The notes under the pieces are model-generated. The model worked only from the letters and a program-made list of their open reading frames with translations, made no database searches and had not been told where the DNA came from. This document shows, piece by piece, positions 1-64,000 of a stretch of 64,000 nucleotides of DNA; within the stretch, counting starts at the first letter, position 1, and every line of letters starts with the position of its first letter. Origin of the DNA: Flavobacteriaceae bacterium NBU2973. Lineage in GTDB: Bacteria > Bacteroidota > Bacteroidia > Flavobacteriales > Flavobacteriaceae. Location: assembly GCA_026162565.1 (NCBI GenBank), contig JAOEIQ010000001.1, positions 62,001 to 126,000 on the forward strand. Direction: 5' to 3'. A program made the translations under genes and the position numbers.

Positions 1-668
1 TCGCTTACAAAAATATTATACGGTTTTAGGTCTATAACTTCTAAACCTGATTTTTTAGAAATAGTATGAAAAATATTTTGAGAACTAATTTTTTTATGAG
101 GTTTTCCACGTTTATACTCATAAATATTAACACGTACTTTAATACTATCTGAAGCATTCTCTAACACATTAAATTTAAAATCTAATAATTGCGTATTGTC
201 TTTACGTATTTTAATTTTAGTGGCGAGCTCGCCTCCAAGCGCTTTTTTATCTTTCCAATAGCCCATTAAATCAGAACTATTGTCATTAGAACCTAATCTT
301 ACTTGTACTTTTTTATCGTTGGTAATTACTACCGCATCAAGCGCTAATGGTTCTGGCCGCAAATAGATTTTATTAGTATTAACTAGATATCTTTCAAATT
401 GTTTTTTACTGACTTTAAGCGTTTGATAACCTAAAGCAGAAACTTGAAGTTCATCTGTATTTCCAATAGCGTCATCAAGATATAAGAGCTTAAAATCGCC
501 ATTAGCATCGCTTACTGTTCCAATACTTTTTTCAAAAAAACCAATATTTGCATACGGAATAGGTTGATTAGTTTTTTTATCTAAAAGTTTAGCTTCAATA
601 GTTGTTTCATATTGGGCAAAACAAGTTAGTGAACAGATTAAAGCTAAAAAAAGGAAATGTTTTTTCAT
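1..668 (-). CDS. CarboxypepD_reg domain protein, 3' end cut by window edge
   Basis: The reading frame is open from an ATG at 668 to the left edge (222 complete codons), so only the N-terminal part is visible. It starts with a signal peptide (MKKHFLFLALICSL, ending FAQ) and continues with a CarboxypepD_reg-like beta-sandwich (motifs KKTNQPIPYANIGF and ANGDFKLLYLDD). It closely matches the first 222 residues of the next gene downstream of its own start (876-3866), also at DNA level, for example through the VRLGSND, YWKDKKALGGELATKI and LKPYNIFVS segments. The two are recent tandem duplicates. If the similarity goes on past the edge, this copy would also carry vWA, plug and TPR parts. Exported to the periplasm or outer membrane; function unknown. 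Confidence 0.85.
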   Translation of the reverse strand, partial: MKKHFLFLALICSLTCFAQYETTIEAKLLDKKTNQPIPYANIGFFEKSIGTVSDANGDFKLLYLDDAIGNTDELQVSALGYQTLKVSKKQFERYLVNTNKIYLRPEPLALDAVVITNDKKVQVRLGSNDNSSDLMGYWKDKKALGGELATKIKIRKDNTQLLDFKFNVLENASDSIKVRVNIYEYKRGKPHKKISSQNIFHTISKKSGLEVIDLKPYNIFVS

Positions 669-875
669 CTTAATATGGTTATGTTGCCGATTGACAATTA
701 TTTAAATGCAGTAAAAATTATCTACATCTTCATTTAATTCCAATCAATTATCTAATTGAAATCAATTTTATGAATCTCAAAACACCCAACTAAACTAAAT
801 ATAACTCAAAATAGAAAAGCTATCAAATAATTTATGCTAAATGGTTATATACAAGTTGCAGGCGGTAAAAGATAA

Positions 876-3866
876 TTAATTATAAAAAAACCTATCTAAA
901 GTAACCTTTTGTTTTTGGTTATATAGTTTTACAACTTTTGTAAGTTTGGTTTCATTAGGTAAAGCGTAATTTTCATAAACAGTATATTTTAAAAATGTAG
1001 GGTTTAGCAACTCTTCATCACTTAAATATTCGATATTAATAATCCATTCGCCAGAAGTGGCATCATCTATAATAAATTCTTCAGTAGTGTATCCATTTTT
1101 AATTTCATCAAACATTCTGTCCTTGTTATTAAATAACGTATGCGACCAATTAAAATATTTTTTTTCAGGACTTACAAATTGAATGTCAAATTCAGCATTT
1201 GGGTCACTCCACTCAAAAACAATACGAAGGTCTTTTTTAAAATTAGCATTTAAAAGCTCGGTAGGTAAATCTTGATAATTTATATGAACTCTATTATTTA
1301 AAACGAATGCTCTTATTTCATTCTCGAGTACTTTGCCTAAACCTCTAAAATCAACTTCTTTTATAGAATTACTTAATATATTTTTATAAATATCCATTGC
1401 CTCTTTATACATCCCAATTTTAGGGTAGTTTAAAGCTAAATCTCTATAAGATTGTGCATCATTTGGTCTTAAAGCCAATATTTCTTCATAAACATATCTA
1501 GAGTGCTCATATTTTTCTAATTCGTCTAACTTATATGCTAATGCTTTTAAAGCCTTTATATTATTAGGTGCAACTTCAGCTATTGTTAACAAAATATCTA
1601 ATGCCTTTTTTCTATCCCAACGATTAAAATAATTTGCGGCATCAAAATAAAACGGAATCCCTCTAATTGATTTTTCTTTTAGTAACGTTGTGTAAATATT
1701 TAAAGCTTCGTTATAATTTGATGCTTTCTCTAAAGCTACTGTTACATTTGTTTTTTGCTCTAAATCGTCTATAAATGGTAATTCTTCTTCGTATTCATTA
1801 CCTTTAACTAAAAGCTTATTTACAGGCTCTTTAACAAAATCTCCATTACCAGATTTAGTTTTTATCTTAAAAACTCCTCCTCTACCTAGTGTTCCATATC
1901 TTACCGTTCCTGATAAAGATTTAATAAGTGATATTTTTTTTATGTTTTGAGCATCTAAAAAATTTGGTGGATCTGTATACACAACTCCATCGACATCAAA
2001 TATTGGACTTGCTGGAGCGTTTATAGAAATATTTCCGCGAACTCTATATTGAGCGTCTAGCCCAGACCCTTCTACTGTAACACCAGGGAAATTTGCTTTT
2101 CTAATTACATCTGATAAATAAACTAAATTAGGAGTTATTTTTTCTTCCTCTATAGAGTTAAGTCCATATCCTAGAGCATCTTTTTTAGATTTACCAAATG
2201 CGCCTTCTACTTCTTCTTGTTTTTCTTTTTCTGCATCAATAACCACTTCATCAAGGATTTGACCATCAGGCACCATCTCTACATTTAATAGGTCTTCATT
2301 ATTTATAATAACTTTTTTCTCATCCATGCCTAAAAAATTAAATACCAGAATATCATCTATATCAGCATGAATAGAAAAATTACCATCTATATCCGTTTTT
2401 GTTTCATTAAATGTATTATTAACGCTTACACTCACACCTTGAAGCTTAAGGTTATTAGAAGTAACAACTCCAGAGATTACAGAACTTGACTTAAACCCAT
2501 AATAATCTGTATCATCTTCTATGTCTTTTAGCATATAGTTTAAAGCCTCATTTTCTGACAGTTCACTTAAGTTTATATAATAACCTCCTTCATTAAATAC
2601 AGCTCTTTGCAAGGCTATGTGGTTTGCATCGCTTTTAGAATTTATAGTAAAAACTGGTATGTTAATTTCGGTCTCCAAGGGTTCGAATATGGTTCTACCA
2701 TCGGAAAAAACTAAAGCTATATCAGCATTGTTGTTATTTGTTTTTAAAACCTCTGTAAAACTTGTTGCTCCATCATACTCTATGCTAGTTAAATAACTAA
2801 TTAAACTAGATGCATTACCATCAACAATATTAAATTCTGTTTCTTCCGCTTTATTACTATTAAAAGCCATTACATCAACTTTTAGAGACTTAAAACGTTT
2901 TAAATAACTTTCTAAAAAACTTAACTCTTTACCTAATGCTCTTTTACTCATTGAAAACGACTTATCCCAATACAAGGTAATTTTATTTGGTGTTAATCTG
3001 TTTGCATCTAACCGTTCTTGGTTTAATATCTCTGAGGTTAATACACTAAAGTTTAATGAAATATATTCCATTTTACTCCACCTATCTTTACTGATATATC
3101 TAGTAAACGAATTCCCTTTATAGTCTTTTCTAGCAGAAATAGCTAGATTTAAGTCCTCTCCAAAAACTTCTAATAGCTCGAGGCTAATAACTACATCATC
3201 ACTAACAAAAATGTTATACGGTTTAAGATCAATAACTTCTAATCCTGATTTTTTAGAGATGGTATGAAAAATATTTTGAGCTCTATTTTTTTCGCTTGGT
3301 TCTCCATTTTTGTAATCATAAATATTTACGCGAACTTTTATACTATCTGATGCATTTTCTAGGATATTTAATTTAAAATCTAATAACTGTGTGTTGTCTT
3401 TACGAATTCTAATTTTGGTAGCAAGTTCTCCTCCTAATGCTTTTTTATCTTTCCAATAGCCCATTAAGTTAGAATTCTCGTCATTAGATCCTAGTCTAAC
3501 TTGTACTCTTTTCTCATTACTTAAGGGAATCTCATTTGAAACCAGCGGTTCAGGTTTTAAAAATATTTTATTGTTATTGGTGAGATACCGTTCAAATTGC
3601 AACTTGCTTATTGTTAGTGTCTCATAACCTTGCGCAGAGATTTGTAATTGATCTGTTTCTGCAACAGCATCGTCAATATATACAAGATTGAACACTCCAT
3701 TGGCATTACTAACTGTACCAATACTTTTTTCTAGAAACCCAATATTAGCATACGAAACAGGACTGTTAGTTACTTTATCTAAAAGTGATGCTTCAATAGT
3801 AGTTTCGTATTGAGCAAAAGAAGTTAGCGAAGCGATAAAAGCTAAAAAAAGTAGTATTTGTTTCAT
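876..3866 (-). CDS. CarboxypepD_reg-vWA-TonB plug-TPR-DUF2135-like exported protein
   Basis: 996 residues with a signal peptide (1-19). Domains read in order: CarboxypepD_reg-like fold (about 20-105); a conserved unnamed region (115-290); a von Willebrand A-like domain (about 295-445) with a MIDAS-type D301-x-S303-x-S305 and the strand ADIALVFSDG; a second CarboxypepD_reg domain (about 464-545); a TonB-receptor plug-like domain (about 575-672, with GVTVEGSGLDAQYRVRG and FDVDGVVY); TPR-like helices (about 705-835); and a C-terminal segment resembling DUF2135 (about 878-965). No 22-strand receptor barrel follows the plug, so it cannot be a normal TonB-dependent receptor. By family it is probably an outer-membrane-associated adaptor. 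It is a tandem duplicate of the gene starting at 668, with a 207-bp gap. Function is not known. Confidence 0.85.
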   Translation of the reverse strand: MKQILLFLAFIASLTSFAQYETTIEASLLDKVTNSPVSYANIGFLEKSIGTVSNANGVFNLVYIDDAVAETDQLQISAQGYETLTISKLQFERYLTNNNKIFLKPEPLVSNEIPLSNEKRVQVRLGSNDENSNLMGYWKDKKALGGELATKIRIRKDNTQLLDFKLNILENASDSIKVRVNIYDYKNGEPSEKNRAQNIFHTISKKSGLEVIDLKPYNIFVSDDVVISLELLEVFGEDLNLAISARKDYKGNSFTRYISKDRWSKMEYISLNFSVLTSEILNQERLDANRLTPNKITLYWDKSFSMSKRALGKELSFLESYLKRFKSLKVDVMAFNSNKAEETEFNIVDGNASSLISYLTSIEYDGATSFTEVLKTNNNNADIALVFSDGRTIFEPLETEINIPVFTINSKSDANHIALQRAVFNEGGYYINLSELSENEALNYMLKDIEDDTDYYGFKSSSVISGVVTSNNLKLQGVSVSVNNTFNETKTDIDGNFSIHADIDDILVFNFLGMDEKKVIINNEDLLNVEMVPDGQILDEVVIDAEKEKQEEVEGAFGKSKKDALGYGLNSIEEEKITPNLVYLSDVIRKANFPGVTVEGSGLDAQYRVRGNISINAPASPIFDVDGVVYTDPPNFLDAQNIKKISLIKSLSGTVRYGTLGRGGVFKIKTKSGNGDFVKEPVNKLLVKGNEYEEELPFIDDLEQKTNVTVALEKASNYNEALNIYTTLLKEKSIRGIPFYFDAANYFNRWDRKKALDILLTIAEVAPNNIKALKALAYKLDELEKYEHSRYVYEEILALRPNDAQSYRDLALNYPKIGMYKEAMDIYKNILSNSIKEVDFRGLGKVLENEIRAFVLNNRVHINYQDLPTELLNANFKKDLRIVFEWSDPNAEFDIQFVSPEKKYFNWSHTLFNNKDRMFDEIKNGYTTEEFIIDDATSGEWIINIEYLSDEELLNPTFLKYTVYENYALPNETKLTKVVKLYNQKQKVTLDRFFYN

Positions 3867-4011
3867 CTAGTAAGTATTCTGTAAAATGTTATATTTTTTT
3901 GCTAAAAGTAGCAAAAACCTTACCAAAACACTGTTATAAAAATGTTATTTAGTGTTAATTAAAAACAGAAAAACCAGCTATAAATTCAACTTGAACTGGG
4001 TTTAAAAAAAA

Positions 4012-4611
4012 TTACTGTTTTACTAAAGTATAAACACCTTCTGGAATTGTAATATCAAAAGGTCCTGTGTAATCTACTGATACATTTTCGTTATACGTAT
4101 TCCAAATTCGCATACGTATTTTCTCAACATTATTTTCTGTAAAATGTGCCATAACCATTTTTCCATGTAAACCAGGTTTATTAGCATCCTTAACATAAAT
4201 TATTACAAATCTCGTATTAGGTGCACACTCTGTACAAGGAGGAAAACCTTTATTTAAAGTTGTTATATTGCCTCCCCAAAGATTATGAGTTTGTAAATTT
4301 GAAGTGTTAGGTACAAGTGGTAAATAATTAACCAACTCTGTACCATTTTCAATATATTGATAATCTCCGATTAAGATATCACTATAACCATTGCCTTGGG
4401 GAATCATGGTCATTTTTTGCATTTGTATAGTTAGAGAAGTATTACCATTTTCCCATTTCCATTCGCCTTCTAAAGGATTGAAATCGCTGTCAATATCTTT
4501 GTAATAAGGTGTTTGTGGTGCACTTAAAGGAGTGTTATAAATTGGTACTATATTTTGAGCTTTACAGCTAAAGCTCATAATCATTATTACTATTATATAT
4601 ATACGATTCAT
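4012..4611 (-). CDS. Lipoprotein, DUF6705-like
   Basis: 199 residues. The N-terminus is a lipoprotein signal (MNRIYII..., lipobox SFSC, Cys16), so the mature protein begins CKAQN. The body carries LEGEWKWENGNTSLTIQMQKM and IGDYQYIENGTELVN, the pattern of a flavobacterial lipoprotein family that I recognise as DUF6705; I recall this from family motifs and did not test it. No function is known for that family. Its signal-peptide DNA is nearly identical to that of the gene starting at 5622 and of the remnant at 8571, although the mature parts differ. It is the last gene of a minus-strand run of small exported proteins. Confidence 0.8.
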   Translation of the reverse strand: MNRIYIIVIMIMSFSCKAQNIVPIYNTPLSAPQTPYYKDIDSDFNPLEGEWKWENGNTSLTIQMQKMTMIPQGNGYSDILIGDYQYIENGTELVNYLPLVPNTSNLQTHNLWGGNITTLNKGFPPCTECAPNTRFVIIYVKDANKPGLHGKMVMAHFTENNVEKIRMRIWNTYNENVSVDYTGPFDITIPEGVYTLVKQ

Positions 4612-4648
4612 TTTTATTTATAAAACCAACTCAAAATTTAGAATAAAT

Positions 4649-5149
4649 TCAATCTTCTCTATCAAAGAAAAACAAAACTTCTTTAATAATTATTTTATTA
4701 TTCTCTATTTCATTCTTATCAATTAATAAAATATGTTTTGCATTACTCAATAATTTGTATGTTTTTTTATATCCTAATTCTAACATTCTGCTATTTGTAA
4801 GAATAATATCCTTATTTTTTCTAATAAAGCTTTTATTTACCTTAAAATACGCAGTTGGATTATTCTCCTCTTTATCATCAAAATTTAAAAATTGAGAGTA
4901 AATTAATGTAATAATTCTATTTTTATTTGAATCATTATCATCGTTTATAAAAAAGAATTTATAGCGAGTATCACTTTTTAATGGTTCTATTATATTTTTA
5001 TTAAAAATAGTTTTTGTTTGATAGTTTCCATTTTTTCCTTCAGATAAAACAAATACAACATTACTCTCACTTTTCTCAAAATGCTGCAATTCAGATTTGC
5101 ATGAGTGTAAGCTTGCAAAAAGTATAAATACTAAAGTATATAATTTCAC
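4649..5149 (-). CDS. Lipoprotein of the KSFIRKN tandem family (copy 1)
   Basis: 166 residues with a lipoprotein signal (lipobox LHSC, Cys17). No known domain is recognised. It shares with four other intact genes in this array an N-terminal strand (here NVVFVLSEG), a central motif FKVNKSFIRKNKDII, a helix ending LLSNAKHILLIDK, and a C-terminal strand IIIKEVLFF. The conserved core looks like a small alpha/beta domain, but no catalytic residues stand out. It lies 11 bp downstream of the gene ending at 5161 and 37 bp upstream of the start of 4611, so it is probably cotranscribed. Cell-envelope location is inferred from the lipobox; function unknown. Confidence 0.8.
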   Translation of the reverse strand: MKLYTLVFILFASLHSCKSELQHFEKSESNVVFVLSEGKNGNYQTKTIFNKNIIEPLKSDTRYKFFFINDDNDSNKNRIITLIYSQFLNFDDKEENNPTAYFKVNKSFIRKNKDIILTNSRMLELGYKKTYKLLSNAKHILLIDKNEIENNKIIIKEVLFFFDRED

Positions 5150-5160
5150 GTCATCATTTT

Positions 5161-5622
5161 TTAAAAGACATTTAAGGATATTTTATTAATAATGTTATTT
5201 AAGTCGTAATAAACCGAAATATAATAGTCAGCATTCGAGAATAATATTATCAAATTTCCATCACTTTTATTGGAATAACTATTAGGGTAAATAAATTCCA
5301 GTGTATCTATATTATTTCCTACTTTCACATTATTGGCTGTGAAAACATACTCATTAGTGGATATTTCAAACCCTTCAACAGTATTATTAACTACATAAAA
5401 CAATAATCCTGAATAATGATATATTGAGCCCTGTGTATTTTCCATCTCATAAAAATATTCTTCAATATTTTCGGGTTCACCAAAATTTTCAGTTAAAAAA
5501 TCGCTTGAAGCCTTAAAAACATTAAGACTATTAATAGTTCCTAGGTTAGTGGTTATTGAATCATTTTGAGCTTTACAACTAAAGCTTAAAATTATTATTA
5601 ATATTATATATATACGATTCAT
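5161..5622 (-). CDS. Small lipoprotein with shared leader
   Basis: 153 residues. The signal peptide (MNRIYIILIII, lipobox SFSC) is nearly the same as that of the protein at 4012-4611, yet the mature part is unrelated to it and to the KSFIRKN family. The body (GEPENIEEYFYEMENTQG, IYHYSGLLFYVVNN, NIDTLEFIYPNSY) alternates strands and looks like one of the many small beta-rich Bacteroidetes lipoproteins; I cannot name a family. A promoter-like TTG-N17-AAGGTTTG lies at 5680-5707, giving a 5' leader of about 50 nt. Confidence 0.75.
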   Translation of the reverse strand: MNRIYIILIIILSFSCKAQNDSITTNLGTINSLNVFKASSDFLTENFGEPENIEEYFYEMENTQGSIYHYSGLLFYVVNNTVEGFEISTNEYVFTANNVKVGNNIDTLEFIYPNSYSNKSDGNLIILFSNADYYISVYYDLNNIINKISLNVF

Positions 5623-5634
5623 TTTTATTTAAAA
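5581..5634. repeat. 54-bp leader repeat, copy at the 5622 gene
   Basis: Identical to 8530-8583 over 54 bp and nearly identical to about 4570-4620. It encodes the first residues of the MNRIYII signal peptide and the A/T-rich leader before the ATG. The same start cassette is thus joined to three different downstream sequences. Confidence 0.9.
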
Positions 5635-5642
5635 TAACCAAC

Positions 5643-5718
5643 TCAAAATTACCTTTTTTATATAAATAAATTTAAATTTCAAACCTTGTCTGTATATACT
5701 AAAACAATAAAACGCTAT
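5643..5718. repeat. 76-bp direct repeat, copy A (promoter-bearing)
   Basis: This segment equals 7383-7458 with two mismatches (5651 and 5714) at a constant offset of 1740 bp. It carries the promoter-like elements listed at 5680-5707 and 7420-7447. Copy A lies upstream of the lipoprotein gene starting at 5622, copy B upstream of the paralogue at 6898-7386. The near identity in otherwise diverged sequence points to recent duplication or gene conversion. Confidence 0.9.
5680..5707 (-). promoter_or_regulatory. Bacteroidetes-type promoter for the 5622 lipoprotein gene
   Basis: On the minus strand TTG (5707-5705) is followed by 17 nt and AAGGTTTG (5687-5680), one mismatch from the TAnnTTTG -7 element. 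Spacing fits the 17-23 nt reported for Flavobacterium promoters. Transcription would start near 5673. Confidence 0.5.
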
Positions 5719-5799
5719 TTGATGAGTTTTCAATCTAATATCCCTTGAAATATCTAATAACTAAAAGTATAGCTCTATTTATTTAATCTTCATCTTAAC

Positions 5800-6318
5800 C
5801 TAATTTTTTATATTCTCATAATTTGGATCTAGATGCTCTCCTTCTTTATACATTAAGAGAACCTCTTTTATTACTATACTATTATTTTTTATATTTTCTT
5901 TATCTATTAAAAATATATGTTTAGCCTTTGTAAACATTTCTATAGCTTTTGAGTAACCCATTTTTCGCATATCTTCTAAAGTGAAAATTATATTTTTATT
6001 ATTTCTAATAAAGCTCTTATTTACTTTAAAATTAGGTAAAGGATTATCTTTAATTTTATCATTATAGTTTTTGTATTTTTTACTAAAAAAAGTAATAATT
6101 CCGGTTGGGTAACTTGACTTTTCATAATCATGAATTGAAAAGGAGTATTCAGTAGAGTAAACTTTAGCATCACTCTTATTTATCCTTTTTGTTTCAAAAT
6201 TGGATTTATCGAATAAAATAAATGTGTTTTCTTGATTTAACTCACTTTTATTTATTGTTCCACATGAAATAAAAACGATGCAGAATAAAAATAAAAATGT
6301 CCTTATATGATTAGTCAT
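5800..6318 (-). CDS. Lipoprotein of the KSFIRKN tandem family (copy 2)
   Basis: 172 residues from ATG 6318. An ATG at 6327 is also in frame, but the purine-rich AAAGAAAG sits directly against it and is better spaced for 6318. Lipobox VFISC. Family marks: NTFILFDKS near the N-terminus, FKVNKSFIRNNKNIIF, the helix ending FTKAKHIFLIDKENI, and IVIKEVLLM. It has an extra hydrophilic C-terminal tail (EGEHLDPNYENIKN) that the other copies lack. No function can be given. About 177 bp separate it from the next gene downstream (start 5622), and that gap contains repeat copy A and a promoter. Confidence 0.78.
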   Translation of the reverse strand: MTNHIRTFLFLFCIVFISCGTINKSELNQENTFILFDKSNFETKRINKSDAKVYSTEYSFSIHDYEKSSYPTGIITFFSKKYKNYNDKIKDNPLPNFKVNKSFIRNNKNIIFTLEDMRKMGYSKAIEMFTKAKHIFLIDKENIKNNSIVIKEVLLMYKEGEHLDPNYENIKN

Positions 6319-6373
6319 TACAATCATCTTTCTTTTTCATGTATCATCAAAACTCAAAACTCGGACATGTTAA

Positions 6374-6850
6374 TTATATAACTAACATATCTACATAGTA
6401 TACTTGCTTAACTAAAATTTTTCTATCTCTGATATCACTTTTATCTATTAAAAATATTGTTTTTGCTTTATTTAATAACTTAATCATCTTGGCATCACCA
6501 ATTTTATACATAAAGTATTGAGTAATAATAATATCTTTATTTTTCCTTAAAAAACTCTTATGTAGCCTAAACCTGATGGGTTCATCTTTACTTGACCAGT
6601 TCACATAATTAAATGTCAATGGAGTACTTTTTAAAAGACCCTTTTTACCATAAAAAAAGAATTGATAAAGTTCAGGTTTTTTATCCTCAATTGTCTCATT
6701 AGTAGCTTTTATAATTCTTTTTTGCTCTTTCATTGAGTCATTAAAATATATAAAAACAGTATTGGAATTATTAATCTTTTCCCAGTTTTGAGAAAACGCA
6801 AAATAATTACAAAGAAAAAATATAATAATAAAAGCTACTCTTTCATTCAT
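6374..6850 (-). CDS. Exported protein of the KSFIRKN tandem family (copy 3)
   Basis: 158 residues with a Sec signal (MNERVAFIIIFFLCNYFAFSQ). The cleavage region is FSQ rather than a lipobox, so it is predicted periplasmic or secreted rather than lipid-anchored. Family marks: NTVFIYFND, LYQFFFYG, FRLHKSFLRKNKDIII, LLNKAKTIFLIDKSDI and ILVKQVYY. Small gaps on both sides (46 bp to the gene ending at 6898, 55 bp to 6318) suggest a common transcript. Function unknown. Confidence 0.78.
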   Translation of the reverse strand: MNERVAFIIIFFLCNYFAFSQNWEKINNSNTVFIYFNDSMKEQKRIIKATNETIEDKKPELYQFFFYGKKGLLKSTPLTFNYVNWSSKDEPIRFRLHKSFLRKNKDIIITQYFMYKIGDAKMIKLLNKAKTIFLIDKSDIRDRKILVKQVYYVDMLVI

Positions 6851-6897
6851 TTAAAAGCAAATGAGGTTTTTATTGGAATAAAGCAGCAAAATCAAAT

Positions 6898-7386
6898 TTA
6901 TTCGATGCCCATAGTCTCTAATTTAACTTCTTTTAAAGGAACTTTTTTATTTTTTATTTCTTTTTTATCAATTAAAAAAATAGTTTTAGCATTTTTTAGA
7001 AGAGCTCTTAATGAATTTTTATTCATATCATTCATTAAATACTTTGTTAGAACAACATCTTTATTTTTCCTAATAAAACTTTTGTTTACCAAAGTAAAAA
7101 TAGGTTCATCCATTTTATCATTACTTAATACATTAATACCCTTGAATATCAATTGAAAAGAAACATTAGGGTCTATTTTATGGTTTTTTTTAAAAAAATT
7201 AAAATGATAAATTATATAACTTTTTTCAGGACTTCCAGGATTTACTTTCATTACCTTTTTAACATTTTCTTTATCAATACCTTCATAAAGTATAAAAACT
7301 GTATTTCCTTCTTTTGCAGATTCTAAATTTTGACTAAAGCTTAAAAAAGGCAATATTGGACATAGTATAAAAATTATTAATTTCAA
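6898..7386 (-). CDS. Exported protein of the KSFIRKN tandem family (copy 4)
   Basis: The frame is open up to a GTG at 7455, but I place the start at the TTG at 7386 (163 residues). From there the protein begins with a clean signal peptide (MKLIIFILCPILPFLSFSQ), and a promoter-like element at 7420-7447 would start transcription near 7413, downstream of the GTG. Family marks: NTVFILYEG, YIIYHFNFF, FTLVNKSFIRKNKDVVL, LLKNAKTIFLIDKKEI and VPLKEVKLE. The lack of an ATG, with the 76-bp repeat fused to the N-terminal codons, suggests that a recombination replaced the original start region. Function unknown. Confidence 0.72.
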   Translation of the reverse strand: MKLIIFILCPILPFLSFSQNLESAKEGNTVFILYEGIDKENVKKVMKVNPGSPEKSYIIYHFNFFKKNHKIDPNVSFQLIFKGINVLSNDKMDEPIFTLVNKSFIRKNKDVVLTKYLMNDMNKNSLRALLKNAKTIFLIDKKEIKNKKVPLKEVKLETMGIE

Positions 7387-7458
7387 AATTGCCTTTTTTA
7401 TATAAATAAATTTAAATTTCAAACCTTGTCTGTATATACTAAAACAATAAAACACTAT
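7383..7458. repeat. 76-bp direct repeat, copy B
   Basis: Second copy of the segment at 5643-5718 (two mismatches). It overlaps the start of the gene at 6898-7386 and the last codons of the gene ending at 7455. Confidence 0.9.
7420..7447 (-). promoter_or_regulatory. Bacteroidetes-type promoter for copy 4
   Basis: Minus-strand TTG (7447-7445), 17-nt spacer, AAGGTTTG (7427-7420). It is identical to the element at 5680-5707 because it lies inside the 76-bp repeat. Predicted start of transcription is near 7413. Confidence 0.5.
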
Positions 7459-7958
7459 TCTATGATAGGTAAATCAAGGATTACCTCTTTTACTAGAATA
7501 GTATTTTTTTCTCTTTGACTATCATCTATTAGTAAAATAGTTTTAGCATTTTTTAATATCTCTATTGTTTTATTTATTCCTATTTTTTGCATGAATTCCC
7601 AATTCATTATACTTTTTTTATTTTTTCTTAAAAAGCTTTTATGAACTCTAAACATTAGTAACTCTTTTTCTTTAGGGACATTTTTAAAAACCCTAAAATA
7701 TAATGTCATAAAAGGGAGCTTATTAGTTTCCACTTTAGGTTTAACACGAAAGAACTGATAGATATAAGGCTTATTGTCTGGGCTTGTTTCATTACTACCT
7801 AATAACTTTTTTAATTCAGCACCTTTAATATTTTTATAATTAACAAAAACAGTATTTTGATTCTTAATTCTTTCATAATCCTGCGAATTAATGCTTACGG
7901 GAATGAAGAATATAAATAGAAAAAAAAGGAAGCTTGTCTTTTTGATTTTTTTAATCAT
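7455..7958 (-). CDS. Exported protein of the KSFIRKN tandem family (copy 5)
   Basis: 167 residues. A lysine-rich n-region (MIKKIKKTS) and a hydrophobic core end in VSINSQ, a Sec signal without a lipobox. Family marks: NTVFVNYKN, YIYQFFRV, FRVHKSFLRKNKKSIM, ILKNAKTILLIDDSQ and ILVKEVILD. The usual LIDK is LIDD here. Its stop codon lies in repeat copy B. Function unknown. Confidence 0.78.
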   Translation of the reverse strand: MIKKIKKTSFLFFLFIFFIPVSINSQDYERIKNQNTVFVNYKNIKGAELKKLLGSNETSPDNKPYIYQFFRVKPKVETNKLPFMTLYFRVFKNVPKEKELLMFRVHKSFLRKNKKSIMNWEFMQKIGINKTIEILKNAKTILLIDDSQREKNTILVKEVILDLPIIE

Positions 7959-8081
7959 TACAAGGAGAGTTAAAAAGTATATTAGAATGCACTTTATAAT
8001 CTTGAAAATTTGAAAGTTTTATTATTTATCCAACTGGAAACTCTGAATTAAAAGCCTTGGTTAATTCTAATCTTACCTAAT

Positions 8082-8571
8082 TTAAATAATCAAAAAATCA
8101 TCAAAGACTACTTGCTTAATTAAAATTTCTCCATTTTTAATCTCTGACTTATCTATTAAATAGTTTTTGCATTGCTTAAAATTTCTATTATTTTATTTCT
8201 CCCAATCATTCTAATAAACTTTCCGGTAATTATTCGTTTTCTGTTTTTTCGAAGAAAACTTTTATGAAGTTTATAAAAACTATATTTAGATTGCATCGTA
8301 GCTTGTTTTCCAAAATAAATTAATCTTATAGGATATCTTTTATTTACTTTTCCTTCTTTATCATTATTAGTATAATAATTATAGACACAGTAGTTACTTT
8401 GAAAATTCTCACCCTTTTCATAAACTTTTTTGTCTGAATATGAATCCCTAACTTCAAACACAATAAAAACTGCATTTCCATCTTTTACGGATTCTAAATT
8501 TTGACTAAAGCATAAAAAAGGTAAAAAACAAAGCTTAAAATTATTATTAATATTATATATATACGATTCAT
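8082..8571 (-). pseudogene. Chimeric, frameshifted KSFIRKN-family remnant
   Basis: From ATG 8571 the frame begins with the MNRIYIILIII leader of the 5622 lipoprotein, then runs out of frame into a body that is clearly a KSFIRKN copy: CFSQNLESVKDGNAVFIVFEV, closest to copy 4, then YKLHKSFLRKNRKRII and LSNAKTI. The leader and the body are in different frames (the leader frame stops after about 25 codons). A second break follows AKTI near 8162: about 4 nt are missing compared with paralogues, giving in-frame stops, while LIDKSEIKNGEILIKQVVFDD continues in another frame to a stop at 8082. A GTG-started central ORF (8156-8461) would lack a signal peptide and the last strand. Confidence 0.8.
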
Positions 8572-8583
8572 TTTTATTTAAAA
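8530..8583. repeat. 54-bp leader repeat, copy at the pseudogene
   Basis: Second identical copy of the 5581-5634 segment, fused out of frame to a KSFIRKN-family body. Just upstream in the gene direction (about 8599-8625) is AACTTGAGTTGGGTTTAAAAA, which resembles the sequence just 3' of the array's last gene (3988-4008), so similar segments bracket the array. Confidence 0.85.
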
Positions 8584-8753
8584 AACCTAGCTCTAAAATT
8601 AACTTGAGTTGGGTTTAAAAAGATTATTATTTAATTATTAGGTTAGTTTGGTTGATATTCTTTTTTGAAACGCTTTTATTTAAAACTTTTATAGATTTCC
8701 TTTTTCTGTTGCATTATAAAACCAATATATAATTGTGAATAGAATAAAAATCA

Positions 8754-8984
8754 TTAATGAAACTGATCTAACAATAATTTTTTTTTTATTTTTTTTATGT
8801 AATCTTGATAACTTAATAATAAGAAAGTAATAAGAATTATTGGAAACAACAATATCCAAATATAACCTAGAATACTAGGAGTGTAAACAGAAATTTTATA
8901 ATCATTAGGTAATAATAAAATAATTAGTGGTATGATTAAACTCAAACTAAATAAATTACTTAAAAAATTATTTTTCTTATTCAT
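8754..8984 (-). CDS. Small membrane protein, probable slippage frameshift
   Basis: 76 residues with two strongly hydrophobic segments (about 10-26 and 38-58). The ORF ends soon after two adenine runs (minus strand; 8789-8796 and 8778-8787). One extra base in either run would extend the protein to a stop at 8689 and add a third membrane segment (VSLMIFILFTIIYWFY), about 98 residues in all. The part GYIWILLFPIILITFLLL matches GYIYIYLIFPYLLITFLVL in the protein at 9400-9861, so this is a shorter homologue of that protein. It follows the orphan module at 8998-9399 just as the longer one follows the full lipoprotein. A role as an immunity protein is inferred from position only. Confidence 0.6.
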   Translation of the reverse strand: MNKKNNFLSNLFSLSLIIPLIILLLPNDYKISVYTPSILGYIWILLFPIILITFLLLSYQDYIKKIKKKLLLDQFH

Positions 8985-8997
8985 CTCTTTTTGATAT

Positions 8998-9399
8998 TTA
9001 ATTACATCCTAAATCACTTATCGGACGATTTCCATTTAATACTTCTTCTACTTCATCCCAATCAGGTCTATTATGAATTGGTTCAAGAATTGTTGAATCC
9101 CCTCCATTTTCAATTATAAAATCATTAAAATTACTTTGAAAGGTTTCCCATAAAATATCTGCAGCAAAAAAAGGATTCCCTCCACTTAATATAAAAGCAA
9201 CATTTTCTTGTAAATTTGAACTAAATCTATCTACTCCTCTTACAAAGAAATTATAAGAACCATCTTCATTAATTTCATAACCAAACTGTCTAGTTCCAGA
9301 AACAGGGTGATTACTATCCCAAGGAGCTTCCATCGTCATAAAATACCAAAAAGAATCAGTATATTCTGAACAAACAACAACTCCATCATCACTTGGCAA
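8998..9399 (-). CDS. Orphan C-terminal module of the 9868-11643 lipoprotein
   Basis: 133 residues that align end to end with the last 127 or so residues of the 591-residue lipoprotein at 9868-11643, down to the shared terminus LGCN. Shared marks: DGVVVCSEYT, WYFMTMEAPWDS-HPV-GTRQFGYEIN-DGSYNFFVRGVDRF, GGDSTI and HNRPDW. It has no ATG: the first possible codon is TTG at 9399, directly after the stop of the membrane gene (9402-9400), so it is either translationally coupled or a silent cassette. It has no signal peptide. Similarity to the parent begins sharply at the module edge. Confidence 0.6.
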   Translation of the reverse strand: MPSDDGVVVCSEYTDSFWYFMTMEAPWDSNHPVSGTRQFGYEINEDGSYNFFVRGVDRFSSNLQENVAFILSGGNPFFAADILWETFQSNFNDFIIENGGDSTILEPIHNRPDWDEVEEVLNGNRPISDLGCN

Positions 9400-9861
9400 C
9401 TATCTCAATAAATGAAACAATAGTGCACCAACAGTAAAAATAACAGCCCACAGTAACATTTTTAAAAATATTGATTTTAATACTACAAATTGTTTTTTTG
9501 TACTCAATACTATTACTAAAACAAGAAAGGTAATTAATAGATAAGGAAAAATAAGATATATATATATATATCCTATAACACCATTGGCATAATCCAAAAT
9601 ATAAAATATTTGAAATATAAAAAATGAAATAATAATTGTAATAGTTAAAATCTCAAATTTTGTCTTCAATTTCTCGTATTTATTGTCTTTTAATAAGAAA
9701 TATAAAAAGATCCAATATATTACTAAAGAAGCATAAAACATAAAACCAACAGCAGTTGCCAATAAAGAAGAAGGGACAATAATATCTTCCTTTATTAGAA
9801 ATAATGTTATTATTAATAATAATAATGAAATAAAACAAAATAGCTCGGCATATTTTTTCAT
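9400..9861 (-). CDS. Polytopic membrane protein between module copies
   Basis: 153 residues with about five hydrophobic segments (roughly 8-24, 33-56, 70-90, 95-118 and 129-150) and no recognisable domain. It starts 6 bp after the stop of the lipoprotein gene at 9868-11643 and ends one base before the orphan module, so the four genes 11643-8754 look like one operon. Its C-terminal half resembles the protein at 8754-8984. As partner of a possible toxin it may be an immunity protein; this is inference from the arrangement. Confidence 0.7.
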   Translation of the reverse strand: MKKYAELFCFISLLLLIITLFLIKEDIIVPSSLLATAVGFMFYASLVIYWIFLYFLLKDNKYEKLKTKFEILTITIIISFFIFQIFYILDYANGVIGYIYIYLIFPYLLITFLVLVIVLSTKKQFVVLKSIFLKMLLWAVIFTVGALLFHLLR

Positions 9862-9867
9862 AAAATA

Positions 9868-11643
9868 CTAATTACATCCTAATTCACTAATTGGTAACTC
9901 ACCTTGTAGAACTTGTTGTACCTTTTCCCAATCAGGTCTATTATGTACAGGGTCTTGTATTGTTGAATCTCCACCGTTATTATTAACAAAATCGTTTAAT
10001 TTATCTTGGTAATGTTCCCATAAATTATCTGCAAAAACAAAAGGGTCTGTTACTAAATCAGCCATAGTTTCTTGAAAGTATGAAGTAAATCTATCAACAC
10101 CCCTAACAAAAAAGTTATATGATCCATCTGCATTTATTTCATAGCCAAATTGTCTAGTACCAGTAACCGGATGACTGCTATCCCAAGGCGCTTCCATAGT
10201 CATAAAATACCAATTAGTATTAGTATACTCTGAACATACTACAACTCCATCATTACCTAACCAATTGGTGATAGGTAAACTTGAAATGTCAATATCTAAT
10301 TTTATAACCGCTCCTAATGGATCGCTTGAGTTCCATAGATCAATTTCTTGCTGGCAGATAGCATCAATTTCACAATAAGGTTCAAAGGTTGTTAAAGGTT
10401 CAGAAAACAAATTTATATATCTTCTAAAATAATCTTGAAATTCATCTGCTGTAAATTGTTCTCCTGTATTTGGGTTATTTGGTAATGTAGTTATTTTAAC
10501 CGCAAAATAATCAAGGTTTACAATAGTTCCTCCTGCATCTTCTAGATATTGTATGTCCCAATCTCCTAATGGGCCTTCATGATTCTCTTGTAAATCACTT
10601 ATCTTATCCTGTACACTTTGAGGAGCAGTATGTTGTGCTAATACTTGCCACTTTTCTATTTGATCACAATCTATATCTAATAATAAAAAAGGATTTTCCT
10701 CAAGTAAATGTAATAATAAGGGCTCAATATCTCCAACTACAGCTACATCTCCATCACAAACCTCTGGATTGTTATTGCGTTCTGGTATAAAACAAACCCA
10801 AGCATCCATATATTGTGCACTGGTAGATAATGTGCCATTACCATTATAAGGGCCACATTCGGATGCTTTATGAAAGTTCTCTTCTCCAGGAGAGCCAGAT
10901 CCACAATCTCTTATATAAAGTTCTAAATTACAAACTGGATCTGGTTGATCTGATGAAGGGTCTCCAATACCGCCATCTCCAATACCATCTCCATCTACTG
11001 GATCGCCATTGTCATCATCTGTGGTATCGTCTCCAGAGTTACTTCCTCCATTATTATTAGGGTCGTTTGTGCCATCGTTAACATCATCTTCTGGGCAATT
11101 CTCTTCTGGCATTCCTGCATTTTTTAATAACCCATCTGTACTGTAGCTTTTTATTTGTCCTGTAAAACTGGTTATATCTACCTCGCCATTTCTATAAGCT
11201 GTTGCATAGCTGGCTTCCATCTCATAAGCTCTAATTAATGAGCTTACGTCTCCACTCACATCTTCTTTTACTATGTAATTATAAAACACCTGATAATCGT
11301 ACTCATTTACTATTACGGGAAACGAAAAGGTAATGCTACCTGATTCTCCTACAATACCAACACCTCTATTTAAATCTACAACACCAAAAGTGAGTTCTAA
11401 ATAACTTTCATTATCTGCAGATTTATTAGAGCTACTTCTTTTTGCTTTAAAGTAATCTGATACTAAAGGATGCTTACCACTTACATAAGGCACAGTTGTG
11501 AGTGTTTTAGTAATGGTTTCGGTAAAGGTAACTTGCTCTTGTTCTTTAACTAGATCGTCTTCTTTTTGACAAGCAATTATAGATAGCGAAATACCAAAGA
11601 GTAGAATGCCGAGTTTTAAATAATTTTTAAAGTTTTGCTTCAT
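9868..11643 (-). CDS. Large lipoprotein with exchangeable C-terminal module
   Basis: 591 residues. Lipobox SIIAC (Cys25) predicts a lipid-anchored envelope protein. Regions seen: N-terminal domain (about 35-180), an Asp/Gly/Asn-rich flexible linker (about 185-235), a Cys-containing middle region (238-460), and a C-terminal module (about 464-591) with EAPWDSSHPVTGTRQFGY, DGSYNFFVRGVDRF and PVHNRPDW. I do not recognise the module by name. Its duplication at 8998-9399 and the membrane gene that follows resemble polymorphic toxin loci, in which a constant N-terminus carries interchangeable toxin tips. Conserved W, H, R and D residues could be catalytic or structural; the sequence alone does not decide. 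About 200 bp without a gene lie upstream. Confidence 0.8.
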   Translation of the reverse strand: MKQNFKNYLKLGILLFGISLSIIACQKEDDLVKEQEQVTFTETITKTLTTVPYVSGKHPLVSDYFKAKRSSSNKSADNESYLELTFGVVDLNRGVGIVGESGSITFSFPVIVNEYDYQVFYNYIVKEDVSGDVSSLIRAYEMEASYATAYRNGEVDITSFTGQIKSYSTDGLLKNAGMPEENCPEDDVNDGTNDPNNNGGSNSGDDTTDDDNGDPVDGDGIGDGGIGDPSSDQPDPVCNLELYIRDCGSGSPGEENFHKASECGPYNGNGTLSTSAQYMDAWVCFIPERNNNPEVCDGDVAVVGDIEPLLLHLLEENPFLLLDIDCDQIEKWQVLAQHTAPQSVQDKISDLQENHEGPLGDWDIQYLEDAGGTIVNLDYFAVKITTLPNNPNTGEQFTADEFQDYFRRYINLFSEPLTTFEPYCEIDAICQQEIDLWNSSDPLGAVIKLDIDISSLPITNWLGNDGVVVCSEYTNTNWYFMTMEAPWDSSHPVTGTRQFGYEINADGSYNFFVRGVDRFTSYFQETMADLVTDPFVFADNLWEHYQDKLNDFVNNNGGDSTIQDPVHNRPDWEKVQQVLQGELPISELGCN

Positions 11644-11846
11644 ATAATTACAATTTTAAATGGTTATAAGATAGGTGCAAATAGATATTAAACATGTCGT
11701 TAAATCTACATGTACTTGTTTAATGCTAAAATTCGTAATTAGGGAGTTACTACTTTTATTGAGGCAATTAACCGTTGTAATGAGTTAGTTAATTTCTTAT
11801 TGTAGTAAACATAGAAAATAAAATTTACTTTTTCAAGAGTTTAATC

Positions 11847-12920
11847 TTAAAACAATGTCATTTGCCCAGTTTTGTATTGCTCATGTAAAGAGCAATTTAA
11901 TTTAGGCATCGTTTTACCTTTAAAGTATTTTTGTCTTGCTAATTTTATTAGCAAATTAATTTGTTCTGCTATTTTTCCCTGTCCTCGCATTCGTGTTCCA
12001 TAACGAGAGTCGTTGAGATTGCCTCCATGACAATCGGCTATTTGGTTTAATACTTTATCTGCTCTATCTGGTAGTGTTTTAGTAATCCAATCTGTAAAAA
12101 TCTCACCTATGGCACCATTTAATCTTACAATAGTATGCGCGATACTTAAGGCTCCTACCTGACTTACTGCTTTAGCCAATGGTAAAATTTCATGACTATT
12201 AATAGATGGTATTATTGGAGCTAACATGACATTTACTGGAATACCATTGTCGCTTAAAACTTTTACCGTGTCTAATCGCTTTTTTGAAGTCACTGTTCGA
12301 GGTTCTAAAATACGTCTCGTTTTTTCTGATAATGATGTGATTGAAACATTTACAGATATTAAATTATCTTTTGCTAGCTGTTTTAAAATATCCAAATCAC
12401 GAAGGATTAAGGCGTTTTTTGTAATTATGGATACTGGATGTTTGTATTTTAAAAACACCTTGAGACAGTCTCTAGTTATTTTAAACTGCTTTTCTGCAGG
12501 TTGGTAGCAATCAGTATTACCAGACATAACTATTGGATGCGCTTTCCATGATTTCTTCTTGAGTAATTGTTCTAATAATTTTGGAGCATCCTTTTTTACT
12601 AAAATACGTCGTTCAAAATCTAGTCCTGCACTATAACCCCAAAATTCATGACTATTGCGAGCATAACAATAAATACAACCATGTTCGCAGCCTTGATACA
12701 TATTCATAGAATACAACATGCCAACATCAGGACTGGTAACTTTATTGACTATGGTTTTAGGAAATACAGGAAGATATAATGTCTTGTTTTTATCCACTTC
12801 CTCACCTTCTTTTTGGCAATATTCTAAAAAATCATCACGTTGTTCGTGGCTTAATTCGAAGAAACGATTGTGTACATTACGTTGTGCACCTCGTCCTTTA
12901 ATAATAGACTTGGAGTTCAT
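11847..12920 (-). CDS. PA0069-type radical SAM protein
   Basis: 357 residues. The CEHGCIYCYAR motif has the CxxxCxxC cysteines that bind the 4Fe-4S cluster of radical SAM enzymes. It is followed by NSHEFWGYSAGLDFERRILVK, typical of the PA0069/Rv2578c group (COG1533, SplB-related), and by TNVSITSL-like, NVMLAPIIP and RMRGQG segments. It is not a spore photoproduct lyase in a non-sporeformer, and the substrate of this group is unknown to me. It is a single gene with about 200 bp of A/T-rich DNA on its 3' side and a repeat-containing gap of 276 bp upstream. Confidence 0.9.
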   Translation of the reverse strand: MNSKSIIKGRGAQRNVHNRFFELSHEQRDDFLEYCQKEGEEVDKNKTLYLPVFPKTIVNKVTSPDVGMLYSMNMYQGCEHGCIYCYARNSHEFWGYSAGLDFERRILVKKDAPKLLEQLLKKKSWKAHPIVMSGNTDCYQPAEKQFKITRDCLKVFLKYKHPVSIITKNALILRDLDILKQLAKDNLISVNVSITSLSEKTRRILEPRTVTSKKRLDTVKVLSDNGIPVNVMLAPIIPSINSHEILPLAKAVSQVGALSIAHTIVRLNGAIGEIFTDWITKTLPDRADKVLNQIADCHGGNLNDSRYGTRMRGQGKIAEQINLLIKLARQKYFKGKTMPKLNCSLHEQYKTGQMTLF

Positions 12921-13036
12921 AATACTAAAATATAAAGAGTGAAACTAGTATAAGTAGCTCCTTAAAATTAGTAATTATTTTTACTGAAAATTGATAAGAA
13001 AAATAAGGTTATTAACATCTTAAAGATTCTTCACTT

Positions 13037-13097
13037 TATTTCGACTAGTTAGATAACACGTCGACAAGCTCTGTGTGGTACCTCACTGTCCAGCTCA
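13037..13097. repeat. Interrupted interspersed repeat (TTTCGACTAG...AGCTCAATGTAAA)
   Basis: The ends TTTCGACTAG and AGCTCAATGTAAA together match the reverse complement of the core of the repeat at 30074-30119 (TTACATTGAGCTAGTCGAAA), with about 45 bp inserted between them. The insert itself contains a related GTCGACAAGCTC sequence. Confidence 0.55.
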
Positions 13098-13151
13098 ATG
13101 TAAACGTTTAAAATGGCAACACACTCTTTAATATTGAAGAAAAAATTAAAA

Positions 13152-13189
13152 AGATTGCCACAGCTTTTATCAAAAAGCTTCGCAATGAC
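13152..13189. repeat. Half copy of the 25544 palindromic element
   Basis: AGATTGCCACA...CTTCGCAATGAC matches the right half of the element at 25544-25642 with a different central hairpin (AGCTTTT / AAAAGCT). It lies just 3' of the crotonase stop codon. Confidence 0.7.
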
Positions 13190-13196
13190 AATTGGG

Positions 13197-13979
13197 TTAT
13201 TTACCTGGGAAATTGGCTTTGCGTTTTTCTAAAAAGGCTGACGTACCTTCCTTAAAATCTTCGGTGCCAAAGCACTTACCAAATTGTTTGATTTCTTCTT
13301 TATAACCGTCTTTACCATCTTTATAATTGGCATTAACAGCTTTAATAGCCTTACTAATAGCAACTGAAGAGTTTCGCATAATTTTACTAGCAATTTTTCC
13401 AGCAAGAGGCATTAATTCTTCTTGAGTAGTCACATGATTTACTAATCCATAATTTAAAGCGGTATTCGCATCAATCATTCCTGCTGTCATGACTAATTCC
13501 AAAGCGCGACCTTTGCCTACTAGTTGTGGTAACCGTTGCGTGCCTCCATAACCTGGAATAACTCCTAATGACACTTCTGGCAATCCCATTTTTGCATTGT
13601 CGCTTGCTACTCTAAAATGACAAGCCATTGCTAATTCTAATCCACCTCCAAGTGCAAAACCATTAACAGCAGCAATTACTGGAGTTGATAAATTTTCGAC
13701 AAAATCAAATAATAACTCCTGTCCTTTTGCTGCTAGTTTACCACCATTTTCTACACTAAAATCAGCAAACTCACTGATATCTGCTCCTGCAACAAAAGCC
13801 TTCTCTCCACTTCCTGTAACAATAATAACTTTTGTGTTTTTATCATTGTTTGCATCATCAAAAGCTTCATGTAACTCATGAATGGTTTCTTTATTTAACG
13901 CATTAAGTTTGTTTGGACGATTGATAGTTATGGTTGTGATACCATTTTCTGAAGAAGAAAGTATATTGTTGTAATTCAT
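13197..13979 (-). CDS. Enoyl-CoA hydratase/isomerase (crotonase) family protein
   Basis: 260 residues from ATG 13979; an in-frame ATG at 14000 adds seven residues that family members do not need. Crotonase marks: the oxyanion-hole segments AFVAGADISEF and NGFALGGGLELAMACHFR, and LPEVSLGVIPGYGGTQRLPQLVG with the catalytic glutamates at the expected places. The likely reaction is hydration of short-chain 2-enoyl-CoA in the cytoplasm. Exact substrate is not decided by the sequence; 3-hydroxybutyryl-CoA dehydratase-type enzymes are the nearest by motif. Confidence 0.9.
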   Translation of the reverse strand: MNYNNILSSSENGITTITINRPNKLNALNKETIHELHEAFDDANNDKNTKVIIVTGSGEKAFVAGADISEFADFSVENGGKLAAKGQELLFDFVENLSTPVIAAVNGFALGGGLELAMACHFRVASDNAKMGLPEVSLGVIPGYGGTQRLPQLVGKGRALELVMTAGMIDANTALNYGLVNHVTTQEELMPLAGKIASKIMRNSSVAISKAIKAVNANYKDGKDGYKEEIKQFGKCFGTEDFKEGTSAFLEKRKANFPGK

Positions 13980-14030
13980 ATTTATAAATTTACTATTCAT
14001 GTGGTTTCGAGAACCTCAACCACCATAATA

Positions 14031-15485
14031 TTATTGTTTTGGAAAGGTAACTGTAAAGTTAGTACCAACATTTTCTTGCGATGTAAAGTTAATACTTCCA
14101 TTATAAGTTTGCACAATATTTTTTACCATTCCCAGTCCGAGTCCCATTCCACTGGTTTTAGTTGTAAATTTAGGTTCAAAAATTTTAAGCTTATTCTCTT
14201 CAGAAATACCAACACCATTATCTTTTACAGAAATTTTAACCTCATTATTTTCAGAAAACACCTCGACTACTATTTTTGGATTTTCTGAATCTTCAGGTAT
14301 CGCCTGAATACTATTTTTAATCAAGTTAGTAACCACTCTAATAAGTTGCGTTCTATCAAAACTAGCTACTATTTCCTCTTCTTCAGCCTTAAATTCTATG
14401 TAGCTTTCATTAAAAATATCTAATGCTAATTTTACAATCTGCACGACATTTAGTGTTTCTTTTTGTTGGGCAGGCATTTTAGCAAAATTAGAAAATGCAG
14501 AGGCTATAGAACTCATTGTATCTATTTGTTGAATAAGCGTATTACTATATTCTGCAACTTTGGTTTGAATATCTGGGTCGTTAGGGTCGAACTTACGTTG
14601 AAAACTTTGAACACTCAATCGCATTGGTGTTAACGGGTTTTTAATTTCGTGAGCTACTTGTTTAGCCATCTCACGCCAAGCTTGTTCACGTTCACTTTTA
14701 GCAAGTTCTGCAGCACTTTTTTCTAGCTCATCAATCATACTGTTATAGGATTCAATAAGCGTAGTAATTTCTTCTCCTGAATCGTTTACATCAATTTTTT
14801 TGTTACGCTTCTCCAGCCTAAACTCTTTAAGCGTATCGCTTATTGTTTTTAATGATCTTGTAATGTATTTAGAAATAAAATAAGCAAAGGCTATTGCCAC
14901 TAAAAACATGACTAAATAGGCATATGCTAATCGTTTTAAAAACTCGTTAAGCTCTGTTTCATTGAAGGAATCATCTTCAAAATAAGGCACGTGTAAAATA
15001 CCTAGCGGTTTTGATTTAAAATCAGTGAAAACAACATAGGATGTTTTAAAATTTCCTCCTAATTGCTCACTTTCTACTACATGTCTTTTATCTACAGATT
15101 CAAATAATCTATTTAATGTCTCCGTAGATATACATTTGTTTAGTGTATCGTTTTCAAAAGTGGGTTTAGAGCTTTTTAAAAGTGTGCCTTGTAAATCGTA
15201 TAGATTAAATTGAATATTTTGAATATTAGCAATCTCGTAGATTTTATCTTTAAATATTAAATCTAAATTTTCTGTAGCTACTTCATAGGTTGTTTGTTGT
15301 AAAACATAATCTATACTTGCAGAAAGTTGTGCTTCTTTTTTCTCTAAACGAAGTTCATGATAATCTCTAGACTGCTCATTGTATTGATAAATAGTTACTG
15401 CAGCAATTAGTACAGATGCCACAACCACCAACAATATCATGTAAATAAAAATACGGGATCGTAAAGAGAGTTTACTTGAAGCCAT
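14031..15485 (-). CDS. NtrY-like sensor histidine kinase
   Basis: 484 residues. TM1 (about 10-30), extracytoplasmic sensor region (about 31-180), TM2 (about 186-206), HAMP linker, a HisKA H-box MAKQVAHEIKNPLTPMRLS with the phospho-accepting histidine, and HATPase_c with N-box NLIKNSIQAI, G1 DNGVGIS and G2 GMGLGLGMVKN. The EIKNPLTP box is typical of NtrY-type kinases. No response regulator gene lies next to it, so its partner is elsewhere. It lies between crotonase (52 bp) and hemJ (41 bp), on the same strand. Confidence 0.92.
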   Translation of the reverse strand: MASSKLSLRSRIFIYMILLVVVASVLIAAVTIYQYNEQSRDYHELRLEKKEAQLSASIDYVLQQTTYEVATENLDLIFKDKIYEIANIQNIQFNLYDLQGTLLKSSKPTFENDTLNKCISTETLNRLFESVDKRHVVESEQLGGNFKTSYVVFTDFKSKPLGILHVPYFEDDSFNETELNEFLKRLAYAYLVMFLVAIAFAYFISKYITRSLKTISDTLKEFRLEKRNKKIDVNDSGEEITTLIESYNSMIDELEKSAAELAKSEREQAWREMAKQVAHEIKNPLTPMRLSVQSFQRKFDPNDPDIQTKVAEYSNTLIQQIDTMSSIASAFSNFAKMPAQQKETLNVVQIVKLALDIFNESYIEFKAEEEEIVASFDRTQLIRVVTNLIKNSIQAIPEDSENPKIVVEVFSENNEVKISVKDNGVGISEENKLKIFEPKFTTKTSGMGLGLGMVKNIVQTYNGSINFTSQENVGTNFTVTFPKQ

Positions 15486-15526
15486 TAAAAAAATTTACTC
15501 ATAACTATAACAATAATCAAGCCATT

Positions 15527-16075
15527 TTAGGCTTCAGGATTCTTTTCTCGAATTCGCTTATAAATTTTAAATCCTAACATTAGTATAATTCCTAAAACCA
15601 CAATTCCTAAAACACCAAAAATCCAATTAATAGAATTCTTCAAAATCACCAAAAACACGACAGCAAATAGAATAAAAGTTGCTCCTTCATTCCACAATCG
15701 CATAAAGTTAGATGTCACTTTTACCATATCGTTTTGAAGTTGTTTATAATATACATGCGTTTTAAAATGATAGATAAACAACAATACAACGAAGCTTAAT
15801 TTAACATGCATCCAACCTTGTTCTAACCAACTAGGAATTAATATTAAAAGCCAAATAGCAAAAATGGTTGCTAAAACAGCTGAAGGCCAAGTAATAATAA
15901 ACCACAATCGTTTTGCCATTAATTTAAGTTGCTTGCCTAAAATTTCTTTTTCAGGTGAGGGCTTGTGAAATGCTTCTATTTGGTAAACAAATAGTCTTGG
16001 AATGTAGAACAGACCTGCAAACCAAGTGATGACAAAAATAAGATGAAGTGATTTTATATAATTATAGTACTCCAT
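15527..16075 (-). CDS. hemJ: Protoporphyrinogen IX oxidase HemJ
   Basis: 182 residues, four to five membrane helices, of the UPF0093/HemJ family. Marks: LHLIFVITWFAGLFYIPRLFVY with the conserved haem-ligand-type histidine, KRLWFIITWPS, GWMHVKLSFVVLLFIYH and MRLWNEG. It oxidises protoporphyrinogen IX to protoporphyrin IX, the step before ferrochelatase. The start ATG (16075) shares its A with the TAA of the BNR-repeat gene, so they are probably cotranscribed. It complements the haem operon at 22.7-29.9 kb, which has no oxidase gene of its own. Confidence 0.9.
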   Translation of the reverse strand: MEYYNYIKSLHLIFVITWFAGLFYIPRLFVYQIEAFHKPSPEKEILGKQLKLMAKRLWFIITWPSAVLATIFAIWLLILIPSWLEQGWMHVKLSFVVLLFIYHFKTHVYYKQLQNDMVKVTSNFMRLWNEGATFILFAVVFLVILKNSINWIFGVLGIVVLGIILMLGFKIYKRIREKNPEA

Positions 16076-19000
16076 TAATCTTCAACAAATAAATAGTTTA
16101 AATTTTTACTATTAAATGAAGCATTAAAAGATTTAATTTCATTAGTCAATAAATTATTAAATGCAGAAAGTTGCGTATTAATTTTTTGTGTTAGTTCATC
16201 TTTAACTGCAATATCTTGTTCTGTTGGTGGAAAATCTCCCATACTCACTAGAGAGTTTAGATGACCCAATTTATTAGTTAATCTAATTGGAAAATTTAAA
16301 GGATCCTGACCACTTCTATTTTTAGTTTGATATAAAGCTTCTTCAATTTCTGTGAACTGCTTTGTTAAATCTTTAGCTTTTTCAATTAAATCTTTTACCG
16401 ATTCATTGTCTTTATATTGCGTTTGAAATGCAGAAAGTTGTTCGTTAATATTTCGAATTTTCTTTATGGATTTGTGAGCTTCATCCATAGTTTTATTAAC
16501 ATCTTTAATAAAATTAAACTGCTTAACCATATCTGCTTGTGTGCTTTCAGCACGAGGATCTGCAACAATATTAAACGGTTGTGAATACTCTTGTCCATTA
16601 ACATTAAGCGATACTTTATAAGAACCTGGAATAGCTCTTGGTCCATTTAAACTAGCCCACCACAGTATCATACCTTTTAAACGCTCTGCTCCTTCATAAG
16701 TCATATTCCAAACAAATTGATTCGCTCCTTTTTTTACAGTTAACTTATTTTCCTTTTTGTTTTTAGTACTGTAACTCTGTATAGTATCTCCTTTAGTATC
16801 AAAATAAGTTAGTGTTACTTTATCATCATCTTTATAATCCTTTAAGTTGAAATAGGTTATTACACCATTTGGGTGATTTGTTCCAGAAGTTTTACTTCCC
16901 TTTGAACTCCCACCACGCATTCTGTAAGTATCTTTTGGTTTGAATAACACATTATCATTTTGATTAACATCATATAATTGATGAATCAGTGTTAAATCGT
17001 CTATTATCCACACACTTCTCCCTTGAGTGGCAACAATTAAATTATCGTCTTTTATTGTTGCATCTGTAATAGGAACAATCGGTAAATTTAATTGAAACGG
17101 TTTCCAGTTTTTACCATCATTAAATGATATATACATACCTGTTTCAGTTCCAGCATATAACAATCCTTTACGCTTTGGGTCTTCACGCAGTACTCTTGTA
17201 AAATGTTCAGAATTAATTCCGCTAGTGATTTTTGTCCAGGACTTTCCGTAATCTGTAGTCTTGTATAAATACGGTGCGAAATCGCCTGTTTTATATTTTG
17301 TTCCGGCTACATAGCAAGTCCCTTCATCAAATGCACTTGGTTCAATACTATTAATCATCATCCATTCTGGCATTCCTTTAGGAGTGACATTTTCCCAAGT
17401 TTGACCACCATTTTTTGTGACATGTATTAAACCATCATCGCTACCAACCCATAGTAATCCCTCTTTTAAAGGAGATTCTTGAGCAGCAAAAATTGTACAA
17501 TAATACTCAACTGATGTATTATCTTGAGTAATTGGTCCACCAGATGATTTTAACTTTTCTGGATCATTTCGAGTAAGATCATCACTGATTATTTTCCAAG
17601 ATTGGCCTTCATTTTCTGTTACATGAACATGCTGCGAAAATGTATAAAGCTTGTTTGGATTGTGCTTAGAAAATATAATCGGGAAGTTCCACTGAAAACG
17701 GTATTTCATACCTTCTGCTCCATGTCCCATTGGATTATCTGGCCATACGTTTATGGCACGAACCGTTCCTGTTTTATGATTTACTCTAGTAAGAAAACCA
17801 TCATAACTTCCTCCATACACAATATCATTATCTTTTGGATCAACAGCTATATGAGCAGACTCGCCTCCTGCTGTAGATTCCCAATCATCTTCATCTATAG
17901 ACCATCCATCCGTACGATGTGGAATCCTAATTGTAGAATTATCTTGTTGCGCTACGTAGATTCTGTATGGAAAATGATTATCAGTTGTTACTCTGTAAAA
18001 TTGTGAAGTTGGTTGATTATGATAGGTACTCCATGTTTCACCTCCATCGTAGGTTACTTGAGCTCCACCATCATCTCCAATAATCATACGATTAGGATCT
18101 TCAGGTGCAATCCATAAATCATGATGATCTCCATGAGGAGCATTGTACGTACTAAACGTTTTTCCACCATCTGTACTTTTATGATAACGTACATTCAATA
18201 CATACACAACATCCACATCTTTAGTATCTGCATATACTCTAGTATAATACCATGCACGTTGACGTAATTTACGTTCGCTATTTACCTGTTCCCATGTTTC
18301 ACCTCCATCATTACTTTGGTATAATCCTCCTTTATCTTTATTTTCAACTATTGCCCAAACTCGTTGATTATTTACTGGCGAAACTGTTACACCTATAATG
18401 CCTAAAGTATCCGTTGGGAAACCTTTATTTGTAGATATTTCTTTCCATGTTTCTCCACTATCAGTACTTTTCCACAAAGCAGATCCTTCACCTCCAGAAC
18501 TTAAACTGTAAGGTGTTCTTTGAACTTTCCATGTAGATGCATACATTATCCTAGGATTTGTAGGGTCTATAATCAAATCTACAACTCCCGATTGGTCATT
18601 GGCAAATAAGGTTTTTCTCCAGGTTTTTCCGCCATCTGTACTTTTATAAACACCTCTATCTTGAGTAGGCTTATATATATTTCCTAAAACTCCAGCGAAA
18701 ACAATATCTGAATTTGTTGGGTGAACTGCTATTCTTGGAACATGTCTTGAATTTTTTAACCCAGCCGATTTCCATGTTTTTCCAGCATCAACACTTTTCC
18801 AGATACCATAACCTGAAGATACATTTCCTCTTACTGTTTTTTCTCCACCTCCAACATATAGGACATTTGGATCGCTATTAGAAACAGAAATAGCTCCTAT
18901 ACTACCTCCAAAAAAGCCATCAGAAATATTTTCCCATACTCGTCCTCCATTTGTAGTTTTCCAGATTCCACCACCTGTAGATCCAAAATAAAACAGATTA

Positions 19001-19167
19001 GGTTGATTTGGCACACCTGTTACAGCACAACTTCTTCCTCCTCTAAAAGGGCCTAATAGTCTATACTCTAAAGCATCATATTGAGACTCGTCAAAAGTTT
19101 GAGCTTGGGTTTGTAGGTTTGTAAATAAAGAAAGGGAAATTACTGCAATAAGGGTTAAAAATCGCAT
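16075..19167 (-). CDS. Exported BNR/sortilin-type beta-propeller protein
   Basis: 1030 residues with a signal peptide (MRFLTLIAVISLSLFTNLQTQAQ). Many Asp-box/BNR motifs (S-x-D-x-G-x-T-W variants such as TTNGGRVWENIS, SVDAGKTWKSAG, STDSGETWKEIS, SNDGGETWEQVN, TKNGGQTWENVT) fill about residues 60-700, giving two VPS10/sortilin-like propellers. The C-terminal third (about 740-1030) has a beta domain and a helical, coiled-coil-prone tail. Often labelled glycosyl hydrolase, but no sialidase catalytic set is evident, so an enzymatic role is not shown. No T9SS sorting tail is seen. Confidence 0.85.
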   Translation of the reverse strand: MRFLTLIAVISLSLFTNLQTQAQTFDESQYDALEYRLLGPFRGGRSCAVTGVPNQPNLFYFGSTGGGIWKTTNGGRVWENISDGFFGGSIGAISVSNSDPNVLYVGGGEKTVRGNVSSGYGIWKSVDAGKTWKSAGLKNSRHVPRIAVHPTNSDIVFAGVLGNIYKPTQDRGVYKSTDGGKTWRKTLFANDQSGVVDLIIDPTNPRIMYASTWKVQRTPYSLSSGGEGSALWKSTDSGETWKEISTNKGFPTDTLGIIGVTVSPVNNQRVWAIVENKDKGGLYQSNDGGETWEQVNSERKLRQRAWYYTRVYADTKDVDVVYVLNVRYHKSTDGGKTFSTYNAPHGDHHDLWIAPEDPNRMIIGDDGGAQVTYDGGETWSTYHNQPTSQFYRVTTDNHFPYRIYVAQQDNSTIRIPHRTDGWSIDEDDWESTAGGESAHIAVDPKDNDIVYGGSYDGFLTRVNHKTGTVRAINVWPDNPMGHGAEGMKYRFQWNFPIIFSKHNPNKLYTFSQHVHVTENEGQSWKIISDDLTRNDPEKLKSSGGPITQDNTSVEYYCTIFAAQESPLKEGLLWVGSDDGLIHVTKNGGQTWENVTPKGMPEWMMINSIEPSAFDEGTCYVAGTKYKTGDFAPYLYKTTDYGKSWTKITSGINSEHFTRVLREDPKRKGLLYAGTETGMYISFNDGKNWKPFQLNLPIVPITDATIKDDNLIVATQGRSVWIIDDLTLIHQLYDVNQNDNVLFKPKDTYRMRGGSSKGSKTSGTNHPNGVITYFNLKDYKDDDKVTLTYFDTKGDTIQSYSTKNKKENKLTVKKGANQFVWNMTYEGAERLKGMILWWASLNGPRAIPGSYKVSLNVNGQEYSQPFNIVADPRAESTQADMVKQFNFIKDVNKTMDEAHKSIKKIRNINEQLSAFQTQYKDNESVKDLIEKAKDLTKQFTEIEEALYQTKNRSGQDPLNFPIRLTNKLGHLNSLVSMGDFPPTEQDIAVKDELTQKINTQLSAFNNLLTNEIKSFNASFNSKNLNYLFVED

Positions 19168-19211
19168 ATCAAAAATATTTGGTTAGAAAATCTAAAATTA
19201 ATGAATTAAAT

Positions 19212-20567
19212 CTACTCTACTTCTTTTGTTTGCAATTTTAACTTTACTTCTCTTCTTAAAAAGTAATAAGTCACAATTGTAGACAATACATCTGCAATTG
19301 GGAAGGCAATCCAAATACCTAACTCGCCAAAGAATTCTGGTAAAATAAACATTAAAGGAATAAAGAAAATAGCCTGTCTCGTTAATGTTAATAATAATGC
19401 TGGTAATGCTTTACCAACTGCTTGAAAATAGGCAGCACTTATTAATTGTATAGCTAAAATTGGTACAGCAGCAAAGGCTATTCTCATATAGTTTGGGGTA
19501 ACGTTTATAACAGCTATATCAGAGGTAAACCATTTAGTAATTACTTCGGGAAAGAACATGAGTCCTATAAAAATTATGGTTCCTAAAACAGTTGCCGATT
19601 TTATGGCAGTATAGATAACTTCTTTAACACGATCAAATTGTTTAGCTCCATAATTATAGCCTGCAATTGGTATAAATCCTTGGGTGATACCAAAAACAGG
19701 AAACAATACAAACATCATCATTCTTCCAACTATAGCATAAGCAGTTACAGACGTTTCACCTCCAAATCCATATAGTGCGTTATTAACTAACAAAAATGTG
19801 ACACTTACAACGGCTTGTCTAGCTAGTGTTACAAACCCTAAAGATCCTATTTCAGAGACTATCTCCTTATCGAGTTTAAAATGTGATAAATTGATTTTTA
19901 GTTCAGAGTTTTTTGATAAAAAATACCAAAGAATAAATATAAATGATACGATATAAGAACCTGTTGTTGCCCAAGCAGCTCCTGCCATTCCATAACCTAA
20001 AAGATTAATAAAAATATAATCGAATACTAAGTTGCCAATTGAAGGAATTAACATAGCATACATGGCAAACTTCGGTTTTCCTTCTGCTCTAATAACATTA
20101 TTCCCCATCATGACGAAACCAAGAACAGGAACTCCGTACAAAATAATTTCGTAGTATATTTTTGCAGGATCGAATATGTTGCCTTTTCCTCCAAATGCAG
20201 GAATCAATGTATCAACAAAATACAATCCAAAAACAGCAAAAGATATAGTAAATAATAGAGTAAGTGTTAACTGATTACCAAAAGTCTTTAACGCCTTTTC
20301 TTTATTTTTGGCTCCAAGTGCTCTTGAAATAATTGACGATCCTCCAACACCAATTGCCATTCCTAAAGCAGCAATAAAAAAGGAAACTGGAAGCACCACA
20401 TTAATAGCTGCAATTGCTAACGAGCCTATCCAATTCCCAACAAAAATCGTATCAATTAGTATATTAAGTGACATCACTAATATCCCAATTGAAGCTGGAA
20501 CAGCTTGCTTAATCAGTAATTTTGAAATAGGTTGCGTTCCTAAATCTTGAGAAGACTCTTTTATCAT
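19212..20567 (-). CDS. MATE family efflux transporter
   Basis: 451 residues from ATG 20567, which overlaps the hemH stop (TAATG); an ORF extension to 20597 would place ten unneeded residues inside hemH. Twelve hydrophobic helices in two halves; marks include ILIDTIFVGNWIGSLAIAAIN in helix 1-2, GVGGSSIISRALGAKNKEKA, and FGITQGFIPIAGYNYGAKQFDRV in the second half. These are typical of NorM/DinF-like multidrug/Na+ or H+ antiporters. It may be cotranscribed with hemH, but the cargo cannot be read from the sequence. Confidence 0.92.
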   Translation of the reverse strand: MIKESSQDLGTQPISKLLIKQAVPASIGILVMSLNILIDTIFVGNWIGSLAIAAINVVLPVSFFIAALGMAIGVGGSSIISRALGAKNKEKALKTFGNQLTLTLLFTISFAVFGLYFVDTLIPAFGGKGNIFDPAKIYYEIILYGVPVLGFVMMGNNVIRAEGKPKFAMYAMLIPSIGNLVFDYIFINLLGYGMAGAAWATTGSYIVSFIFILWYFLSKNSELKINLSHFKLDKEIVSEIGSLGFVTLARQAVVSVTFLLVNNALYGFGGETSVTAYAIVGRMMMFVLFPVFGITQGFIPIAGYNYGAKQFDRVKEVIYTAIKSATVLGTIIFIGLMFFPEVITKWFTSDIAVINVTPNYMRIAFAAVPILAIQLISAAYFQAVGKALPALLLTLTRQAIFFIPLMFILPEFFGELGIWIAFPIADVLSTIVTYYFLRREVKLKLQTKEVE

Positions 20568-21610
20568 TAGGCAACAACAGCTTCTTTTGCTACCCAATCA
20601 TTTATCCAATTAGATAATAAATCTACAAACTCTTTATCATCATTCAAACATGGAATCGTGGTAAATTCTTTACCGCCCACTTCATGAAAAATTTCTTCAC
20701 CTTCCATCGCAATTTCTTCTAGAGTTTCTAGACAATCACTAACAAAAGCTGGTGTTACAATTGCCATATTTTTTACACCTTCTAATCCAAGACGTTCAAT
20801 TGTTCTATCTGTATATGGCTGTAACCATGGGTCGAAACCTAATCTCGATTGAAAAGACGATGAAAAACTCCCTTCTTTTAAGTTTAACTTTTCTGCAACT
20901 AATCTTGTTACCTCAACACACTGATGTCTGTAACAAAACTCGTGAGCAGGAGATGGTTTTTTACAACACTCGCCACATCCTTTTGGACTGGGATTACAAT
21001 GCGATTTAGTTACATCACTTTTTCTGATGTGTCGTTCTGGAACTCCATGATAGGAGAACAATACATGTTCATATTTCTTATCCTTTAAATGTTTAGAAAT
21101 ACTATTCGATAACACTTCAATGTAATCTGGTTTATTATAGAATGCAGGAACAGATTCTATTCTCATATCAGGAAAATGTTCTTGTCTAATTTCTTCAGCT
21201 AAAACAGTAATTGTTTCTGTGGTTGCCATGGCAAATTGAGGGTATAAAGGAAATAACAATACGTCATTTACTTCTTTATCAGCTAATTCTTGTAGTCCCT
21301 TTTTAATGGTCAAACTTCCATAACGCATAGCTAATCCTACAGGAACGTCAACTTGCTTTTGAACAGCTGATTGAAGCCTCTCTGAAATAACAATTAAAGG
21401 AGACCCTTCTTCCCACCAAATCTTTTTATAAGCTTTAGCGGAGGCTTTTGGTCTGGTATTTAAAATGATACCTTTAACCAGTAAGTTTCTTGCCCAAAGC
21501 GGAACGTCTATAACGCGCTCATCCATTAAAAATTCACCTAAATACTTTTTTACATCTTTTGGCTCTGGACTATCTGGAGAACCAAGATTCACTAATAATA
21601 TTCCTTTCAT
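20567..21610 (-). CDS. hemH: Ferrochelatase
   Basis: 347 residues from ATG 21610 (MKGILLVNLGSPDSPEP); an in-frame TTG at 21616 is less likely. Inserts Fe2+ into protoporphyrin IX. Marks: EGSPL, ALRYG-like GLAMRYG, LFPLYPQFAMATTET, the catalytic histidine in LFSYHGVPERHI, and FQSRLGFDPWLQPYTD with TPAFVSDCLETLEEI. A cysteine-rich stretch CNPSPKGCGECCKKPSP is seen near the middle. It starts 7 bp after the AraC-family gene and overlaps the MATE gene, so the three form one transcript, divergent from the hemA operon. Confidence 0.96.
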   Translation of the reverse strand: MKGILLVNLGSPDSPEPKDVKKYLGEFLMDERVIDVPLWARNLLVKGIILNTRPKASAKAYKKIWWEEGSPLIVISERLQSAVQKQVDVPVGLAMRYGSLTIKKGLQELADKEVNDVLLFPLYPQFAMATTETITVLAEEIRQEHFPDMRIESVPAFYNKPDYIEVLSNSISKHLKDKKYEHVLFSYHGVPERHIRKSDVTKSHCNPSPKGCGECCKKPSPAHEFCYRHQCVEVTRLVAEKLNLKEGSFSSSFQSRLGFDPWLQPYTDRTIERLGLEGVKNMAIVTPAFVSDCLETLEEIAMEGEEIFHEVGGKEFTTIPCLNDDKEFVDLLSNWINDWVAKEAVVA

Positions 21611-21617
21611 ATACAAT

Positions 21618-22517
21618 TTATGATGTTAATGACATCAAATATTTTTTTGGTGTTGTACCATATTTCTTTTTAAACGCTGCAATAAAATGGCTCGATGTGC
21701 TATAACCAACCTTAAGACCAACTTCGTTTACATTATGCTCACCAGCTTCTAATAATTTTCTAGAAAATTCCATTTTGTAGTCAAATAAAAAACTAAAAAC
21801 AGAATCGCCATAAATCTGCTTAAAACCTTCTTTTAATTTTTTTAAACTTAAATCTACTTCGTCAGCTAATTCTTGTAAACTAGGAGGCTCTGCCATTCTT
21901 GTAATAACAATATCCTTAGCTTTTTTAATTTTAGTAACATTTGTTTCATCAACTAAAAAAGGACATTGTTCAATATTAGCATCTTCGCTTCGGTTAAAGT
22001 ATAAACTCAATAACTCATATGCCTTACCTTTGTAATAGATATTTTTGATTGATTGATTGAGATTGTAATTGATGAGTTGATTTAATACTATTGCCATCGA
22101 TGGCGTAATACTACCATCTTTATAATATTTTTTATCCTTATTATCATCACTTAAAAACGTAATATAATCTGCTTCTTGAGAAAATAATCCGTGAAACTTT
22201 TTAATGGAAATTAAAATAGAAACTAACCAAGAGTTAGGATTTACATCTAAATGAATTGGTAAATCTCGTTGCGGATTGTAGAGAAGCAATGATGTTTCTT
22301 CTTGAATATTTAAAGTGTAATTCCCATTATTAAACATAAAAGTACTGGAGCCTTTTACACAAAAATGAAACTGTATAAAACTACTATCTATCTCACGTTC
22401 AAGAGTTTTAATCACAGGATTTTCATTTTGATACGTTAGCACAAAAAACCCATCATCAATTTTAGTTTCATTAAAAGTACCTTTAGCGACACTTTTTAAA
22501 CTAGTATTACCTTCCAT
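21618..22517 (-). CDS. AraC-family transcriptional regulator
   Basis: 299 residues. The N-terminal part (1-190) is a cupin-like sensor with IQFHFCVKGSSTFMFNNGNYTLN. The C-terminal two helix-turn-helix units cover about 205-299: PSLQELADEVDLSLKKLKEGFKQIYG and VNEVGLKVGYSTSSHFIAAFKKKYGTTPKKYL, the AraC/XylS signature. It is the first gene of the hemH transcript and divergent from hemA, so control of haem genes or of iron supply is a reasonable guess. No operator was identified in the 195-bp gap. Confidence 0.9.
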   Translation of the reverse strand: MEGNTSLKSVAKGTFNETKIDDGFFVLTYQNENPVIKTLEREIDSSFIQFHFCVKGSSTFMFNNGNYTLNIQEETSLLLYNPQRDLPIHLDVNPNSWLVSILISIKKFHGLFSQEADYITFLSDDNKDKKYYKDGSITPSMAIVLNQLINYNLNQSIKNIYYKGKAYELLSLYFNRSEDANIEQCPFLVDETNVTKIKKAKDIVITRMAEPPSLQELADEVDLSLKKLKEGFKQIYGDSVFSFLFDYKMEFSRKLLEAGEHNVNEVGLKVGYSTSSHFIAAFKKKYGTTPKKYLMSLTS

Positions 22518-22577
22518 AAAATAGTCTTTATTTAGAATTGTTCTAAACTACAACGTTTAAAAGCATTGATTTTACTG

Positions 22578-22585
22578 CAAAAATA
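22578..22585 (-). promoter_or_regulatory. -7 element upstream of the AraC-family gene
   Basis: TATTTTTG on the minus strand fits TAnnTTTG. It would start transcription near 22571, about 54 nt before the ATG. No convincing TTG at -33 was found. Confidence 0.4.
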
Positions 22586-22679
22586 TGACATTTATCATAT
22601 ATTATTAAAAAATGAATTGAAAAAACCGAAAACGATACTAAAAGTTCTTTGAGCGTTATTTTTTAAGCCGTAACCATTT

Positions 22680-22687
22680 TATTTTTG
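22680..22687 (+). promoter_or_regulatory. -7 element of the hemA operon
   Basis: TATTTTTG fits TAnnTTTG. Transcription would start near 22693, about 20 nt before hemA. A -33 TTG at usual spacing is missing, which would fit a regulated promoter. Confidence 0.45.
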
Positions 22688-22712
22688 TTTCCGTTATATC
22701 CAAGTCAGGTAA

Positions 22713-23975
22713 ATGGAGCAATATAATATTTCTAGAGGCAACTCATTTTATGCAATAGGATTAAGCTATAAAAAAGCTGATGCTAAAATTCGCGGTCATT
22801 TTAGTTTAGATACCGATGCAAAAACAGCTTTATTAAATCAAGCGAAAAATGAAGGCATAGAAAGTTTAGTTGTTACTTCAACTTGTAATAGAACTGAAAT
22901 ATTCGGTTTTGCTCAACACCCTTTTCAACTTATAAAATTGTTATGTGATAATACTAACGGTACTGTTGAAGAATTTCAAAAGGTAGCTTACGTTTATAAA
23001 AATAAAGAAGCTATTTCTCATATGTTTCGTGTTGGTTCTGGTTTAGATAGTCAGATTCTTGGTGATTTCGAAATTATAGGCCAGTTAAAGCATGCAGCTA
23101 TTACTTCTAAAAAACTTGGATTATTAAACACATTTATTGAACGATTAGTAAATGCCGTAATTCAAGCGAGTAAACGAATTAAAACAGAAACCGAAATATC
23201 TTCTGGTGCAACTTCCGTATCCTTTGCATCTGTTCAATATATTTTAAAAGAAGTAGAACATGTTTCTAACAAAAACATTTTACTATTTGGAACAGGAAAA
23301 ATAGGTAGAAATACCTGTGAGAATTTAGTGAAGCATACTAAAAATCCTAATATTACACTTATTAATAGAACCAAAGGTAAAGCTGAAGCCATTGCTGGTA
23401 AATTTAATTTAATCGTTAAAGATTATGCTAATTTGCAAGAAGAGATTAATGCTTCAGATATTTTAATTGTTGCCACAGGAGCGCAATCACCAACGGTTGA
23501 TAAACATATTATCCAGAGTAATAAACCGCTTTTAATTTTAGATTTATCAATTCCTAAAAACGTTCATGAGAATGTTACAGATATAAAAAATGTAACGCTT
23601 GTTCATTTAGACTATTTATCTCAAATAACAGATGAAACTTTAGAAAAACGCAAGCAACATATTCCGTTAGCCGAATCAATTATCGAGGATGTTAAAGGCG
23701 AATTTAATTTATGGCTAGAAACCAGAAAGTTTGCTCCAACGATAAAGGCTTTAAAACATAAACTAAACGATTTTAAAGTTGCTGAACTAGATTCGCAACG
23801 TAAAAAATTATCTGATTTTAATGAGGAGCAAGCTGAATTAATCAGTAATAATATTATTCAAAAAATAACCAATCACTTTGCACATCATCTTAAAGGTGAT
23901 GATGTTTCAACCAACGAGAGTTTAGAACTCATAAAAAAAGTGTTTCAATTAGAAGAAACAACAAAGCATGTCTAA
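22713..23975 (+). CDS. hemA: Glutamyl-tRNA reductase
   Basis: 420 residues. Reduces glutamyl-tRNA to glutamate-1-semialdehyde with NADPH. Marks: the catalytic cysteine in TSTCNRTEIF (C58), GSGLDSQILGDFEI (family motif normally LGE, here LGD), the Rossmann segment LLFGTGKIGRNTCENL with INRTKGKAE, DLSIPKNV, and the C-terminal dimerisation helices (about 320-420). First gene of the haem operon, overlapping hemCD by 8 bp. The next enzyme, glutamate-1-semialdehyde aminomutase (hemL), is not in this window. Confidence 0.96.
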   Translation: MEQYNISRGNSFYAIGLSYKKADAKIRGHFSLDTDAKTALLNQAKNEGIESLVVTSTCNRTEIFGFAQHPFQLIKLLCDNTNGTVEEFQKVAYVYKNKEAISHMFRVGSGLDSQILGDFEIIGQLKHAAITSKKLGLLNTFIERLVNAVIQASKRIKTETEISSGATSVSFASVQYILKEVEHVSNKNILLFGTGKIGRNTCENLVKHTKNPNITLINRTKGKAEAIAGKFNLIVKDYANLQEEINASDILIVATGAQSPTVDKHIIQSNKPLLILDLSIPKNVHENVTDIKNVTLVHLDYLSQITDETLEKRKQHIPLAESIIEDVKGEFNLWLETRKFAPTIKALKHKLNDFKVAELDSQRKKLSDFNEEQAELISNNIIQKITNHFAHHLKGDDVSTNESLELIKKVFQLEETTKHV

Positions 23976-25542
23976 AGTTATTAGAATAGGAACTCGCGAT
24001 AGTGAGTTAGCCTTGTATCAAGCCAATATTGTAAAACAACAACTCGAACATTTAGGTCATAAAACTACTTTAGTTCCTGTAAAATCTACTGGTGATGTTG
24101 TTTTAAACAAGCCTTTGTACGAATTAGGTATTACTGGTATTTTTACTAGAACATTAGATATCGCAATGCTCAATGATGATATTGATATAGCAGTACACTC
24201 ATTAAAAGATGTTCCTACTGTTTTACCAAAAGGCATTGTTCAAGCAGCAGTACTAAAACGAGGTAATATAAAAGATACATTAGTTTATAATAACAACGAA
24301 GAGTTTTTATCGCAGAAGCATGCAGTTATCGCAACAAGCAGCTTACGAAGACGAGCTCAATGGTTGAATAGATATCCAACACATTCTACAACTGATATTA
24401 GAGGGAATGTAAATACAAGGCTTCAAAAATTAGAGGACAGTGATTGGAATGGAGCTATTTTTGCTGCAGCAGGATTAGGAAGACTAAATATTAAACCTGA
24501 TAATTCAGTAAATCTAAACTGGATGGTTCCTGCTCCAGGACAAGGTGCTATAATGATTACAGCTTTAGAAGAAGATGAAGAAACCAGAGCAATATGTGCC
24601 GAAATAAATCATGAAGAAACAGAAATTTGTACTACTGTAGAACGTCAGTTTTTAAATAAATTAGAAGGTGGTTGTACTGCTCCAATTGGAGCGATAGCTT
24701 TTGTTAGAGACGAAGAAGTTTTATTTCATGGTATTCTATTAAGTACAGATGGCTCCAAAAAAATTGAAGTAAAACGGAACGAAAAATTAGGTGATCATCA
24801 TGATCTTGCCCAATGGTGTGCAGATTATATTATAGAGCGTGGTGGAAAACGTTTAATGGACAGTGTAAAGCGGGCTGAACAAAAAACAAATATCTATTCT
24901 ACTAAAAGTTTAACAGAAGACCAGAGACTTTTATTTAACGAGAAAGTGCTATCAAAAAGTAGTGATTTCATTAAAATTAGTCTTAATAGGATTCACCCTA
25001 ACGTTTTAAAAAATGAGATTAAAAACGTTATTATCACTAGTAAAAATGCTGTAGAATCTTTAATAACTAACTATTCAGCTAGTGAGTTACAATTCAAAAA
25101 TATTTACTGTGTTGGAAGACGTACAAAACGTTTGGTTGAAAATAAGATTGGTAAAGTAACCCATTCTGAAAAGAACGCAAAAAAATTGGCTGAATATTTA
25201 GTAGACTATATTGAAGGAACAGAAGTCACTTACTTCTGTAGTGATCTACGTTTGGATGATTTGCCAACAATTCTCTCTGAAAATAATATTATTGTAAATG
25301 AAGTTGAAGCGTATCAAACAAAATTTGATGGCGAAAAAATTTCTGAATCTGTTGAAGGGATTATGTTCTACAGTCCATCTACGGTTCAAAGTTTTATAAA
25401 GAGTAATAAAGCAAATGGCATTGCTTTTTGTATTGGTGAAACTACTGCCAAAGAAGCTAGAAATCATTTTAAGGATGTTAGAGTCGCTAAAGTGCCAACA
25501 GTAGAAAGTGTAATAGAATTAGTAAACGAACATTATATATAA
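23968..25542 (+). CDS. hemC-hemD: Fused hydroxymethylbilane synthase / uroporphyrinogen-III synthase
   Basis: 524 residues. The HemC part (about 1-305) has IGTRDSELALYQA, VHSLKDVP, ATSSLRRRAQW, DIRGNVNTRL and the dipyrromethane-cofactor cysteine in LEGGCTAPIG (C236). The HemD part (about 330-524) has VIITSKNAVESL, YCVGRRTKRLVE, MFYSPSTVQSF and FCIGETTAKEA. It makes uroporphyrinogen III from four porphobilinogens in one polypeptide. I treat this as a true fusion rather than a missed stop, because both halves are of normal length and in one frame. Confidence 0.95.
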   Translation: MSKVIRIGTRDSELALYQANIVKQQLEHLGHKTTLVPVKSTGDVVLNKPLYELGITGIFTRTLDIAMLNDDIDIAVHSLKDVPTVLPKGIVQAAVLKRGNIKDTLVYNNNEEFLSQKHAVIATSSLRRRAQWLNRYPTHSTTDIRGNVNTRLQKLEDSDWNGAIFAAAGLGRLNIKPDNSVNLNWMVPAPGQGAIMITALEEDEETRAICAEINHEETEICTTVERQFLNKLEGGCTAPIGAIAFVRDEEVLFHGILLSTDGSKKIEVKRNEKLGDHHDLAQWCADYIIERGGKRLMDSVKRAEQKTNIYSTKSLTEDQRLLFNEKVLSKSSDFIKISLNRIHPNVLKNEIKNVIITSKNAVESLITNYSASELQFKNIYCVGRRTKRLVENKIGKVTHSEKNAKKLAEYLVDYIEGTEVTYFCSDLRLDDLPTILSENNIIVNEVEAYQTKFDGEKISESVEGIMFYSPSTVQSFIKSNKANGIAFCIGETTAKEARNHFKDVRVAKVPTVESVIELVNEHYI

Positions 25543-25543
25543 T

Positions 25544-25642
25544 CGTCATTACGAGTATCCAGACGTTTTAGTCTGGAGACATGGTAATCTTTCAATTTAA
25601 CAGATTGCCACATCACTCTAAAAAAGAGTGATTCGCAATGAC
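25544..25642. repeat. Complex palindromic interspersed element
   Basis: The ends CGTCATTACGAG and TTCGCAATGAC are near inverted copies. Inside are three further stems: CCAGAC/GTCTGG, TGGTAATCT/AGATTGCCA and CACTCT/GAGTG. It sits between hemCD and hemE. This is an intergenic repeat of a type common in Bacteroidetes, not a gene, although an antisense frame is open across it. A half copy lies at 13152-13189. Confidence 0.8.
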
Positions 25643-25675
25643 TCAAAAAACCTGTATTTTCAGGAATAATAAAAT

Positions 25676-26737
25676 ATGAGTAATACAAATAATCAGATAC
25701 CTGCTTCCGCAAGTATTCGTAACGATTTATTTTTAAGAGCATTAAAAGGAGAAACTGTTGACCGCCCTCCTGTTTGGATGATGCGTCAAGCTGGACGTTA
25801 TTTACCGGAATTCATGGAAATAAAAGCAAAGTATGACTTTTTTACGCGCTGCCAAACTCCAGAATTAGCAAGTGAAATTACTGTGCAACCTATTCGTCGT
25901 TACGGAATGGATGCCGCAATTCTGTTTTGCGATATATTAGTTATTCCACAAGCTATGAATATTGAGGTACAAATGAAACCAAATTTCGGGCCTTACCTCC
26001 CAAACCCAGTTCGTACTCAAAAAGATGTCGATAATGTAATAGTTCCTGATGTAAAAGATAGTTTAGGTTATGTTTATGATGCTATAAAAATGACCAAAGA
26101 AAAACTAAATGATGAGATTCCTCTAATTGGCTTTGCTGGTTCTCCATGGACCATTCTCTGTTATTGTGTTCAAGGTCAAGGCTCTAAAAACTTTGACAAG
26201 GCTAAAGAGTTTTGTTTTACAAATCCAATTGCTGCTCATACGTTACTTCAGAAAATTACAGATACAACTATCGCTTATTTAAAAGAAAAAGTGAAAGCTG
26301 GTTGTAATGCTGTACAAGTATTTGATTCTTGGGGAGGCATGTTATCTCCTGTAGACTATCAAGAGTTCTCTTGGCAATATATTCAACAAATAATTGATGC
26401 ATTAAAAGATGAAGCGCCAGTAATTGCCTTTGGAAAAGGTTGTTGGTTTGCACTTAACGAAATGTCTAAATCTGGAGCTTCTGCTTTAGGTGTCGATTGG
26501 ACATGCTCTGCAAGAAACGCACGCTATTTAACAGGCGGAAATATTACGCTTCAAGGAAATTTCGATCCTACAAGATTGTATTCTCCTCCTTCAGAAATAA
26601 AGAAGATGGTAACTCAAATGATAAATGAATTTGGGAAAGATAAATACATTGTAAATTTAGGTCATGGTATTTTACCTAATATTCCTCTAGAAAACGCTAA
26701 AGCATTTATAGATGCAGTAAAAGAATATCGTGCTTAA
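25676..26737 (+). CDS. hemE: Uroporphyrinogen decarboxylase
   Basis: 353 residues, the usual length. Decarboxylates the four acetate side chains of uroporphyrinogen III to give coproporphyrinogen III in the cytoplasm. Marks: the substrate-binding [16 protein letters not shown] at the N-terminus, [38 protein letters not shown] and [14 protein letters not shown]. It lies 133 bp after hemCD, with the palindromic repeat in the gap, and overlaps the EI24 gene by 8 bp. Confidence 0.97.
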
Positions 26738-27470
26738 TAATATACTAAAAGGCATACAAGCATATTTTGGAGTCTTCGCACTCATTTCCAAATTAAAGTT
26801 GTGGAAATACTTTTTCATTCCAATGCTTATCAGTTTTATTACTGCAATTATTATTGGAGTGTCTTCGTATGGCTTTTCTGATAACATTGGAAATCTTATT
26901 TCTAAAATTTGGGTTTGGGAATTTGGAAAAGAAACCTTTACTTCTATATCAAGTTTTGTAGGCGGAATAATCGTTTTAGTTATTGGCTTAATTTTATATA
27001 AGCATATTATAATGGCCTTATCAGCTCCATTTATGAGTCCTGTTTCCGAAAAAATTGAAACACACATAACAGGAGTTCAAAATCACTCACATAGAAATAC
27101 ATCTTTTCAAGATCAACTTTGGAGAGGTATCAGATTAAGTATTAGAAATCTTGGTATGGAATTGCTATTAGCTATTCCGTTATTACTATTAAAGTTTATT
27201 CCAGTAATCAATATATTCTCTACTGCATTACTATTTATGCTTCAAGCCTATTATGCAGGTTTTGGAAATATGGATTATACATTAGAGCGTCACTATAGAT
27301 ATAATGAAAGTATTCAATTTGTTAGAAGAAATCGTGGATTAGCAATTGGTAATGGAACCGTCTTTTTATTATTCTTATTAATTCCGTTAGTTGGAGTTAT
27401 TTTAGTTTTACCATTTTCTGTAACTGCAGCATCAACTGAAACAGTTAAACGTATTCAAAATATAAATTAG
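26730..27470 (+). CDS. EI24-domain (CysZ-like) membrane protein
   Basis: 246 residues starting at GTG 26730, inside the end of hemE. About four to five hydrophobic segments (roughly 30-48, 78-100, 140-175 and 212-236), with [17 protein letters not shown] and [15 protein letters not shown], the pattern of the EI24/CysZ family (PF07264). CysZ imports sulfate in proteobacteria. Here the position inside a haem operon gives no clue to sulfate, so I leave the substrate open. Confidence 0.85.
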
Positions 27471-27472
27471 AT

Positions 27473-28009
27473 ATGATTGCTCGTTTTGATGGTTTCGAAA
27501 TAAATCCAATACATGAAGGAGACGCATGGAAAATATGTGATTTATGTGTTGCTAATGAAGATAGATTTAAACGCTTTTTTCCTGAAACTCTTAAGCAAAA
27601 TCTAACACCAACGCTGTCGCAATTATTTGTCGAAAAAATGACAAAAGCTTTTAAAGAAAAAACTGTCTTTTTATATACTCTTAAGGAAACACAATCAAGA
27701 AAATTAGCAGGCCTTATCTATCTCAAAGAATTAGATTGGACAACAAAAGAAGGAGAGTTTGCTTATTGTATAGATTATAATTTTGAAGGTCAAGGTTTAA
27801 CTTCTAAAGCAGTAAGAGAAATCTCTAACTATGCTCTTAACACACTTGATTTAAAAACCCTAAAAATCATAGTACATAAAAATAATATTTCCAGTCTAAA
27901 AGTTGCTTTAAACAATGGCTACAAATGGAAATCTACTTTAAAAAACGGATTTACTCCTCCTGGTGAAACAGCTCTTGATATGGAGTTATATGAACTATAT
28001 AAATATTAA
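27473..28009 (+). CDS. GNAT N-acetyltransferase, RimJ/RimL-like
   Basis: 178 residues. Marks: GEFAYCIDYNFEGQGLTSKAVREISNYAL, which includes the acetyl-CoA pyrophosphate loop (here EGQGLTSKA), and LKIIVHKNNISSLKVALNNGYKWKSTL, typical of ribosomal-protein-type N-acetyltransferases. It starts 2 bp after the EI24 gene and ends 3 bp before hemF, so it is cotranscribed with the haem genes. Acceptor unknown. Confidence 0.88.
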   Translation: MIARFDGFEINPIHEGDAWKICDLCVANEDRFKRFFPETLKQNLTPTLSQLFVEKMTKAFKEKTVFLYTLKETQSRKLAGLIYLKELDWTTKEGEFAYCIDYNFEGQGLTSKAVREISNYALNTLDLKTLKIIVHKNNISSLKVALNNGYKWKSTLKNGFTPPGETALDMELYELYKY

Positions 28010-28012
28010 ATT

Positions 28013-28915
28013 TTGAAAGATCCTTTCTTTAAATACATACATGAGTTACAAGATACTATTACTTCAAAAATAGAAGGAATAGATGGTAAAGCTAAATTTC
28101 AAGAAGATATCTGGAAGCGACCAGAAGGTGGTGGTGGAAGAACACGTGTTATAGAAAACGGAACTGTTTTTGAAAAAGGAGGTGTTAATATTTCTGGTGT
28201 TCACGGTAAATTACCAGAGTCCATGCAAAACTATTTTGGTGTAAAAGATGCCGATTTTTTTGCCTGTGGATTAAGTTTAGTATTACATCCTAAAAACCCA
28301 ATGGTTCCAACCGTTCATGCAAATTGGCGCTATTTTGAAATGTATGATCAAGAAGGCTCAATTGTAGATCAATGGTTTGGTGGAGGGCAAGACCTTACAC
28401 CTTATTATTTATTTGAAGAAGATGCTAAGCACTTTCATCAAATTTGTAAAACAGCCTGTGATAATCACAACCCTGAATTTTACCCTAAATACAAATCAAG
28501 ATGTGATGAGTACTTTTATAATACTCATAGAAATGAAGGACGCGGAATAGGTGGTTTGTTTTTTGATTACTGTAAAAAATCAGACGAAATGGATATGCAA
28601 AATTGGTATGATTTTGTTACAGAAGTTGGTGATAGTTTTCTGGAAGCTTACATTCCTATTGTTGAAAAACGCAAAGACCTACCTTACACAAAAAAACAAC
28701 GAAATTGGCAAGAAATACGTCGTGGTCGATATGTAGAGTTTAATTTGGTTCATGATAAAGGCACTTTATTTGGACTAAAAACCAATGGACGAATTGAAAG
28801 TATTTTAATGAGTTTACCTCCTCATGTGCAATGGGTTTACGACCATCATCCTGAAGCTGGAAGTGACGAAGAAAAATTAATAACGGTTTTAAAAGAACCA
28901 AAAAATTGGGTTTAA
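28013..28915 (+). CDS. hemF: Oxygen-dependent coproporphyrinogen III oxidase
   Basis: 300 residues starting at TTG 28013; there is no ATG that keeps the N-terminal helix. Converts coproporphyrinogen III to protoporphyrinogen IX with O2. Marks: GGGGRTRVIENG, ERGGVNxS-type EKGGVNISGVHG, PTVHANWRYFE, WWFGGGQDLTP-type segment, IGGLFFDY, RGRYVEFNLVHDKGTLFGLKTNGRIESILMSLPP. The aerobic enzyme (rather than only HemN) fits an organism that lives with oxygen. Confidence 0.96.
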   Translation: MKDPFFKYIHELQDTITSKIEGIDGKAKFQEDIWKRPEGGGGRTRVIENGTVFEKGGVNISGVHGKLPESMQNYFGVKDADFFACGLSLVLHPKNPMVPTVHANWRYFEMYDQEGSIVDQWFGGGQDLTPYYLFEEDAKHFHQICKTACDNHNPEFYPKYKSRCDEYFYNTHRNEGRGIGGLFFDYCKKSDEMDMQNWYDFVTEVGDSFLEAYIPIVEKRKDLPYTKKQRNWQEIRRGRYVEFNLVHDKGTLFGLKTNGRIESILMSLPPHVQWVYDHHPEAGSDEEKLITVLKEPKNWV

Positions 28916-28916
28916 T

Positions 28917-29906
28917 ATGTATCCTTTAAGAAGAAACAGGCGCTTAAGAGCGAATGAAGCCATTAGAAGTTTAGTTCGTGAGACAATAATCACACCTAAT
29001 GATTTTTTAGTACCGCTTTTTGTGGTTGAAGGCAAGGGCATTAAAGAAGAAATCGCTTCTATGCCAAATTACTATCGTTACAGTCTTGACTTATTAGAAA
29101 ACGAAGTAAAAGAACTTTGGAAGCTTGGTTTAAAATCTGTATTACTTTTTGTAAAAGTTCCTGATAACCTCAAAGATAACAAAGGTACTGAAGCTCTAAA
29201 CCCAAACGGACTCATGCAACGTGCTATTAAAACCGTAAAAAATAGTTGTCCAGATATGTTAGTGATGACAGATGTTGCGCTAGATCCTTACTCGTCGTAT
29301 GGTCACGATGGTATTGTTGAAAATGGCATGATTATAAATGACGAAACAGCAGATGTACTAGCAGAAATGAGTGTGTCGCATGCTGAAGCTGGCGCCAATT
29401 TTGTAGCACCAAGTGATATGATGGATGGTCGTATTCTATCTATTCGTGAAGCGCTTGAAGATGCCAATTTTTTAAATACAGGCATTATGAGTTATTCAGC
29501 AAAATATGCTTCTGCATTTTATGGCCCTTTTCGTGATGCACTAGATTCTGCTCCTGTTAATATGGTAGAAGTACCAAAAGACAAAAAAACCTATCAAATG
29601 GATTTTGCCAATAGATTTGAAGCCATTCGAGAAACTGAAATGGATATTGATGAAGGTGCAGATATCGTTATGGTAAAACCAGGAATTGCCTATTTAGATA
29701 TTGTTCGTGAGATAAAAAATGAAGTTGATGTTCCTGTTGCAGCCTATCAAGTATCTGGTGAATATGCAATGATTAAAGCTGTATCAGAAAAAGGTTGGCT
29801 AGACCATGATGCCGTAATGTTAGAACAGCTAACAGCAATTAAACGTTCTGGAGCAGATATAATTGCGAGTTACTTTGCCAAAGATGTTGTAAAACTTTTA
29901 TATTAA
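28917..29906 (+). CDS. hemB: Delta-aminolevulinic acid dehydratase (porphobilinogen synthase)
   Basis: 329 residues. Condenses two 5-aminolevulinate to porphobilinogen. Schiff-base lysines are in SYSAKYASAFYGPFRDA and DIVMVKPGIAYLD. The metal site reads TDVALDPYSSYGHDG, with A/D/D where the zinc enzymes have three cysteines, so it belongs to the zinc-independent, magnesium-type class. It is the last gene of the operon, starting one base after the hemF stop. Confidence 0.97.
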   Translation: MYPLRRNRRLRANEAIRSLVRETIITPNDFLVPLFVVEGKGIKEEIASMPNYYRYSLDLLENEVKELWKLGLKSVLLFVKVPDNLKDNKGTEALNPNGLMQRAIKTVKNSCPDMLVMTDVALDPYSSYGHDGIVENGMIINDETADVLAEMSVSHAEAGANFVAPSDMMDGRILSIREALEDANFLNTGIMSYSAKYASAFYGPFRDALDSAPVNMVEVPKDKKTYQMDFANRFEAIRETEMDIDEGADIVMVKPGIAYLDIVREIKNEVDVPVAAYQVSGEYAMIKAVSEKGWLDHDAVMLEQLTAIKRSGADIIASYFAKDVVKLLY

Positions 29907-29996
29907 ATCTTCAATTTTTAGATTGTTTTTGTTGTTAACAGAAATAATGCTCAATTTCTGAAACCCTTATTTTACAGACGTTTCAAGCATTAATTA

Positions 29997-30058
29997 GGTT
30001 AATGCTAGGTTAAGAGTGCCCTTTTTTGAGTTATTTAGAAATCTTCGTTCTAGATTTG
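29997..30058 (+). promoter_or_regulatory. Tandem GGTTAA operator plus promoter, site 1
   Basis: Two direct GGTTAA copies (29997-30002 and 30008-30013) are spaced 11 bp, one helical turn, as for OmpR/PhoB-type regulators. TTG (30026-30028), 22 nt and TAGATTTG (30051-30058) give a proper Bacteroidetes promoter. Site 2 at 32495-32556 has the same operator and exactly the same distance (38 bp) from the end of the second copy to the -7 element. Confidence 0.65.
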
Positions 30059-30073
30059 TACTATCATCAATCA

Positions 30074-30119
30074 GTGCTGAACTTTTACATTGAGCTAGTC
30101 GAAATGAGTTTCAGTATCA
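30074..30119 (+). repeat. Interspersed repeat flanking a small ORF, copy 1
   Basis: GTGCTGAACTTTTACATTGAG...TTCAGTATCA matches 30249-30295 with few differences. It can fold (CTGAA with TTCAG, CATT with AATG). It belongs to a TGAGC-AGTCGAAA type of interspersed sequence; an interrupted relative is at 13037-13097. Confidence 0.75.
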
Positions 30120-30134
30120 TTAAAATCAAATAGT

Positions 30135-30230
30135 ATGAGAACTTTAAACAACGATTTAATTACAGAAAGATTACAAGAAAGTAATTCGTACAACTGGAAT
30201 TCAAAGAGACGTTACAGATCAATTAAGTAA
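30135..30230 (+). CDS. Possible 31-residue peptide
   Basis: ATG 30135 to TAA 30228-30230, encoding MRTLNNDLITERLQ and a basic end (SKRRYRSIK). Upstream are the GGTTAA promoter (start of transcription near 30064) and repeat copy 1; downstream are repeat copy 2 and a terminator at 30310-30345. No strong ribosome-binding site is seen. It may be a real small protein, a decayed gene or part of a small RNA; coding is not certain. Confidence 0.35.
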   Translation: MRTLNNDLITERLQESNSYNWNSKRRYRSIK

Positions 30231-30248
30231 AAATGAATTCATCAACAC

Positions 30249-30295
30249 GTGCTGAACTTTTTACATTGAGCGAGTCGAAATGAGCTTCAGTATCA
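30249..30295 (+). repeat. Interspersed repeat flanking a small ORF, copy 2
   Basis: Second direct copy of 30074-30119, one base longer, just before the terminator. Confidence 0.75.
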
Positions 30296-30309
30296 ATCAA
30301 CCAATTTAA

Positions 30310-30345
30310 GAGCATAATACCTTTTTAGGTGTTATGCTCTATTTT
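30310..30345 (+). terminator. Intrinsic terminator of the 30.06-30.34 kb transcript
   Basis: GAGCATAATACC (30310-30321) pairs with GGTGTTATGCTC (30328-30339) over 12 bp with one G-U pair and is followed by a T-rich tail. It closes the small transcript ahead of the histidine kinase gene. Confidence 0.7.
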
Positions 30346-30385
30346 ATCAATTACGATTCTTAATTTTAAGCGAATCATTTACAAC

Positions 30386-31783
30386 ATGAAGAAAAAAATC
30401 AACGCATTAATTATGGCATCTATCCTTGGATTAATAGCATTATCTATTATTCAAGGCTATCTAATTAATAATACTTATAAATTAAAAAAAGATGTGTTTT
30501 TAGAAGATACGAAGCGTTCTATTTTTCGTTTTGATAATGATCTTCCTGTTGTAGACTCTATTTATGATAAAATTGGAGAACATTTATTATCAAAAATATT
30601 CGAATATAAAACTCAACAAATTGACAAATCTGAATTATTAAACGATATAATGAGTGTAACAGATTCAGTTAATCAGTTATTTATAAATGAATATCAAAAA
30701 GAGTTTAAAAAGCGAGGTGTTACTTACGATATAAAATATCAAAAAAGATTAAAATCATTAATCTTATTGGACAGCATAAAAAATGACACACTGTACTTTA
30801 AAAATAAAACTTCTAATACTCAATTTTTATTAGGAGAGTCATTTGAACCCAATAAAGAATATGGCGTTAATAATTCTCAAACTGAAACAGATTTTAGCAG
30901 AAGTTATTTAGATAATGGTATTTCCAAAACAATAGATTTTAATATTAGATTAACGACTCAAGATTATCTAGATATTAATGATTGGACTCGATTAGTTTTG
31001 AGACAAATGTCAGGTATCTTAGCACTCTCAATATTAATATTTGCCGTTGTTTTAGGGCTATTATATTATGCAATTAAAAGTCTAATTACGCAAAAGAAAA
31101 TTGCAGATATAAAAACAGACTTCGTTAATAATATTACACATGAACTTAAAACACCATTAGCAACATTAACATTAGCAACTAAAATGCTTAATAAGGATGA
31201 AGTGAAACAGCATCCTGAAATAGTTAATAATACTATTAATACGATTGAGCGTCAAAACCAACGTCTACAAAAACTTATAGACCAAGTACTTAATAATAGT
31301 CTTGGCTATAATGAGATTAAACTCAATAAAGAACTTATAATCGTAGAAAATTACATTAATACAGTTTTAGATGATTTTAAATTATCTCTAAAAAACAAAG
31401 AAGTTACTATTAATCGGGAGTTTTCAATTACAAAAAAAGCGATTACCGTAGATAAGTTTTTTATGACAACTGCTCTATTAAACATACTTGAAAATGCCGT
31501 AAAATATTCTGAAGATGATTTAGTAATAAACTGCAAGATAGAAAGTGAAAAAAAATTATTAATCTCAATAGAAGATAATGGGATTGGTATTTCAGAAAAA
31601 TACCAAAAACAGATATTTGATAAGTTTTTTAGAGTTGGAAATAAGGAAATTCATAATGTAAAAGGACTTGGGCTAGGACTATATTACACTAATCAAATTA
31701 TTAAGGCGCATAACGGAACTATCACACTTAATAGTAAAGAAGGCCAAGGAACAACATTTATAATCACTATTCCATTTAATTAA
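30386..31783 (+). CDS. Sensor histidine kinase, RprX-like
   Basis: 465 residues from ATG 30386 (MKKKINALIM); the frame is open further upstream, but that stretch overlaps the terminator. TM1 (about 8-25), an extracytoplasmic sensor region of about 185 residues, TM2 (about 216-238), H-box NNITHELKTPLATL, N-box LNILENAVKYS, G1 DNGIGIS, F-box FDKFFRV and G2 GLGLGLYYTNQI. Partner of the regulator that starts 8 bp downstream. Confidence 0.94.
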   Translation: MKKKINALIMASILGLIALSIIQGYLINNTYKLKKDVFLEDTKRSIFRFDNDLPVVDSIYDKIGEHLLSKIFEYKTQQIDKSELLNDIMSVTDSVNQLFINEYQKEFKKRGVTYDIKYQKRLKSLILLDSIKNDTLYFKNKTSNTQFLLGESFEPNKEYGVNNSQTETDFSRSYLDNGISKTIDFNIRLTTQDYLDINDWTRLVLRQMSGILALSILIFAVVLGLLYYAIKSLITQKKIADIKTDFVNNITHELKTPLATLTLATKMLNKDEVKQHPEIVNNTINTIERQNQRLQKLIDQVLNNSLGYNEIKLNKELIIVENYINTVLDDFKLSLKNKEVTINREFSITKKAITVDKFFMTTALLNILENAVKYSEDDLVINCKIESEKKLLISIEDNGIGISEKYQKQIFDKFFRVGNKEIHNVKGLGLGLYYTNQIIKAHNGTITLNSKEGQGTTFIITIPFN

Positions 31784-31791
31784 TAAAACCC

Positions 31792-32478
31792 ATGAAGCAC
31801 ATATTATTAGCAGAAGATGATTTAGATTTCGGGAATATTTTAAAACAATATCTCGAGATTTCTGGGTATCAAATTACGTGGGCTAAAGATGGACAAGAAG
31901 CGCTTGAGTTTTTTAAAAATGGTAATTTTAATATTTGTGTTTTTGATGTTATGATGCCTAAAATAGATGGATTTACTTTAGCTGAAAAAGTAATAGATAT
32001 AAATCCGGAAACACCTTTTATTTTTCTAACAGCTAGAAAAATGAAAGAAGATAAAATTAAAGGGTTAAAATTAGGTGCTGATGATTATATAGTAAAGCCA
32101 TTTGAGGCAGATGAATTGGTGCTTCGATTAAGTAACATTTTAAAACGTACCGAAAAAGTTGCCAGTCAATTGCCTCAAGAATCTATTATAAAAATTAGTG
32201 AATATAATTTTGATGCAACACGTTTAGAATTATCACACAATGATTACAAAAAGCAACTAACGCAAAAAGAAGGAGAGCTTATTCTCTTTTTATTTAATCA
32301 TAAAAACCAATTACTAAAACGTGAAGACATCTTAAAAGCTGTATGGGAAAATGATGATTTTTTCTCCGGAAGAAGCATGGATGTTTTTATAAGCAGGCTT
32401 CGCAAATATTTTAAGCAAGACTCTTCAATTTCTATAGAAAGTATTCGTGGTGTAGGCCTAGAATTCAAAGTACGTTAA
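31792..32478 (+). CDS. OmpR-family response regulator, RprY-like
   Basis: 228 residues. The receiver domain (1-120) has the acidic pair EDD (8-10), the phosphorylation site in NICVFDVMMP, T-A in FIFLTARK and K in YIVKPFEADEL. The C-terminal winged helix (about 130-228) has LTQKEGELILFLF and GRSMDVFISRLRKYF. Its likely targets are the two flanking promoters with tandem GGTTAA at 11-bp spacing; direct repeats with that spacing are how OmpR/PhoB proteins usually bind. Confidence 0.95.
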   Translation: MKHILLAEDDLDFGNILKQYLEISGYQITWAKDGQEALEFFKNGNFNICVFDVMMPKIDGFTLAEKVIDINPETPFIFLTARKMKEDKIKGLKLGADDYIVKPFEADELVLRLSNILKRTEKVASQLPQESIIKISEYNFDATRLELSHNDYKKQLTQKEGELILFLFNHKNQLLKREDILKAVWENDDFFSGRSMDVFISRLRKYFKQDSSISIESIRGVGLEFKVR

Positions 32479-32494
32479 TAGAATTTATTAAGTA

Positions 32495-32556
32495 GGTTAA
32501 CGCTAGGTTAACGGTCTTAATTTCTTCGTTTTTAATAAAATTACGCTATAGATTTG
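32495..32556 (+). promoter_or_regulatory. Tandem GGTTAA operator plus promoter, site 2
   Basis: GGTTAA at 32495-32500 and 32506-32511 (11-bp period), then TAGATTTG at 32549-32556. No TTG lies 17-23 nt ahead of the -7 element, which suggests that the promoter needs an activator. It drives the gene at 32605-33102. Confidence 0.65.
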
Positions 32557-32604
32557 TAGTATCAAAATCAATAAACGAACAGTAAAATTTTAAAACAAGT
32601 AATC

Positions 32605-33102
32605 ATGTCAAAAACAATCACAACATTAGTAATCGCTTTTTTATTTACAATTACAACAACTGGACAATCAACTCCAGAACCACCAAAACCACCAACAACT
32701 TATAGTTCAACTCACAGTAGTTCTTATTCTGTAAGTAAAACAGATGACGATTTACGTATTAAAGCGCGATTCCATAAATCGAGATTTAATACCATAAAAT
32801 CTATGCTCATCGATAACTTAGGTGAAGAAGGTTTAACTAAAAGCGAAAGCACTTTTAAATGGTCTCATGGCTCTGATAGCTTTGAATGTAAATTAAGTAA
32901 TACAAGTTTAAGATTGTTTCTAGATTATGAATCGAGCAATAGTAACTTTATTAGTCATGTTGAAGAGTTGGCAACAAATCTCAAATATGCCGTTTCTGGA
33001 GGCAATCCTGAAGATGACATTAAACGTGCCGAAGATGATGTTGCCAGAGCAAAAGTTGAACTTGATCGGGCTAAAGCTAGATTGGAGAAATCTAAAAACT
33101 AA
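32605..33102 (+). CDS. Small exported coiled-coil protein, target of adjacent regulator
   Basis: 165 residues with a signal peptide (MSKTITTLVIAFLFTITTTGQ). A Pro/Ser/Thr-rich stretch (22-48) follows, then a region of about 80 residues of mixed alpha/beta character, and a C-terminal charged heptad helix (about 136-165: IKRAEDDVARAKVELDRAKARLEK) predicted to form a coiled coil. No family is recognised. It has its own promoter with the GGTTAA operator and its own terminator. An envelope-stress role fits the context but is inference. Confidence 0.8.
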   Translation: MSKTITTLVIAFLFTITTTGQSTPEPPKPPTTYSSTHSSSYSVSKTDDDLRIKARFHKSRFNTIKSMLIDNLGEEGLTKSESTFKWSHGSDSFECKLSNTSLRLFLDYESSNSNFISHVEELATNLKYAVSGGNPEDDIKRAEDDVARAKVELDRAKARLEKSKN

Positions 33103-33122
33103 AAAACTATCAATCAAAAAGG

Positions 33123-33161
33123 AAAAAGCTCAATAGTAAATCACTACTATTGGGCTTTTTC
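33123..33161 (+). terminator. Intrinsic terminator of the 32605 gene
   Basis: AAAAAGCTCAATAGTA (33123-33138) pairs with TACTATTGGGCTTTTT (33145-33160) over 16 bp with one G-U pair, ending in a T run. Confidence 0.8.
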
Positions 33162-33219
33162 TATCTAAATACATTACATCATCTTTTTTAACTATTTTAG
33201 CAATACCAAAAAATCATTC

Positions 33220-34338
33220 ATGGGATTATTAATTTTCTACGGAGTTATATCTATTTTCTTTTCATTTTTATGTTCTATTCTTGAGGCTGTACTTTTAAGT
33301 ATAACACCAACATTTATTAATGTAAAAAAGAAAGAAGGCAAAGCTTATGCAACCAACCTTGAAGAGCTTAAAAAAGATGTAGATAAACCATTAATTGCTA
33401 TACTTACACTTAATACTATTGCTCATACTGTTGGTGCAATTTTAGTTGGTGTGCAAGCAAAAGTAGCTTACGCTGAATTATATGGTTCTGAAACACAAAC
33501 TATTTTAGGATTTGAAATTACTGAAGATCTTATGGTTGGTATTGTTTCTTCTATAATGACAATATTAATTTTAGTTGCATCAGAAATTATCCCAAAAACT
33601 ATTGGAGCGACTTATTGGAAACAGTTGGCTAATTTTACATCTAAAGCGCTTAATGTTTTAATTTTTCCTTTAAAATGGACAGGAATTCTTTGGGTACTAC
33701 AATTAACAACTAAGCTAATTGGTGGTAAAGGCCATGGAAGTGTGTTAAGCAGAGAAGGCTTCATCGCTATGACAGATATTGCAGAAGAAGAAGGTGTTTT
33801 TCAAGAATCAGAAAGTAAGGTCATTAGAAATCTTTTAAATTTTAAAGAGATAATGGCTAAAAATATCATGACACCAAGAACTGTTATGAAAGCTGAAGAT
33901 GAAAACACAACCGTTGAAGATTTTTTTAATAAAAATATGAATCTTCGTTTTTCAAGGATTCCAATATATTCTGACGATCAAGATAATATTAAAGGCCTTG
34001 TTTTAAAAGATGAGATTTTTAAAGAAATGGCTTTGGATAATGGTCATAAAAAACTATCAGAAATTAAACGAAGTATTATTATTATAAATCGTGATATGCC
34101 TATTCCTGAAGTCTTCGAGAAACTAGTTGAAAGCAGAAATCACATGGCTTTAGTTGTAGATGAGTATGGTTCTATTAGTGGATTAGTAACCATGGAAGAT
34201 GTGATAGAAACGCTTTTAGGACTTGAAATTATGGATGAAAGTGATAATGTCTCTGACCTACAACATATGGCTAGAAAAAGCTGGGAAGCTAGAGCAAAAA
34301 AGCTAGGTATTATAGAAGATGAAAATCCAGATGAATAA
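33220..34338 (+). CDS. CNNM/CorC-type hemolysin-family membrane protein with CBS pair
   Basis: 372 residues. The N-terminal DUF21/CNNM membrane domain (about 1-165) has LEAVLLSITPTFI, TLNTIAHTVGAILVG and SEIIPKTIGATYW. The cytoplasmic CBS pair (about 190-335) has VIRNLLNFKEIMAKNIMTPRTVM, SRIPIYSDDQDNIKGLVLKDEI and MALVVDEYGSISGLVTMEDVIETLLG. Family members act in Mg2+/Co2+ homeostasis. The C-terminal CorC_HlyC domain is not present. Its stop overlaps the next start (TAATG). Confidence 0.92.
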   Translation: MGLLIFYGVISIFFSFLCSILEAVLLSITPTFINVKKKEGKAYATNLEELKKDVDKPLIAILTLNTIAHTVGAILVGVQAKVAYAELYGSETQTILGFEITEDLMVGIVSSIMTILILVASEIIPKTIGATYWKQLANFTSKALNVLIFPLKWTGILWVLQLTTKLIGGKGHGSVLSREGFIAMTDIAEEEGVFQESESKVIRNLLNFKEIMAKNIMTPRTVMKAEDENTTVEDFFNKNMNLRFSRIPIYSDDQDNIKGLVLKDEIFKEMALDNGHKKLSEIKRSIIIINRDMPIPEVFEKLVESRNHMALVVDEYGSISGLVTMEDVIETLLGLEIMDESDNVSDLQHMARKSWEARAKKLGIIEDENPDE

Positions 34339-34811
34339 TGGAAAGCTGCATTATTAAATCACCTTTAGGCTTTACTAAAATTGTTGGTGATAATGATGGT
34401 ATAAATTCTGTAACTGTATTAAATTCTGAAGAACAAGAAACTGATATCATTCCTGAAGTACTCCAAGATTGCGTATACCAACTCAACGAGTATTTTGAAG
34501 GGTCACGCAAAAATTTCAGTTTAAAACTAAATCCCAAAGGAACCGATTTTCAACATAATATATGGAGATTACTACAAACAATTCCTTACGGAAAATCAAT
34601 GTCTTATTTAGAGCTTTCTAAAAAATTTGGCGATGTAAAAGCTATAAGAGCTGTTGCTAATGCTAATGGTAAAAATCCACTTTGGATTATTATCCCTTGT
34701 CATCGTGTTATTGGCAGTGATGGTAGTCTAACAGGTTATGCAGGAGGTCTTCATAGAAAACAATGGTTACTCAATCATGAAAGTCCTGTAAAACAGCAAT
34801 CTTTATTTTAA
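34338..34811 (+). CDS. Methylated-DNA-protein-cysteine S-methyltransferase
   Basis: 157 residues. Repairs O6-alkylguanine by moving the alkyl group to its own cysteine in IIPCHRVIGSDG. Other marks are FQHNIWRLLQTIPYGKSMSYLELSKKFGDVKAIRAVANANGKN (helix-turn-helix with the arginine finger) and GYAGGLHRKQWLLNHE. It is the short Ogt type without the Ada methyl-phosphotriester domain. Confidence 0.95.
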   Translation: MESCIIKSPLGFTKIVGDNDGINSVTVLNSEEQETDIIPEVLQDCVYQLNEYFEGSRKNFSLKLNPKGTDFQHNIWRLLQTIPYGKSMSYLELSKKFGDVKAIRAVANANGKNPLWIIIPCHRVIGSDGSLTGYAGGLHRKQWLLNHESPVKQQSLF

Positions 34812-34844
34812 TTAGTATATTTATACTAATTAAATACTAATAAA

Positions 34845-35558
34845 ATGATTAGTAAAATTAGTTTAGAAAACATTCTATTTCTGGATATTGAAACCGTTCC
34901 TGAAATTGAAAATTTTCAAGATTTAGATTCTATAAAGCAAGAACTTTGGGATAATAAATCTAAATACCAAAGGCGTGATGAGTTTACAGCCGAAGAATTT
35001 TATGAAAGAGCTGGAATCTGGGCAGAATTTGGTAAAATTATATGCATTTCAGTTGGTTACTTTAAAAATTTAAATGAGACTCGTAGTTTTAGAGTCACTT
35101 CCTTTTATGGTGAAGAAAAAAAACTACTTAAGGATTTCAAAAACCTTTTAATTACACACTTTAGTCAAGCAAAGCATCTTTTATGCGCTCATAATGGTAA
35201 GGAATTTGATTTTCCATATATAGCGAGACGCATGATTATTCAGAATATAGAGTTACCCTATAAACTCAATTTATTTGGCAAAAAACCTTGGGAAGTGCCT
35301 CATCTTGACACATTAGAATTATGGAAGTTTGGTGATTATAAAACATATACTTCACTAAAATTATTAACTAATGTTCTTGGTATTCCGTCTCCTAAAGAAG
35401 ATATAGATGGAAGTCAAGTTTATAAAGTATTTTATCAAGACCATGATATAGATCGAATAATAACATACTGTGAAAAAGACACCATTGCTGTTGCTCAAAT
35501 ATTACTTCGTTTAAGAGGAGACGAATTACTTCATAACAATGAAATTATTCATGTATAA
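34845..35558 (+). CDS. 3'-5' exonuclease, PolB exo2-like
   Basis: 237 residues. Exonuclease motifs: ExoI LFLDIETVPEI, ExoII CAHNGKEFDFPYIARRM, ExoIII YCEKDTIAVAQILLRL, in the order and spacing of the COG3298 / DNA_pol_B_exo2 family of stand-alone DnaQ-like nucleases. Cytoplasmic DNA repair or turnover is likely. It ends at the bidirectional terminator at 35557-35595. Confidence 0.88.
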   Translation: MISKISLENILFLDIETVPEIENFQDLDSIKQELWDNKSKYQRRDEFTAEEFYERAGIWAEFGKIICISVGYFKNLNETRSFRVTSFYGEEKKLLKDFKNLLITHFSQAKHLLCAHNGKEFDFPYIARRMIIQNIELPYKLNLFGKKPWEVPHLDTLELWKFGDYKTYTSLKLLTNVLGIPSPKEDIDGSQVYKVFYQDHDIDRIITYCEKDTIAVAQILLRLRGDELLHNNEIIHV

Positions 35559-35595
35559 AAAAAGCCAAAGGATTATCTTTCTTTGGCTTTTTTTT
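35557..35595. terminator. Bidirectional terminator
   Basis: AAAAAAGCCAAAG (35558-35570) and CTTTGGCTTTTTT (35581-35593) form a 13-bp stem with A and T runs on its two sides, so it can serve the exonuclease gene (+) and the subtilase gene (-). Confidence 0.85.
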
Positions 35596-35613
35596 ATTTT
35601 GATAAATAGATTT

Positions 35614-38600
35614 CTAATCAGAAACTATAACTCTTTTGGTGATTTCTCTATTACCTTGTTTAATATTTAATAAATAAACTCCATTAGTTATTCCAACATA
35701 ATCAATAGTTTGCTGAAATAATCCCCCATTTATTTTATGGCTTGACTCTTTAATTTTTCTACCTTGAATATCAAATAAGCTAATTGTTACATCTTGGCTA
35801 TTTACAGAGTTGAAATTAACAGTAATCTCACCTTTTGTTGGATTAGGCCAAATAACTAAGTTTTTAAAATTGAACTCATCATTACTCAATAATGTTGCAG
35901 TAATTGTTACTATTTGATTTCCTAGCCACCCATTAGCACTATTAATAATCCCTACTTTCATCTGATCATTAAATGCAGCCGTTTCAGTATTAGTATACGT
36001 AATTAGACTGGTATTTACATCTTCTTGAGTAAAGGTATCTCCAACCGCTAAATCTGTACCATTCCTTTTTAATTCACCAATAGCTGGTAATTCGATTAAT
36101 GTGTACACTTGCTCACTTGCCGTTTCAGATGCAGTGGTTACCTCAATATCTCCAGGAACTGTTGTATATGTAGAATTTGTTGATACATTAATTCCATTAT
36201 TTGTAAAGTTAGGAACATTTGTATTTTCTTCAGATGTACAAATAGTAATGCTTGCAGAGTTAATAACTCCTCCATTAAAAACAGCAGTATCAAAAGCTCC
36301 TAAAAACCATGTCCCATCAGCATCTTTACCAGCAGTGCTCGATAAAAGATCCTGTGGTTTGATAGTCCCAGAAATAGCAGGGGTTCCTGCATTACATACT
36401 AAATCTGCTCCGGTGTCATCAAAAGTTGTATTTTCAATATTATCATTTAAATCACATGGATTTTCCAATAAAATTACATTATTAGATCCTAAAGCAGCTG
36501 GTTCTTGAAGGTAAACGATTAAGTCTTCAACATCACCGTGAGATATGTCTGTATTCACGGTAATACTATTAATAGTTAATCCTCCTGTAACTTCGATTGG
36601 TACAAAGGCATTAAAGTCTGATTGATTAAAAGGAATAGTAGCATCTGTAAAATCCGTTGCAGTAAAAGTGTTTGAGCAATCAATTATTCCCGTTTGAAAA
36701 CTATAAATTGGTGAATAAATACCATTATTACACCTATTATCTGGTCTTACTCTCCAATAATAAACTGTTTCGTCAGCTAAATTAGTTGCATTAAAATTCA
36801 ATCCTGTTTCAGTACCATTAAAATCTACTGTAGAAAAAGTAGGATCTGTTGATATTTCTATATTATAACTTTCAGCATTTAAATTCTCTTCCCAATCAAA
36901 TATTAATGATGATGTTAAGACTCCTGTTGATCCATCCGCAGGTGAAGTAATTACTTGCAAATTGTTAGAAAAATCAGGATGTAACACACGTAATGTTAAT
37001 GTTCTTGTTTCAGTTTCAGATCCATTATCACCGATTATATCAAGTGTGTAAGTATCCGCAGGTAAATTTACCAAATCCCCAATGGTTACAGTAAAATCTC
37101 CAGTTGAAGATAATGAAGATGCCGATAAATCAACTGTAGCTCCATTAGGAAGTCCATTAACAGAAAGATTGGTGGCTCCACCTCCAACTTGTTGGTAATT
37201 GAAATTGTAAATAGCATCTATATCTGAACATACTGTTTGATTAGTATTACTTGAATTTATTGTAAAATCTGAAGATACTCCAGTAACTATTAGAGAAAAG
37301 TTTTGAGATCCTCCAACTAGAGAGCCTTTGTGAGTAACAGTTATAGTATAAGTCCCTGAAGCTCCATTAACATCTACTCTCTCATAAGGATCAACAACAT
37401 TATCTCCCATATCATTAGCATTTACAGCAGTTAACCTCCAAGGGCTGAACGTTGAAGCATCTTTTGTAATTCTAATATCTAGATCGTTAACTAAAACTGG
37501 TGTTCCATCATTTGCAGTTCCTGTATTTGCAACTCCAGGTCTATCTGTCCAGGAAATTGAGGCCATTAAAGGGCTACTCCCATCTGACTCAACAGTCATA
37601 GTAAATGATTCCCCATTAGATAATGTTTCCTCTGAAATCCAAGATCCTAGTCCGTTATTAGATATGACTTCAGCTGCAGCTTTAGTATTCATTAAACCCC
37701 AACCTGTTTCTGCATCAGGCCCAACCATCTCTATGTCATCAGCTGTATGTAAAACCAATCCTTTTAAAGTAGCTGCTTTCATGAAAGATCCATATGATTC
37801 ATTATGATATTGTTGTAATAGCAGCATGGAACCACATACATTTGGAGAAGCCATAGAGGTCCCTGAAATGGTATTATAAGCCGTATCTGATGATTCATAA
37901 GTCGAGAATAATCCTGTTCCATTACCCATTATATCTGGCTTTATCCTTAAATCATCTGTAGGACCTTCAGAACTTCCTGAATTTCTTGCAACAGAACCTA
38001 GACTTCCATCTCCATTTATAGTAGCATCCTGACCATTGGCTACCACGAATGCATTTTTACTAGCTTTTCTTCCACTAATTTTATCAAATGAACTATTTCC
38101 TTCTAAAGGATCAGCATTAGCTGAATTATTATTTCCATCATTTCCCGCAGAGTTTACCATTAGATAATATGGTGCATTAAACATTAAATTATCCCAATCA
38201 CTTGAAACTTGAAGATAGGCTCCAAACCACCAATCAGGTATTGCAGTCGCATTAAATCCATAAGAATGATTTGACAATAACATCCCATTTGCTGCTGCTG
38301 CAGTAGCCTCTGCTAAATCATCATTCCAGTCATGACCAACTGCACTTGCTTGAGGAGCCATCCCTTTAGCATCAGAGTTTACTCCCGAAGCTATAATAGT
38401 TCCTGTAACATGCGCTCCATGAAAGCTTAATGCTGAAGAGTTATCTCCTATTGAATATCTATTCTCTCCACCTGGGCCATCATATTCTTGGTGAGTTCCT
38501 CTAGCTAGTCCTCCATCCCATACGTGTGCTGTCATTCCTTGACCCTCAAGATTTAAACCAAGACCTCCTCCATTATGCAAATAATTTGCACGAGTAGAAA

Positions 38601-38907
38601 TAGCTGCATCGACATTATCTGTTTGATAGTATATCGGATTCCCTTCGTCAGAAATCATAATTAATTCATATAGATTTCCATTCTCATCATTGTAAGACAC
38701 AGGCCAATTATTAACTCTCGCAAGACGTTCGGCTTTTGCCTTTTCTTTCTTAAAATCACTTCTATATTTTGATTCTAATTTTTGTAGCTCATTAAGATTA
38801 TAGTCTTTGATAATTTGTTGACGTTCTTCTTGATTTTGGGCTATAACTGTTGATATAAAAAAAGTTAACAATACAGTTACAATACCACTAAAATAATTTT
38901 TTTTCAT
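35614..38907 (-). CDS. T9SS-exported subtilisin-like (S8) protease
   Basis: 1097 residues with a signal peptide (1-23) and a helical pro-region (24-100). The S8 catalytic triad is visible: D131 (AHVWDGG), H163 (FHGAHVTGT) and S351 (SGTSMASPN), with oxyanion Asn in SAGNDGNNNS. After it come a P/Homo B-like beta-sandwich (about 425-545), a region with fibronectin-like strands (about 650-740), a second proprotein-convertase-like sandwich (about 745-880), and a C-terminal T9SS type A sorting domain (IWPNPTKGEITVNF ... LFDIQGRKI ... NGVYLLNIKQGNREITKRVIV). Predicted secreted or surface-bound. Paralogue of the next gene upstream. Confidence 0.93.
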   Translation of the reverse strand: MKKNYFSGIVTVLLTFFISTVIAQNQEERQQIIKDYNLNELQKLESKYRSDFKKEKAKAERLARVNNWPVSYNDENGNLYELIMISDEGNPIYYQTDNVDAAISTRANYLHNGGGLGLNLEGQGMTAHVWDGGLARGTHQEYDGPGGENRYSIGDNSSALSFHGAHVTGTIIASGVNSDAKGMAPQASAVGHDWNDDLAEATAAAANGMLLSNHSYGFNATAIPDWWFGAYLQVSSDWDNLMFNAPYYLMVNSAGNDGNNNSANADPLEGNSSFDKISGRKASKNAFVVANGQDATINGDGSLGSVARNSGSSEGPTDDLRIKPDIMGNGTGLFSTYESSDTAYNTISGTSMASPNVCGSMLLLQQYHNESYGSFMKAATLKGLVLHTADDIEMVGPDAETGWGLMNTKAAAEVISNNGLGSWISEETLSNGESFTMTVESDGSSPLMASISWTDRPGVANTGTANDGTPVLVNDLDIRITKDASTFSPWRLTAVNANDMGDNVVDPYERVDVNGASGTYTITVTHKGSLVGGSQNFSLIVTGVSSDFTINSSNTNQTVCSDIDAIYNFNYQQVGGGATNLSVNGLPNGATVDLSASSLSSTGDFTVTIGDLVNLPADTYTLDIIGDNGSETETRTLTLRVLHPDFSNNLQVITSPADGSTGVLTSSLIFDWEENLNAESYNIEISTDPTFSTVDFNGTETGLNFNATNLADETVYYWRVRPDNRCNNGIYSPIYSFQTGIIDCSNTFTATDFTDATIPFNQSDFNAFVPIEVTGGLTINSITVNTDISHGDVEDLIVYLQEPAALGSNNVILLENPCDLNDNIENTTFDDTGADLVCNAGTPAISGTIKPQDLLSSTAGKDADGTWFLGAFDTAVFNGGVINSASITICTSEENTNVPNFTNNGINVSTNSTYTTVPGDIEVTTASETASEQVYTLIELPAIGELKRNGTDLAVGDTFTQEDVNTSLITYTNTETAAFNDQMKVGIINSANGWLGNQIVTITATLLSNDEFNFKNLVIWPNPTKGEITVNFNSVNSQDVTISLFDIQGRKIKESSHKINGGLFQQTIDYVGITNGVYLLNIKQGNREITKRVIVSD

Positions 38908-39217
38908 AATTGATAATTAGCTCTTTTTTTTCGGTTACTAAAATAACACTTTAATACTTAATAAAATAATTTTAACTAATTGACCTAGATTCAAAATAAC
39001 TTAGGACTTAAATTAATTGTTTATTAGTTTTATTTGTATTCACTTGGGTTTAAGGGAGAAATTTATTTAATGAAACTGTATCACTAGTAATATCTACTTG
39101 CCATATAATTCTATTAAAAAATTCTGAATTAACTTACTTATTGTATGTAATTAATTATCAAACTTAAAAAAAGCCCAGATTTTCATCTGGACTTTTTCTA
39201 TAAAATTGATACTTAAA
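38908..39217. other. 310-bp intergenic region between the two subtilases
   Basis: A/T-rich with no open frame of note. It contains the terminator at 39166-39199 for the upstream subtilase gene. No convincing TAnnTTTG element was found for the gene starting at 38907. Confidence 0.6.
39166..39199 (-). terminator. Intrinsic terminator of the 39218-43384 gene
   Basis: On the minus strand AAAAAGTCCAGAT, a GAAA loop, then ATCTGGGCTTTTTTT; one mismatch in the stem. Confidence 0.75.
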
Positions 39218-42200
39218 TTAACGTTTTACAAAACGCTCAACTTTAGTTTTATCTCCAATTTGTACTTCTAATAAGTACATTCCGTTATCTAATTTAGATA
39301 CGTCAATGCTTTCAGTAAACGATCCTTTAAGAACCTCTTGCCCTAACATATTAGATATTTTGAAACTTTGAGCTTCAACACCTAATACTGAAACATTTAG
39401 AACGCTCTTAACAGGGTTAGGATATAACTGAATGTTGTTTCCATCATCAGTAGCAACATTACCTGTAATCATGCCAACATTTTGGTTTGCAAATGTGGTT
39501 TGAACAAATGGTTCAGAGGCATCACAGAGTCCATTTCCGTTAGCATCTTCAAACAAGACTACATTTCTAAAGAAAGAATTTCCATTTTGCGCACCACCAT
39601 CATGATCTGCTACGAATAATAATCTGTCGCTTACACCTGTATAATAATTACCAACATTGATTGTATAACTAACCCAAGTACTGTTACCAGGATAATTATC
39701 AAAATCAGTTATTCCCCAATTTTGAGTACCATGTACTTTAAATACTAGATTTGAAGAAAGACTATTATCAGATTCTAACCCTAGACCATGTATTTCACCT
39801 TCAATAGTACTTCCAAACTCAAATTGAATGACAGTATTTGCCGTAACTGTATAATTAATATCTACATACTTCCAAGCATTATCACTTAATACCAACTCTG
39901 TATTACCATTTTGTAATTGAGCAGTTCCGTTATCCTGATTTGAGAATGAATTATAAGTTCTGTTAAGATCGAAATTAGAACAATCAGATCCTCCACTTCC
40001 GCCAGAAGATAATCCAACGTTATCGATAGCTATATCTGCTTGCCAAGTTCCCCCTGTTACACGATTAAATCGTAGCTGAACTGATCCTCCAACATATGAA
40101 TTTAAGCTAACGTCAGCTGATTGCCAAGAGTTGCCTTTGTTTCCAGATTCGCTCCAGATACTTGTCCAAGTAGTTCCGTTATCTGTACTAGCTTCTAAAG
40201 CAATAGTCCCCATATCACTTGAACCATACATATGATAATTAAATGAGAATGTAGCTTCACTCTCACCTGATAAATCATAACAAGGTGAATTAATTATAGC
40301 TTGCTTATTAGGATAACCTGTACCGTTTCCTGATGCTTCAACAAAGATATAGTAAGAACCTTGATTTGCACTAGATGGCCCTGTATTACTGGAAGGTGTC
40401 CCGTTTGCATCTACAGTCCAATTTAAATCATCATCTGTAGATTGTGTCCATGCACCAAGTGTATTTTCAAATCCTTCACTGTAAGGGAATGACGAAACTC
40501 CACCAGAACAACCTCCTGAACTTGGTTCTGAAACAATTACAGTTCTAGAAACTTGTGTTGCTGCATTTCCTGCTGCATCACTAACATTATAATTTAATGT
40601 GTATGTTCCAACTGATCCAGTATTTACAGAACCAGTAACAACAATACTAGATGTTAAGTTACCATCTACATTATCTGTTGCTGTTGCTCCTGGATCTGTA
40701 AATGAATCTCCAACCGTTAAATTAATAGTTGCTGCTCCGTTTAAAGTAATTACTGGTGCTGTCCCATCAACAACATTTACTGTTCTTGAAACTTGAGCGG
40801 CTGCATTACCTGCTGCATCACTAACATTATAGTTTAGAGTATAGGTTCCAACTGAATTTGTATTTACTGAACCTGTTACGACAATATTTGATGATAAGTC
40901 TCCATCAACATTATCTGTTGCAGTTGCACCAGGATCAGTGAATGAACCTCCTACATTTACAGTCATCGTTGCAGAACCATTTAAAGTAATTACTGGTGCA
41001 GTTGTGTCTGGAGCACCTCCAGTAAGATTAACAGTATAATCCTCTACTTCTCCATAAGTAAAGCTTTCACATTCTGTAGGAATGGCATTATATTTCATTG
41101 AAACTCGCATACGTGTTGCTCCTACATAAGTCCCACTAGGAATTGTAAAACTACCACTAACTGGTGTTGCTTGAGTTGGAGATTGAGTCCAAACTTGTTC
41201 ACCAGCATCAGCAAAATCGCCATCGTGATTGTAATCAATCCAAACAGAGTAACCTTCGTTATATAAAGTTCCTGTCCAAGTTGGTGTTACAGTAATAGTA
41301 TAATTATTTCCTTGAGTAAGTGAAGTTGAAATATTAGTAAAATCTGAATAGAATTGTGCTCCAGAACTATTGTCTATAGTATTTAATTGTACGCGACTAA
41401 TATATTCGTCATTAACATTTGTACTTGCCGAATCACAATAGTTTAATTGTACTTCTGTAGTTGTAAAAGTCACTGTAGAGCTGTAGACTGAATTACTTCC
41501 GTCACTACATTTACTTCTTACTTGAACCTCGTAAGTTGTTTCTGGAGTTAAACTAGATAAAGAAGCAGTTGTACCATTTTCAGATGAAACTGTCCAAGAA
41601 GACGTTCCAGAAACACGATATCTTAAATCGTAAGTCGCTCCTGCTACAGAATCCCAAGACATTGTAGCATTATCAGATCCAAATCCGTCTACATTAAGTC
41701 CTGTAGGAGTTGTAGCATTACAAACTACAGGAGTTCCTGATAAACCAGTAACAATTAAGGTATAGTTTTGACTTCCTCCTGTTAAAGATCCTTTATGAGA
41801 AACCGTAATAGTATAGGTTCCTGATGCATTCGCTACATCTACTCTTTCAAAAGGATCAACTGTATTATCTCCAGTTCCATTAGTTGTAATTCCTGTTAAT
41901 CTCCAAGGGTTAGATGTTGTACTTCCTTGAGTAACCCTAATATCTAAATCATTAACTAAAACGGCATTAGGATTATTAACAATAGTATTTGCTGTTCCTG
42001 GACGATCTGTCCATGATATAGACGCCATTAAATCGTTAACTCCATCCGAATCAACAGTAATTTGATACGTTTGTCCAGAAGTTAAAGTAAGTTCTTCAAT
42101 CTTAGATTCATTACCATTTTGAGTAATAGCTTCAGCTGCTCTTTTAGCATTTAAAAGTCCCCAACCAAATATCGCATCTGGCCCATTAGACCCAGCATCA

Positions 42201-43384
42201 TCAGCAGTATGTAACGCTAAACCTTTAAGAGTTGCTGATCTCATAAAAGACCCATTTACATTATTGTAATGCTGCTGTAAAATTAATAATGTTCCAGCAA
42301 CATTTGGAGATGCCATTGAAGTTCCTGTTATACTATTGTAAGCAGTATTACTACTTTCATAAGTTGAGTAAACACCTGTTCCGTTTCCAGTAATATCAGG
42401 CTTAATCCTTAAATCATCTGTTGGCCCTTCACTACTAGAACTATTAATTGATACTGATACTAAATCTCCATTAGCATTAATATTAGCATCTTGAGCATTT
42501 GCAACAACTAAATTATTTTTAGATGTTGAATGACCAGTTAATTTATCGTAAGAAGAGTTCCCATTTAATGGAGCTCCATTTGCAGAGTTATCATTTCCAT
42601 CGTTTCCAGCTGCTACAACCATTAAATAATTAGGAGCATTAAACATTAAGTTATCCCAGCTTCTAGATTCGTCTATATAACCGCCAAAATAGTGATCAGG
42701 TAACCAAGGTTGACCAGTATTTGGATTACGTGTAGCAAATCCATATGAGTGGTTAGATACTAGCATTCCGTTACCAGCAGCAGTTGTTGCTTCAGCTATA
42801 TCGCTATTCCAATCATTACCAATAGCTCTTGCATGAGGAGCCATCCCTTTAGCTGCAGCTTGTACTCCAGAGGCAATAATAGTTCCTGTTACGTGAGCTG
42901 CGTGAAAATTAAGAGAAGAAGAACCATCTCCAACAGAAAACCTGTTAGTCCCTCCAGCTCCATCATACTCTTGATGTGAAGCTCTTGCAATTCCACCATC
43001 CCAAACATAAGCAGTCATATTCTGACCATTTAAATTTAGACCTAGTGAACCTCCAGAATTTAAATGGTCTGTTCTTGTAGATCGAGCTGCATCTACATTA
43101 TAGGTTGTGTAATATATTGGTTTACCATCTACAACTTTTTGTATTTCAGCATATTTACCATCTTTCTCTACAATAGTTGGCCAATTATTAGTTTTAGCCA
43201 TTTGTAAAGCTCGTTGTTTTTCAACGTTCGTTTTTTGTAAAAACTCTGATTTTAGTTGTTGGAATTTTTGTTTGTCATAACGACTTGTAATTTGTTCTTT
43301 TTGAAGTTGGGTTTGTGCCATAGCTGGAAGAACTACCAAAAATGACACCATTAAAAATAAACTCTTTAAATAGTTTTTTTTCAT
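39218..43384 (-). CDS. T9SS-exported multidomain subtilisin-like (S8) protease
   Basis: 1388 residues. Signal peptide (1-23), pro-region, S8 domain with D129 (YVWDGG), H161 (FHAAHVTGT, where the usual HG is HA) and S356 (TGTSMASPN). It then carries a beta-sandwich (about 430-550), a fibronectin III domain (about 555-645), a GEVED domain (about 650-785), two nearly identical DUF5011/HYR-like repeats (about 795-955, each with VGxSFTDPGATATDNVDG), a MAM-like domain (about 965-1135), a further beta-rich domain, and a T9SS sorting tail (LYPNPVKSVLNVSV ... NGMYLLEVQIGDKTKVERFVK). Compared with the neighbour at 35614 it has gained several adhesive domains. Confidence 0.92.
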   Translation of the reverse strand: MKKNYLKSLFLMVSFLVVLPAMAQTQLQKEQITSRYDKQKFQQLKSEFLQKTNVEKQRALQMAKTNNWPTIVEKDGKYAEIQKVVDGKPIYYTTYNVDAARSTRTDHLNSGGSLGLNLNGQNMTAYVWDGGIARASHQEYDGAGGTNRFSVGDGSSSLNFHAAHVTGTIIASGVQAAAKGMAPHARAIGNDWNSDIAEATTAAGNGMLVSNHSYGFATRNPNTGQPWLPDHYFGGYIDESRSWDNLMFNAPNYLMVVAAGNDGNDNSANGAPLNGNSSYDKLTGHSTSKNNLVVANAQDANINANGDLVSVSINSSSSEGPTDDLRIKPDITGNGTGVYSTYESSNTAYNSITGTSMASPNVAGTLLILQQHYNNVNGSFMRSATLKGLALHTADDAGSNGPDAIFGWGLLNAKRAAEAITQNGNESKIEELTLTSGQTYQITVDSDGVNDLMASISWTDRPGTANTIVNNPNAVLVNDLDIRVTQGSTTSNPWRLTGITTNGTGDNTVDPFERVDVANASGTYTITVSHKGSLTGGSQNYTLIVTGLSGTPVVCNATTPTGLNVDGFGSDNATMSWDSVAGATYDLRYRVSGTSSWTVSSENGTTASLSSLTPETTYEVQVRSKCSDGSNSVYSSTVTFTTTEVQLNYCDSASTNVNDEYISRVQLNTIDNSSGAQFYSDFTNISTSLTQGNNYTITVTPTWTGTLYNEGYSVWIDYNHDGDFADAGEQVWTQSPTQATPVSGSFTIPSGTYVGATRMRVSMKYNAIPTECESFTYGEVEDYTVNLTGGAPDTTAPVITLNGSATMTVNVGGSFTDPGATATDNVDGDLSSNIVVTGSVNTNSVGTYTLNYNVSDAAGNAAAQVSRTVNVVDGTAPVITLNGAATINLTVGDSFTDPGATATDNVDGNLTSSIVVTGSVNTGSVGTYTLNYNVSDAAGNAATQVSRTVIVSEPSSGGCSGGVSSFPYSEGFENTLGAWTQSTDDDLNWTVDANGTPSSNTGPSSANQGSYYIFVEASGNGTGYPNKQAIINSPCYDLSGESEATFSFNYHMYGSSDMGTIALEASTDNGTTWTSIWSESGNKGNSWQSADVSLNSYVGGSVQLRFNRVTGGTWQADIAIDNVGLSSGGSGGSDCSNFDLNRTYNSFSNQDNGTAQLQNGNTELVLSDNAWKYVDINYTVTANTVIQFEFGSTIEGEIHGLGLESDNSLSSNLVFKVHGTQNWGITDFDNYPGNSTWVSYTINVGNYYTGVSDRLLFVADHDGGAQNGNSFFRNVVLFEDANGNGLCDASEPFVQTTFANQNVGMITGNVATDDGNNIQLYPNPVKSVLNVSVLGVEAQSFKISNMLGQEVLKGSFTESIDVSKLDNGMYLLEVQIGDKTKVERFVKR

Positions 43385-43624
43385 AATAGTTGATGATTAA
43401 ATAAGAATGTGTTAGTAAATTAATTTAAAGATTGTTAAAAATCGCATGAAAATAATAAATTTATGTAGATATGAAAATTTAACTACAACGTTTTCGATAA
43501 ACTGTTTAACATTTTTTTAAGATTACGGTTTTACCGTAATTGTTGTTTATTTTGATATAAATAATGTTGAACAAAACATACAAAATCATCAAAAATTAAA
43601 TTTATCTTTTTTAAAAATGTATCC

Positions 43625-43632
43625 TATATTTG
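43625..43632 (+). promoter_or_regulatory. -7 element of pyrH
   Basis: TATATTTG fits TAnnTTTG, 19 nt ahead of the pyrH ATG, so the leader is about 12 nt. No TTG at -33. Confidence 0.5.
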
Positions 43633-43651
43633 CAACACATCAAGATTCACA

Positions 43652-44359
43652 ATGAAATACAAAAGAATTCTACTAAAACTCTCTGGTGAAGCTCTAATGG
43701 GAAATCGCCAATATGGTATAGATCCTGAAAGACTTTCTGAATATGCAAAAGATATTAAACAAATTATAGATCTAGGAGTTGAAGTAGCTATTGTAATAGG
43801 TGGAGGAAATATATTTAGAGGAGTGGCTGGTGCTAGTAACGGAATGGATCGTGTTCAAGGTGATCACATGGGAATGCTTGCAACAGTGATTAATGGGTTA
43901 GCTTTACAAAGCGCTTTAGAGGATGCTGATATACCTACAAGACTACAATCTGCTGTTCATATTGATGAAGTAGCAGAACCGTTTATTAGAAGAAAAGCTT
44001 TGAGGCATCTTGAAAAAGGTCGTGTTGTGATATTTGGTGGTGGAACAGGAAACCCCTATTTCACGACAGATTCTGCCGCTGTACTAAGAGCAATTGAAAT
44101 TCAAGCAGATGTTATTTTAAAAGGTACTCGTGTGGATGGTATTTACACTGCTGATCCTGAAAAGGATTCTGCTGCAGTAAAATTTGATCATATTACTTTT
44201 GATGATGTACTACGTAAAGGTTTAAAAGTTATGGATACTACAGCCTTTACCTTAAGTCAAGAGAACGAGTTACCAATTATTGTTTTTGACATGAACAAAC
44301 GTGGCAACTTATTAAAAGTTGTTACTGGTGAAAATATTGGCACAACAGTAAACTTATAA
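43652..44359 (+). CDS. pyrH: UMP kinase
   Basis: 235 residues, usual length. Phosphorylates UMP with ATP. Marks of the amino-acid-kinase fold: [62 protein letters not shown] and [16 protein letters not shown]. Followed by frr after 112 bp, the order found in most bacteria. Confidence 0.97.
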
Positions 44360-44471
44360 ACTTCGCTTCAATTTTTTAAATTGAAGTAACAAATAAAAAT
44401 GTCATTCCCTTGAAAAAGGAAATTTAAATTTGGCTTAATTTTTGAAATAAGCCTGTAAAATTTAATCAATT

Positions 44472-45026
44472 ATGAACGAAGACATAGAATTTATTATAGA
44501 TACTGCTAAAGAAGCAATGACAAATGCTATAAAGCATCTTGAAAAGCAATTAGTAAATATTAGAGCTGGAAAAGCTTCTCCTGCTATGCTTGGAAGTGTT
44601 TTGGTAGACTACTATGGTACTCAAACACCTTTACAGCAAGTAGCCAACGTAAATACTCCAGATGGAAGAACTATCACTGTTCAGCCGTGGGAAAAAAGTA
44701 TGCTTCAGGAAATTGAACGCGGAATAATGGTTGCTAATATTGGTTTTAATCCAATGAATAATGGAGAGTCTATTATCATTAATGTTCCGCCTTTAACTGA
44801 AGAACGTCGTCGAGATTTAGCTAAACAAGCAAAAGCTGAATCTGAAGACGCTAAAGTTGGTGTTAGAAATGCCAGAAAAGATGCAAACAATGACATTAAA
44901 AAAACAGATGCTTCAGAAGATGTTCAGAAAAATGCTGAAATAGATATTCAAACACTTACTGATAAGCATATTAAAAAAATTGATGAAATTTTCGGAGTTA
45001 AAGAAAAGGAAATCATGACAGTATAA
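44472..45026 (+). CDS. frr: Ribosome recycling factor
   Basis: 184 residues. Marks: LVNIRAGKASPAML, VDYYGTQTPLQQVANV, ITVQPWEKSMLQEIERGI, NVPPLTEERRRDLAKQAK, RNARKDANNDIKK. Splits post-termination ribosomes together with EF-G. A terminator follows at 45031. Confidence 0.97.
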   Translation: MNEDIEFIIDTAKEAMTNAIKHLEKQLVNIRAGKASPAMLGSVLVDYYGTQTPLQQVANVNTPDGRTITVQPWEKSMLQEIERGIMVANIGFNPMNNGESIIINVPPLTEERRRDLAKQAKAESEDAKVGVRNARKDANNDIKKTDASEDVQKNAEIDIQTLTDKHIKKIDEIFGVKEKEIMTV

Positions 45027-45030
45027 ATTT

Positions 45031-45057
45031 AAAGCGACAATAGTGTCGCTTTTTTTA
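45031..45057 (+). terminator. Intrinsic terminator after frr
   Basis: AAAGCGACA, loop ATAG, TGTCGCTTTTTTT: a 9-bp perfect stem and T run. Confidence 0.85.
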
Positions 45058-45088
45058 TGTTTAATTACTGTATTAAAATTACTCCTAT

Positions 45089-45835
45089 ATGCTATTTAGA
45101 TATTTAATAATCGCATCGGCTTTTTTAGGCATTCAATCTGTTATATCTCAAAACTACTCCTTTATCCCAGATTATTACAGAATGCTCTCTTCAGAAGAAA
45201 TGAGTAAGGTTCAAATTGTTATCAAACCTGGTATCGAATTATTTAATTCTAAAGGTGAAAAATTACCAATGTCTCAACTGTCATTAATGACTAATTCTGA
45301 ATACTATCCTCGATTTTTTGTTGATGCAAACACAGATATTAAAGCCATTGTTTTTGAAAAAAAAGGAGATAACCCAGTTATTATTGAACGAACAACTGTA
45401 GAAGATACGGCATTTACAGAAGGGAAAAAAGCTTTAGATTTTATTGCTCAAGACGCAAATGGAAATTCGATTAAACTATCTGAATTAAGAGGAAATGTTG
45501 TGGTTCTCAATTTTTGGTTTATTAAATGTGGCCCTTGTGTTGCAGAAATGCCAGCTTTAAATGCTATGAAAGAACAGTATAAAAATGATACTGTGAAATT
45601 TTTAGCTATCACTTTTGATAAGCAAGAAATGATAGATCAATTTTTAGAAAGAAAAGAGTTTAATTACGAAATGATTCCTGATGCTAGTCATGTCATTCAA
45701 ATGTATGGTGTGCAGAGTTTTCCTACTAATATTGTTATAGATAAAAATGGTTATGTGGCTTTAAAAGAAACAGGATTTAGAACAAATATTAGAGAAGTCC
45801 TTTCTGCTTCAATAGACAAATCTTTGAAATTTTAA
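45089..45835 (+). CDS. TlpA-like thioredoxin-fold exported protein
   Basis: 248 residues with a signal peptide (about 1-20, ending VISQ). The N-terminal 110 residues are a lineage-specific region. The C-terminal TlpA/AhpC-TSA domain (about 112-245) has FIAQDANGNSIKLSELRGNVVVLNFWFIKCGPCVAEMP with redox pair CGPC, and the cis-proline segment VQSFPTNIVID. It probably acts as a periplasmic thiol oxidoreductase, for example in cytochrome maturation; the partner is unknown. Confidence 0.9.
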   Translation: MLFRYLIIASAFLGIQSVISQNYSFIPDYYRMLSSEEMSKVQIVIKPGIELFNSKGEKLPMSQLSLMTNSEYYPRFFVDANTDIKAIVFEKKGDNPVIIERTTVEDTAFTEGKKALDFIAQDANGNSIKLSELRGNVVVLNFWFIKCGPCVAEMPALNAMKEQYKNDTVKFLAITFDKQEMIDQFLERKEFNYEMIPDASHVIQMYGVQSFPTNIVIDKNGYVALKETGFRTNIREVLSASIDKSLKF

Positions 45836-46002
45836 CTTCCACTTAAAACTAGCTTTAATCGCTCGGTTTTTTCTACCTTTCTTAAATAACACTTAATTTT
45901 GTTTATTAAAATTACAAAATCTAGTATTATTTCAGGAATCACCTCGTTAGTTTATAAAATTTTTAATTCATTTTGAGTAAAAATCTGAAGTAAAAATTTA
46001 TG

Positions 46003-46010
46003 TACTTTTG
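46003..46010 (+). promoter_or_regulatory. -7 element of the RND transporter gene
   Basis: TACTTTTG fits TAnnTTTG, 17 nt before the ATG. The nearest TTG upstream is 27 nt away, too far for the consensus. Confidence 0.45.
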
Positions 46011-46027
46011 AGCACTTTAATTTTTCA

Positions 46028-48427
46028 ATGTCAAAATTACTATCTACAAGCTTTTGGGATACGGTTGCTAGAATCATTTTACGCAACAAAATTGCTATTT
46101 TAATTGCTTTAGTATTAGCTACTATATTTTTTAGCTATCAATGGAAATATATGCGTTTCACTTACACTGAAGCCAACTTATTACCAGACGATCATGAAGT
46201 AAATTTAGTTTACAATGATTTTTTAAAGACCTTTGGTGAGGAAGGCAACTTAATTGTTCTTGGTGTAAAAGATTCTACCTTATTTACTGTTGAAAAATTA
46301 AATGCATGGAATAAACTTTCAGAAGATTTTAAAACTTATGATGAAGTAGAGACAGTAGTATCTATTAAAGATCTTCAAAAACTTGTAAAAAATAAAAAGG
46401 AAGAACAGTTTGATTTAGTACCTTTTATTAAAGATTCTATTTCTTCAATTACCGAAATTGATAAGCTTCAGAAAGAATTATTTAAGCAATATCCTTTTTA
46501 CGACAACTTCTTGTTTAATAAAGATACTCGAACAATTCGGTCTGCTATCTACATAAAAAAAGATTTAGTTAATACACCAGCGAGAAAGGATTTTGTTTTT
46601 GATGAGTTACAACCTAAAATAGCTCAATTTGAAATAGATACTGGTTTAGATGTTAGGGTTTCTGGTATGCCATATATTCGTACACTTAATTCTCAAAATA
46701 TTGTAGATGAAATTGGTACTTTTATAGGTGCAGCATTACTAGTTACGTCTCTTATTTTCTTTTTCTTTTTTAGATCGTTCAGAGCCACATTTATTTCACT
46801 TATAGTCGTTTGCATTGGCGTAATGTGGACCTTTGGGATTCTTGGCTTACTCAAATATGAAATTACCGTTTTAACAGCTTTAATTCCTCCTTTAATTATT
46901 GTAATAGGAATTCCTAACTGTATATTTCTAATTAACAAGTATCAGCATGAAGTAAAGAGTCATGGTAATAAAGTAAAATCATTACAACGCGTTATTACAA
47001 AAATTGGTAATGCCACTTTAATGACTAATGTTACTACTGCATCTGGTTTTGCAACTTTTATATTAACAGAAAGTAAATTACTTAAAGAATTTGGTATAGT
47101 TTCCTCATTAAGTATCTTGGCTATCTTTATTTTATCATTACTTATAATTCCTATTATTTATACGTTTTTACCATATCCTAAAGAACGCCATTTAGAGCAC
47201 TTAAATAAACGTTGGATTGGTGGATTTGTAGATTGGATGGAACGAATGGTAAAACAAAAGCGTATTGCTGTTTATGTAATATCCCTAATTCTTTTAATTG
47301 GAAGTATGATTGGCATGAATCAGATAAAAATTTCTGGTAGCTTAATTGAAGACATGCCCAAAAAGACCGAGTTTTTTAGTGACATCCGTTTTTTTGAAGA
47401 CCAATTTAATGGTATTATGCCTCTTGAAATAATGGTTGATACCAAGCGAAAAAAAGGCGTTATGAAACTAACGACTTTAAAACGAATGAATCAATTAGAA
47501 GAATTAATAGACGAAACTCCCGAATTATCAAAGCCTATTTCCGTGGTAAGTCTGGTTAAGTATTCTAAACAAGCTTATTATAATGGTAATCCAAAATATT
47601 ATCAGTTACCTTCTAGTCAAGAGAATAATTTCATTTTATCATATGCCAAAAACTCTTCTTCTAATGTTGATCTCTTAAAAAACTTTGTAGATAGTACAGG
47701 ACAGTTCGCTCGAATAACAACTTTTATGAAGGATATTGGAACTGATAAAATGGAGAGAATAGAAGAAAACCTTCAAAACAAAATAGATAAAGTATTTCCT
47801 AAAGACCGTTATAATGTAACCATGACTGGTAAGGCTTTAGTGTTTCAAAAAGGAACAACATATTTAGTTAAAAATCTAGTTATATCATTATCATTAGCCA
47901 TTTTACTAATTTCAATTTTTATGGCTTATATGTTTCGATCGTTTAGAATGATTGTAGTGTCTCTTATACCAAACCTATTGCCTTTATTAATAACAGCTGG
48001 TTTAATGGGTTATTTAGGTGTACCAATAAAACCGTCAACTATTTTAGTGTTTAGTATCGCTTTTGGTATTTCTGTGGATGACACGATTCACTTTTTAGCA
48101 AAATACAGGCAAGAGCTTCAAGATAACCATTGGAAGATTAAAAAATCTGTTTATGCGGCTTTAAGAGAAACAGGTGTGAGTATGTTTTATACGTCCATAG
48201 TTTTGTTCTTTGGGTTTTCAGTTTTTATAATTTCTAGTTTTGGTGGTACTGTCGCTTTAGGAGCATTAGTATCTGTAACCTTATTATTTGCCATGCTATC
48301 TAACTTGATATTATTACCGTCTTTATTACTGTCTCTAGAACGTAGTATTGCAAGAAAAGATATTTTAAGAGAACCGTCTATAAAAATTATTCCAGAGGAT
48401 ACTGAAGATACTGATCTAGATAAATAG
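46028..48427 (+). CDS. RND superfamily exporter, MMPL/HpnN-like
   Basis: 799 residues. Two sterol-sensing/MMPL membrane halves: TM1 (about 22-40), a periplasmic loop (41-230), TM2-6 (about 232-385), TM7 (about 410-428), a second loop, and TM8-12 (about 620-775). Marks: LTALIPPLIIVIGIPNCIFLINKY in the first half and the proton-relay-type SIAFGISVDDTIHFLAKYRQE in the second. It probably exports lipids or hydrophobic compounds by proton motive force. It stands alone without membrane-fusion or outer-membrane partners. Confidence 0.92.
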   Translation: MSKLLSTSFWDTVARIILRNKIAILIALVLATIFFSYQWKYMRFTYTEANLLPDDHEVNLVYNDFLKTFGEEGNLIVLGVKDSTLFTVEKLNAWNKLSEDFKTYDEVETVVSIKDLQKLVKNKKEEQFDLVPFIKDSISSITEIDKLQKELFKQYPFYDNFLFNKDTRTIRSAIYIKKDLVNTPARKDFVFDELQPKIAQFEIDTGLDVRVSGMPYIRTLNSQNIVDEIGTFIGAALLVTSLIFFFFFRSFRATFISLIVVCIGVMWTFGILGLLKYEITVLTALIPPLIIVIGIPNCIFLINKYQHEVKSHGNKVKSLQRVITKIGNATLMTNVTTASGFATFILTESKLLKEFGIVSSLSILAIFILSLLIIPIIYTFLPYPKERHLEHLNKRWIGGFVDWMERMVKQKRIAVYVISLILLIGSMIGMNQIKISGSLIEDMPKKTEFFSDIRFFEDQFNGIMPLEIMVDTKRKKGVMKLTTLKRMNQLEELIDETPELSKPISVVSLVKYSKQAYYNGNPKYYQLPSSQENNFILSYAKNSSSNVDLLKNFVDSTGQFARITTFMKDIGTDKMERIEENLQNKIDKVFPKDRYNVTMTGKALVFQKGTTYLVKNLVISLSLAILLISIFMAYMFRSFRMIVVSLIPNLLPLLITAGLMGYLGVPIKPSTILVFSIAFGISVDDTIHFLAKYRQELQDNHWKIKKSVYAALRETGVSMFYTSIVLFFGFSVFIISSFGGTVALGALVSVTLLFAMLSNLILLPSLLLSLERSIARKDILREPSIKIIPEDTEDTDLDK

Positions 48428-48481
48428 CTTTTAAAGCATAATTTCCTAATCACTAATCACTGATTACTATTTACTAAATAC

Positions 48482-48489
48482 TATCTTTG
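48482..48489 (+). promoter_or_regulatory. -7 element of asnS
   Basis: TATCTTTG fits TAnnTTTG, 19 nt before the asnS ATG. Confidence 0.5.
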
Positions 48490-48508
48490 CAGTCTAAATT
48501 TTTAACAC

Positions 48509-49942
48509 ATGCAAGTAGCAACTGTTGCCGAGTTATTAAAAACCGAAGGCACTTCACAAGAAATAGAAATAAAAGGTTGGGTGAGAACTTTTAGAGCAAA
48601 TCGATTTATAGCTTTAAATGATGGTTCTACCATTAATAATATACAGTGTGTTGTTGACTTTGAAAACACAGATGAAACGCTTCTAAAACGTGTAACAACA
48701 GGTGCTGCAGTGTCTATTAAAGGGTTGCTTGTAGAGAGTCAAGGAACAGGACAGAAAGTAGAAGTTCAAGTAGAAACTCTAGAAATATTAGGAGATAGTG
48801 ACCCTGAAACGTATCCTATTCAGCCTAAAAAACATTCGTTTGAATTTTTAAGAGAGAATGCACACTTACGCACACGTACCAATACATTTAGTGCTGTTAT
48901 GCGTTTACGTTCTTCTTTATCATTTGCCATACACAAGTATTTTAATGATAATGGGTTTTATTATATGCATACGCCAATTGTTACTGGAAGTGATGCAGAA
49001 GGAGCAGGTGAAATGTTTAGAGTCAGTACTTTAGATGCTAAAAAACCTCCTTTAACAGATGATGGTCAAGTAAATTACAAAGAAGATTTCTTTGGAAAAG
49101 AAACCAACTTAACTGTTTCTGGACAATTGGAAGCAGAGACTTATGCCATGTCTTTAGGAAAAGTGTACACTTTTGGACCAACATTTAGAGCTGAAAACTC
49201 TAATACAACTCGTCATTTAGCAGAATTCTGGATGATAGAACCTGAAGTGGCCTTTATGGATTTGGCTGGAAACATGGATTTAGCTGAAGACTTTATGAAA
49301 TCTGTTATTCAATATGTTTTAGATAACAATGCTGAAGATTTAGAGTTTTTAGATAAACGTTTACAGGATGAGGAAAAAACAAAACCTCAAGCAGAACGTA
49401 GCCCAATGAATCTAATTGATAAATTACGTTTTGTAGTAGATAATAATTTTAAGCGTGTAAGTTACACAGAAGCTATAGACATACTTCGTAATAGTAAACC
49501 AAACAAAAAGAAAAAATTCAATTATGTAATTGAAGAATGGGGAGCCGATTTGCAGTCGGAACATGAGCGTTATTTAGTTGAAAAACATTTTAAATGTCCA
49601 GTAATATTATTTGATTATCCAGCAAATATAAAAGCATTTTACATGCGTTTAAACGACGATGAAAAAACGGTTCGAGCTATGGATATTTTATTTCCAGGAA
49701 TTGGTGAAATAGTTGGTGGTTCTCAACGTGAAGAACGTTTAGAGGTTTTAAAAGAAAAAATGGCAGCTCTTAATATTCCAGAAGAAGAATTATGGTGGTA
49801 TCTAGATTTACGTAAATATGGTACTGCTGTGCATTCTGGTTTTGGTTTAGGTTTTGAGCGTTTAGTAATGTTTGCTACAGGAATGAGTAATATTAGAGAT
49901 GTAATCCCTTACCCAAGAACACCTCAAAACGCAGAGTTTTAA
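48509..49942 (+). CDS. asnS: Asparagine-tRNA ligase
   Basis: 477 residues. OB-fold anticodon-binding domain (about 1-110: IEIKGWVRTFRANRFIALNDG) and a class II catalytic domain with motif 1 (HKYFNDNGFYYMHTPIVTGSDAEGAGEMF), motif 2 (FGPTFRAENSNTTRHLAEFWMIEPE) and motif 3 (GFGLGFERLVMFATG). The AsnS-type TFGPTFRAENS pattern separates it from aspartyl enzymes. Confidence 0.97.
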   Translation: MQVATVAELLKTEGTSQEIEIKGWVRTFRANRFIALNDGSTINNIQCVVDFENTDETLLKRVTTGAAVSIKGLLVESQGTGQKVEVQVETLEILGDSDPETYPIQPKKHSFEFLRENAHLRTRTNTFSAVMRLRSSLSFAIHKYFNDNGFYYMHTPIVTGSDAEGAGEMFRVSTLDAKKPPLTDDGQVNYKEDFFGKETNLTVSGQLEAETYAMSLGKVYTFGPTFRAENSNTTRHLAEFWMIEPEVAFMDLAGNMDLAEDFMKSVIQYVLDNNAEDLEFLDKRLQDEEKTKPQAERSPMNLIDKLRFVVDNNFKRVSYTEAIDILRNSKPNKKKKFNYVIEEWGADLQSEHERYLVEKHFKCPVILFDYPANIKAFYMRLNDDEKTVRAMDILFPGIGEIVGGSQREERLEVLKEKMAALNIPEEELWWYLDLRKYGTAVHSGFGLGFERLVMFATGMSNIRDVIPYPRTPQNAEF

Positions 49943-49950
49943 CAAATATA

Positions 49951-49986
49951 AACCAGTTAGGTTTTAAAAACCTGACAGGTTTTTTC
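49951..49986 (+). terminator. Intrinsic terminator after asnS
   Basis: AACCAGTTAGGTT (49951-49963) and AACCTGACAGGTT (49969-49981) form an imperfect 13-bp stem that ends in a T run. Confidence 0.65.
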
Positions 49987-50018
49987 ATATTTTTATACTC
50001 AAGGAGTAATTTTAATTT

Positions 50019-51479
50019 ATGGCATTAAAGCAGTTTTTACAGTTTAAACTTTCACAAAAGTTATCTCCGCAACAAATTCAATTAATGAAATTGATACAGT
50101 TGCCTACACAAGCTTTTGAACAACGCCTTAAGCAAGAATTAGAAGAAAATCCAGCGCTTGAAAGTGGTAAAGAAAATTCCGATTCTCTGGATGATGATTT
50201 TGATAATTCCCAAGACGACTTTAATGATTCAGACACAATTGATGCTGACGATATTAATATTGACGAATATTTAAGTGACGATGCTGTTCCAGATTATAGA
50301 ACACAAGCCAACAATTATAGCCCTGATGATGAGGAAAAAAGTATTCCTTATGCCGCAGGAATGTCGTTTACACAACATTTAATTAATCAATTAAACACTT
50401 ATAGGTTAAATGAAGAAGAACGTGAAATAGCAGTTTTTCTAGTTGGTAGCGTAGATGAAAGTGGCTATATACGTCGTGATTTGTCCGATATTATGGATGA
50501 TTTAGCCTTTACACAAAATGTTTATACAACTGAAGACAAGATTGAAACTGTTTTACAAATAGTTCATCAATTAGATCCAGCTGGAGTTGGTGCTCGTAAC
50601 TTACAAGAGTGCTTAAGTATTCAATTGAGAAGAAAAGAACAACGACCAGATGTTGAATTAGCTCTAAATATTATTGAAAAAGCTTTTGATCAATTTACAA
50701 AAAAGCATTACAAAAAGTTGATGCAAAAATTTGATATAAGCGAATTACAACTTAAAGATGCTATAGAAGAAATTGAAAGTTTAAACCCAAAACCAGGAGG
50801 TTCTTATTCTGGAAATAATCGTATGGTTGAGCATGTCGTTCCTGATTTTGCAATCAAAATTGTTGAAGGCGAATTGGAATTAACACTTAATGGCAGAAAT
50901 GCTCCAGAGTTACATGTTTCAGCAGAATATAATAACATGCTTAAAGGTTATAAAGCCTCTAAAGAGAAGTCTAAATCGCAAAAAGATGCCGTGTTATTTA
51001 TTAAGCAAAAACTAGATGCTGCCAAATGGTTTATAGAAGCCATTAAACAACGTCAACAAACGTTGTTTGTTACTATGAGTGCGATTATGCATTATCAAAA
51101 AGACTACTTTTTATCTGGCGATGAGCGCAAGTTAAAGCCTATGATTTTAAAGGACATTGCAGATGAAATCGATATGGATGTTTCTACAGTATCAAGGGTA
51201 GCGAATAGTAAATATGTAGATACACCTTACGGAACAAAATTAATTAAAGAATTCTTTTCTGAATCTATGAAAAATGATCAAGGAGAAGATGTATCGACTA
51301 GAGAGATTAAAAAAATATTAGAAACAGTTATTGAAGAAGAGGATAAGAAAAAACCGCTTACAGATGAAGCTTTGTCTAAAATTCTAAAAGAGAAAGGCTA
51401 TCCTATTGCTAGAAGAACTGTAGCTAAATATCGTGAGCAATTAGAGATTCCAGTTGCGAGATTGCGTAAAAAAATATGA
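50019..51479 (+). CDS. rpoN: RNA polymerase sigma-54 factor
   Basis: 486 residues. Region I (about 1-50) is the glutamine/leucine activator-interacting part (LSQKLSPQQIQLMKLIQLPTQAFEQRLKQELEENPAL). An acidic region II follows (about 52-100), then a core-binding domain (about 115-300) and the C-terminal domain with a helix-turn-helix (MDVSTVSRVANSKYV) and the RpoN box ARRTVAKYREQL. Works with enhancer-binding activators at -24/-12 promoters. Overlaps the next gene by 4 bp (ATGA). Confidence 0.97.
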   Translation: MALKQFLQFKLSQKLSPQQIQLMKLIQLPTQAFEQRLKQELEENPALESGKENSDSLDDDFDNSQDDFNDSDTIDADDINIDEYLSDDAVPDYRTQANNYSPDDEEKSIPYAAGMSFTQHLINQLNTYRLNEEEREIAVFLVGSVDESGYIRRDLSDIMDDLAFTQNVYTTEDKIETVLQIVHQLDPAGVGARNLQECLSIQLRRKEQRPDVELALNIIEKAFDQFTKKHYKKLMQKFDISELQLKDAIEEIESLNPKPGGSYSGNNRMVEHVVPDFAIKIVEGELELTLNGRNAPELHVSAEYNNMLKGYKASKEKSKSQKDAVLFIKQKLDAAKWFIEAIKQRQQTLFVTMSAIMHYQKDYFLSGDERKLKPMILKDIADEIDMDVSTVSRVANSKYVDTPYGTKLIKEFFSESMKNDQGEDVSTREIKKILETVIEEEDKKKPLTDEALSKILKEKGYPIARRTVAKYREQLEIPVARLRKKI

Positions 51480-52090
51480 AGATAAAAGACCAACTTTTAA
51501 GCGCAATATCCTTTATATTTCATCCATTAATCATGCCTTTATTGGGCGTGATTTTTTATTTCTCTAAATCTCCAAGATTTTTTCCTAAACCTATTATTAT
51601 AAGTAAAATTATAGCTTTAACCGTTTTAACAATCGTCGTGCCTTTATTATTATTTTACTTATTAAAACTATCTGGATCTGTAAAATCAATATACTTAAAA
51701 ACAGTTAAAGAGCGTATTAGGCCACTCATGCTAAACTGTTTGATTCTATTACTAGCAATAAAACACCTAGTGCCCAGTAACGAAATAATAGAATTATACT
51801 TTTTTTTTGTAGCTATTTTAATTTCAACTTTAGCTTGTTTAATATTAGCGTTTTTTCAATTTAAAGCTAGTATTCATATGATAGCACTTGGAGGTGTCTT
51901 TATGTTTTTTATTGCTTTAAGTATTCACTTTAGTATAAATATTAATGGAACATTAGCACTTTTTAGCTTAATAATAGGCGCTGTTGCGACTTCTAGATTA
52001 CATTTAAAAGCTCATTCATCAATTGAGTTAATAATTGGATTTATTATAGGTGTTTTTCCGCAGTTAATAATGCTTAATTATTGGCTATAG
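51476..52090 (+). CDS. Integral membrane protein downstream of rpoN
   Basis: 204 residues with six hydrophobic segments. Motifs ERIRPLM, ASIHMIALGGVFMF and ATSRLHLKAHSSIELIIGFIIG recall a Bacteroidetes membrane family related to PAP2 phosphatases, but the full phosphatase signature (KxxxxxxRP, PSGH, SRxxxxxHxxxD) is only partly recognisable. Translationally coupled to rpoN. Its 3' end overlaps the convergent SprT/PorT gene by 6 bp. Confidence 0.78.
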   Translation: MKIKDQLLSAISFIFHPLIMPLLGVIFYFSKSPRFFPKPIIISKIIALTVLTIVVPLLLFYLLKLSGSVKSIYLKTVKERIRPLMLNCLILLLAIKHLVPSNEIIELYFFFVAILISTLACLILAFFQFKASIHMIALGGVFMFFIALSIHFSININGTLALFSLIIGAVATSRLHLKAHSSIELIIGFIIGVFPQLIMLNYWL

Positions 52091-52777
52091 GATATAAAAC
52101 ATTAAACCCATTTTAATTGCTCTCATATCGATAGTTTCTCCTGTATTTAAATTTGATTTAGTATCAAATATAGGATTTAAAGCATAATATATATGAAAGT
52201 TCCAAGTGCCATATCCAGCATTAAACGTTAATCCATATTGAAGTCTGTTAAATCTATCAAGACCATTAATTTTAACATCATCTGGCTCGCCTTCAAACTT
52301 TGTTTGATTGGCAAAAACATATCCAAGCTTAAAACCTGAATAAATTCGCCAAAACTTATAGGAACTTGGTGTTGAGTTTCTCCACCTAAACTCAAAAGGC
52401 ACTTCAACTAAATACGTAAAGTATTTATTTTTGGTAAAGGTTGTTTCATCATTTACGACAAAAAAATCCGTTGAATTTTGATTATTTTCAGTTACACGAA
52501 GATTTTGGTTATATGAATTAACAGATAAACCTAAACCCAATGCAACAGCATAAGTTCTCTGTTTATTTATAGGCATATCTCTTAAAAATCCGGCGTGAAA
52601 ACCACTTGAAAACCCTTTTTGTGAAACGCCATTGGGTTTTTTATCCAAAAAATTATAAGTAACAGATATATAAAACTGATCTTCTCTATATTTTAAGTCT
52701 TGAGGAATGGAGTCTTGCGATTGAGAAAAACTACAAAAACTCAAAAGAGATATGAGAGAAAAAAATAACCTTGACAT
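52085..52777 (-). CDS. SprT/PorT-like type IX secretion protein
   Basis: 230 residues from ATG 52777 (MSRLFFSLISLLSFCSFSQ, a signal peptide); upstream in-frame codons add no useful sequence. About eight amphipathic strands form a small outer-membrane beta-barrel (REDQFYISVTYNFL, GFSSGFHAGFLRDMP, FWRIYSGFKLGYVF, LQYGLTFNAGYGTWNFHIYYALNPIF, IDMRAIKMGLMFYIL). The pattern agrees with PorT/SprT of the T9SS, which would export the two subtilases of this window. Other PorT-family barrels look alike, so the assignment to SprT is likely but not certain. Confidence 0.75.
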   Translation of the reverse strand: MSRLFFSLISLLSFCSFSQSQDSIPQDLKYREDQFYISVTYNFLDKKPNGVSQKGFSSGFHAGFLRDMPINKQRTYAVALGLGLSVNSYNQNLRVTENNQNSTDFFVVNDETTFTKNKYFTYLVEVPFEFRWRNSTPSSYKFWRIYSGFKLGYVFANQTKFEGEPDDVKINGLDRFNRLQYGLTFNAGYGTWNFHIYYALNPIFDTKSNLNTGETIDMRAIKMGLMFYIL

Positions 52778-52802
52778 ATAATTTAAAATAAATGGTATTA
52801 GC

Positions 52803-52840
52803 AAAAAAAAAGTGCTGCATTAAAAACGCAACACTTTTAT
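52803..52840 (-). terminator. Intrinsic terminator of the exbB-exbD operon
   Basis: On the minus strand AAAAGTGTTGC, a loop of about nine bases, GCAGCACTTTT and a T run; one mismatch. Confidence 0.75.
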
Positions 52841-52858
52841 ATAATAAATTAAGAACTT

Positions 52859-53344
52859 TTAATTTTTTAAACCAGCCAAAGCATCACCTTTTCTGGTTGT
52901 ATAATTAATTTTTAAGGCATTTACCTTGCGTAATTCCTGTTTAATATCTGATACTAATCCCATGTTTGCTTCACTATCAACTTTTAAAGCTGTAGTAAGA
53001 AAAGGAACTAACTCCTCACGTTTAGAAGCTCTTTCTGCAGCAATGAAAGCTGCAATGTCTTCTACAGACGCAAATTTATCATTTAATTGAATACGTGCTT
53101 CTGTACCAAATTTCGCCTCGTAATTTCTACTTGGTTTTCCCGCATAGATATACATGATTAAATCCTTCTTATCAAGCTTTTCAACTTGATCTGCAGCAGG
53201 AAGCTTATTCTCAATCATTAAAGTATTTTCCCTCATTACAGTTGCCACCATAAAAAAGAATAATAACATAAATACAATATCTGGTAATGATGCCGTTGAT
53301 ATTGCTGGCAAGTCGCCTCCTTTTTTCTTTTTAAATTTAGACAT
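52859..53344 (-). CDS. ExbD/TolR-type biopolymer transport protein (second copy)
   Basis: 161 residues. A short cytoplasmic N-terminus (KFKKKKGGDLPAISTASLP) is followed by one transmembrane helix with the proton-carrying aspartate (DIVFMLLFFFMVATVM) and a periplasmic domain. It ends the operon exbB-X-exbD-exbD, 13 bp after the first exbD, and powers TonB-dependent transport or a related process together with ExbB. Confidence 0.93.
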   Translation of the reverse strand: MSKFKKKKGGDLPAISTASLPDIVFMLLFFFMVATVMRENTLMIENKLPAADQVEKLDKKDLIMYIYAGKPSRNYEAKFGTEARIQLNDKFASVEDIAAFIAAERASKREELVPFLTTALKVDSEANMGLVSDIKQELRKVNALKINYTTRKGDALAGLKN

Positions 53345-53357
53345 AATAATGTTTTAT

Positions 53358-53996
53358 TTAATTAGCTTTTTTAGGTTCAGCTTCAGAGAATTTTTGAGGT
53401 ATCATAAGTTTTATCTCCTCTAGTTTCTCTTTTAGCTTATCCTTTTCACTTTTAGGAGTTCTTGGATCACTATATTTAGCATTCGCTTCAACAAAACTCA
53501 TATTAAGAGCAGGAAATTTCTTTTTAAACTCTCTATCTCTTAACGCATTGTATGCTGCAATTATTTCATTTTGCACAGCTAAATATACATCGTATTTAGT
53601 AGCTCTATCATTTTGTAATGATATAATAGCCTTCTGGAAATTATCAGATGATTTAGGATTTTTTGCTCCTTGGCAATTTTTACATGCATCTTCTCCTGAT
53701 CCACCTCCATTATCTAAAAAGGCAATAGCTTCTTTACGTAAATTTTTGATTTCAATCAATCCTTCGTTACCGCCTGTTTTTAATAACAATTGGTTATTTC
53801 TATTAACGCTTAATTGAAAAATATTTTTTTCTTTAATAATTGGTGGATCTTCCAGATTTTCCTCCATTGGAGGTAACTTTCTATTTAATCCCGAGTCTGT
53901 TTCAATGGTAGTAGTTACCAAGAAAAAGATAAGGAGTAAGAAAGCAATATCTGCCATAGATCCAGCATTTACTTCTGGTGCTGATCGTTTAGCCAT
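53358..53996 (-). CDS. ExbD/TolR-type biopolymer transport protein (first copy)
   Basis: 212 residues. N-terminal PEVNAGSMADIAFLLLIFFLVTTTI holds the conserved aspartate in the only membrane helix. The periplasmic part is longer than in the second copy and includes a Cys pair (EDACKNCQG, about 102-106). Separated by 2 bp from the upstream membrane gene. Confidence 0.93.
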   Translation of the reverse strand: MAKRSAPEVNAGSMADIAFLLLIFFLVTTTIETDSGLNRKLPPMEENLEDPPIIKEKNIFQLSVNRNNQLLLKTGGNEGLIEIKNLRKEAIAFLDNGGGSGEDACKNCQGAKNPKSSDNFQKAIISLQNDRATKYDVYLAVQNEIIAAYNALRDREFKKKFPALNMSFVEANAKYSDPRTPKSEKDKLKEKLEEIKLMIPQKFSEAEPKKAN

Positions 53997-53998
53997 AA

Positions 53999-54433
53999 TT
54001 ACTTAATCATTTTTTTAACGCCTGTAAATAGCATTGCTCCTACAGCAATAGCTGCTAAAAAGTAAAATAAACGCAATCCTGCTCCTACCATTTTAGAACC
54101 AGAAGCCGATAATACTTCTCCGTCTCTCATTGGAGTTTCAACTCCAGTAGACATTACATAAGCTATAACAGCAAGAATAGCGAAAGCTCCAACACTTTTA
54201 AGTGTACTCATCAATACTTTAGGATTAGTAAAAATATTTTTTAGAGTAAATACTAAAACTAAAGCCACTGCTATTGCTGCCACTATATAAGCTATAGACA
54301 TTAATGGTGCAATAACACCATCTTCACCTCCTTTGATAGCATCATCTCCTGTTCCTATAATTCTAATTAGGAAAAATATAGAGATAACACCAACAACTGC
54401 GGCTACTATGGTTAATATTTTTTGTAAATTCAT
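53999..54433 (-). CDS. Small membrane protein between exbB and exbD
   Basis: 144 residues with four hydrophobic helices (about 6-24, 44-66, 80-96 and 118-138). No named domain is recognised, but a protein of this type often lies between exbB and exbD in Flavobacteriaceae, as far as I recall. The spacing to both neighbours (21 and 2 bp) suggests that it is a partner of the energy-transducing complex. Confidence 0.8.
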   Translation of the reverse strand: MNLQKILTIVAAVVGVISIFFLIRIIGTGDDAIKGGEDGVIAPLMSIAYIVAAIAVALVLVFTLKNIFTNPKVLMSTLKSVGAFAILAVIAYVMSTGVETPMRDGEVLSASGSKMVGAGLRLFYFLAAIAVGAMLFTGVKKMIK

Positions 54434-54454
54434 CTTCTTATTTTTTGTAAATTA

Positions 54455-55222
54455 TTACTTCTTATACTTTGATAACATATCCATTAATGAAATAGAAGAA
54501 TCTTCCATGTCATTAACTATACTATCAATTTTAGCAATAATGTAGTTGTAAAATATTTGAAGAATAATTGCTACGATAAGACCAAATACTGTTGTTAAAA
54601 GTGCTACTTTAATACCTCCAGCAACAAGTGATGGTTGCATATCTCCAGCAGCTTCAATTTTATCGAATGCTTGAATCATACCAATTACTGTTCCCATGAA
54701 TCCTAACATTGGTGCTAATGCAATAAATAAAGAAATCCATGATACGTTTTTCTCTAATTGTCCCATTTGTACACCTCCATAAGCTACAACAGCTTTTTCG
54801 GCAGAGTCTAAATCATCATCAGCTCTATCTAACCCTTGGTAAAAGATAGATGCAACAGGTCCTTTTGTGTTTCTAGCAACTTCTTTTGCAGCATCAATAC
54901 CACCTGAAGCTAAAGCATCTTCTACACTTCCAATTAATTTATTAGAATTAGTAGTCGATAAGTTTAAAAAGATAATTCTCTCGATAGCAATCGCTAGACC
55001 AAGAATTAAACATAATAATACTATACCCATAAATCCTGGGCCTCCTTCAATAAAACGTTTCTTTAATTCTTGATGAAACCCAAGGTCTTCAGCAGGTGCT
55101 GCATCATCTTGCGTTACACTAGCTACAGTAGTTGCAGTTGTACTAATTGTTGCAGTTGTAGCATTTACCGTTCCGAAAGCCATCATTAAAGTCATGGCTA
55201 GAATTGAAAATAATCTTTTCAT
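54455..55222 (-). CDS. ExbB/TolQ/MotA proton channel family protein
   Basis: 255 residues. An N-terminal hydrophobic segment that looks like a signal (1-22) and a low-complexity Thr/Ala region come before TM1 (about 60-82, GPGFMGIVLLCLILGLAIAIERI). The conserved MotA_TolQ_ExbB part is LEKNVSWISLFIALAPMLGFMGTVIGMIQAFD and VAGGIKVALLTTVFGLIVAIILQIFYNYI. First gene of the operon, energises the outer membrane with the two ExbD proteins. Confidence 0.94.
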   Translation of the reverse strand: MKRLFSILAMTLMMAFGTVNATTATISTTATTVASVTQDDAAPAEDLGFHQELKKRFIEGGPGFMGIVLLCLILGLAIAIERIIFLNLSTTNSNKLIGSVEDALASGGIDAAKEVARNTKGPVASIFYQGLDRADDDLDSAEKAVVAYGGVQMGQLEKNVSWISLFIALAPMLGFMGTVIGMIQAFDKIEAAGDMQPSLVAGGIKVALLTTVFGLIVAIILQIFYNYIIAKIDSIVNDMEDSSISLMDMLSKYKK

Positions 55223-55298
55223 TGTTCTTAATCTTAATTTTATTAGTTAAAGTGTTAAAGATATAAATAATTTTATAATTAAACTGAAAAAATAACAG

Positions 55299-55386
55299 CA
55301 GAGAGGAAGGGATTCGAACCCTCGATACCCTTTTGAGGTATACACACTTTCCAGGCGTGCGCCTTCGACCACTCGGCCACCTCTCT
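55299..55386 (-). tRNA. tRNA-Ser (anticodon GGA)
   Basis: 88 nt, class II. Read on the minus strand: acceptor AGAGAGG pairs with CCTCTCT, a D arm GCCGAGTGGTCGAAGGC, anticodon loop CTGGAAA (GGA), a long variable arm (GTATACCTCAAAAGGGTATC) as in serine tRNAs, and T arm with GGTTCGAATCC. CCA is not encoded. Confidence 0.95.
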
Positions 55387-55458
55387 CTATTAAAAGTTTC
55401 CTTTTAATTATGGTGGCTCAAATAACAAAAAAAAATGTAATTGTTAAAATTTTGGACG

Positions 55459-56496
55459 TTAATTTTGTGTGAGTTCTCCCCTTAATGGTGTTTCAAATAT
55501 GGTTTTAAACTCTTTAGGGTTTATATTTTGCCCAAGTAAATACATTAACTTTACGATAGCAGCTTCTGTTGTTATATCATGACCAGAAATCACGCCGGCT
55601 TTTTTTAAGGCAGTACTGGTTTCATATTGTCCCATTATAACACTACCTCCAGAACATTGTGTAACGTTTATTATGACAATACCTTTTTTTATAGCATTGC
55701 TAATTAAATTAATAAACCACTGTTCTGTAGTACAATTTCCTGCTCCATATGTTTCAAGAATTACTCCCTTTAAATCAGGAACAGAGAGTATGGTTTTAAG
55801 CACTAATTCTGTTATCCCTGGAAACAATTTTATTAACACTATATCTGTACATAAATTTTTTCTAACAATTAGAGAGTTAGAATGATTCGCCTGTAATAAT
55901 TGTTTCTTATTCACTTTTAAATGAACACCAGATTCTACTAAATGAGGATAGTTTAAAGACTCAAAAGCTTCAAAGTGTTCTGCATTAATTTTAGTGGTTC
56001 TATTGCCTCTATATAATTTGTATTCAAAATACAAACCAACTTCTTTAATAACAGATGTGTTGTTTTGTTTTAACGCTGCTATTTGTATGGAAGTAATTAA
56101 ATTTTCTTTAGCGTCTGTTCTCAAATCTCCAATTGGTAATTGAGATCCTGTTAAAATAACTGGTTTAGATAAATGCTCTAACATAAAGCTTAAAGCAGAT
56201 GCTGTATAACTCATTGTATCGCTACCATGAAGCACAACGAATCCGTCAAAATTTATATAATTTTCTTCAATTATTTCAGCTATTTGAACCCAATATTTAG
56301 GATTCATATTACTGGAGTCTATAGGGTTTTCAAAAGAAATCGTAGTGATGTCACAATCTAAAATTTTTAGTTCAGGAATACGTGTAAGAAGATTATTAAA
56401 ATCAAAAGAACGCAAAGCTCCAGTATCGGAATCTTTAATCATTCCTATAGTTCCTCCTGTGTATATGAGTAAAATGTTAGATTTCTTTTTTAACAT
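55459..56496 (-). CDS. ansA: Type I L-asparaginase
   Basis: 345 residues without a signal peptide, so cytoplasmic. Both threonine motifs of the family are present: ILLIYTGGTIGM near the N-terminus and VVLHGSDTMSYTASAL about 70 residues later. Others: VILTGSQLPIGDLRTDAKENLI and GVILETYGAGN. Hydrolyses asparagine to aspartate and ammonia. It lies 2 bp after tatD, in the same order as in many flavobacteria. Confidence 0.94.
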   Translation of the reverse strand: MLKKKSNILLIYTGGTIGMIKDSDTGALRSFDFNNLLTRIPELKILDCDITTISFENPIDSSNMNPKYWVQIAEIIEENYINFDGFVVLHGSDTMSYTASALSFMLEHLSKPVILTGSQLPIGDLRTDAKENLITSIQIAALKQNNTSVIKEVGLYFEYKLYRGNRTTKINAEHFEAFESLNYPHLVESGVHLKVNKKQLLQANHSNSLIVRKNLCTDIVLIKLFPGITELVLKTILSVPDLKGVILETYGAGNCTTEQWFINLISNAIKKGIVIINVTQCSGGSVIMGQYETSTALKKAGVISGHDITTEAAIVKLMYLLGQNINPKEFKTIFETPLRGELTQN

Positions 56497-56498
56497 AC

Positions 56499-57269
56499 TT
56501 ATATTCCAAAAACAGATTTTGAATTTGCTGTGGTAATTTCGGCAATTTTTTTGTTTGGTAACTCATATAATTCAGATAATTTATCTAATACCTTAACTAT
56601 AAAACTACTTTCATTTCTCTTTCCTCTATAGGGTTTAGGTGCTAGATAAGGAGAATCTGTTTCAAGTACTATATGTTTTAAATCTATGTCATTAATAAAC
56701 TGATCTATTTTTCCATTTTTAAAAGTTACTACTCCACCAATACCAAGTTTCATGTTATAAGATATGGCTTGTTGAGCTTGTTCTTTAGTGCCTGTAAAGC
56801 AATGAAAAATACCAAAGAGGTCGTTGCTCTTTTCCTCTTCTAAAATTTCAAAAATTTCATCAAACGATTCTCTACAGTGTATTACAATTGGTAGTTTATA
56901 TTTTTTAGCTAGTTTAATTTGATGTCTGAATGCTTCTTGTTGAATCTTTAAAGTACTAGTATCCCAATACAAATCAATTCCGATTTCGCCAATAGCATAA
57001 AACGAGCGTTTTTCTAGCAAATCTTCTACAATTCTTAACTCTTCTTTATAAGTTTCTGGTTTCACACTAGTAGGATGTAAACCCATCAACAAGAATACAT
57101 TTTCAGGATAATCTGCTTCTAATTGAAACATAGCATTATTATAAGATGAATCTATCGCAGGAATAAAAAATCGCTTAACTCCAGAATCAAAAGCTCTTTG
57201 AATCATGTCGTCTCTATCCTCGTCAAAAGCCTCACTATATAAATGTGTATGTGTATCTGTAATAATCAT
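56499..57269 (-). CDS. TatD-family metal-dependent hydrolase
   Basis: 256 residues. Metal-binding motifs: DTHTHLYSEAF (HxH), AIGEIGIDLYWD (the Glu), LPIVIHCRESFDE, FGIFHCFTG and LKHIVLETDSPYLAPKP. A cytoplasmic TIM-barrel DNase-like enzyme. Start ATG 57269, divergent from the retropepsin-like gene. Confidence 0.94.
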   Translation of the reverse strand: MIITDTHTHLYSEAFDEDRDDMIQRAFDSGVKRFFIPAIDSSYNNAMFQLEADYPENVFLLMGLHPTSVKPETYKEELRIVEDLLEKRSFYAIGEIGIDLYWDTSTLKIQQEAFRHQIKLAKKYKLPIVIHCRESFDEIFEILEEEKSNDLFGIFHCFTGTKEQAQQAISYNMKLGIGGVVTFKNGKIDQFINDIDLKHIVLETDSPYLAPKPYRGKRNESSFIVKVLDKLSELYELPNKKIAEITTANSKSVFGI

Positions 57270-57295
57270 AGCGCAAAAATAAACTATTGCTTTAT

Positions 57296-57303
57296 TATCT
57301 TTG
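57296..57303 (+). promoter_or_regulatory. -7 element of the retropepsin-like gene
   Basis: TATCTTTG fits TAnnTTTG and would start transcription near 57309, just ahead of the TTG start at 57318. This supports the shorter protein. Confidence 0.45.
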
Positions 57304-57317
57304 CTAAAAAATACATT

Positions 57318-57758
57318 TTGAAGAATCTAGAGAAAATCTTGCTTAAAGATGGTTACGCAAAAATTAAGTTGCGATTTACTAAAACAAACCATTTTGAAAT
57401 AAAGGCATCTATTAATAATGTAAAAGGTCGTTTTATACTAGACACAGGAGCATCTAATTCTTGCGTAGGTTTTGAAGCTGTTGAAAATTTTAAATTAAAA
57501 GTTAAGGATTCTCCCGTAAAAGCAGCTGGTGCTGGTGCGATTGATATGAAAACACAAATCTCTAAAAAAAATCTCGTTAAAATTGGAAAATGGAAGCATA
57601 AAAAAGTAGCTCTAGTTCTCTTTAATTTATCTCATGTTAATACTGCTTTAACTAACCATAATTCTAAATCAATAGATGGCATTATTGGAGCAGACATATT
57701 AAAAAAAGGAAAAGCCATTATTGACTATGATAAAAAGTATTTATACCTTAAATTGTAA
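57318..57758 (+). CDS. Retropepsin-like aspartic protease
   Basis: 146 residues from TTG 57318 (LKNLEKILLKDGY). The frame is open to an ATG at 57243, but that lies upstream of the promoter and inside tatD. The aspartic protease motif FILDTGASNS (hhDTGxS) and the second conserved strand IDGIIGADILKKGKAIIDYDKKYLYL are those of the clan AA retropepsin-like family (gag-asp/PerP type). It would act as a dimer with one Asp from each chain. No signal peptide; substrate unknown. Confidence 0.82.
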   Translation: MKNLEKILLKDGYAKIKLRFTKTNHFEIKASINNVKGRFILDTGASNSCVGFEAVENFKLKVKDSPVKAAGAGAIDMKTQISKKNLVKIGKWKHKKVALVLFNLSHVNTALTNHNSKSIDGIIGADILKKGKAIIDYDKKYLYLKL

Positions 57759-57786
57759 TCTGTAAATACAATTAATAGCCATTTTC

Positions 57787-58422
57787 ATGCAAGCCTCAAT
57801 AATTATTGCTGATGATCACCCTCTTATCCTTAAAGGACTTAAAGATTTTTTATTAGAACAAAACTATAATGTTATTGCTACAGCAGAGCATGGTAAAAAG
57901 GCTTTTACACTCATTAAAGCTCACAATCCAGACATCGCTATTCTAGACATTAATATGCCTCATCTTTCAGGAATTGAAATTGCAGAAAAATGTTTAGAAG
58001 AAGGGTTACATTCTAAAATTGTGATTATAACTTTTGAAAAGGATGAAACCCTTTACAAAAGAGCAAAAGAATTGAATATTTTTGGTTACGTTTTAAAAGA
58101 ATTTGCTTTAAATGAAATTGAAAACTGTATAGAATCTGTTATTGCGAACAAACCCTATTTTAGCCCAGAGCTGCTTAAATTTTTAGAATCAGAAACACCT
58201 CCTGACGGTTTTAATAAATTAACGACTGCTGAAATCAAAATTCTTGCTCTTATTGTTCAGGATAAAAGTGCAAAAGAAATTGGTGAAATAACTTTCTGTT
58301 CTACACGAACAGTTGAAAAACACAAAAGTAATATTAGACGTAAACTAAAATTAGATTCTAAATCTGGCAGTCTCTTCTTATTTGCTAAAGAGTTTCAAGA
58401 CTATTTATTAAAAAATCATTGA
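57787..58422 (+). CDS. LuxR/NarL-family response regulator
   Basis: 211 residues. Receiver domain (1-120) with acidic pair ADDHP, phosphorylation site IAILDINMP and K in GYVLKEFA. The C-terminal LuxR-type helix-turn-helix is LTTAEIKILALIVQDKSAKEIGEITFCSTRTVEKHKSNIRRKL. No kinase gene is next to it. A perfect 9-bp-arm palindrome at 58487-58506, just downstream, is a candidate binding site because NarL-type dimers bind inverted repeats. Confidence 0.94.
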   Translation: MQASIIIADDHPLILKGLKDFLLEQNYNVIATAEHGKKAFTLIKAHNPDIAILDINMPHLSGIEIAEKCLEEGLHSKIVIITFEKDETLYKRAKELNIFGYVLKEFALNEIENCIESVIANKPYFSPELLKFLESETPPDGFNKLTTAEIKILALIVQDKSAKEIGEITFCSTRTVEKHKSNIRRKLKLDSKSGSLFLFAKEFQDYLLKNH

Positions 58423-58486
58423 TTTTACTCATAATCTAATTTACTAAAACACTAATATTCAGCATTTTAATTTTTTAAGAATTAAA

Positions 58487-58506
58487 AATACGTAGTTCTA
58501 CGTATT
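58487..58506. promoter_or_regulatory. Palindromic operator candidate
   Basis: Arms AATACGTAG (58487-58495) and CTACGTATT (58498-58506), perfect inverted copies with a TT spacer. It lies 65 bp after the LuxR-type regulator gene and 115 bp before a 37-codon ORF. Lack of a T run speaks against a terminator. Confidence 0.5.
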
Positions 58507-58573
58507 GCGCCGCATGAAGTTTCAATATACTTTTACATTGCTATTAATTAATTTTCTGGGATAACTAAAGAAT

Positions 58574-58601
58574 GCCCTGAACACCGAAACTAGTTCAGGG
58601 C
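58574..58601 (+). promoter_or_regulatory. Structured 5' leader hairpin of the 37-codon ORF
   Basis: GCCCTGAAC (58574-58582) and GTTCAGGGC (58593-58601) form a 9-bp GC-rich stem with a 10-base loop, 20 nt before the ATG. The ribosome-binding-like AAGAAGAACC next to the ATG may pair with TTCTT just upstream. It may affect mRNA stability or translation; this is not shown. Confidence 0.45.
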
Positions 58602-58620
58602 TTCTTAAAAAAGAAGAACC

Positions 58621-58734
58621 ATGTCTACTGCTATGAACAAGAAATATAAATTTTTAGACCAAGTCTTTTACATTGGGTTAGTTATTATGGTAATTACAGT
58701 TATTACCATAAATGTTTTAGTTAGTTTCTATTAA
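58621..58734 (+). CDS. 37-residue membrane peptide
   Basis: ATG 58621 to TAA 58732-58734. N-terminus MSTAMNKKYKFLDQVFYIG (hydrophilic and basic), then one transmembrane helix (LVIMVITVITINVLVSFY). A purine-rich sequence AAGAAGAA precedes the ATG. A leader hairpin, a palindrome, two downstream hairpins (58760-58786 and 58836-58864) and a LuxR-type regulator gene just upstream make it a likely real, separately controlled small gene. No family is recognised. Confidence 0.55.
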   Translation: MSTAMNKKYKFLDQVFYIGLVIMVITVITINVLVSFY

Positions 58735-58759
58735 TTATTAGATTTTTACTAGTAATTAT

Positions 58760-58786
58760 GAAAGTGTTTGTAGGGAAAACACTTTC
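58760..58786 (+). terminator. Hairpin after the 37-codon ORF
   Basis: GAAAGTGTTT (58760-58769) and AAACACTTTC (58777-58786), a 10-bp stem with a 7-base loop; followed by A/T-rich sequence without a clean T run. Confidence 0.45.
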
Positions 58787-58835
58787 AATTTATACTTAAA
58801 TTCTACACCTATATAGAATACTAAGTATAAACCAA

Positions 58836-58864
58836 AAAAGCACTTGAGAGATCAAGTGCTTTTT
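58836..58864. terminator. Bidirectional terminator between the small unit and sucB
   Basis: AAAAGCACTTGA, loop GAGA, TCAAGTGCTTTT: a 12-bp perfect stem with A and T runs on its two sides. Confidence 0.85.
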
Positions 58865-58884
58865 ACATTTATGGTTACTTAAAT

Positions 58885-60099
58885 TTAAAGTTCTAATGCC
58901 TTCTTAACATCATTATTCATTAATAATTCTGTTGGGTTTTCTAATGCCTCTTTAACAGCTACTAAAAAGCCTACAGATTCTTTACCGTCAATTATTCTGT
59001 GATCGTAAGATAAGGCTACAAACATGATAGGTCGTATTTCTACTTTACCATCTATAGCAACAGGACGCTCAACAATATTATGCATTCCCAATATTCCACT
59101 TTGAGGTGGATTAATTATTGGTGTCGATAGCATACTACCAAATACACCTCCATTAGATATGGTAAAAGTTCCTCCAGTCATTTCATCTACTGTAATTTGC
59201 CCATCACGAGCTCTAATTGCTAAACGTTTTACTTCAGATTCAACACCTCTAAAGCTTAAGTTTTCAGCATTTCTAATTACAGGAACCATCAAACCTTTTG
59301 GTCCAGAAACAGCAATTGACACATCCACAAAATCATAACTAATCATTTCTTTTCCATCTATCATAGAGTTAACTGCAGGATACATTTTTAAAGCTCGAAC
59401 AACAGCAAGTGTAAAAAACGACATAAACCCTAAACTTACTCCATGTTTAGTTTTAAACGTTTCTTTGTATTCTTTGCGTAAAGCAAAAATTGGTGACATA
59501 TCAACCTCATTGAACGTCGTTAACATAGCAGTTGTATTTTTTGCCTCTACTAAACGCTCGGCAACTTTACGACGCAACATCGACATCTTACTTCTTGAAG
59601 TTCCACGGTTTCCACCAGTTGGTGTCCCCATTGAAGGCACAGCATTCACGGCATCTTCTTTAGTTATTCGTCCATCCTTACCTGTACCTGTAACTTGTGA
59701 AGCATCCATTCCTTTTTCCGCTAAAACTTTCTTTGCAGCTGGACTTGGAGTTCCAGTTGCATAGGTTTTTGTATCACTAGTTACTGGTTTAACTTCTTCT
59801 TTTTTTGGAGCTTCTGCCTTCTTTTCTTCTTTAGCTGGAGCATCTCCTCCTTCTGGTTTAGCAGCACTTGTGTCAATCAAGCAAACAACTGCTCCAACCT
59901 CTACAGCGTCTCCTTCTTCTGCTTTTAGCGTAATCGTTCCGCTAGCTTCTGCAGGTAATTCTAGAGTGGCTTTATCACTATCTACCTCTGCAATAGCTTG
60001 ATCTTTTTCTACATAATCACCATCTTGAACTAACCATTCTGCAATTTCTACTTCTGTTATGGATTCTCCTGGTGAAGGAACTTTCATTTCTAAAATCAT
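58885..60099 (-). CDS. sucB: Dihydrolipoyllysine succinyltransferase, E2 of 2-oxoglutarate dehydrogenase
   Basis: 404 residues. Lipoyl domain (about 1-77) with the lipoylated lysine in [13 protein letters not shown], an Ala/Lys/Glu-rich linker, a peripheral-subunit-binding domain (about 118-155: [33 protein letters not shown]), and the catalytic domain with the C-terminal motif [17 protein letters not shown]. It works with SucA, 36 bp upstream in the same transcript, in the TCA cycle. The E3 subunit is not in this window. Confidence 0.96.
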
Positions 60100-60135
60100 C
60101 GTATTGTATATTTTAGTTTTGTGTGTTTGTTTTTA

Positions 60136-62892
60136 TTATCGTTGGTTGTTTTTGCTTTTATCAAAAACAAAATCTATTACTTGTTGATGGCGACGTTTAG
60201 ATCGTGTTGAGCTTCCAGCTGCAGGAGCACCATAAGGTCTTCTAGAGGCAGCTCTCCATTGTTTAGCTTCATCAATATGCATTAACATATGACTGTATGC
60301 TCCCATATTTCTTGGTTCTTCTTGTGCCCAAACAACATCATCTGCATTATTGTATTTTTTGAGAACTGTTCTAATCTCTTCAACTGGTAATGGAAATAAT
60401 TGCTCGATTCTTACCAAAGCAACATCATCTCTTTCAAGTTTTTCTTGTTCTTCTAATAAATCATAATAGAACTTACCTGTTACAAAAACCAATGTTTTTA
60501 CTTTACTTGCTTTAGCATTGTCATCATCTATTACTGTTTGAAAACTTCCATTTGCAAATTCATCTAAAGTAGAAATACATTTAGGATAACGTAATAAACT
60601 TTTAGGTGTAAAAACAATAAGTGGTTTTCTGTAATTAGCTTTCATTTGCTTGCGTAACAAATGAAACATATTGGCTGGAGTTGTACAATCTGCAACAAAC
60701 ATATTGTCTTTTGCACAAAGTTGAAGGTATCTTTCCATTCTCGCTGAAGAGTGCTCAGCTCCTTGACCTTCATAACCATGTGGTAACAACATGACTAATC
60801 CATTTTGAGTTTTCCACTTATCTTCCCCTGAAGAAATATATTGGTCAATCATAATTTGGGCTCCATTACTAAAGTCTCCAAATTGTGCTTCCCAAATGGT
60901 TAATGTATTAGGGCTAGCCATAGCATAACCATAATCAAAACCTACTACTCCATATTCTGATAATAGTGAATTAAAAATATTGAAGTTACCTTGAGTGTCG
61001 CTAATATTGTTTAATAAAACTACTTCTTCTTCACTATCTTCGACCTTAACTACAGCATGTCTATGAGAAAACGTGCCTCGTTCTACATCTTGACCAGAAA
61101 TACGAACATTGTAACCTTCTTCTAATAAACTTCCATAGGCTAAATGCTCTGCCATAGCCCAATCAAGTTTATTCTCTTCTAACATTGTTTTACGAGACGT
61201 CACTAAACGTTCAATTTTTCTGATAAACTTTTTGTCGGCAGGTAAAGTAGATATAACGTCTGTTATGTTAGATAATTTATCTTTTGGATACGTTGTATCT
61301 ACTGGCTGCATCATAACATCTTCTTCTGCACGAGAAAAATCTTTCCATTCTTCCTGCATAAACTCTGTTATAATTGTTTTATCTACCTTTCTTGAATCTT
61401 CTAATTCTTCTTCTAACGAAGCCTTATAGTCGTTTTCTAATTGCTGTACATAGTTAGTATCAATAACGCCTTCAGATAGTAGCTTCTCAGCATAAATATC
61501 TCTAGGATTTTTATGTTTAGCTATAGCTTTGTAAAGTAATGGCTGGGTAAATTTAGGCTCGTCTCCTTCATTATGACCATATTTTCTATATCCTAATAAA
61601 TCTATAAAAACATCACGTTTAAACTTCATCCTAAAATGTAAAGCGAATAATGCTGCATGAACAACTGCTTCAGCATCGTCGGCATTTACGTGTAATACAG
61701 GAGACAAAGTAACTTTTCCTACATCAGTACAATACGTACTGGAGCGAGCATCTAAATAATTTGTAGTAAACCCAATTTGGTTATTTACAACTATGTGTAC
61801 TGTTCCGTTAGTTTTATATCCATCTAATTGCGCCATTTGTACAACTTCGTAAACCAAACCTTGACCAGCAATCGCTGCATCACCATGAACAACTATTGGC
61901 AATACTTCTGATGGATTTTCTTTATAGTATTTATCTTGTTTTGCTCTTGTAATTCCTTCTACAACGGCTCCTACAGTTTCAAGATGCGAAGGATTTGGAG
62001 CTATGCTTAAATGTATTTGCTTTCCTGTATCTGTTTTACGATTACTAGTCCAACCTAAATGGTATTTTACATCACCATCAAAGACTTCTTGCTCATAATC
62101 TTTACCATCAAACTCGCTAAAAATATCTTTTGCAGATTTCCCAAAAATATTGGTCAGTGTGCTTAAACGCCCTCTATGCGCCATTCCCATTACAAACTCT
62201 TTTACACCAAATTCAGCCGCTTTTTCTATCATTGCATCAAGTGCAGGAATAAGCGATTCGCCTCCTTCTAATGAAAATCGTTTTTGGCCAACATATTTGG
62301 TGTGCAAAAATGTTTCAAAAGAAACAGCTTCGTTTAATTTTTTAAGAATGTGCTTTTTTTGCTCTGCTGAAAATTGAGGTGTATTATCGTTGACATTTAG
62401 TTTATCCTGAATCCATTTAATCTCATCTGGTTTGCGTATGTACATGTACTCAACTCCGATAGAATTACAATAAATTCTTTCTAAATGATCTCTTATTTTT
62501 CGTAATGTTTGCGAACCTATTCCTAATATGTCTCCAGCATTAAAAACAGTATCTAGATCTGATTCTGATAAGCCAAAGTTTTCAATTTCTAGAGTTGGTG
62601 CATATTTACGTCTAGCTCGAACTGGATTCGTTTTGGTAAACAAATGACCTCTCGTTCTATAGCCATCTATAAGTTTAACAACCTGAAACTCTTTTTGAAC
62701 GTGCTCTGGTATTTGGGTAGAAACACCCTCTACTATTTCACCTTCTAAACCATAATTTTCTGACCCAAAATCATATCCTTGAAAAAAGGCTCTCCAACTT
62801 GGTTCAACAGAGTCTGGATTTTGTAAATATTGTTCGTATAAATCAGCAAAATATGCTGTATGTGCTGCGTTTAAAAAGGAATATTTATCCAT
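60136..62892 (-). CDS. sucA: 2-oxoglutarate dehydrogenase E1 component
   Basis: 918 residues, full length. N-terminal E2-binding helix (SFLNAAHTAYFADLYEQYLQNPDSVEPSW), then thiamine-diphosphate segments GMAHRGRLSTLTN, HGDAAIAGQGLVYE, IGFTTNYLDARSSTYCTDV, FIDLLGYRKYGHNEGDEPKFTQP, and the pyrimidine-binding half (FSHRHAVV, DYGYAMASPNTLTIWEAQFGDFSNGAQ). Oxidative decarboxylation of 2-oxoglutarate. Confidence 0.97.
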   Translation of the reverse strand: MDKYSFLNAAHTAYFADLYEQYLQNPDSVEPSWRAFFQGYDFGSENYGLEGEIVEGVSTQIPEHVQKEFQVVKLIDGYRTRGHLFTKTNPVRARRKYAPTLEIENFGLSESDLDTVFNAGDILGIGSQTLRKIRDHLERIYCNSIGVEYMYIRKPDEIKWIQDKLNVNDNTPQFSAEQKKHILKKLNEAVSFETFLHTKYVGQKRFSLEGGESLIPALDAMIEKAAEFGVKEFVMGMAHRGRLSTLTNIFGKSAKDIFSEFDGKDYEQEVFDGDVKYHLGWTSNRKTDTGKQIHLSIAPNPSHLETVGAVVEGITRAKQDKYYKENPSEVLPIVVHGDAAIAGQGLVYEVVQMAQLDGYKTNGTVHIVVNNQIGFTTNYLDARSSTYCTDVGKVTLSPVLHVNADDAEAVVHAALFALHFRMKFKRDVFIDLLGYRKYGHNEGDEPKFTQPLLYKAIAKHKNPRDIYAEKLLSEGVIDTNYVQQLENDYKASLEEELEDSRKVDKTIITEFMQEEWKDFSRAEEDVMMQPVDTTYPKDKLSNITDVISTLPADKKFIRKIERLVTSRKTMLEENKLDWAMAEHLAYGSLLEEGYNVRISGQDVERGTFSHRHAVVKVEDSEEEVVLLNNISDTQGNFNIFNSLLSEYGVVGFDYGYAMASPNTLTIWEAQFGDFSNGAQIMIDQYISSGEDKWKTQNGLVMLLPHGYEGQGAEHSSARMERYLQLCAKDNMFVADCTTPANMFHLLRKQMKANYRKPLIVFTPKSLLRYPKCISTLDEFANGSFQTVIDDDNAKASKVKTLVFVTGKFYYDLLEEQEKLERDDVALVRIEQLFPLPVEEIRTVLKKYNNADDVVWAQEEPRNMGAYSHMLMHIDEAKQWRAASRRPYGAPAAGSSTRSKRRHQQVIDFVFDKSKNNQR

Positions 62893-62931
62893 TGTTTGCT
62901 TTGAGACATTCGCGTTTCAATAAAATTTTAT

Positions 62932-62939
62932 CAAAAATA
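62932..62939 (-). promoter_or_regulatory. -7 element of sucA-sucB
   Basis: TATTTTTG on the minus strand fits TAnnTTTG, about 40 nt before the sucA ATG. No -33 TTG at usual spacing. Confidence 0.4.
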
Positions 62940-63008
62940 CAACTTTTAGTAAAAATAGATAGGCTTTTGCTATATTTATAGAATGAGTTTTTAATTAAAA
63001 ATCCAATC

Positions 63009-63554
63009 ATGAATTTCATAAAAATAAATTACACTAAAATTATACTCTCATTTCTATTTGTTTTCTGTTTTTATTTTGAAAATTTTTCTCAAGAACCAGT
63101 AGAAAATACACCTAATCAATTTTGGAAGAATGTTAGTTTTGGAGGAGCTATTGGACTGAATTTTGCTAATGGTTTTTTCAGCGGCACTTTAGCTCCAAGT
63201 GCTGTTTATAATTTTTCGAATACTGTGGCAGCAGGTCTTGGACTGAATGCTACTTATAATAGCGAGAAAGATGTATTTTCTTCTACAATTCTGGGAGGAA
63301 GTGTTATTGGTTTATTTAACCCATTACGTGATATTCAATTCTCTACAGAATTTGAACAATTGCATGTAAACAGAAATTTTGAAGACGGATTTTCGGCTGT
63401 AGGAAGAGAAGATTTTTGGGCTACTGCTCTATTTTTAGGTGTTGGTTACAGATCTGGTCCTGTCACTTTTGGCATTAGGTATGATGTGCTTTATGATGAA
63501 GATGACAGTATTTATGCCGATCCTTGGTTGCCTTTTGTAAGAGTGTTTTTTTAG
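63009..63554 (+). CDS. Outer-membrane beta-barrel protein next to sucA
   Basis: 181 residues with a signal peptide (about 1-27, ending FSQ). The rest alternates amphipathic strands with aromatic ends (WKNVSFGGAIGLNFANGFF, GTLAPSAVYNFSNTVAAGLGLNATY, FWATALFLGVGYRSGPVTFGIRYDVLYD) and ends in FVRVFF, a C-terminal Phe typical of outer-membrane barrels. Proteins like this are sometimes called alpha-ketoglutarate decarboxylase because of their neighbour; nothing in the sequence supports an enzyme. Confidence 0.82.
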   Translation: MNFIKINYTKIILSFLFVFCFYFENFSQEPVENTPNQFWKNVSFGGAIGLNFANGFFSGTLAPSAVYNFSNTVAAGLGLNATYNSEKDVFSSTILGGSVIGLFNPLRDIQFSTEFEQLHVNRNFEDGFSAVGREDFWATALFLGVGYRSGPVTFGIRYDVLYDEDDSIYADPWLPFVRVFF

Positions 63555-63583
63555 GTTCGAGAGCCTCACCTACCATGAAAGCA

Positions 63584-63940
63584 TCAATTATTACCATATT
63601 GAGCTTTATACCAAACCTTTTGCCACTCTCTTTTTAATATTAAAAAGGATACATCTTCAGCAAGTTTTACAGCATCATTACCATCAAGCTTTCTAACTTC
63701 TTGTTCTGGTACGTCAACTATGTAAAGGAGGTTCAAATAATCCGTAAATTTTTCTTGAATTAGATTATAAACTGTTTCATGTAGCAGTAATTTTAAACTT
63801 GTTGGCAATATATCTTCATGGAAATCCAAATCAATATTGGCATATAGGAAATCTTTATTTAATTGCCTGATTAGCTTTTGGTAGAGACTGTTTTTTTGAG
63901 CAGAAGCTATTAAATCCTTAAAGTGAAGAGGTTTTTGCAT
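63584..63940 (-). CDS. Conserved hypothetical protein
   Basis: 118 residues, soluble and helical, with no signal peptide (MQKPLHFKDLIASAQKNSLYQKLIRQLNKDFLYANIDLDF...). No domain is recognised. Its ATG directly follows the stop of the gene entering from the right edge (TAAATG), so the two are cotranscribed. Confidence 0.75.
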   Translation of the reverse strand: MQKPLHFKDLIASAQKNSLYQKLIRQLNKDFLYANIDLDFHEDILPTSLKLLLHETVYNLIQEKFTDYLNLLYIVDVPEQEVRKLDGNDAVKLAEDVSFLILKREWQKVWYKAQYGNN

Positions 63941-64000
63941 TTAGACACTTCTATTCATAAGTGTTTTACCAAATTGTACTAAAACGTCTTTTTTGTCATC
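63941..64000 (-). CDS. 3' end of a gene that continues beyond the window
   Basis: Nineteen codons plus stop (DDKKDVLVQFGKTLMNRSV) remain in frame with the TAA at 63943-63941. Too short to identify. Confidence 0.55.
   Translation of the reverse strand, partial: DDKKDVLVQFGKTLMNRSV

Follow-up and report, generated by a model that had tools for sequence, protein, structure and literature searches.

Tandem GGTTAA operators link a two-component system, a leader microprotein gene and an exported-protein gene in a Flavobacteriaceae bacterium

Operators and promoters

The window (the whole 64,000-nt stretch of DNA that was analysed) contains two similar promoters flanking the genes of a two-component system. 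All features described here are on the forward (+) strand. Exact copies of GGTTAA-N5-GGTTAA are located at 29997..30013 (operator 1) and 32495..32511 (operator 2). Operator 1 is followed by a -7 box, TAGATTTG, of the sigma-A type of Bacteroidota at 30051..30058 (promoter 1), and inspection of the sequence places the same box at 32549..32556 behind operator 2 (promoter 2). Direct inspection gave a period of 11 bp for the repeat in both operators and, as the sequence-only reading had stated, an identical spacing to TAGATTTG, the box beginning 38 positions beyond the end of the second GGTTAA (37 nt between). That reading was also correct in finding no -33 TTG in promoter 2; promoter 1 has a TTG at 30026-30028, with a 22-nt spacer.

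In the 3.05-Mb genome, the exact repeat occurs twice in the forward and never in the reverse orientation, both copies being in the window (reversed control, 0). A genome scan for the repeat plus a -7 box at the set spacing, which had been proposed earlier, returned only these two sites; no third one appeared genome-wide even at 2 mismatches (2 sites; reversed control, 2). From the base composition of the window, 0.72 copies of the tandem repeat and 0.0005 copies of the composite with the -7 box are expected in 3.05 Mb, so the bare repeat alone is unremarkable; with up to 2 mismatches it is not enriched in the window either (8 versus a shuffle mean of 10.0). The signal is the exact repeat, the spacing and the location together. 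A -33 TTG at 17–23 nt showed no enrichment (8 of 69 such promoters versus 10.8 in shuffles), and the shared promoter form is a half-site GGTTAAYG, followed after 36–38 nt by TAnnTTTG, with no -33 TTG.

Kinase, regulator and exported protein

The genes between the operators encode a sensor histidine kinase (30386..31783, 465 aa, with HisKA and HATPase_c) and an OmpR-type response regulator related to RprY (31792..32478, 228 aa). The regulator contains the Response_reg (PF00072, 98.5 bits) and Trans_reg_C (PF00486, 58.5 bits) domains that define the OmpR/PhoB type. Its best NCBIfam match is RprX/RprY of Bacteroidetes (NF051850), also OmpR-type, but the score of 232.6 bits is under the curated cut-off of 370 bits, and the regulator differs further in belonging to a separate clade with its own operator and target. 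Four other operator-linked regulators scored 195.5–232.2 bits against NF051850, the comparison covering operator-linked regulators only.

Downstream of promoter 2, 32605..33102 encodes a predicted exported protein of 165 aa, with a hydrophobic N-terminus (judged by eye), a proline-rich linker, a small alpha/beta domain and a long C-terminal helix. It has no Pfam or NCBIfam family, and a related-locus search with it returned no relatives. In its structure model the mean pLDDT was 85.4; Foldseek returned nothing at E up to 0.001, and the best VIA-align Z of 7.8 lies in the range where only a common arrangement may be shared, so that no fold family is claimed.

Conservation of the promoter and the regulator clade

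The promoter (operator plus -7 box at 36–38 nt) lies ahead of the orthologous kinase-regulator operon at 21 of 26 loci, counting the one in the window; such a conserved operator upstream of its own operon is expected of positive autoregulation. The promoter stands directly before the kinase gene in 20 of the 26 (three of those 20 with a two-mismatch operator), G147 being added through its upstream genes; one mismatch in the -7 box was allowed only near the expected spacing. The kinase start in relatives is usually about 50–105 nt from the operator start. Among 204 other ORF starts at those loci, 10 have an operator (up to 1 mismatch), all 10 with a -7 box at 36–38 nt. Five of the 26 loci fit incompletely: the -7 box finds no match in G029 and G090, the operator is missing from G097, G126 has a two-mismatch operator and no -7 box, and G155 has an exact operator with the -7 box at 27 nt. 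A second G040 cluster (L110) lay outside the analysed loci.

The exact composite is present in 10 of 199 genomes. All 10 belong to the 25 genomes whose regulator orthologs are closest, an overlap with a chance of 1.5e-10 (1.2e-9 with the own genome removed); the ortholog threshold, 214 bits, was chosen by eye in the gap from 216.5 to 206.7. The reversed motif matched 3 of the 199 genomes, none of them among the 25. In a phylogenetic tree, 71 regulators of operator loci are monophyletic with respect to 7 paralogs (support 0.94); 4 of the 71 came from loci without a standard operator (G097, G126, G155 and G040b), and G054, whose regulator ORF is in two pieces, was left out.

A blind motif scan of named genomes matched at least 115 stretches and gave at least 84 sites (80 loci analysed), 3 of which duplicate sites of the loci above, so that the two surveys overlap. 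Phyla were assigned by hand from record titles. Of 76 Bacteroidota sites, 10 were excluded as the sequence piece ended within 800 nt. Among the matches listed, 59 of the 66 judgeable Bacteroidota sites precede a kinase-regulator operon or an exported-protein gene and 7 have no such operon in view, compared with 0 of 8 sites outside Bacteroidota before such genes; the labelling was lenient, since a kinase match at E 1e-3 or a regulator of at least 100 bits was enough. Also among the matches listed, a kinase or regulator gene lies downstream of 49 of the 66, the kinase starts within 700 nt in 42 of the 43 sites with a regulator, and sites before such operons extend to the distant lineages Bacteroidales, Weeksellaceae and Pedobacter.

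Since the operator is conserved before orthologous operons and the exported-protein gene, and the regulators form one clade, the regulator is most likely an activator of both its own operon and the gene for the exported coiled-coil protein. The comparison thus favours what the sequence-only reading had proposed, namely an OmpR-type operator, a local regulon, activation-type promoters and the regulator encoded between them as the likely binder.

The leader and its microprotein gene

Promoter 1 had been thought to give a short transcript. A short transcript is retained here, but not as a stand-alone unit only: in relatives the promoter belongs to the kinase-regulator operon, and the transcript carries a microprotein gene of 31 codons, MRTLNNDLITERLQESNSYNWNSKRRYRSIK, at 30135..30230. 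On either side of this gene is a copy of a repeat (30074..30119 and 30249..30295) that we take to be REP-like, with related short copies elsewhere in the genome. The predicted folding of the two repeats does not exceed that of shuffled sequences (z +0.6 and -0.5), and we regard them as filler. At 30309..30340 follows a terminator-like hairpin of 14 bp and then ATTTTAT, with a folding z of -7.6; in relatives its structure is conserved and its sequence is not. A search against Rfam was negative both for 29880-32700 (E up to 1) and for 11 related loci (gathering scores). With these elements in the leader, promoter 1 probably yields a short mRNA, with some read-through to the genes for kinase and regulator; in this organism, the strong hairpin upstream of the kinase may cut these genes off from promoter 1. 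A decayed serine-hydrolase gene was considered for the window leader and rejected: G147 itself has the microORF before its 511-aa beta-lactamase-fold gene, so no gene decay need be assumed in the window.

The 31-codon gene is under purifying selection, with a pN/pS of 0.44 in frame versus 1.29 and 1.15 in the shifted frames for 49 copies, which were collected by a profile that favours conserved residues; for the 6 operator-linked copies only, the value is 0.34. The peptide is hydrophilic and basic (by eye). Of 397 Flavobacteriaceae genomes, about 122 to 153 have relatives of it, 153 being the count at E up to 0.1 per genome and 122 what is left without 31 rows with a best E above 1e-3 (hand count), near the chance number. 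In a phylum-wide draw of 296 genomes it turned up in four, each from the same family (kinship shown for all but 272). Only 6 of the 101 sites scanned (duplicates included) have it after an operator. Pfam and NCBIfam gave no family at E up to 10 for two members tested, and a literature search found no paper on the GGTTAA operator or the microprotein, although queries with sequence letters are a weak test and subscription journals were mostly outside the search.

Two roles can be considered for the microprotein. Tentatively, at somewhat less than even odds, we regard it as a member of an unnamed family of 28–31-aa basic microproteins (MRTL..NQIT....SK.Y.WN.KRR[YF]R), found in Flavobacteriaceae in tandem arrays under ECF-sigma promoters, one copy of which was captured here as the first operon product of an envelope two-component system; the peptide would be a general stress effector acting in trans, e.g. 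on RNA, the ribosome or RNA polymerase. It is less probable, though still worth considering, that the peptide is inert and acts in cis as a leader peptide, its translation setting whether the hairpin halts transcription before the kinase. The short ORF followed by a terminator-like hairpin expected of an attenuator is indeed present, all 5 leaders in which the microORF immediately precedes the kinase have a hairpin (its T-run being weak in L115), the Winogradskyella hairpins are unrelated in sequence, and passages of PMC9723704 propose leader-peptide attenuation upstream of amino-acid operons of Flavobacterium psychrophilum. However, 14 of 20 microprotein loci have tandem copies (arrays of 2–4) and 15 of 20 an ECF-sigma-like promoter, and the ORFs listed immediately downstream of the arrays include no kinase (neighbours judged by eye); as the 20 loci were hand-picked, partly for arrays, 14 of 20 is no rate for the family. 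Conservation at the protein level over most of the peptide, the lack of a run of one regulatory codon in the peptides seen, and L149, which keeps the hairpin but not the microORF, also speak against the leader-peptide reading.

Alternative explanations for the operators

That the pair of repeats arose by chance or by recent duplication of one promoter is hardly credible. Promoters 1 and 2 lie within a direct repeat of 78 nt whose copies are 73% identical, so that either may derive from the other, and the bare repeat is expected nearly once per genome; but both promoters are also present in G059, G147 and G194 and, among the matches listed, in four named Psychroserpens and Winogradskyella loci with the sites 2.3–2.4 kb apart, and the recurrence of the composite in the genomes, ortholog loci and blind-scan sites counted above speaks against chance. 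Slightly less remote, yet very improbable, is binding by a different regulator, such as the RprY-like paralogs of nearly all these genomes, with the local regulator a bystander. Regulator matches at E up to 1e-45 do occur in 196 of the 199 genomes, mostly paralogs near 200 bits. Against this, none of the 174 genomes that lack a close ortholog has the exact composite, and the operator precedes such operons even in the distant lineages among the matches listed. In the helix RSMDVFISRLRKYF, which we take to be the recognition helix, 68 of 71 regulators carry an arginine at a position that is lysine in 7 of 7 paralogs, but the helix is otherwise similar in both and 3 of the 71 have lysine.

Repression instead of activation is improbable, though less so than a foreign binder. 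It has a precedent in RprY of Porphyromonas gingivalis, a probable repressor that was examined with its own promoter by shift assay according to passages of PMC3646045, which give no binding motif for comparison. The operators, in contrast, lie upstream of the promoter, at about -50 to -66 when TAnnTTTG is placed at -12 to -5 as in passages of PMC9723704, and the kept spacing with no -33 enrichment is the pattern of an activator.

Circuit model and comparison with known systems

We therefore favour, with a probability of about 0.8, a small, positively autoregulated and probably envelope-sensing two-component circuit with a leader microprotein. In this model, the membrane kinase would phosphorylate the OmpR-type regulator, two molecules of which would bind head-to-tail on GGTTAAYG-N3-GGTTAAYG, with the centre about 58 bp ahead of the presumed start, and bring sigma-A RNA polymerase to a -7 box without a -33 element. 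Promoter 1 would produce a leader mRNA encoding the 31-aa microprotein and ending largely at the hairpin, with read-through into kinase and regulator, and promoter 2 would express the exported coiled-coil protein, which might exert feedback on the system.

CpxRA with CpxP and PhoPQ with MgrB of enterobacteria are likewise autoregulated OmpR-type systems with an exported accessory protein or a small protein under their own control. However, neither the exported protein of the window (E up to 0.1) nor three relatives scanned have a CpxP/Spy (LTXXQ) Pfam match, and MgrB is membrane-bound, whereas the microprotein is hydrophilic. The PhoP boxes of enterobacteria and Bacillus are tandem hexamers with an 11-bp period, a direct-repeat geometry shared by the operators here, which differ in the half-site GGTTAAYG, the position about -58 and the TAnnTTTG box. 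The SM6 ECF-sigma promoter motif of F. psychrophilum, as given in passages of PMC9723704, bears only on the microprotein arrays elsewhere and not on the window; a Riemerella system was also considered for comparison, from parts of PMC5399024.

The analysis provides an exact operator and spacing rule, with targets, for a two-component family recurring across Bacteroidota. To our knowledge, few regulator motifs are known in this phylum. It also provides a microprotein family present in roughly one third of the searched Flavobacteriaceae genomes, without a match in the protein libraries searched, and since two different stress-type promoters feed this family, the role of the microprotein is directly testable.

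Operators flanking the two-component genes

In the window, hemB is followed by operator 1 and a leader. Next come the genes of a sensor kinase (30386-31783) and an OmpR-type regulator (31792-32478), then operator 2 and the gene of an exported protein (32605-33102). Both operators have the form GGTTAA-N5-GGTTAA (29997-30013 and 32495-32511) and lie 37 nt ahead of TAGATTTG. The sequence-only reading had proposed these repeats as a shared operator, and the genome comparisons described here bear this out. Exact copies are confined to these two places in the 3.05-Mb genome, with no match of the reversed control, and a third composite of operator and -7 box (TAnnTTTG) is absent even at two mismatches (reversed control, two matches); from the base composition of the window, 0.72 tandem repeats and 0.0005 composites would be expected per genome. 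When two mismatches are allowed, the window shows no enrichment of the bare motif (8 matches vs 10.0 in shuffles), so the signal rests on exactness, spacing and location. 3' of the exported-protein gene lies a gene for a CNNM/CBS protein (33220-34338), GldE-like at a score below the cut-off, which keeps this position in the related genomes G059 and G147.

The operator in related genomes

In a family sample of one genome per genus (199 genomes), 10 carried the exact composite, own genome counted, and 3 others matched the reversed control pattern. All 10 fall within the 25 genomes having the closest regulator orthologs at a threshold of 214 bits that we chose (hypergeometric chance 1.5e-10, or 1.2e-9 with the own genome removed). 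We compared 26 loci, window counted, in which a kinase adjoins the regulator ortholog; a 27th locus, G040b, stands outside this set, as no kinase ORF immediately precedes its ortholog. An operator with a -7 box at 36-38 nt lies ahead of the kinase in 20 of the 26, with at most one operator mismatch in 17 and two in 3, several of the -7 boxes having one mismatch. In G147 the pair stands ahead of genes further upstream in that operon, and in G029 and G090 the operator is present with no -7 box match. In G155 (L083) the operator is exact and the -7 box lies 27 nt away rather than 37, closer by about one helical turn; G097 and G126 depart from the pattern.

At other ORF starts in these loci the operator (at most one mismatch) occurs at 10 of 204, always with a -7 box at 36-38 nt; the genes behind are a serine-hydrolase gene in G147, one for a 528-530-aa protein in each of four genomes, and five repeated-cluster genes in G040. 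In the four genomes (L070, L075, L077 and L078) the 528-530-aa protein gene adjoins an opposite-strand gene of 1068-1071 aa. G040 (L071, L110) has ten operator copies at up to two mismatches in two clusters, the first of which, with five operators before the repeated-cluster genes, looks like the outcome of an amplification of the regulon. G194 and G134 carry additional tandem GGTTAA repeats some 100 nt ahead of the kinase operator, and in G195 such repeats abut it directly (loci L059, L067 and L079).

A scan by the pattern alone, with one genome per species, returned at least 115 stretches; the analysis covered 80 of the loci, which hold 84 sites, the phylum being assigned by record title. 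Among the sites listed, 76 of the 84 belong to Bacteroidota. A regulator gene lies downstream at 43 of these 76 (43-87% identity to the window regulator), 42 of the 43 also having a kinase start no more than 700 nt away, and an exported-protein gene lies behind 10; at 6 a kinase is seen and the sequence piece ends ahead of any regulator, 10 lie too near the end of their piece to be judged, and at 7 none of the three genes is present. None of the 8 non-Bacteroidota sites listed has a kinase, regulator or exported-protein gene. Paired sites in two Psychroserpens and two Winogradskyella loci are spaced 2267-2411 bp apart, vs 2498 in the window.

Promoter and regulator

Comparison of 69 distinct promoters, selected for exact repeats, extended the half-site to GGTTAAYG (Y in 97% and 98%, G in 90% and 77% of the two repeats). 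A -33 TTG, 17-23 nt from the -7 box, was present in 8 of the 69, vs 10.8 in shuffles. PMC9723704 places TAnnTTTG, the primary sigma factor -7 box of a mapped flavobacterium, at -12 to -5, so the operator centre would be near -58, which would fit an activator touching RNA polymerase from upstream.

In a tree of 78 regulators, 71 from these loci (four of them from loci without a standard operator) form one clade vs 7 paralogs, with support 0.94. What is presumably their recognition helix has the consensus GRSMDVFISRLRKYF, exact in 29 of the 71; it carries an arginine in 68 of the 71, replaced by lysine in all 7 paralogs. Five scored members do not reach the cut-off of RprY (NCBIfam NF051850, 370 bits), and we take these regulators as a sister family of RprY.

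Leader and microprotein family

The stretch from promoter 1 to the kinase contains a 31-codon ORF (30135-30230), flanked in the window by two REP-like repeats that leave its reading frame undamaged. The short transcript proposed in the sequence-only reading is plausible, but that reading overlooked both this gene within the transcript and the operon that follows. Relatives occur at the same position in Psychroserpens luteolus, three Winogradskyella loci and G147, and the ORF is missing in L149 and G059; it lies behind 6 of 101 scanned operator sites, window counted. Most differences among these six copies are silent (pN/pS 0.34). Behind the window ORF, a 14-bp hairpin (z -7.6) runs into a T-rich tail. 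Hairpins at the same position in Psychroserpens (z -5.8, weaker tail) and three Winogradskyella loci (L139, -2.9, with a longer piece folded; L187, -8.5; L186, -6.7), the latter quite unlike in sequence, indicate that structure is conserved and sequence is not; L149, which has no ORF, retains a hairpin (z -6.9) with no T-run.

With a profile built from the six copies, 153 of 397 genomes of the family gave a match at E <=0.1, 122 of them at <=1e-3 (hand count), and a draw across the phylum gave the microprotein in 4 of 296 genomes. Two members scanned matched no Pfam or NCBIfam family, the loci tested matched no Rfam family, and no paper on the microproteins was found in the literature searched. 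Twenty loci that we chose (L256-L275) hold 43 copies of 28-31 aa, in tandem arrays of 2-4 at 14 loci. Over all 49 copies, M1, L4, W21, N22, K24, R25 and R26 are invariant, and pN/pS is 0.44 in frame vs 1.29 and 1.15 in the shifted frames.

The first copy is preceded by TGTAAC-N16-CGTCT, which we take to be an ECF-sigma promoter form, in 15 of the 20 loci (spacer 16 in all 15), vs 1 of 146 other ORF starts in the same loci. Among the remaining five, a TAnnTTTG box is present at L268 and L270, L267 has TCTTCT for CGTCT, L261 has CGTAAC, and at L259 the first copy is truncated. An ECF-type motif of F. psychrophilum with CGT in the -10 region is described in PMC9723704. The array promoters are accompanied by an upstream element like ACTTTGNNATGCATAGTAC. 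Array neighbours, judged by eye, include ExbD-like, Hsp20-like and helicase genes, with an ECF-sigma-like gene at L267. A second small protein (containing ISRRL or ISKRI, then LT) seemingly follows several arrays (L258, 4817-5005; L260, 4380-4619; L273, 4332-4529, numbered in the array orientation). The own genome has 14 TGTAAC-N16-CGTCTAT sites at up to one mismatch (2 exact; reversed control, 4) and, despite these, a single microprotein copy.

Exported protein and proposed circuit

In the exported protein, a proline-rich linker and a small alpha/beta domain follow a hydrophobic N-terminus, and the C-terminal helix is charged. Its model is good (mean pLDDT 85.4), and no solved structure matched it convincingly. 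By sequence it was detected in 11 of 199 genomes, and relatives lie 3' of the regulator in Winogradskyella, Psychroserpens, Kordia, Tenacibaculum and Flavobacterium loci.

As the most likely reading, we propose that the regulator would positively autoregulate its own operon, of which the microprotein would be the first product, that the hairpin would limit the amount of kinase and regulator made, and that the exported protein would be one dedicated effector of the circuit. G147, G026 and G057 have beta-lactamase-fold genes in the same string of genes, which makes an envelope role likely.
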